Below, in pieces: positions 1 through 11,545 of a stretch of 11,545 nt of DNA. The notes beneath the pieces were generated by a model. That model had not been told where the DNA came from. It saw nothing but the letters and a program-made list of their open reading frames with translations, and ran no database searches. Numbering within the stretch: position 1 is the first letter of the stretch; every line of letters begins with the position of its first letter. The translations under genes were made by a program, and so were the position numbers. Source of the DNA: Balneolaceae bacterium (lineage in GTDB: Bacteria > Bacteroidota > Rhodothermia > Balneolales > Balneolaceae); the NCBI GenBank assembly GCA_003555185.1, contig PWFZ01000282.1, forward strand, positions 1-11,545, read 5' to 3'.

Positions 1-142
1 AAGTTATAGCCCGCAACAGTCCGGATTAAACGTAAACGGAGAGATCCGTGGGATACAGGCGTTTACACGGTCAGACGGCCAGCGAATGATGGCCATCGCA
101 CGCTACAATGATACTCCTGTTTTTGTTAGGGTGATCAATTAG
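1..142 (+). CDS. C-terminal fragment of a probable FG-GAP/VCBS (ASPIC/UnbV-type) repeat protein, 5' end outside window
   Basis: A frame with codons beginning at position 2 is open from the window edge to a TAG at 140-142, giving 46 residues. The end reads like the closing strand of a beta-propeller repeat protein: a GEIRGIQAF strand, an RSDGQRMMAIARYND turn, then PVFVRVIN. This 'ARxND-x-hydrophobic' ending is what I associate with FG-GAP/VCBS/ASPIC-UnbV proteins, which are large, secreted or surface-exposed, and common in Bacteroidota next to outer-membrane transport systems. The family call rests on this short tail only and is tentative. The gene converges on the amylosucrase gene and the two 3' ends overlap by 8 nt (135-142). 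A run of ten T begins at 146 just after its stop, but I see no strong stem before it. Confidence 0.5.
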   Translation, partial: SYSPQQSGLNVNGEIRGIQAFTRSDGQRMMAIARYNDTPVFVRVIN

Positions 143-2072
143 CTGTTTTTTTTTTCAATAATACAAATTGGTAGGGCTCTAGAGGAATTTCTCCCATAGA
201 TGAAAATGATCTCTCTGTATAAAAGTCCGTCAGTACTTGTTTTTTACCTAAATTTTGGATCAATAAATCAGGTGTGATTGCGACGGAGTGTTCACTGAAA
301 TTTCCTGTAAATAGAATTTTGTCATCATCATCACCTCTGCTGAAACTAAAAAGATGCTTTGATTGCGTATCATGAAAATGAGTAGGTGATTCACCAATTT
401 GTTTGTTTGACGTTCGGATATTGATCAATTTCACCATGTTGGAAAACATTCTTCCACGATGATCATCTATTTGATCAATTTTTGAAAGTAACTTTTCATC
501 TGCCTCAACTCTGTGCACCCATCTTGAATCAGATTTCTTATGATCATTTTGTTTATAGCTGTAATCATTCAATAAAGCTAGTTCATCTCCCAGATAGATA
601 AGTGGAATTCCTCCAATAAACATCGTTACAGCATACATCAGGGTCATTCTTTTAATCGAAAGCTCACATTCGTTAGGATCGTCATTTTCGACTCCTTTTT
701 CCAATCCGGTAAGGGATGCTGCCATTCCGCAGATTCTCATGTCATCGGTATCGGGATTGAATTGAAACGCTTCACCTCTTGAAAAAGAACCGGGAAACTC
801 ACCCGAATAAAAACGATTTAAAAAAGAGCGATGGTCATGTCCGTTTATTCCAAGCTCGGCTGCATCCTCATCAGAAAATGTCCAGCCAATATCATCATGA
901 CTTCGAACATAATTCACCCAAGATGTACTATCATCAATTTGAAACCTGGATTTCATGGAGAGATGGAGTAGCTTCGTATCACGTGTGGCAAGAGCTTCCC
1001 ACATCAAAGCCATTAAAAGGGGGTTGTACGAAAGTTCACATTCATCTTCGGATATATAGGTATTAACAAAATCCGGATGGACAATTGCCTCAGACTTGAA
1101 TACAACAGCAGGAGCGGCAATATTTGTAATACCGTTAAGTGCTTTCACCAAAATATGTGCATCATTCTGGTTTTCTGATGTTGTGCCCATCTTCTTACCT
1201 GTAAACGCGATCGCATCAAGCCGGAGTACTTCCACACCTTTATTAGCTAAAAAGAGCATTTCAGATGCAATTGCCCTGAACACATCTGGGTTGCTGTAAT
1301 TGAGATCCCACTGGTAGTTATGAAAGGTTGTCCAAACCCAGTGTTTGGTTTCATCAACCCATGTAAAACTACCCCGTCGGGTGTCAGGAAATATTTCGCG
1401 CAAGGTAGCATCATATTGATCAGGTATTGTTCTGTCAGGAAACATGTAGTAGTAATCCTGAAATTCCTTATCACCGGAAAGTGCTTTTTTTGCCCACGTG
1501 TGTTCGTTTGATGTATGATTAAAAACGAAATCAGCCACCAACGCTATATCTTCTTTTCGAAGATTTTTGGCAAGTTTTTCTACGTCGCTGATGGATCCCA
1601 GGTCTTTGCGAACGGTTCTGTAGTCACTTACGGCATAACCACCATCATTTTCACCATCAGGACAATCAAAAAAAGGCATCAGGTGAAAGTAATTGATCTT
1701 AAGTTTTTTGAGATAGGGAATTCTCTTGTTTAACCCATTAATGTTATCAGCAAAAAGATCTGCGTATGCTACAGCGCCAATTACATTTTCGCTGCTGTGC
1801 CAGTTGGGGTTTTTACTTCTTTTCAGGTCGTGCTTTTTGAGATCATCAGAACGATTTTTATACGTAACTATGGCACTTTTGAAAATCTCTTCGAGATGGT
1901 AGAAAAAGTCAGCCCGGCTGCCATAAAGGGTTGATAGGTGACCAAAAATAGCGGGATATTCATTCTCAATTCGTGTTAGAAGCACGATTTGGTCAGACTT
2001 GCTTAATGACTTCAGGTATGGTTTTAGACGTGATAGGAGCTTGTTGTAGCACTGTCCAGCTTGACTTTTCAT
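135..2072 (-). CDS. ams: Amylosucrase (GH13 sucrose glucosyltransferase)
   Basis: Amylosucrase cleaves sucrose, releases fructose and transfers the glucosyl unit onto an alpha-1,4-glucan. The 645-residue protein matches amylosucrase length and layout: an all-helical N-terminal region (about 1-90), a TIM barrel, and a C-terminal beta domain (about 560-645). GH13 motifs are clear: DFVFNHTSNEH (181-191), VLRLDAIAF with nucleophile D286, FKSEAIV with acid/base E328, and YVRSHDDIGWTF with D393. Recalled against the Neisseria polysaccharea enzyme, D143 and R517 line up with the D144-R509 salt bridge that closes the sucrose pocket, and R225 lines up with R226. No signal peptide is visible, so it is probably cytoplasmic. 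It is the last gene of a symporter-fructokinase-amylosucrase operon, 34 nt after the fructokinase. The start is the ATG at 2072. An A10 tract encodes the lysines of the LLKKKTAN tail. Sucrose hydrolase is a close alternative within the same subfamily. Confidence 0.95.
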   Translation of the reverse strand: MKSQAGQCYNKLLSRLKPYLKSLSKSDQIVLLTRIENEYPAIFGHLSTLYGSRADFFYHLEEIFKSAIVTYKNRSDDLKKHDLKRSKNPNWHSSENVIGAVAYADLFADNINGLNKRIPYLKKLKINYFHLMPFFDCPDGENDGGYAVSDYRTVRKDLGSISDVEKLAKNLRKEDIALVADFVFNHTSNEHTWAKKALSGDKEFQDYYYMFPDRTIPDQYDATLREIFPDTRRGSFTWVDETKHWVWTTFHNYQWDLNYSNPDVFRAIASEMLFLANKGVEVLRLDAIAFTGKKMGTTSENQNDAHILVKALNGITNIAAPAVVFKSEAIVHPDFVNTYISEDECELSYNPLLMALMWEALATRDTKLLHLSMKSRFQIDDSTSWVNYVRSHDDIGWTFSDEDAAELGINGHDHRSFLNRFYSGEFPGSFSRGEAFQFNPDTDDMRICGMAASLTGLEKGVENDDPNECELSIKRMTLMYAVTMFIGGIPLIYLGDELALLNDYSYKQNDHKKSDSRWVHRVEADEKLLSKIDQIDDHRGRMFSNMVKLINIRTSNKQIGESPTHFHDTQSKHLFSFSRGDDDDKILFTGNFSEHSVAITPDLLIQNLGKKQVLTDFYTERSFSSMGEIPLEPYQFVLLKKKTAN

Positions 2073-2106
2073 AAGGGAATGAACGACTTAGAAATTCTTT
2101 TATTAG

Positions 2107-3000
2107 CTAAATAACTTTTTCGAGTAATGACTTATTGGGATCTGGTATTCCGCCTTTTTGTTCTGCAACCCAGCCAGCATATTGATTGGACTTTTTTAAC
2201 GCGGTTTCCCAATCTGTTTTTAGTAATGTGTGGTGTATGAAACAAGCCCAAAAAGCATCACCGACACCGACAAAGTCTCCGGTAGATTTATTAATCTGAA
2301 CAGCAGGTTCATGAATTTTTGTACCATCTCTATGATAAAAGCTGCACCCATCGCCGCCTTTTGTGATAATGATTCCGGTCAGGTTAAATGTATCCATAAA
2401 GTGGTAAGGCGTCTCCATTTGAAACGAGTGGGAAATTTGTGTCCATTCAGATTCATTAAACTTTGCGAAATCACTATGATGAAGCGAAAATTTAATGACG
2501 TCTTCATTCACAAATGGGGGGCGAAGGTTTAGGTCTAAAAACCTCAGCGTTGATATAGGAAGAGAATTCAGAATTTCAGTTATACTTTTCTGATTCGAAG
2601 TGCTACGCTGAGATAGTGTGGCAAATGAAAAGGCATCTGCGGACTCTGAAAAAGTCAACAATTCTTCAGTAGCCGGGATATAATCCCAGGAAACATTTTC
2701 ATTGATCGTGTAGCTGGGTTCGTTGTTCTCATCAATGTGGACGGTTACAGTTCCTGTCTTTTTATTATTTCGATAGACGAACTGTGTGGGGGCATTCACA
2801 TCGTTAATCAACTGTAATAAATCATCACCATCATGATCCATCCCTATAGCACTTATCAGGTAGGAGTGATGGCGCAGGTAATGCAGGTGTACGCTTACAT
2901 TGAATGGAGAACCACCGGCTCGTTTATAATCCGGAAATTGATCCCATAAAATTTCACCAAAGTTTAAAATTATTTGGTCTTTGTTGCCGTATCGTATCAT
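2107..3000 (-). CDS. PfkB-family carbohydrate kinase, probable fructokinase
   Basis: Predicted cytoplasmic ATP-dependent sugar kinase, most likely making fructose-6-phosphate from the fructose released by amylosucrase. The 297-residue length is normal for the ribokinase/PfkB family. Visible landmarks are the sugar-binding GGSPFNVSVHL near residues 29-39, DLNLRPP at 156-162 (a pattern typical of fructokinases), TKGGDGC at 213-219, and the second PfkB signature GDFVGVGDAF at 241-250 with catalytic base D248. The usual GAGD is GVGD here, a mild change. The gene lies 32 nt after the symporter stop and 34 nt before the amylosucrase start, so the three are very probably co-transcribed. The kinase family is secure. 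Fructose as substrate is inferred from the motif and from the neighbours; another ketose or 2-keto-3-deoxy sugar acid is possible. The start is the ATG at 3000. Confidence 0.9.
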   Translation of the reverse strand: MIRYGNKDQIILNFGEILWDQFPDYKRAGGSPFNVSVHLHYLRHHSYLISAIGMDHDGDDLLQLINDVNAPTQFVYRNNKKTGTVTVHIDENNEPSYTINENVSWDYIPATEELLTFSESADAFSFATLSQRSTSNQKSITEILNSLPISTLRFLDLNLRPPFVNEDVIKFSLHHSDFAKFNESEWTQISHSFQMETPYHFMDTFNLTGIIITKGGDGCSFYHRDGTKIHEPAVQINKSTGDFVGVGDAFWACFIHHTLLKTDWETALKKSNQYAGWVAEQKGGIPDPNKSLLEKVI

Positions 3001-3032
3001 ATATGTTTGTTAATCAATTCAGTTTCAATTCA

Positions 3033-4616
3033 TTACCAGAAGTAACCTACAATTAATGCTGTGAGCGCTAGAAGTATCATAGACTGAACTCTGTAGTTTT
3101 TCCACCATGCCATTCCTTCAAGTTCCTTTGTTTCTTCATCATACAATTTCTTGCTCCACGTATACTTCTCAATTACTTCAGGATCCGGTGCCTCTGTATT
3201 TAAACTTACACCTATCATAATAGAGCCATTTATTAGTAATAGAACAAAGCATGCATACAGAAAGTGGATATCCATCAATCCAAAAATTTCATTTGAAAAG
3301 AAGCCAATGATACCAAGCGGTATTCCGATTGCAAGAGTATAAAAAGCTCCGTGCCGGTTTGCCCGTTTCCAGAAAATACCCATAATAAAACAGACTACGA
3401 TAGGCGGTGTGATGTATGCAAGGATAGATTGTAAATACGTCCATAGAGTGTCGAACTGAATGATTTGTGGTGCCCACAGAACGGCAAAAATCATGAAAAG
3501 AAATGTGACAAGCCGGCCAATATTTACCAGTGAGGCTTGAGAGATATCGGGTTTATAGTATTTCACAAAATCCATGGTGACAAGGGTAGATGCGGAGTTC
3601 AGAGTTGAATCAATACTCGACATAATAGCGGCAATCATTGCAGCAATAATGAACCCTCTGAGTCCTACTGGTAGTAGATCAAAAGTCAGCGTTGGGAAAA
3701 CGAGATCGGGATTGGGTAGATCAGGATAGAGAACAATAGCAATGGTTCCCGGCAGTACCATCAAAAACAGAACAGGAAGTTTTAACAGCCCGGCAAAAAG
3801 AGCTCCCCATCGTCCGTGATTTAAATCCTTTGCCCCCAAAGTTCGCTGGACAATAAATTGATTGGTTGCCCAGAAGTAGAATCCGATAATGAAAACACCC
3901 GTGAATAGTCCAGGCCAGGGGAGGAACGAGTCATCGGCCGGTAAAATCAAGTTCAACCCATTTTCAGGGGCAGCATTTACCAGCTGATCCCAGCTATCGA
4001 GTTGGCCAAAGGCAAGGAATGCGATTACGATAGACCCTATAATAAGTATTACGGCCTGAACGGTGTCTGTTATCACTACGGCTGTTAGGCCACCGAAAAT
4101 AGTATAGACACCGGCTAGTACACCAAGAATTGCAATTGGAATCCATATCGGTGCTTCGGGATAAAGCATTTGCATTACAATTCCTCCTGCGTATAAACCC
4201 GCTGCGGCATCTATAAACATGTTGGCAAAAATAGTAAATCCGGAAAACATAACTCGAGATCTGCGATCGAACCGGGTTTGAAGAAACTCCGGCATTGTAT
4301 ATACTTTGGATTTCAGGTAGAAAGGGAGGATGAAGAAGACAAAGAAGATAAGGATTAGTGTTGCTGCCCACTCATAGTTAAAGACCGCTATTCCTCTTGC
4401 ATATCCTTCACCTGCGAGTCCAACAAAAGAGCTGCCGGACATATTGGATGCATAAAGAGAGAATCCGACGAGAGGCCAGACCAACCTACGACCGGCTAAA
4501 AAATAATCTTCAGAATCTTCTGTTTTACGTCCTACCCAAAATCCAAGTATAAGAGCTCCAACGATATACCCAATAATGACAATCCAGTCGAGCAGTTCAA
4601 TTTGAAAATCAGCCAT
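3033..4616 (-). CDS. Sodium:solute symporter, SGLT-like (SSS family), putative sucrose/sugar importer
   Basis: Inner-membrane Na+-coupled sugar transporter of 527 residues with about 13-14 hydrophobic segments. Family marks are EDYFLAGRRLVWP (36-48), SLYASNMSGSSFVG (53-66), YTIFGGLTAVVITDTVQA (171-188), NQFIVQRTLGAK (252-263) and MSSIDSTLNS (332-341). From memory of Vibrio vSGLT, E82, K279 and Q396 line up with sugar-binding E88, K294 and Q428, and S333-S334 with the Na2-site serines. The vSGLT gate Tyr263 becomes F248 and Gln69 becomes S63. This fits a sugar substrate, but not plain galactose/glucose specificity. I chose the ATG at 4616; an in-frame GTG at 4628 would add four residues, and neither has a clear ribosome binding site. 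It is the first gene of the module with fructokinase and amylosucrase, which makes sucrose the best substrate guess. Confidence 0.92.
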   Translation of the reverse strand: MADFQIELLDWIVIIGYIVGALILGFWVGRKTEDSEDYFLAGRRLVWPLVGFSLYASNMSGSSFVGLAGEGYARGIAVFNYEWAATLILIFFVFFILPFYLKSKVYTMPEFLQTRFDRRSRVMFSGFTIFANMFIDAAAGLYAGGIVMQMLYPEAPIWIPIAILGVLAGVYTIFGGLTAVVITDTVQAVILIIGSIVIAFLAFGQLDSWDQLVNAAPENGLNLILPADDSFLPWPGLFTGVFIIGFYFWATNQFIVQRTLGAKDLNHGRWGALFAGLLKLPVLFLMVLPGTIAIVLYPDLPNPDLVFPTLTFDLLPVGLRGFIIAAMIAAIMSSIDSTLNSASTLVTMDFVKYYKPDISQASLVNIGRLVTFLFMIFAVLWAPQIIQFDTLWTYLQSILAYITPPIVVCFIMGIFWKRANRHGAFYTLAIGIPLGIIGFFSNEIFGLMDIHFLYACFVLLLINGSIMIGVSLNTEAPDPEVIEKYTWSKKLYDEETKELEGMAWWKNYRVQSMILLALTALIVGYFW

Positions 4617-4694
4617 AAAATATTTCACTAATATTTATTGGATATCTCTTAAAATCGCATCCAGTTTTATTTTATTCGACATATTTACTGAAAT

Positions 4695-4702
4695 CAAAGC
4701 TA
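4695..4702 (-). promoter_or_regulatory. Possible Bacteroidota-type -7 element for the sucrose operon
   Basis: The minus strand reads TAGCTTTG here, a full match to the TAnnTTTG -7 consensus of Bacteroidota promoters and the same octamer found in front of the trp leader. It lies 78 nt upstream of the symporter ATG, inside the 144-nt gap after the ThuA-like gene. I could not find a TTG -33 element at the expected 19-21 nt spacing, so this is a weak call. Confidence 0.3.
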
Positions 4703-4760
4703 CAATGCAATAGCTTAAATCGAATAAATGGGGATGGTTATGGCCAACTTTACATAGTTG

Positions 4761-5531
4761 TTACTCTCTTCTCATTGCATATTCAATTCCACCCCAAATA
4801 TGCTCTAAAAAAAGCTCCTCGGAGTAGGACTCAATTGTATGACCAAGTGCGGTGTAGAATGATCGTCCACCGTCATATTCATGATACCATGCAACAGGAT
4901 GGTTACCGGGATGGGCGCTGCCTTCATAGCTATCTGTATCTAATGATATCAATACATTTACGTTCTCATTCATGTCCTTAAAGTTGTACCATTCGTCAGC
5001 TCGTTCCCAGGTCTTAGGTAACATTGAGGTTGATAAATGATCATGACTATGAACGTTCAAAGATGCGTCTCTTACATTGGGATTATTGGGATGGCTCTCG
5101 AAATAAGCGCCTACGAGTTTATTATACCAGGGCCAATCGTATTCGGTATCTGATGCAGAATGAATTCCGACAAATCCGCCACCGGATTGTATGTATTCCT
5201 TAAATGCGCCGCGTTGATTATCGTTAAACACAGTTTCTGTGGTGTTTAAAAATAGTACTGCGTCATAATTCAGCAGATTTTCTATAGTGAAATAGGAAGC
5301 ATCTTCCGTAGATGTTACAGATACATTATTCGAAGAAGCAATGTTAGTAATAGCTTCATGACCCGCTTCAATGGAGTCATGGCGCCAGCCTTCAGTTTTT
5401 GAAAAAATCAGAATTTTTCCGTTTGTATCATTTATTTCAGTACTCGTGGTCTTTTTTTCGTTGGCACAGGCACTAAGAAATAGGCCACTAACTGTTAATA
5501 GAATCAATAATGATAAATATTTCATGGTCAT
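4761..5531 (-). CDS. ThuA-like domain lipoprotein
   Basis: A 256-residue protein with a lipoprotein signal peptide: a hydrophobic stretch, then the lipobox LSAC with the acylated cysteine at C22, then a polar linker. The body is a ThuA-like (class I glutamine-amidotransferase-like fold) domain, with KTEGWRHDSI (45-54), the core GGGFVGIHSASDTEYDWPWY (117-136) and HPVAWYHEYDGGRSFYTALGH (211-231). ThuA was named from rhizobial trehalose/sucrose utilisation, where ThuA and the dehydrogenase ThuB act through 3-keto-disaccharides. The exact reaction of lipoprotein versions is unsettled. Export and lipidation suggest a role in the periplasm or at the outer membrane. The gene is 15 nt behind the glycosyltransferase and upstream of the sucrose module on the same strand, so a link to disaccharide use is possible but inferred. 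The start may be either ATG, at 5531 or 5525. Confidence 0.88.
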   Translation of the reverse strand: MTMKYLSLLILLTVSGLFLSACANEKKTTSTEINDTNGKILIFSKTEGWRHDSIEAGHEAITNIASSNNVSVTSTEDASYFTIENLLNYDAVLFLNTTETVFNDNQRGAFKEYIQSGGGFVGIHSASDTEYDWPWYNKLVGAYFESHPNNPNVRDASLNVHSHDHLSTSMLPKTWERADEWYNFKDMNENVNVLISLDTDSYEGSAHPGNHPVAWYHEYDGGRSFYTALGHTIESYSEELFLEHIWGGIEYAMRRE

Positions 5532-5546
5532 TTGAATTTAATAACT

Positions 5547-6566
5547 CTAGTTTGATAAAATCTTTTTTTGATCAAAATGTTTAATCAAATTTTTTAATTC
5601 TTCCTGAGTAGAAAAGAAATTGATTTTATTTTCACTTATTTCTGCAATACAGCCACATTTAGGAGCAATTATGGATCGTCGGTAATTTATAGCCATTTCA
5701 ACTCCCCCGGAGGCTAATACTTCTTTATAATTAAATAATACACAGTCTGCACTATTAAAGAAAAGAGGTACATTCTTTTCAGGAACAAAATTTGGTAAGA
5801 TATTGGTGTTATGTCTTTTACTGCACTTACCTTTAATCTTTCTGAAGTATTTCAAGTGCCCTTTTTTTACAGGACCCGCCACTAACAAACGCTTGTTCTT
5901 GGGTAACTCAGAAAATAATTCGCATACTTCTTTTATTCTTTTTTGACTGTTTATATTGCCAAACATCAGGAAAATCTGATCACTCTTTTTCAGATCTAAA
6001 TCGTACTCTTTATTAAGTTTCTTAATGGCTTTTTCACGGCTGATTATCTCAGCAGGAAATGAAGGGTGATAAGTTATTCGGAACTTGTCTTCAGGTATCT
6101 TAAAATACGAGCTTACCTCAGGAATTACCGATTCACAATGAACTAATAACCGATCGGCATTATCTGCCATCCATGATCGAATGTATCTGTTGAACCGTTT
6201 ATATCGATTGTGTAGTGGTTTCTTGTTATGAACAGTCCAAATAATTTTACCGCCCATCTTTTTAAAAATCATCAAACAGATGAGTTTGAACGAGATAGAA
6301 AAAAGATCCCAGCCATCCTGACAATCAAGCCAATGATAATGAATTAAGGTGTTTTTTTGCTTGTACTGTAATCGAATATAGTTCAGATGACTGCCCGGCT
6401 TGTTGAAAATCAATTCAGCGTCATCAAAATACTCTTTGTATTGAAGGTATAAGTAGTCTGATTTCTTATTGTTAAATTGAATCTCAGGTATAACAAACAG
6501 TTCAATCTTGCCTGACCCCATGAGTTCAGTATAAATATCCTTTAGATTCCCTTGTGATTTAGTCAT
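5547..6566 (-). CDS. GT4-type glycosyltransferase
   Basis: Predicted cytoplasmic or membrane-associated GT-B glycosyltransferase of 339 residues. Visible landmarks are IHYHWLDCQDGW (75-86), IIWTVHN (108-114), the C-lobe strand FGNINSQKRIKEV (202-214) and the nucleotide-sugar region EVLASGGVEMAI (282-293) followed by APKCGCIAEI (301-310). This layout is typical of family 4 enzymes that build surface or capsular polysaccharide. Donor and acceptor cannot be told from sequence alone. I chose the ATG at 6566, 10 nt after the preceding stop. An upstream in-frame ATG at 6665 would add 33 residues overlapping the end of the barrel gene in another frame, with no family resemblance. The gene is rich in lysine, isoleucine and A/T-ending codons compared with its neighbours, as polysaccharide genes often are. 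No other polysaccharide gene is visible in the window. Confidence 0.85.
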   Translation of the reverse strand: MTKSQGNLKDIYTELMGSGKIELFVIPEIQFNNKKSDYLYLQYKEYFDDAELIFNKPGSHLNYIRLQYKQKNTLIHYHWLDCQDGWDLFSISFKLICLMIFKKMGGKIIWTVHNKKPLHNRYKRFNRYIRSWMADNADRLLVHCESVIPEVSSYFKIPEDKFRITYHPSFPAEIISREKAIKKLNKEYDLDLKKSDQIFLMFGNINSQKRIKEVCELFSELPKNKRLLVAGPVKKGHLKYFRKIKGKCSKRHNTNILPNFVPEKNVPLFFNSADCVLFNYKEVLASGGVEMAINYRRSIIAPKCGCIAEISENKINFFSTQEELKNLIKHFDQKKILSN

Positions 6567-6576
6567 GGATATCTTC

Positions 6577-7533
6577 TTAAAAATAGAATTGTAGTCCAAT
6601 GGAGTGTGATGTGCCAAACCCTGTTCGGAATGGAACCAAAGCATAATTGACTCTAATGGGATCAATAGCCATTCCTAACCCAAAGCTGAATGGTCTCTCA
6701 GTGGGACCCCATTTGTAACCGGTTTGCAAAAAAAAGAGATCTGCAATATCTGCACTCACTGCTACTGCTAAAAAATTCCGTCCTTCATCCTGATCAACAA
6801 AATCTGTGCTTGATGTATCGGTAAGTGGTACTATATAATCTGCATGAAGAGATAATAGAATGGGTAAGTCATTTTGTCCGGGTGTGGTAAACTCAACCAT
6901 ATGCGCCATTAACCCTGCTTTAAATGTTGCCGGCAATTCAGTAGATACATTATCCAATTCCTCCATCTCACCAATATTCTGGAACACCGTTCCAATACGA
7001 ACTCTTTCGTCAAGAAATGAACCCGTTAACCCGGTAGTAAAAGCATAACCGTTTGCCCTAAACTGAAACACCTCCTCACGTAAATAGTGTGCAGTAATTC
7101 CGGCTGAAAAAGGTCCCAACTTATAGGCCGCTGATGCGGTTAACGATAAATAACTGATAGAAAAATCACCTTGAGATGGACCGGGCTGATCTCTTGCCTG
7201 AAATCCATCAGACCGTGAATTGTAAACTCCAAATCCTATTGCATAAGAATCATTTAACAAATTGACAGATGCGAATTGATTGTCAACATCTGCTACCCAA
7301 AGTGTGTAGTTAAAATCAATGCTCGAAGATGTATCAAGGACCAATAGTGCGGGATTTGAATAAATAGCGGATGATCCGGTAGGCGTGGCAGCAGTAGCTT
7401 CACTTAGTGAAAGCAACCTTGCTGAAGGTCCAATATTCAGAAAATCCATACCACTTCCGGTATCCCGGTTCTGGCCAAAAAGATCACCCGAAACCAACAG
7501 TGTGATGATTACTAATAATATAAATTGTCTCAT
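6577..7533 (-). CDS. PorV/PorQ-like outer-membrane beta-barrel protein
   Basis: A 318-residue exported protein with a signal peptide (about 1-21, ending LFGQ). The mature N-terminus reads GMDFLNIGPSARLLSLSEA and then SSAIYSNPAL, the pattern of PorV/PorQ (UPF0164) proteins in which a conserved Gly/Ala-rich segment leads into the barrel. Alternating amphipathic strands continue to the end, which closes with SIGLQFYF, an aromatic terminus typical of outer-membrane barrels. PorV serves the type IX secretion system, but many paralogs exist with unknown cargo, so the specific role is open. It is the first gene of a run with the glycosyltransferase (10-nt gap) and ThuA-like lipoprotein (15-nt gap). 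It is divergent from the trp operon across a 414-nt control region. The start ATG at 7533 gives a clean signal peptide. Confidence 0.85.
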   Translation of the reverse strand: MRQFILLVIITLLVSGDLFGQNRDTGSGMDFLNIGPSARLLSLSEATAATPTGSSAIYSNPALLVLDTSSSIDFNYTLWVADVDNQFASVNLLNDSYAIGFGVYNSRSDGFQARDQPGPSQGDFSISYLSLTASAAYKLGPFSAGITAHYLREEVFQFRANGYAFTTGLTGSFLDERVRIGTVFQNIGEMEELDNVSTELPATFKAGLMAHMVEFTTPGQNDLPILLSLHADYIVPLTDTSSTDFVDQDEGRNFLAVAVSADIADLFFLQTGYKWGPTERPFSFGLGMAIDPIRVNYALVPFRTGFGTSHSIGLQFYF

Positions 7534-7767
7534 ATGTGTAATCTCAATGAAAAGTCATATTTGGTTCAAAAACCACCAGGTTCGCGCATTAGTGCGTAAT
7601 CAATGCCCGGCGACAGCTTGTCTAATGATAAATGTAATGAAAAACTCTGTAATGGAAGCAAATTCCCGGGCTGATACAAAATTTGACCCTGATTTAATAA
7701 AACAGATGTTAACAGCTTTGGGATGAATTTACAACCAGAATAAGATTGACCGGTAAACCGCTTTTTT
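7534..7767. other. Left part of the divergent intergenic region, no gene called
   Basis: This stretch lies between the barrel gene start and the trp promoter. I find no tRNA, convincing terminator or clear promoter for the barrel gene. A plus-strand frame, open from inside the barrel gene, ends at a TGA at 7724-7726 with a protein-like tail ADTKFDPDLIKQMLTALG. A 69-codon minus-strand frame (7775-7566) also crosses it. Neither has a recognisable domain or a convincing start. Confidence 0.5.
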
Positions 7768-7769
7768 AA

Positions 7770-7800
7770 TTGCATTTAAAACAGAGTTGGTTTAGCTTTG
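7770..7800 (+). promoter_or_regulatory. Bacteroidota-type promoter of the trp operon
   Basis: TTG at 7770-7772 is followed after 20 nt by TAGCTTTG at 7793-7800, matching the TTG / TAnnTTTG promoter with the spacing described for Bacteroidota (about 17-23 nt). The expected start of transcription is only a few nucleotides past 7800, at or next to the leader-peptide ATG at 7805. The assignment is by consensus only. Confidence 0.6.
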
Positions 7801-7804
7801 AGGC

Positions 7805-7876
7805 ATGCAATTAGCGAATAATCATATCAATTGGTGGTGGCCGAATAAAACATATTTGGCAGTGGAATCGATATGA
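7805..7876 (+). CDS. trpL: trp operon leader peptide with three tandem Trp codons
   Basis: A 23-codon frame from ATG (7805) to TGA (7874-7876). The peptide begins MQLANNHINWWWPNK, with three consecutive TGG codons at 7832-7840. Trp is rare, so three in a row in a tiny frame just upstream of trpE marks a transcription-attenuation leader peptide. The ribosome stalls on these codons when charged tRNA-Trp is scarce. The Trp codons sit directly at the left arm of the first RNA hairpin (7840-7846), and the stop codon lies just past the second pairing segment, as the mechanism requires. The ATG is only 4 nt after the -7 promoter element, so the message is probably leaderless or almost so; leaderless trpL is known in Sinorhizobium meliloti. 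No Shine-Dalgarno is visible. Confidence 0.85.
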   Translation: MQLANNHINWWWPNKTYLAVESI

Positions 7877-7936
7877 TTGAATGTTTTTAATGAAATTTTT
7901 AAAAACCCACTGCAGTTAACTGTAGTGGGTTTTTTT
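7840..7936 (+). promoter_or_regulatory. Trp-codon transcription attenuator with alternative RNA hairpins
   Basis: Three competing pairings can be drawn. The 1:2 hairpin pairs GCCGAAT (7840-7846) with ATTTGGC (7854-7860), 7 bp around a 7-nt loop. The 2:3 antiterminator pairs GCAGTGG (7859-7865) perfectly with CCACTGC (7907-7913). The 3:4 hairpin is the intrinsic terminator at 7901-7936. A ribosome stalled on the Trp codons (7832-7840) would mask 7840-7846, free segment 2 to pair with segment 3, and allow readthrough into trpE. A ribosome reaching the TGA at 7874 would cover segment 2 and leave the terminator to form. The 1:2 and 2:3 arms share only two bases (7859-7860), so exclusion between them may rely on crowding as well as base competition. 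Confidence 0.85.
7901..7936 (+). terminator. Intrinsic terminator of the trp attenuator
   Basis: ACCCACTGCAG pairs with CTGTAGTGGGT around a TTAA loop (7916-7919), with one G-U pair. A run of seven T (7930-7936) follows, and its complementary run of five A lies at 7901-7905. It ends 11 nt before the trpE ATG, so it can only work as a conditional terminator for this operon. Confidence 0.9.
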
Positions 7937-7947
7937 ATGTAAACAAT

Positions 7948-9414
7948 ATGACATTATCTGAATTTAAAAAGCTTGCAGAGACATATACTGCAATTCCTGT
8001 ATCGCGAAGAATGCTTGCTGATGTTCTTACGCCCGTTTCACTGTTTTTATCCATCAGACAAAATGCAGAGTACCCATTTCTGTTCGAGTCAGTTGAGGGT
8101 GGGGAGCATTTGGCGAGGTATTCCTTTCTGGGAAAAAACCCATATCAAGTGCTTCGGTTCGATGGTGACTTTGTAACGCTCACCGAAGGGGATGGTGAAC
8201 CTATTTTATTAGACGCGCCCTATTTTGAAGCATTGGAGAACTTAACAACACAACATTCAGAACCAATACTGCCTGACTTGCCACGACTCACAGGTGGAGC
8301 CGTTGGATTTTCATCTTACGATACCGTTCGGGAAGTTGAAAACCTTCCCAATGTACCGGAAAGTGATCACGATCTGCCGGAGGCAATCTGGTCATTTTAT
8401 GATGAGGTGTTTGCTTTTGATCATGTGAAGCAGCAGATCGTGCTTATGAAAACCGTGTTTGTTGATGGTGAATCAGATCTTGAAAAACTCTATAAAGATG
8501 CACATAAGTCATTGCAGAATATGGATAAAGTGGCTGTACAAAGCGTAAATCCAATGGAAGCTTTTTCTCTGGACGCAAATAAGCTGAAAAGCAATTTGAA
8601 AAAAGAGCGTTTTCATGAAATTGTTGAAAAAGCGAAGGAGTACATATACGAAGGGGATATTTTTCAGGTAGTATTATCACAACGGTTTGAGGTTCCTTTC
8701 GAAGGGGACCGATTTACACTTTACCGCGCACTGCGGATGGTAAACCCATCTCCGTACCTATTTTTCCTGGAATTCGGTGAATTTTCACTTGTGGGTTCCT
8801 CCCCGGAAGTTTTAGTACGGGTTACTGACGGTGAAGCACGATTGCTGCCCATTGCAGGAACCCGTCCACGCGGCAAGGATCATGAGGAAGACCTGGCGCT
8901 GGAAGTGGACCTGAAAAATGATCCTAAAGAGATCGCTGAGCATATTATGCTTGTTGACCTGGGTAGAAACGACCTTTCACGGGTTTGTCAGCCTGGATCG
9001 GTACACCTTGAACGGAATCAATCCATTGAGCGGTTTTCTCACGTGATGCATATTGTTTCAGATGTGGTTGGGGAAATGCAGAAAGGAAAATCTTCCGTAC
9101 ATGCTCTGCAACAATGTTTTCCGGCGGGAACTGTAAGCGGTGCACCTAAAATTCGGGCAATGGAAATTATTGATGAACTTGAACCCACAAAACGCGGTCC
9201 CTATGCAGGTGCTGTTGGTTATTTTGACTTTTCGGGTAATATGGACACATGTATAGCCATTCGTACCATGTTGGTTACAGACGGCTCAGTTTTTATCCAG
9301 GCAGGAGCCGGAATTGTGGCTGACAGCGATCCAGATAAGGAATTTGAAGAAACAAAAAGTAAAGCCGGGGCTTTAGTTGATGCCTTAAGCCTGGCTTTGG
9401 AAATAACAAAATGA
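7948..9414 (+). CDS. trpE: Anthranilate synthase component I
   Basis: Converts chorismate to anthranilate, the first committed step of tryptophan synthesis, using ammonia supplied by TrpG. The 488-residue length fits the family. The N-terminal domain carries FLFESVEGGEHLARYSFLG (44-62), the LLES-type loop whose serine (S48) belongs to the tryptophan feedback site, so the enzyme is probably feedback-inhibited. The chorismate-binding domain shows PIAGTRPRG (301-309), EIAEHIMLVDLGRNDLSRV (328-346), FPAGTVSGAPKIRAME (391-406), GPYAGAVGYF (417-426) and the closing QAGAGIVADSDPDKEFEET (451-469). These identify TrpE rather than PabB or isochorismate synthase, and the neighbours agree. The start is the ATG at 7948, 11 nt after the attenuator terminator, with no Shine-Dalgarno. 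trpS follows after 53 nt. Confidence 0.97.
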   Translation: MTLSEFKKLAETYTAIPVSRRMLADVLTPVSLFLSIRQNAEYPFLFESVEGGEHLARYSFLGKNPYQVLRFDGDFVTLTEGDGEPILLDAPYFEALENLTTQHSEPILPDLPRLTGGAVGFSSYDTVREVENLPNVPESDHDLPEAIWSFYDEVFAFDHVKQQIVLMKTVFVDGESDLEKLYKDAHKSLQNMDKVAVQSVNPMEAFSLDANKLKSNLKKERFHEIVEKAKEYIYEGDIFQVVLSQRFEVPFEGDRFTLYRALRMVNPSPYLFFLEFGEFSLVGSSPEVLVRVTDGEARLLPIAGTRPRGKDHEEDLALEVDLKNDPKEIAEHIMLVDLGRNDLSRVCQPGSVHLERNQSIERFSHVMHIVSDVVGEMQKGKSSVHALQQCFPAGTVSGAPKIRAMEIIDELEPTKRGPYAGAVGYFDFSGNMDTCIAIRTMLVTDGSVFIQAGAGIVADSDPDKEFEETKSKAGALVDALSLALEITK

Positions 9415-9422
9415 TCTTAGAT

Positions 9423-9437
9423 TTGAGGTTTCCTCAA
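9423..9437 (+). repeat. Small hairpin in the trpE-trpS gap
   Basis: TTGAGG (9423-9428) and CCTCAA (9432-9437) form a 6-bp stem with a TTT loop. No T run follows, so it is not a standard intrinsic terminator. It could affect message stability between trpE and trpS, or be chance. Confidence 0.4.
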
Positions 9438-9467
9438 GGCTCATGACTCTCGACTTCAGAATAAACT

Positions 9468-10460
9468 ATGAATAAGCAAAAAACGATTCTCTCAGGTATT
9501 CAGCCATCAGGTAAACTGCATATTGGCAACTATTTTGGTGCTATGAAACAACATATAGCCATGCAGGAGCAGGGCGATGCCTTTTATTTTTTGGCGAACT
9601 ACCACACGCTGACGTCATTAAGTGATGGCAACCTTCTGCAAGAAAACACGCGGGATGTGGTTTTAGATTACCTGGCATTAGGTCTTGACCCTGATAAATG
9701 TACATTTTTTGCACAGTCTGATGTACCTCAAACCACAGAACTTGCATGGATACTCGGTACTCTTACACCGGTATCATTGATGGAGAAAGGGGTTGCGTAC
9801 AAGGATAAAGTAGCAAATGGACTCAGTCCGAATATTGGGCTTTTCACCTATCCGATTCTTCAGGCAGCTGATATACTTATCTACCACTCGGATATTGTAC
9901 CTGTTGGTGAGGACCAAAAACAGAATATAGAAATTGCCCGAGATTTAGCCGGTAAGTTAAACCGTGCATTTGGCGATGATCTGCTAAAGATTCCTGAAGA
10001 GCATATTGTAAAATCTGTAGCAACCGTTCCGGGTGTCGATGGTCGTAAAATGAGTAAATCATACGGTAATACCATCGATATATTTGACGAAGGGAAGTCC
10101 TTAAAAAAACGGGTAATGTCTATACAAACAGATTCTAAAGCACTGGAAGACCCCAAAGATCCGGATCTTTGCAATGTTTATGCGTTGATTAAACTTTTCG
10201 CCGATGAAAATACACGAAATGAAATAGCTGATAAATATCGCTCAGGAGGATATGGCTATGGTCATGCAAAAAAGGAACTTCTTGGTCTGATAACAGATTA
10301 CTATGCTGAAGCTCGGCTCAGGCGAAAGGAGCTGGAAAAAAATCCATCATACATTAATGATGTGCTAACTGAAGGTGGTAAAAAAGCACGACTGCGGGCT
10401 GAAGAAGTGATGGAGCCGATTCGTGAAGCAACGGGCTTGTTTAGAAGCTTTAAGTACTGA
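9468..10460 (+). CDS. trpS: Tryptophanyl-tRNA synthetase
   Basis: Class I aminoacyl-tRNA synthetase that charges tRNA-Trp with tryptophan, in the cytoplasm. At 330 residues it is the normal bacterial TrpS size. The N-terminal signature SGIQPSGKLHIGNYFGA contains the HIGN form of the HIGH motif (18-21). The KMSKS loop is intact at 194-198 within DGRKMSKSYGNTID, and GEDQKQNIEIARDL (147-160) is the typical TrpS core segment. The protein looks complete and active. It is embedded between trpE (53-nt gap) and trpG (163-nt gap) on the same strand. Readthrough of the trp attenuator would therefore raise both tryptophan supply and tRNA charging capacity, unless trpS has its own promoter. I see no clear promoter consensus in the 53-nt gap. 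Confidence 0.97.
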   Translation: MNKQKTILSGIQPSGKLHIGNYFGAMKQHIAMQEQGDAFYFLANYHTLTSLSDGNLLQENTRDVVLDYLALGLDPDKCTFFAQSDVPQTTELAWILGTLTPVSLMEKGVAYKDKVANGLSPNIGLFTYPILQAADILIYHSDIVPVGEDQKQNIEIARDLAGKLNRAFGDDLLKIPEEHIVKSVATVPGVDGRKMSKSYGNTIDIFDEGKSLKKRVMSIQTDSKALEDPKDPDLCNVYALIKLFADENTRNEIADKYRSGGYGYGHAKKELLGLITDYYAEARLRRKELEKNPSYINDVLTEGGKKARLRAEEVMEPIREATGLFRSFKY

Positions 10461-10463
10461 AAA

Positions 10464-10508
10464 ACTTCAAGCTTCTAAAACTCCACACTGTGGTGAAGTC
10501 CTTGAAGT
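10464..10508. repeat. Inverted repeat with nested hairpin after trpS
   Basis: ACTTCAAG (10464-10471) is the exact reverse complement of CTTGAAGT (10501-10508). Between them CCAC (10483-10486) and GTGG (10490-10493) form a small inner stem. The structure starts 4 nt after the trpS stop and has no U run, so it may be a 3'-end stabiliser or processing structure rather than a terminator. Confidence 0.45.
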
Positions 10509-10555
10509 GTTTGAAATCTTGCTGAAGGCTAAATAAAAAAATATACCACCCCCTG

Positions 10556-10576
10556 CCCCTCCTATTACAGGAGGGG
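10556..10576. repeat. GC-rich palindrome, REP-like
   Basis: CCCCTCCT (10556-10563) and AGGAGGGG (10569-10576) form a perfect 8-bp stem with a 5-nt ATTAC loop, preceded by the C-rich ACCACCCCCTG. Its composition is unlike the AT-rich surroundings. It resembles the dispersed palindromic intergenic elements seen in many Bacteroidota-group genomes. No T tract follows, so it is unlikely to be a terminator. Only one copy lies in this window. Confidence 0.5.
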
Positions 10577-10590
10577 AGTATTTCACTCCA

Positions 10591-10625
10591 ATACTCGATA
10601 CTTGTTACTTAATACTTACTACTAT
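10591..10625 (+). repeat. Degenerate 7-nt tandem repeat ending in the trpG start codon
   Basis: Successive heptamers read ATACTCG, ATACTTG, TTACTTA, ATACTTA, CTACTAT, sharing the core TACT at positions 2-5. The last unit runs into the trpG ATG (10624). Function unknown. Confidence 0.5.
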
Positions 10626-11220
10626 GATATTAATTATCGACAATTACGACTCTTTTACTTACAACCTTGTGCATATCGTAGCAGGGGTGAGTGAGGATTA
10701 TAAAGTTATCAGAAATGATGATCTGACTGTGGATGAAATACGTGAATTGAATCCATCAAAAATATTGATCTCGCCCGGACCCGGCCGGCCCGAAGATGCC
10801 GGTGTTACGGAAGAGGTTATTCGTGAGCTTGGAAAGGATATTTCGATCTTAGGAGTTTGTTTAGGTCACCAAGCTATAGGGCATGTATTTGGTGCAAAAG
10901 TGGTTCATGCTCCGAGTCTGATGCATGGTAAAACTTCTGTAGTGAATCATGACGGGAAAACGGTTTTTAAAGATGTTGGTGAGGGATTTACAGCGACACG
11001 ATATCACTCACTTGCCTTACAACCCGATAGCATTCCTGATGTACTGGAAGTAACGGCTAAAACACCTGATAACGTAATTATGGGAGTTCGACACAAAACA
11101 TTTCCAATCGAAGGAATCCAGTTTCATCCGGAAAGTATTCTTACTTTAGAAGGTCCGAAAATTATTCAGAACTGGTTGAAAATGACATTAAATAAAGTCG
11201 CTCAATTAACTGATAGCTAA
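10624..11220 (+). CDS. trpG: Anthranilate synthase component II (glutamine amidotransferase)
   Basis: Hydrolyses glutamine and channels ammonia to TrpE. It is a class I glutamine amidotransferase of 198 residues, normal length. Visible marks are IIDNYDSFTYNLVH (4-17), SPGPGRPEDAG (50-60), the nucleophile loop GVCLGHQAIG with C79, the HGKTS segment (101-105), RYHSLAL (126-132) and IQFHPES with catalytic H168 and E170. The catalytic triad is intact. In some bacteria this subunit is shared with p-aminobenzoate synthase (PabA role), but the position between trpE/trpS and trpD points to tryptophan. The TAA stop directly abuts the trpD ATG, which implies translational coupling. The start lies at the end of a degenerate heptamer repeat, with no Shine-Dalgarno. 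Confidence 0.96.
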   Translation: MILIIDNYDSFTYNLVHIVAGVSEDYKVIRNDDLTVDEIRELNPSKILISPGPGRPEDAGVTEEVIRELGKDISILGVCLGHQAIGHVFGAKVVHAPSLMHGKTSVVNHDGKTVFKDVGEGFTATRYHSLALQPDSIPDVLEVTAKTPDNVIMGVRHKTFPIEGIQFHPESILTLEGPKIIQNWLKMTLNKVAQLTDS

Positions 11221-11545
11221 ATGTTTACAGATATACTCGAGAAGATTTCTATTAGAGAAGAATTATCATCTGAGGAAGCATCTTCAGCTCTGCAAAAGAT
11301 CGTTGACGGAGAAGTTTCGAACGAAGAGGTTGCTGCTTTTTTATTTGGAATGAGAATTAAAGGCGAGTCTGTTTCAGAGCTCACCGCGTTTGTGAAAGTA
11401 ATGAGAAATGCCGCAACTTTGGTTGATGTAGATACGAAAGGTGCAGTAGATCTTTGCGGAACCGGGGGGGATAAATCCGGTACGTTTAACATTTCAACAG
11501 CAGCCATGTTCGTAGTTGCCGGTGCCGGTATACCGGTATTAAAGC
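11221..11545 (+). CDS. trpD: Anthranilate phosphoribosyltransferase, N-terminal part, truncated by window edge
   Basis: Transfers phosphoribose from PRPP to anthranilate, the second step of the pathway. The first 108 codons are visible. The N-terminal helical domain is followed by VDLCGTGGDKSGTFNIST, whose GTGGD (80-84) is the PRPP-binding glycine loop of the family. AAMFVVAGAGIPVLK follows, just before the window ends. The ATG begins at the base after the trpG stop, so the two genes are tightly coupled. The remaining roughly two thirds, with the rest of the active site, lies beyond the window. The sequence shows no frameshift so far. Confidence 0.95.
   Translation, partial: MFTDILEKISIREELSSEEASSALQKIVDGEVSNEEVAAFLFGMRIKGESVSELTAFVKVMRNAATLVDVDTKGAVDLCGTGGDKSGTFNISTAAMFVVAGAGIPVLK

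Follow-up and report, generated by a model that had tools for sequence, protein, structure and literature searches.

A predicted leaderless tryptophan attenuator upstream of trpE in Balneolales

In a contig from a Balneolaceae bacterium (assembly GCA_003555185.1, contig PWFZ01000282.1; the whole stretch of 11,545 nt is referred to here as the window), trpE is preceded by a short reading frame with three consecutive Trp codons. This raises the question of whether translation of that frame governs transcription of the trp genes behind it, and how it would do so. An earlier note on this DNA had proposed classical leader-peptide attenuation. We consider it highly probable from the sequences compared here that the region acts as a ribosome-mediated transcription attenuator, predicted to be leaderless, before trpE-trpS-trpG-trpD, and because the switch recurs in related bacteria, the regulator is well supported. 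The proposal of the earlier note stands in its WWW leader and its three stems, which are supported across the order; it had missed an outer stem and the promoter geometry, and the function proposed below for the cell is deduced from these parts.

Gene order and the Trp leader frame

The source genome comprises 2.66 Mb in 474 contigs, of which the window is one, and is 74.6% complete. Its best 35 trpE relatives (63–81% identity) all carry the name Balneolaceae or Balneolales or that of a genus within the group, and by this comparison the genome is near Balneolaceae, a family that NCBI taxonomy places in the phylum Balneolota and that GTDB keeps in Bacteroidota. On the forward strand of the window, trpE (anthranilate synthase component I, 7948–9414) is followed by a tRNA synthetase gene (9468–10460), trpG (glutamine amidotransferase, 10624–11220) and the start of trpD (11221–11545), which is cut by the window end. 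The synthetase is of the class I W/Y type (family by Pfam PF00579) and is read as trpS, its Trp specificity being presumed. A second close copy was not found in the same genome, where the next match shows 33% identity over 166 residues (E 4.5e-6). Of 35 Balneolales loci (L009–L043), 34 have a relative of this gene next to trpE, the single miss (L040) being cut short; none of 45 outgroup loci (L044–L088) has one within the DNA examined around each. The gene trpS is probably co-transcribed with trpE inside the regulated transcript, and since the two genes adjoin, the operon would respond to charged tRNA-Trp by adjusting both the charging enzyme and the pathway. Short frames rich in Trp (LEWWWAYH, LEWWWVYH, WQWQW) were also seen before trpE in L048, L050 and L087, which come from two Deltaproteobacteria and one further bacterium.

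The 23-codon frame described earlier is indeed present. The leader MQLANNHINWWWPNKTYLAVESI (7805–7876, forward strand) begins with an ATG at 7805 and ends with a TGA at 7874–7876, and its three tandem TGG codons, the putative stall site, occupy 7832–7840. Similar leaders, together with a terminator, passed our script in 83 of 94 Balneolales loci, window included. Named loci and G genomes overlap (e.g. L028/L119), so that some genomes are counted twice and the 94 loci represent fewer species; tests limited to a single locus from each genus address this overlap. A Trp-run leader is present in 27 of the 33 named loci whose trpE start could be read, and the remaining six are the marine clade L034–L039. 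A frame with WW or W.W was seen in 55 of 60 additional upstream regions (a few doubtful), representing 60 genomes and five families picked from the 118 of 128 order genomes that have trpE. Leaders are absent from the trpE upstream regions of L145, L146 and L158, and two of the 60 regions (L140, L153) have visible Trp leaders yet failed the script for leader plus terminator. Three of the 83 (L137, L144, L147) have a doubtful trpE start or leader and were omitted from the pairing, promoter and geometry tests.

A Trp-rich frame could in principle arise by chance in front of a plain promoter-proximal terminator and go unread by ribosomes, and the terminator here is very strong. However, an in-frame Trp run plus terminator occurred in 0/100 reverse-complemented and 1/1000 mononucleotide-shuffled trpE upstream regions, compared with 55/60 real regions of the order under the same control script, and a chance frame was rejected on these counts. 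The Trp run, the frame, the spacing and the pairing moreover recur in five families, which makes this explanation extremely improbable.

Pairing, folding and ribosome position

An attenuator with a leader peptide is expected to contain alternative RNA pairings. The stems named in the earlier note were borne out in the window, all on the forward strand. Segment 1 (7840–7846), the 5' arm of the 1:2 hairpin, pairs with the 3' arm (7854–7860) at 7/7 positions. Segment 2 (GCAGTGG, 7859–7865), which lies inside the leader frame and is overlapped by that 3' arm, is the 5' arm of the antiterminator and pairs with segment 3 (CCACTGC, 7907–7913), again at 7/7 positions; these two stems and the terminator core were checked base by base. 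Segment 3 also forms part of the 5' arm of the intrinsic terminator (3:4 hairpin and T-run, 7901–7936), whose core joins 7906–7915 with 7920–7929 in 10/10 pairs and whose T-run reaches to 7936, 11 nt before the trpE ATG at 7948. In the computed fold, A-U pairs between 7901–7905 and 7930–7934 extend this stem. Because segment 3 is common to both, antiterminator and terminator are mutually exclusive, and both are kept in relatives. Absent from the earlier note is an outer stem that surrounds the Trp codons, in which 7819–7828 pairs with 7870–7879, the latter overlapping the leader stop. It emerged from the fold and the pairing test, and a base-by-base check gave 10/10 pairs. The fold of 7780–7947 has an energy of -48.6 kcal/mol (z -4.99), and 0/200 dinucleotide shuffles were as low. 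For the RNA alone, the lowest-energy fold contains the outer stem, the inner hairpin and the terminator, i.e. the off state.

Conservation of these stems was assessed across relatives. Because gaps in the leader part of the MAFFT alignment A1 (24 of 28 sequences) made it unsuitable for the outer stem, arm pairing was compared directly: every genus was represented by a single locus, and its 5' arm was scored for pairing both with its own 3' arm and with the 3' arms of the other genera. Own arms paired better than foreign ones both for the outer stem (-12.2 versus -7.4 kcal/mol) and for the antiterminator (-15.5 versus -11.9 kcal/mol), each with 0/20000 permutations over 30 genera; two control regions gave 1751/20000 and 4737/20000. 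For the inner hairpin, the result was 1/20000 over 29 genera. Of the two layouts described below, type A gave 0/20000 (13 genera) and type B was weak by itself (951/20000, 15 genera). The outer stem ranks poorly among the 30 genera in some cases (L135 23rd, L161 21st, L159 17th, L149 15th). An earlier version of the test, with 26 of 28 sequences (L040 and L041, having no CAGYGG, were dropped), also gave 0/20000. On A1, the antiterminator pairs in 100% of cells and shows two-sided changes in 2/7 pairs, 9/500 shuffles being as high; the other 5/7 pairs are invariant, which was counted against it. The terminator pairs in 89.1% of cells, with two-sided changes in 4/10 pairs and a covariation score reached by 0/500 shuffles, and one of its pairs is unpaired in 22/24 sequences. 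Trp runs recur upstream of trpE, and all three stems of the earlier note find support across the order.

The Balneolales leaders and terminators recur across five families in two layouts. In type A (family f1), the leader frame contains segment 2 (usually CAGTGG or CAGCGG) and the stop normally comes after it, with early stops in L017, L136 and L139. Type B (f2–f5) leaders are in most cases shorter and have their stop codon within or next to segment 2, as in CTGAAAGCGG with CCGCTTTCAG. Of 124 order genomes, 61 contain the type A pattern, each exactly once, and none contains the reversed pattern; 60 of the 61 matches lie just before trpE as judged by eye, and the other, in G060, is at a contig end.

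Segment 2 is expected to be free when a ribosome stalls on the Trp codons and hidden when it reaches the stop codon. A ribosome was assumed to reach 12 nt past the first base of the codon in its A site, and one at the stop codon to span 18 nt upstream and 12 nt downstream of that codon; the 12-nt reach is taken from PMC4833913, and the 18-nt extent is our assumption. With these assumed footprints, a ribosome on the first Trp codon leaves segment 2 clear in 78/79 loci, and a ribosome at the stop codon covers at least 70% of segment 2 in 78/79. The sole exception to both counts is L141, for which the script probably took the wrong arm, and L155 could not be placed in the geometry and inner-hairpin analyses. 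The spacing of segment 2, which the earlier note had read as suiting stalling in the window, fits the stalling model across these loci, as far as geometry can indicate.

These features suggest how the switch would work. Transcription would begin at the leader ATG or a few bases from it, and a ribosome would load on the leaderless 5' end of the RNA. If none loads, segment 2 would be held by the outer stem and the 1:2 hairpin, so that the 3:4 terminator forms (off). Under a shortage of charged tRNA-Trp, the ribosome would stall on TGG TGG TGG and disrupt the outer 5' arm and segment 1; segment 2, thereby freed, could pair with segment 3, and transcription would continue into trpE (on). With charged tRNA-Trp plentiful, the ribosome would move on to the stop codon and mask segment 2, and the terminator would form (off).

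The marine Balneola/UBA clade (L034–L039) has a different arrangement before trpE. Approximately 56–186 nt upstream of the gene, its six loci contain a terminator and a conserved structured RNA with no Trp-codon leader; across the six sequences, 5 of 29 predicted pairs show two-sided change. Rfam matches were absent in L034, L037 and L039, the three of these loci that were scanned. This RNA is possibly another kind of attenuator.

Since the structured leader of that clade lacks Trp codons, another sensor may exist in the group, and one could suppose that a protein or small molecule (e.g. TrpRS or a Trp-binding protein) reads the RNA in the window as well, the leader frame being secondary. However, segment 2 sits at the stop-ribosome position in 78/79 loci even though the stop shifts between the two layouts, and Rfam gave no riboswitch or T-box match in the window and relatives scanned, so that a T-box or riboswitch was rejected. 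We therefore judge a sensor other than the ribosome to be very unlikely. A His leader was rejected separately: RF00514 (His_leader) scored 30.4 bits against a gathering cut-off of 49, and the leader contains one His.

Promoter and predicted RNA start

A leaderless leader mRNA is expected to begin at the leader start codon. In Flavobacterium psychrophilum, the promoter motif TAnnTTTG is reported at -12 to -5 (PMC9723704). The window carries such a -7 box, TAGCTTTG, at 7793–7800, and a -33 box, the TTG of TTGCATTT, at 7770–7772, both on the forward strand. With the Flavobacterium box spacing, from which the start site in the window was derived, the predicted RNA start is 7805, the A of the leader ATG; since the promoter box sets the start at or near this ATG, the leader mRNA is predicted to be leaderless. 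This geometry, absent from the earlier note, recurs in relatives. In 80/80 loci scored, the predicted start falls between 1 nt within the leader start codon and 4 nt ahead of it (-1 to +4 nt). The script, which picked the highest-scoring box of a fixed stretch together with the closest in-frame start codon, favours short distances. A sample of 25 loci beyond the order gave distances of -2 to +8, three of them with weak boxes.

It could be argued that attenuation is correct and the RNA nevertheless starts further upstream, with a normal 5' untranslated region. The start is borrowed from Flavobacterium spacing, and leaderless mRNAs are 5.5% of those mapped in F. psychrophilum (PMC9723704); in three loci of the Rfam family RF01692 (L241, L247, L250), at least 12 nt separate predicted start and ATG by eye. 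Against this, the -33/-7 pair stands at one distance in 80/80 loci, and shuffled upstream DNA passed both promoter checks in 61/1600 cases. A longer leader mRNA is thus unlikely, and we favor the predicted leaderless start.

Termination at such a leader would release a short leaderless mRNA like rnTrpL of Sinorhizobium meliloti (PMC7298713), and the terminated RNA or its peptide might act in trans besides its action in cis, as with rnTrpL/peTrpL. Many leaders share a His residue located shortly before WWW. However, the other residues vary widely, and in several genera the His codon region lies within the 5' arm of the outer stem, so that RNA pairing may explain the recurring His. A role in trans therefore seems unlikely, and action in cis on trpE is the reading retained here.

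Elsewhere in the same genome (contig C12, L251, 1202–1276), a His-rich frame, MKRHVFHSSYHHCYHNLDSHGHFA, precedes hisG at 1333, and a TACTTTTA box lies just upstream of the frame. Inspection by eye revealed no evident terminator at this frame, which is a possible his leader.

Distribution and known systems

Outside the order, 13/21 upstream regions of the same class and 12/19 of other classes passed a similar script (e.g. MRHVAYHSAHYFGWWWFSPAAVGRARA, MSQSVNHIVSSNNRWWWRSSVSKRTGMKTDS); these 40 regions were hand-chosen among the matches listed, not drawn at random, and Flavobacteriaceae-like trpE is represented through RF01692 only. In eight loci from other families (L205, L207, L208, L223, L224, L230, L232, L234), Tyr/Phe runs (TYY, YYF, YF, FF) precede the Trp run, as though these aromatic amino acids, too, were being sensed.

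A broader reading is held tentatively and with slightly less than even confidence: near-leaderless, translation-coupled Trp attenuation may be an ancient and widespread way of controlling trp genes throughout Bacteroidota, broadly defined. It would have been missed because Rfam models one branch, and with the leader start codon at the RNA start, no Shine-Dalgarno site would be needed. In Balneolales, the circuit would also control TrpRS, and would thus both sense tRNA charging and adjust the charging enzyme. Leader-peptide attenuation requires a ribosome closely behind RNA polymerase, and a phylum-wide spread would, if true, imply tight transcription-translation coupling, which to our knowledge has been little tested in this phylum. 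An order-wide, apparently leaderless Trp leader with look-alikes in other classes could provide natural reporters for this question. Translation starts in Flavobacteria are described as lacking Shine-Dalgarno sites (PMC9723704).

The earlier note held that an example in this lineage would be worth recording. Until their case in Firmicutes, Naville and Gautheret 2010 knew leader peptide systems from Proteobacteria and Actinobacteria only (PMC2965389). In Weinberg et al. 2010, Bacteroid-trp (RF01692) appears among the candidate cis-regulators of Bacteroidetes (PMC2864571), Rfam names it "Bacteroidete tryptophan peptide leader RNA", and it has been noted before the F. psychrophilum trp operon (PMC6414381). 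The F. psychrophilum transcriptome is also reported to hold clues for leader-peptide attenuation before amino-acid operons (PMC9723704). Given these precedents, the window is not the first case in the wider lineage, although the RF01692 model misses it: no match was found on the window at E up to 1 or in its own genome (gathering cut-off 49 bits). Among 198 genomes sampled, RF01692 matches in 20, 15 of them over the cut-off; 18 are in one family and none in the class of Balneolales. No paper on a Balneolota trp attenuator was found in the literature searched, which included few subscription journals and was not aimed at that name. Lopatovskaya et al. 2010 and reviews by Merino and Yanofsky may deal with Bacteroidetes.

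The E. coli trp leader joins Trp codons with 1:2, 2:3 and 3:4 pairings. The window resembles this type (RF00513, Trp_leader) in the same codons and pairings and differs in its outer stem and predicted leaderless start. RF00513 does not match the window at E up to 1, and in relatives it stays below its cut-off of 41 (L013 27.1 bits, the best; L177 23.9; L125 22.4). A leaderless counterpart is trpLE(G) of S. meliloti, where the RNA starts with the trpL ATG and attenuation acts on trpE(G) (PMC7298713); that organism is an Alphaproteobacterium with a 14-aa leader, and the likeness drawn here concerns the RNA start and the attenuation. Another close system is RF01692, in which 5 of 10 loci examined have a WWW frame (ATG-only scan), e.g. 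MQTILNNTWWWNNLRQTS. It shares with the window the WWW leader, an antiterminator arm near the leader stop, a terminator, and a long imperfect hairpin from before WWW to past the stop, as seen by eye in the RF01692 structure line. It differs in that most of these five WWW leaders are not leaderless by eye, L245 being near-leaderless. The window thus appears to carry a device of this kind, which the RF01692 model fails to detect, and the Balneolales leaders supply sequences with which Rfam could be extended beyond RF01692. The best reading is therefore that the predicted leaderless Trp attenuator is a regulator of a known kind, not unprecedented, in a leaderless variant.
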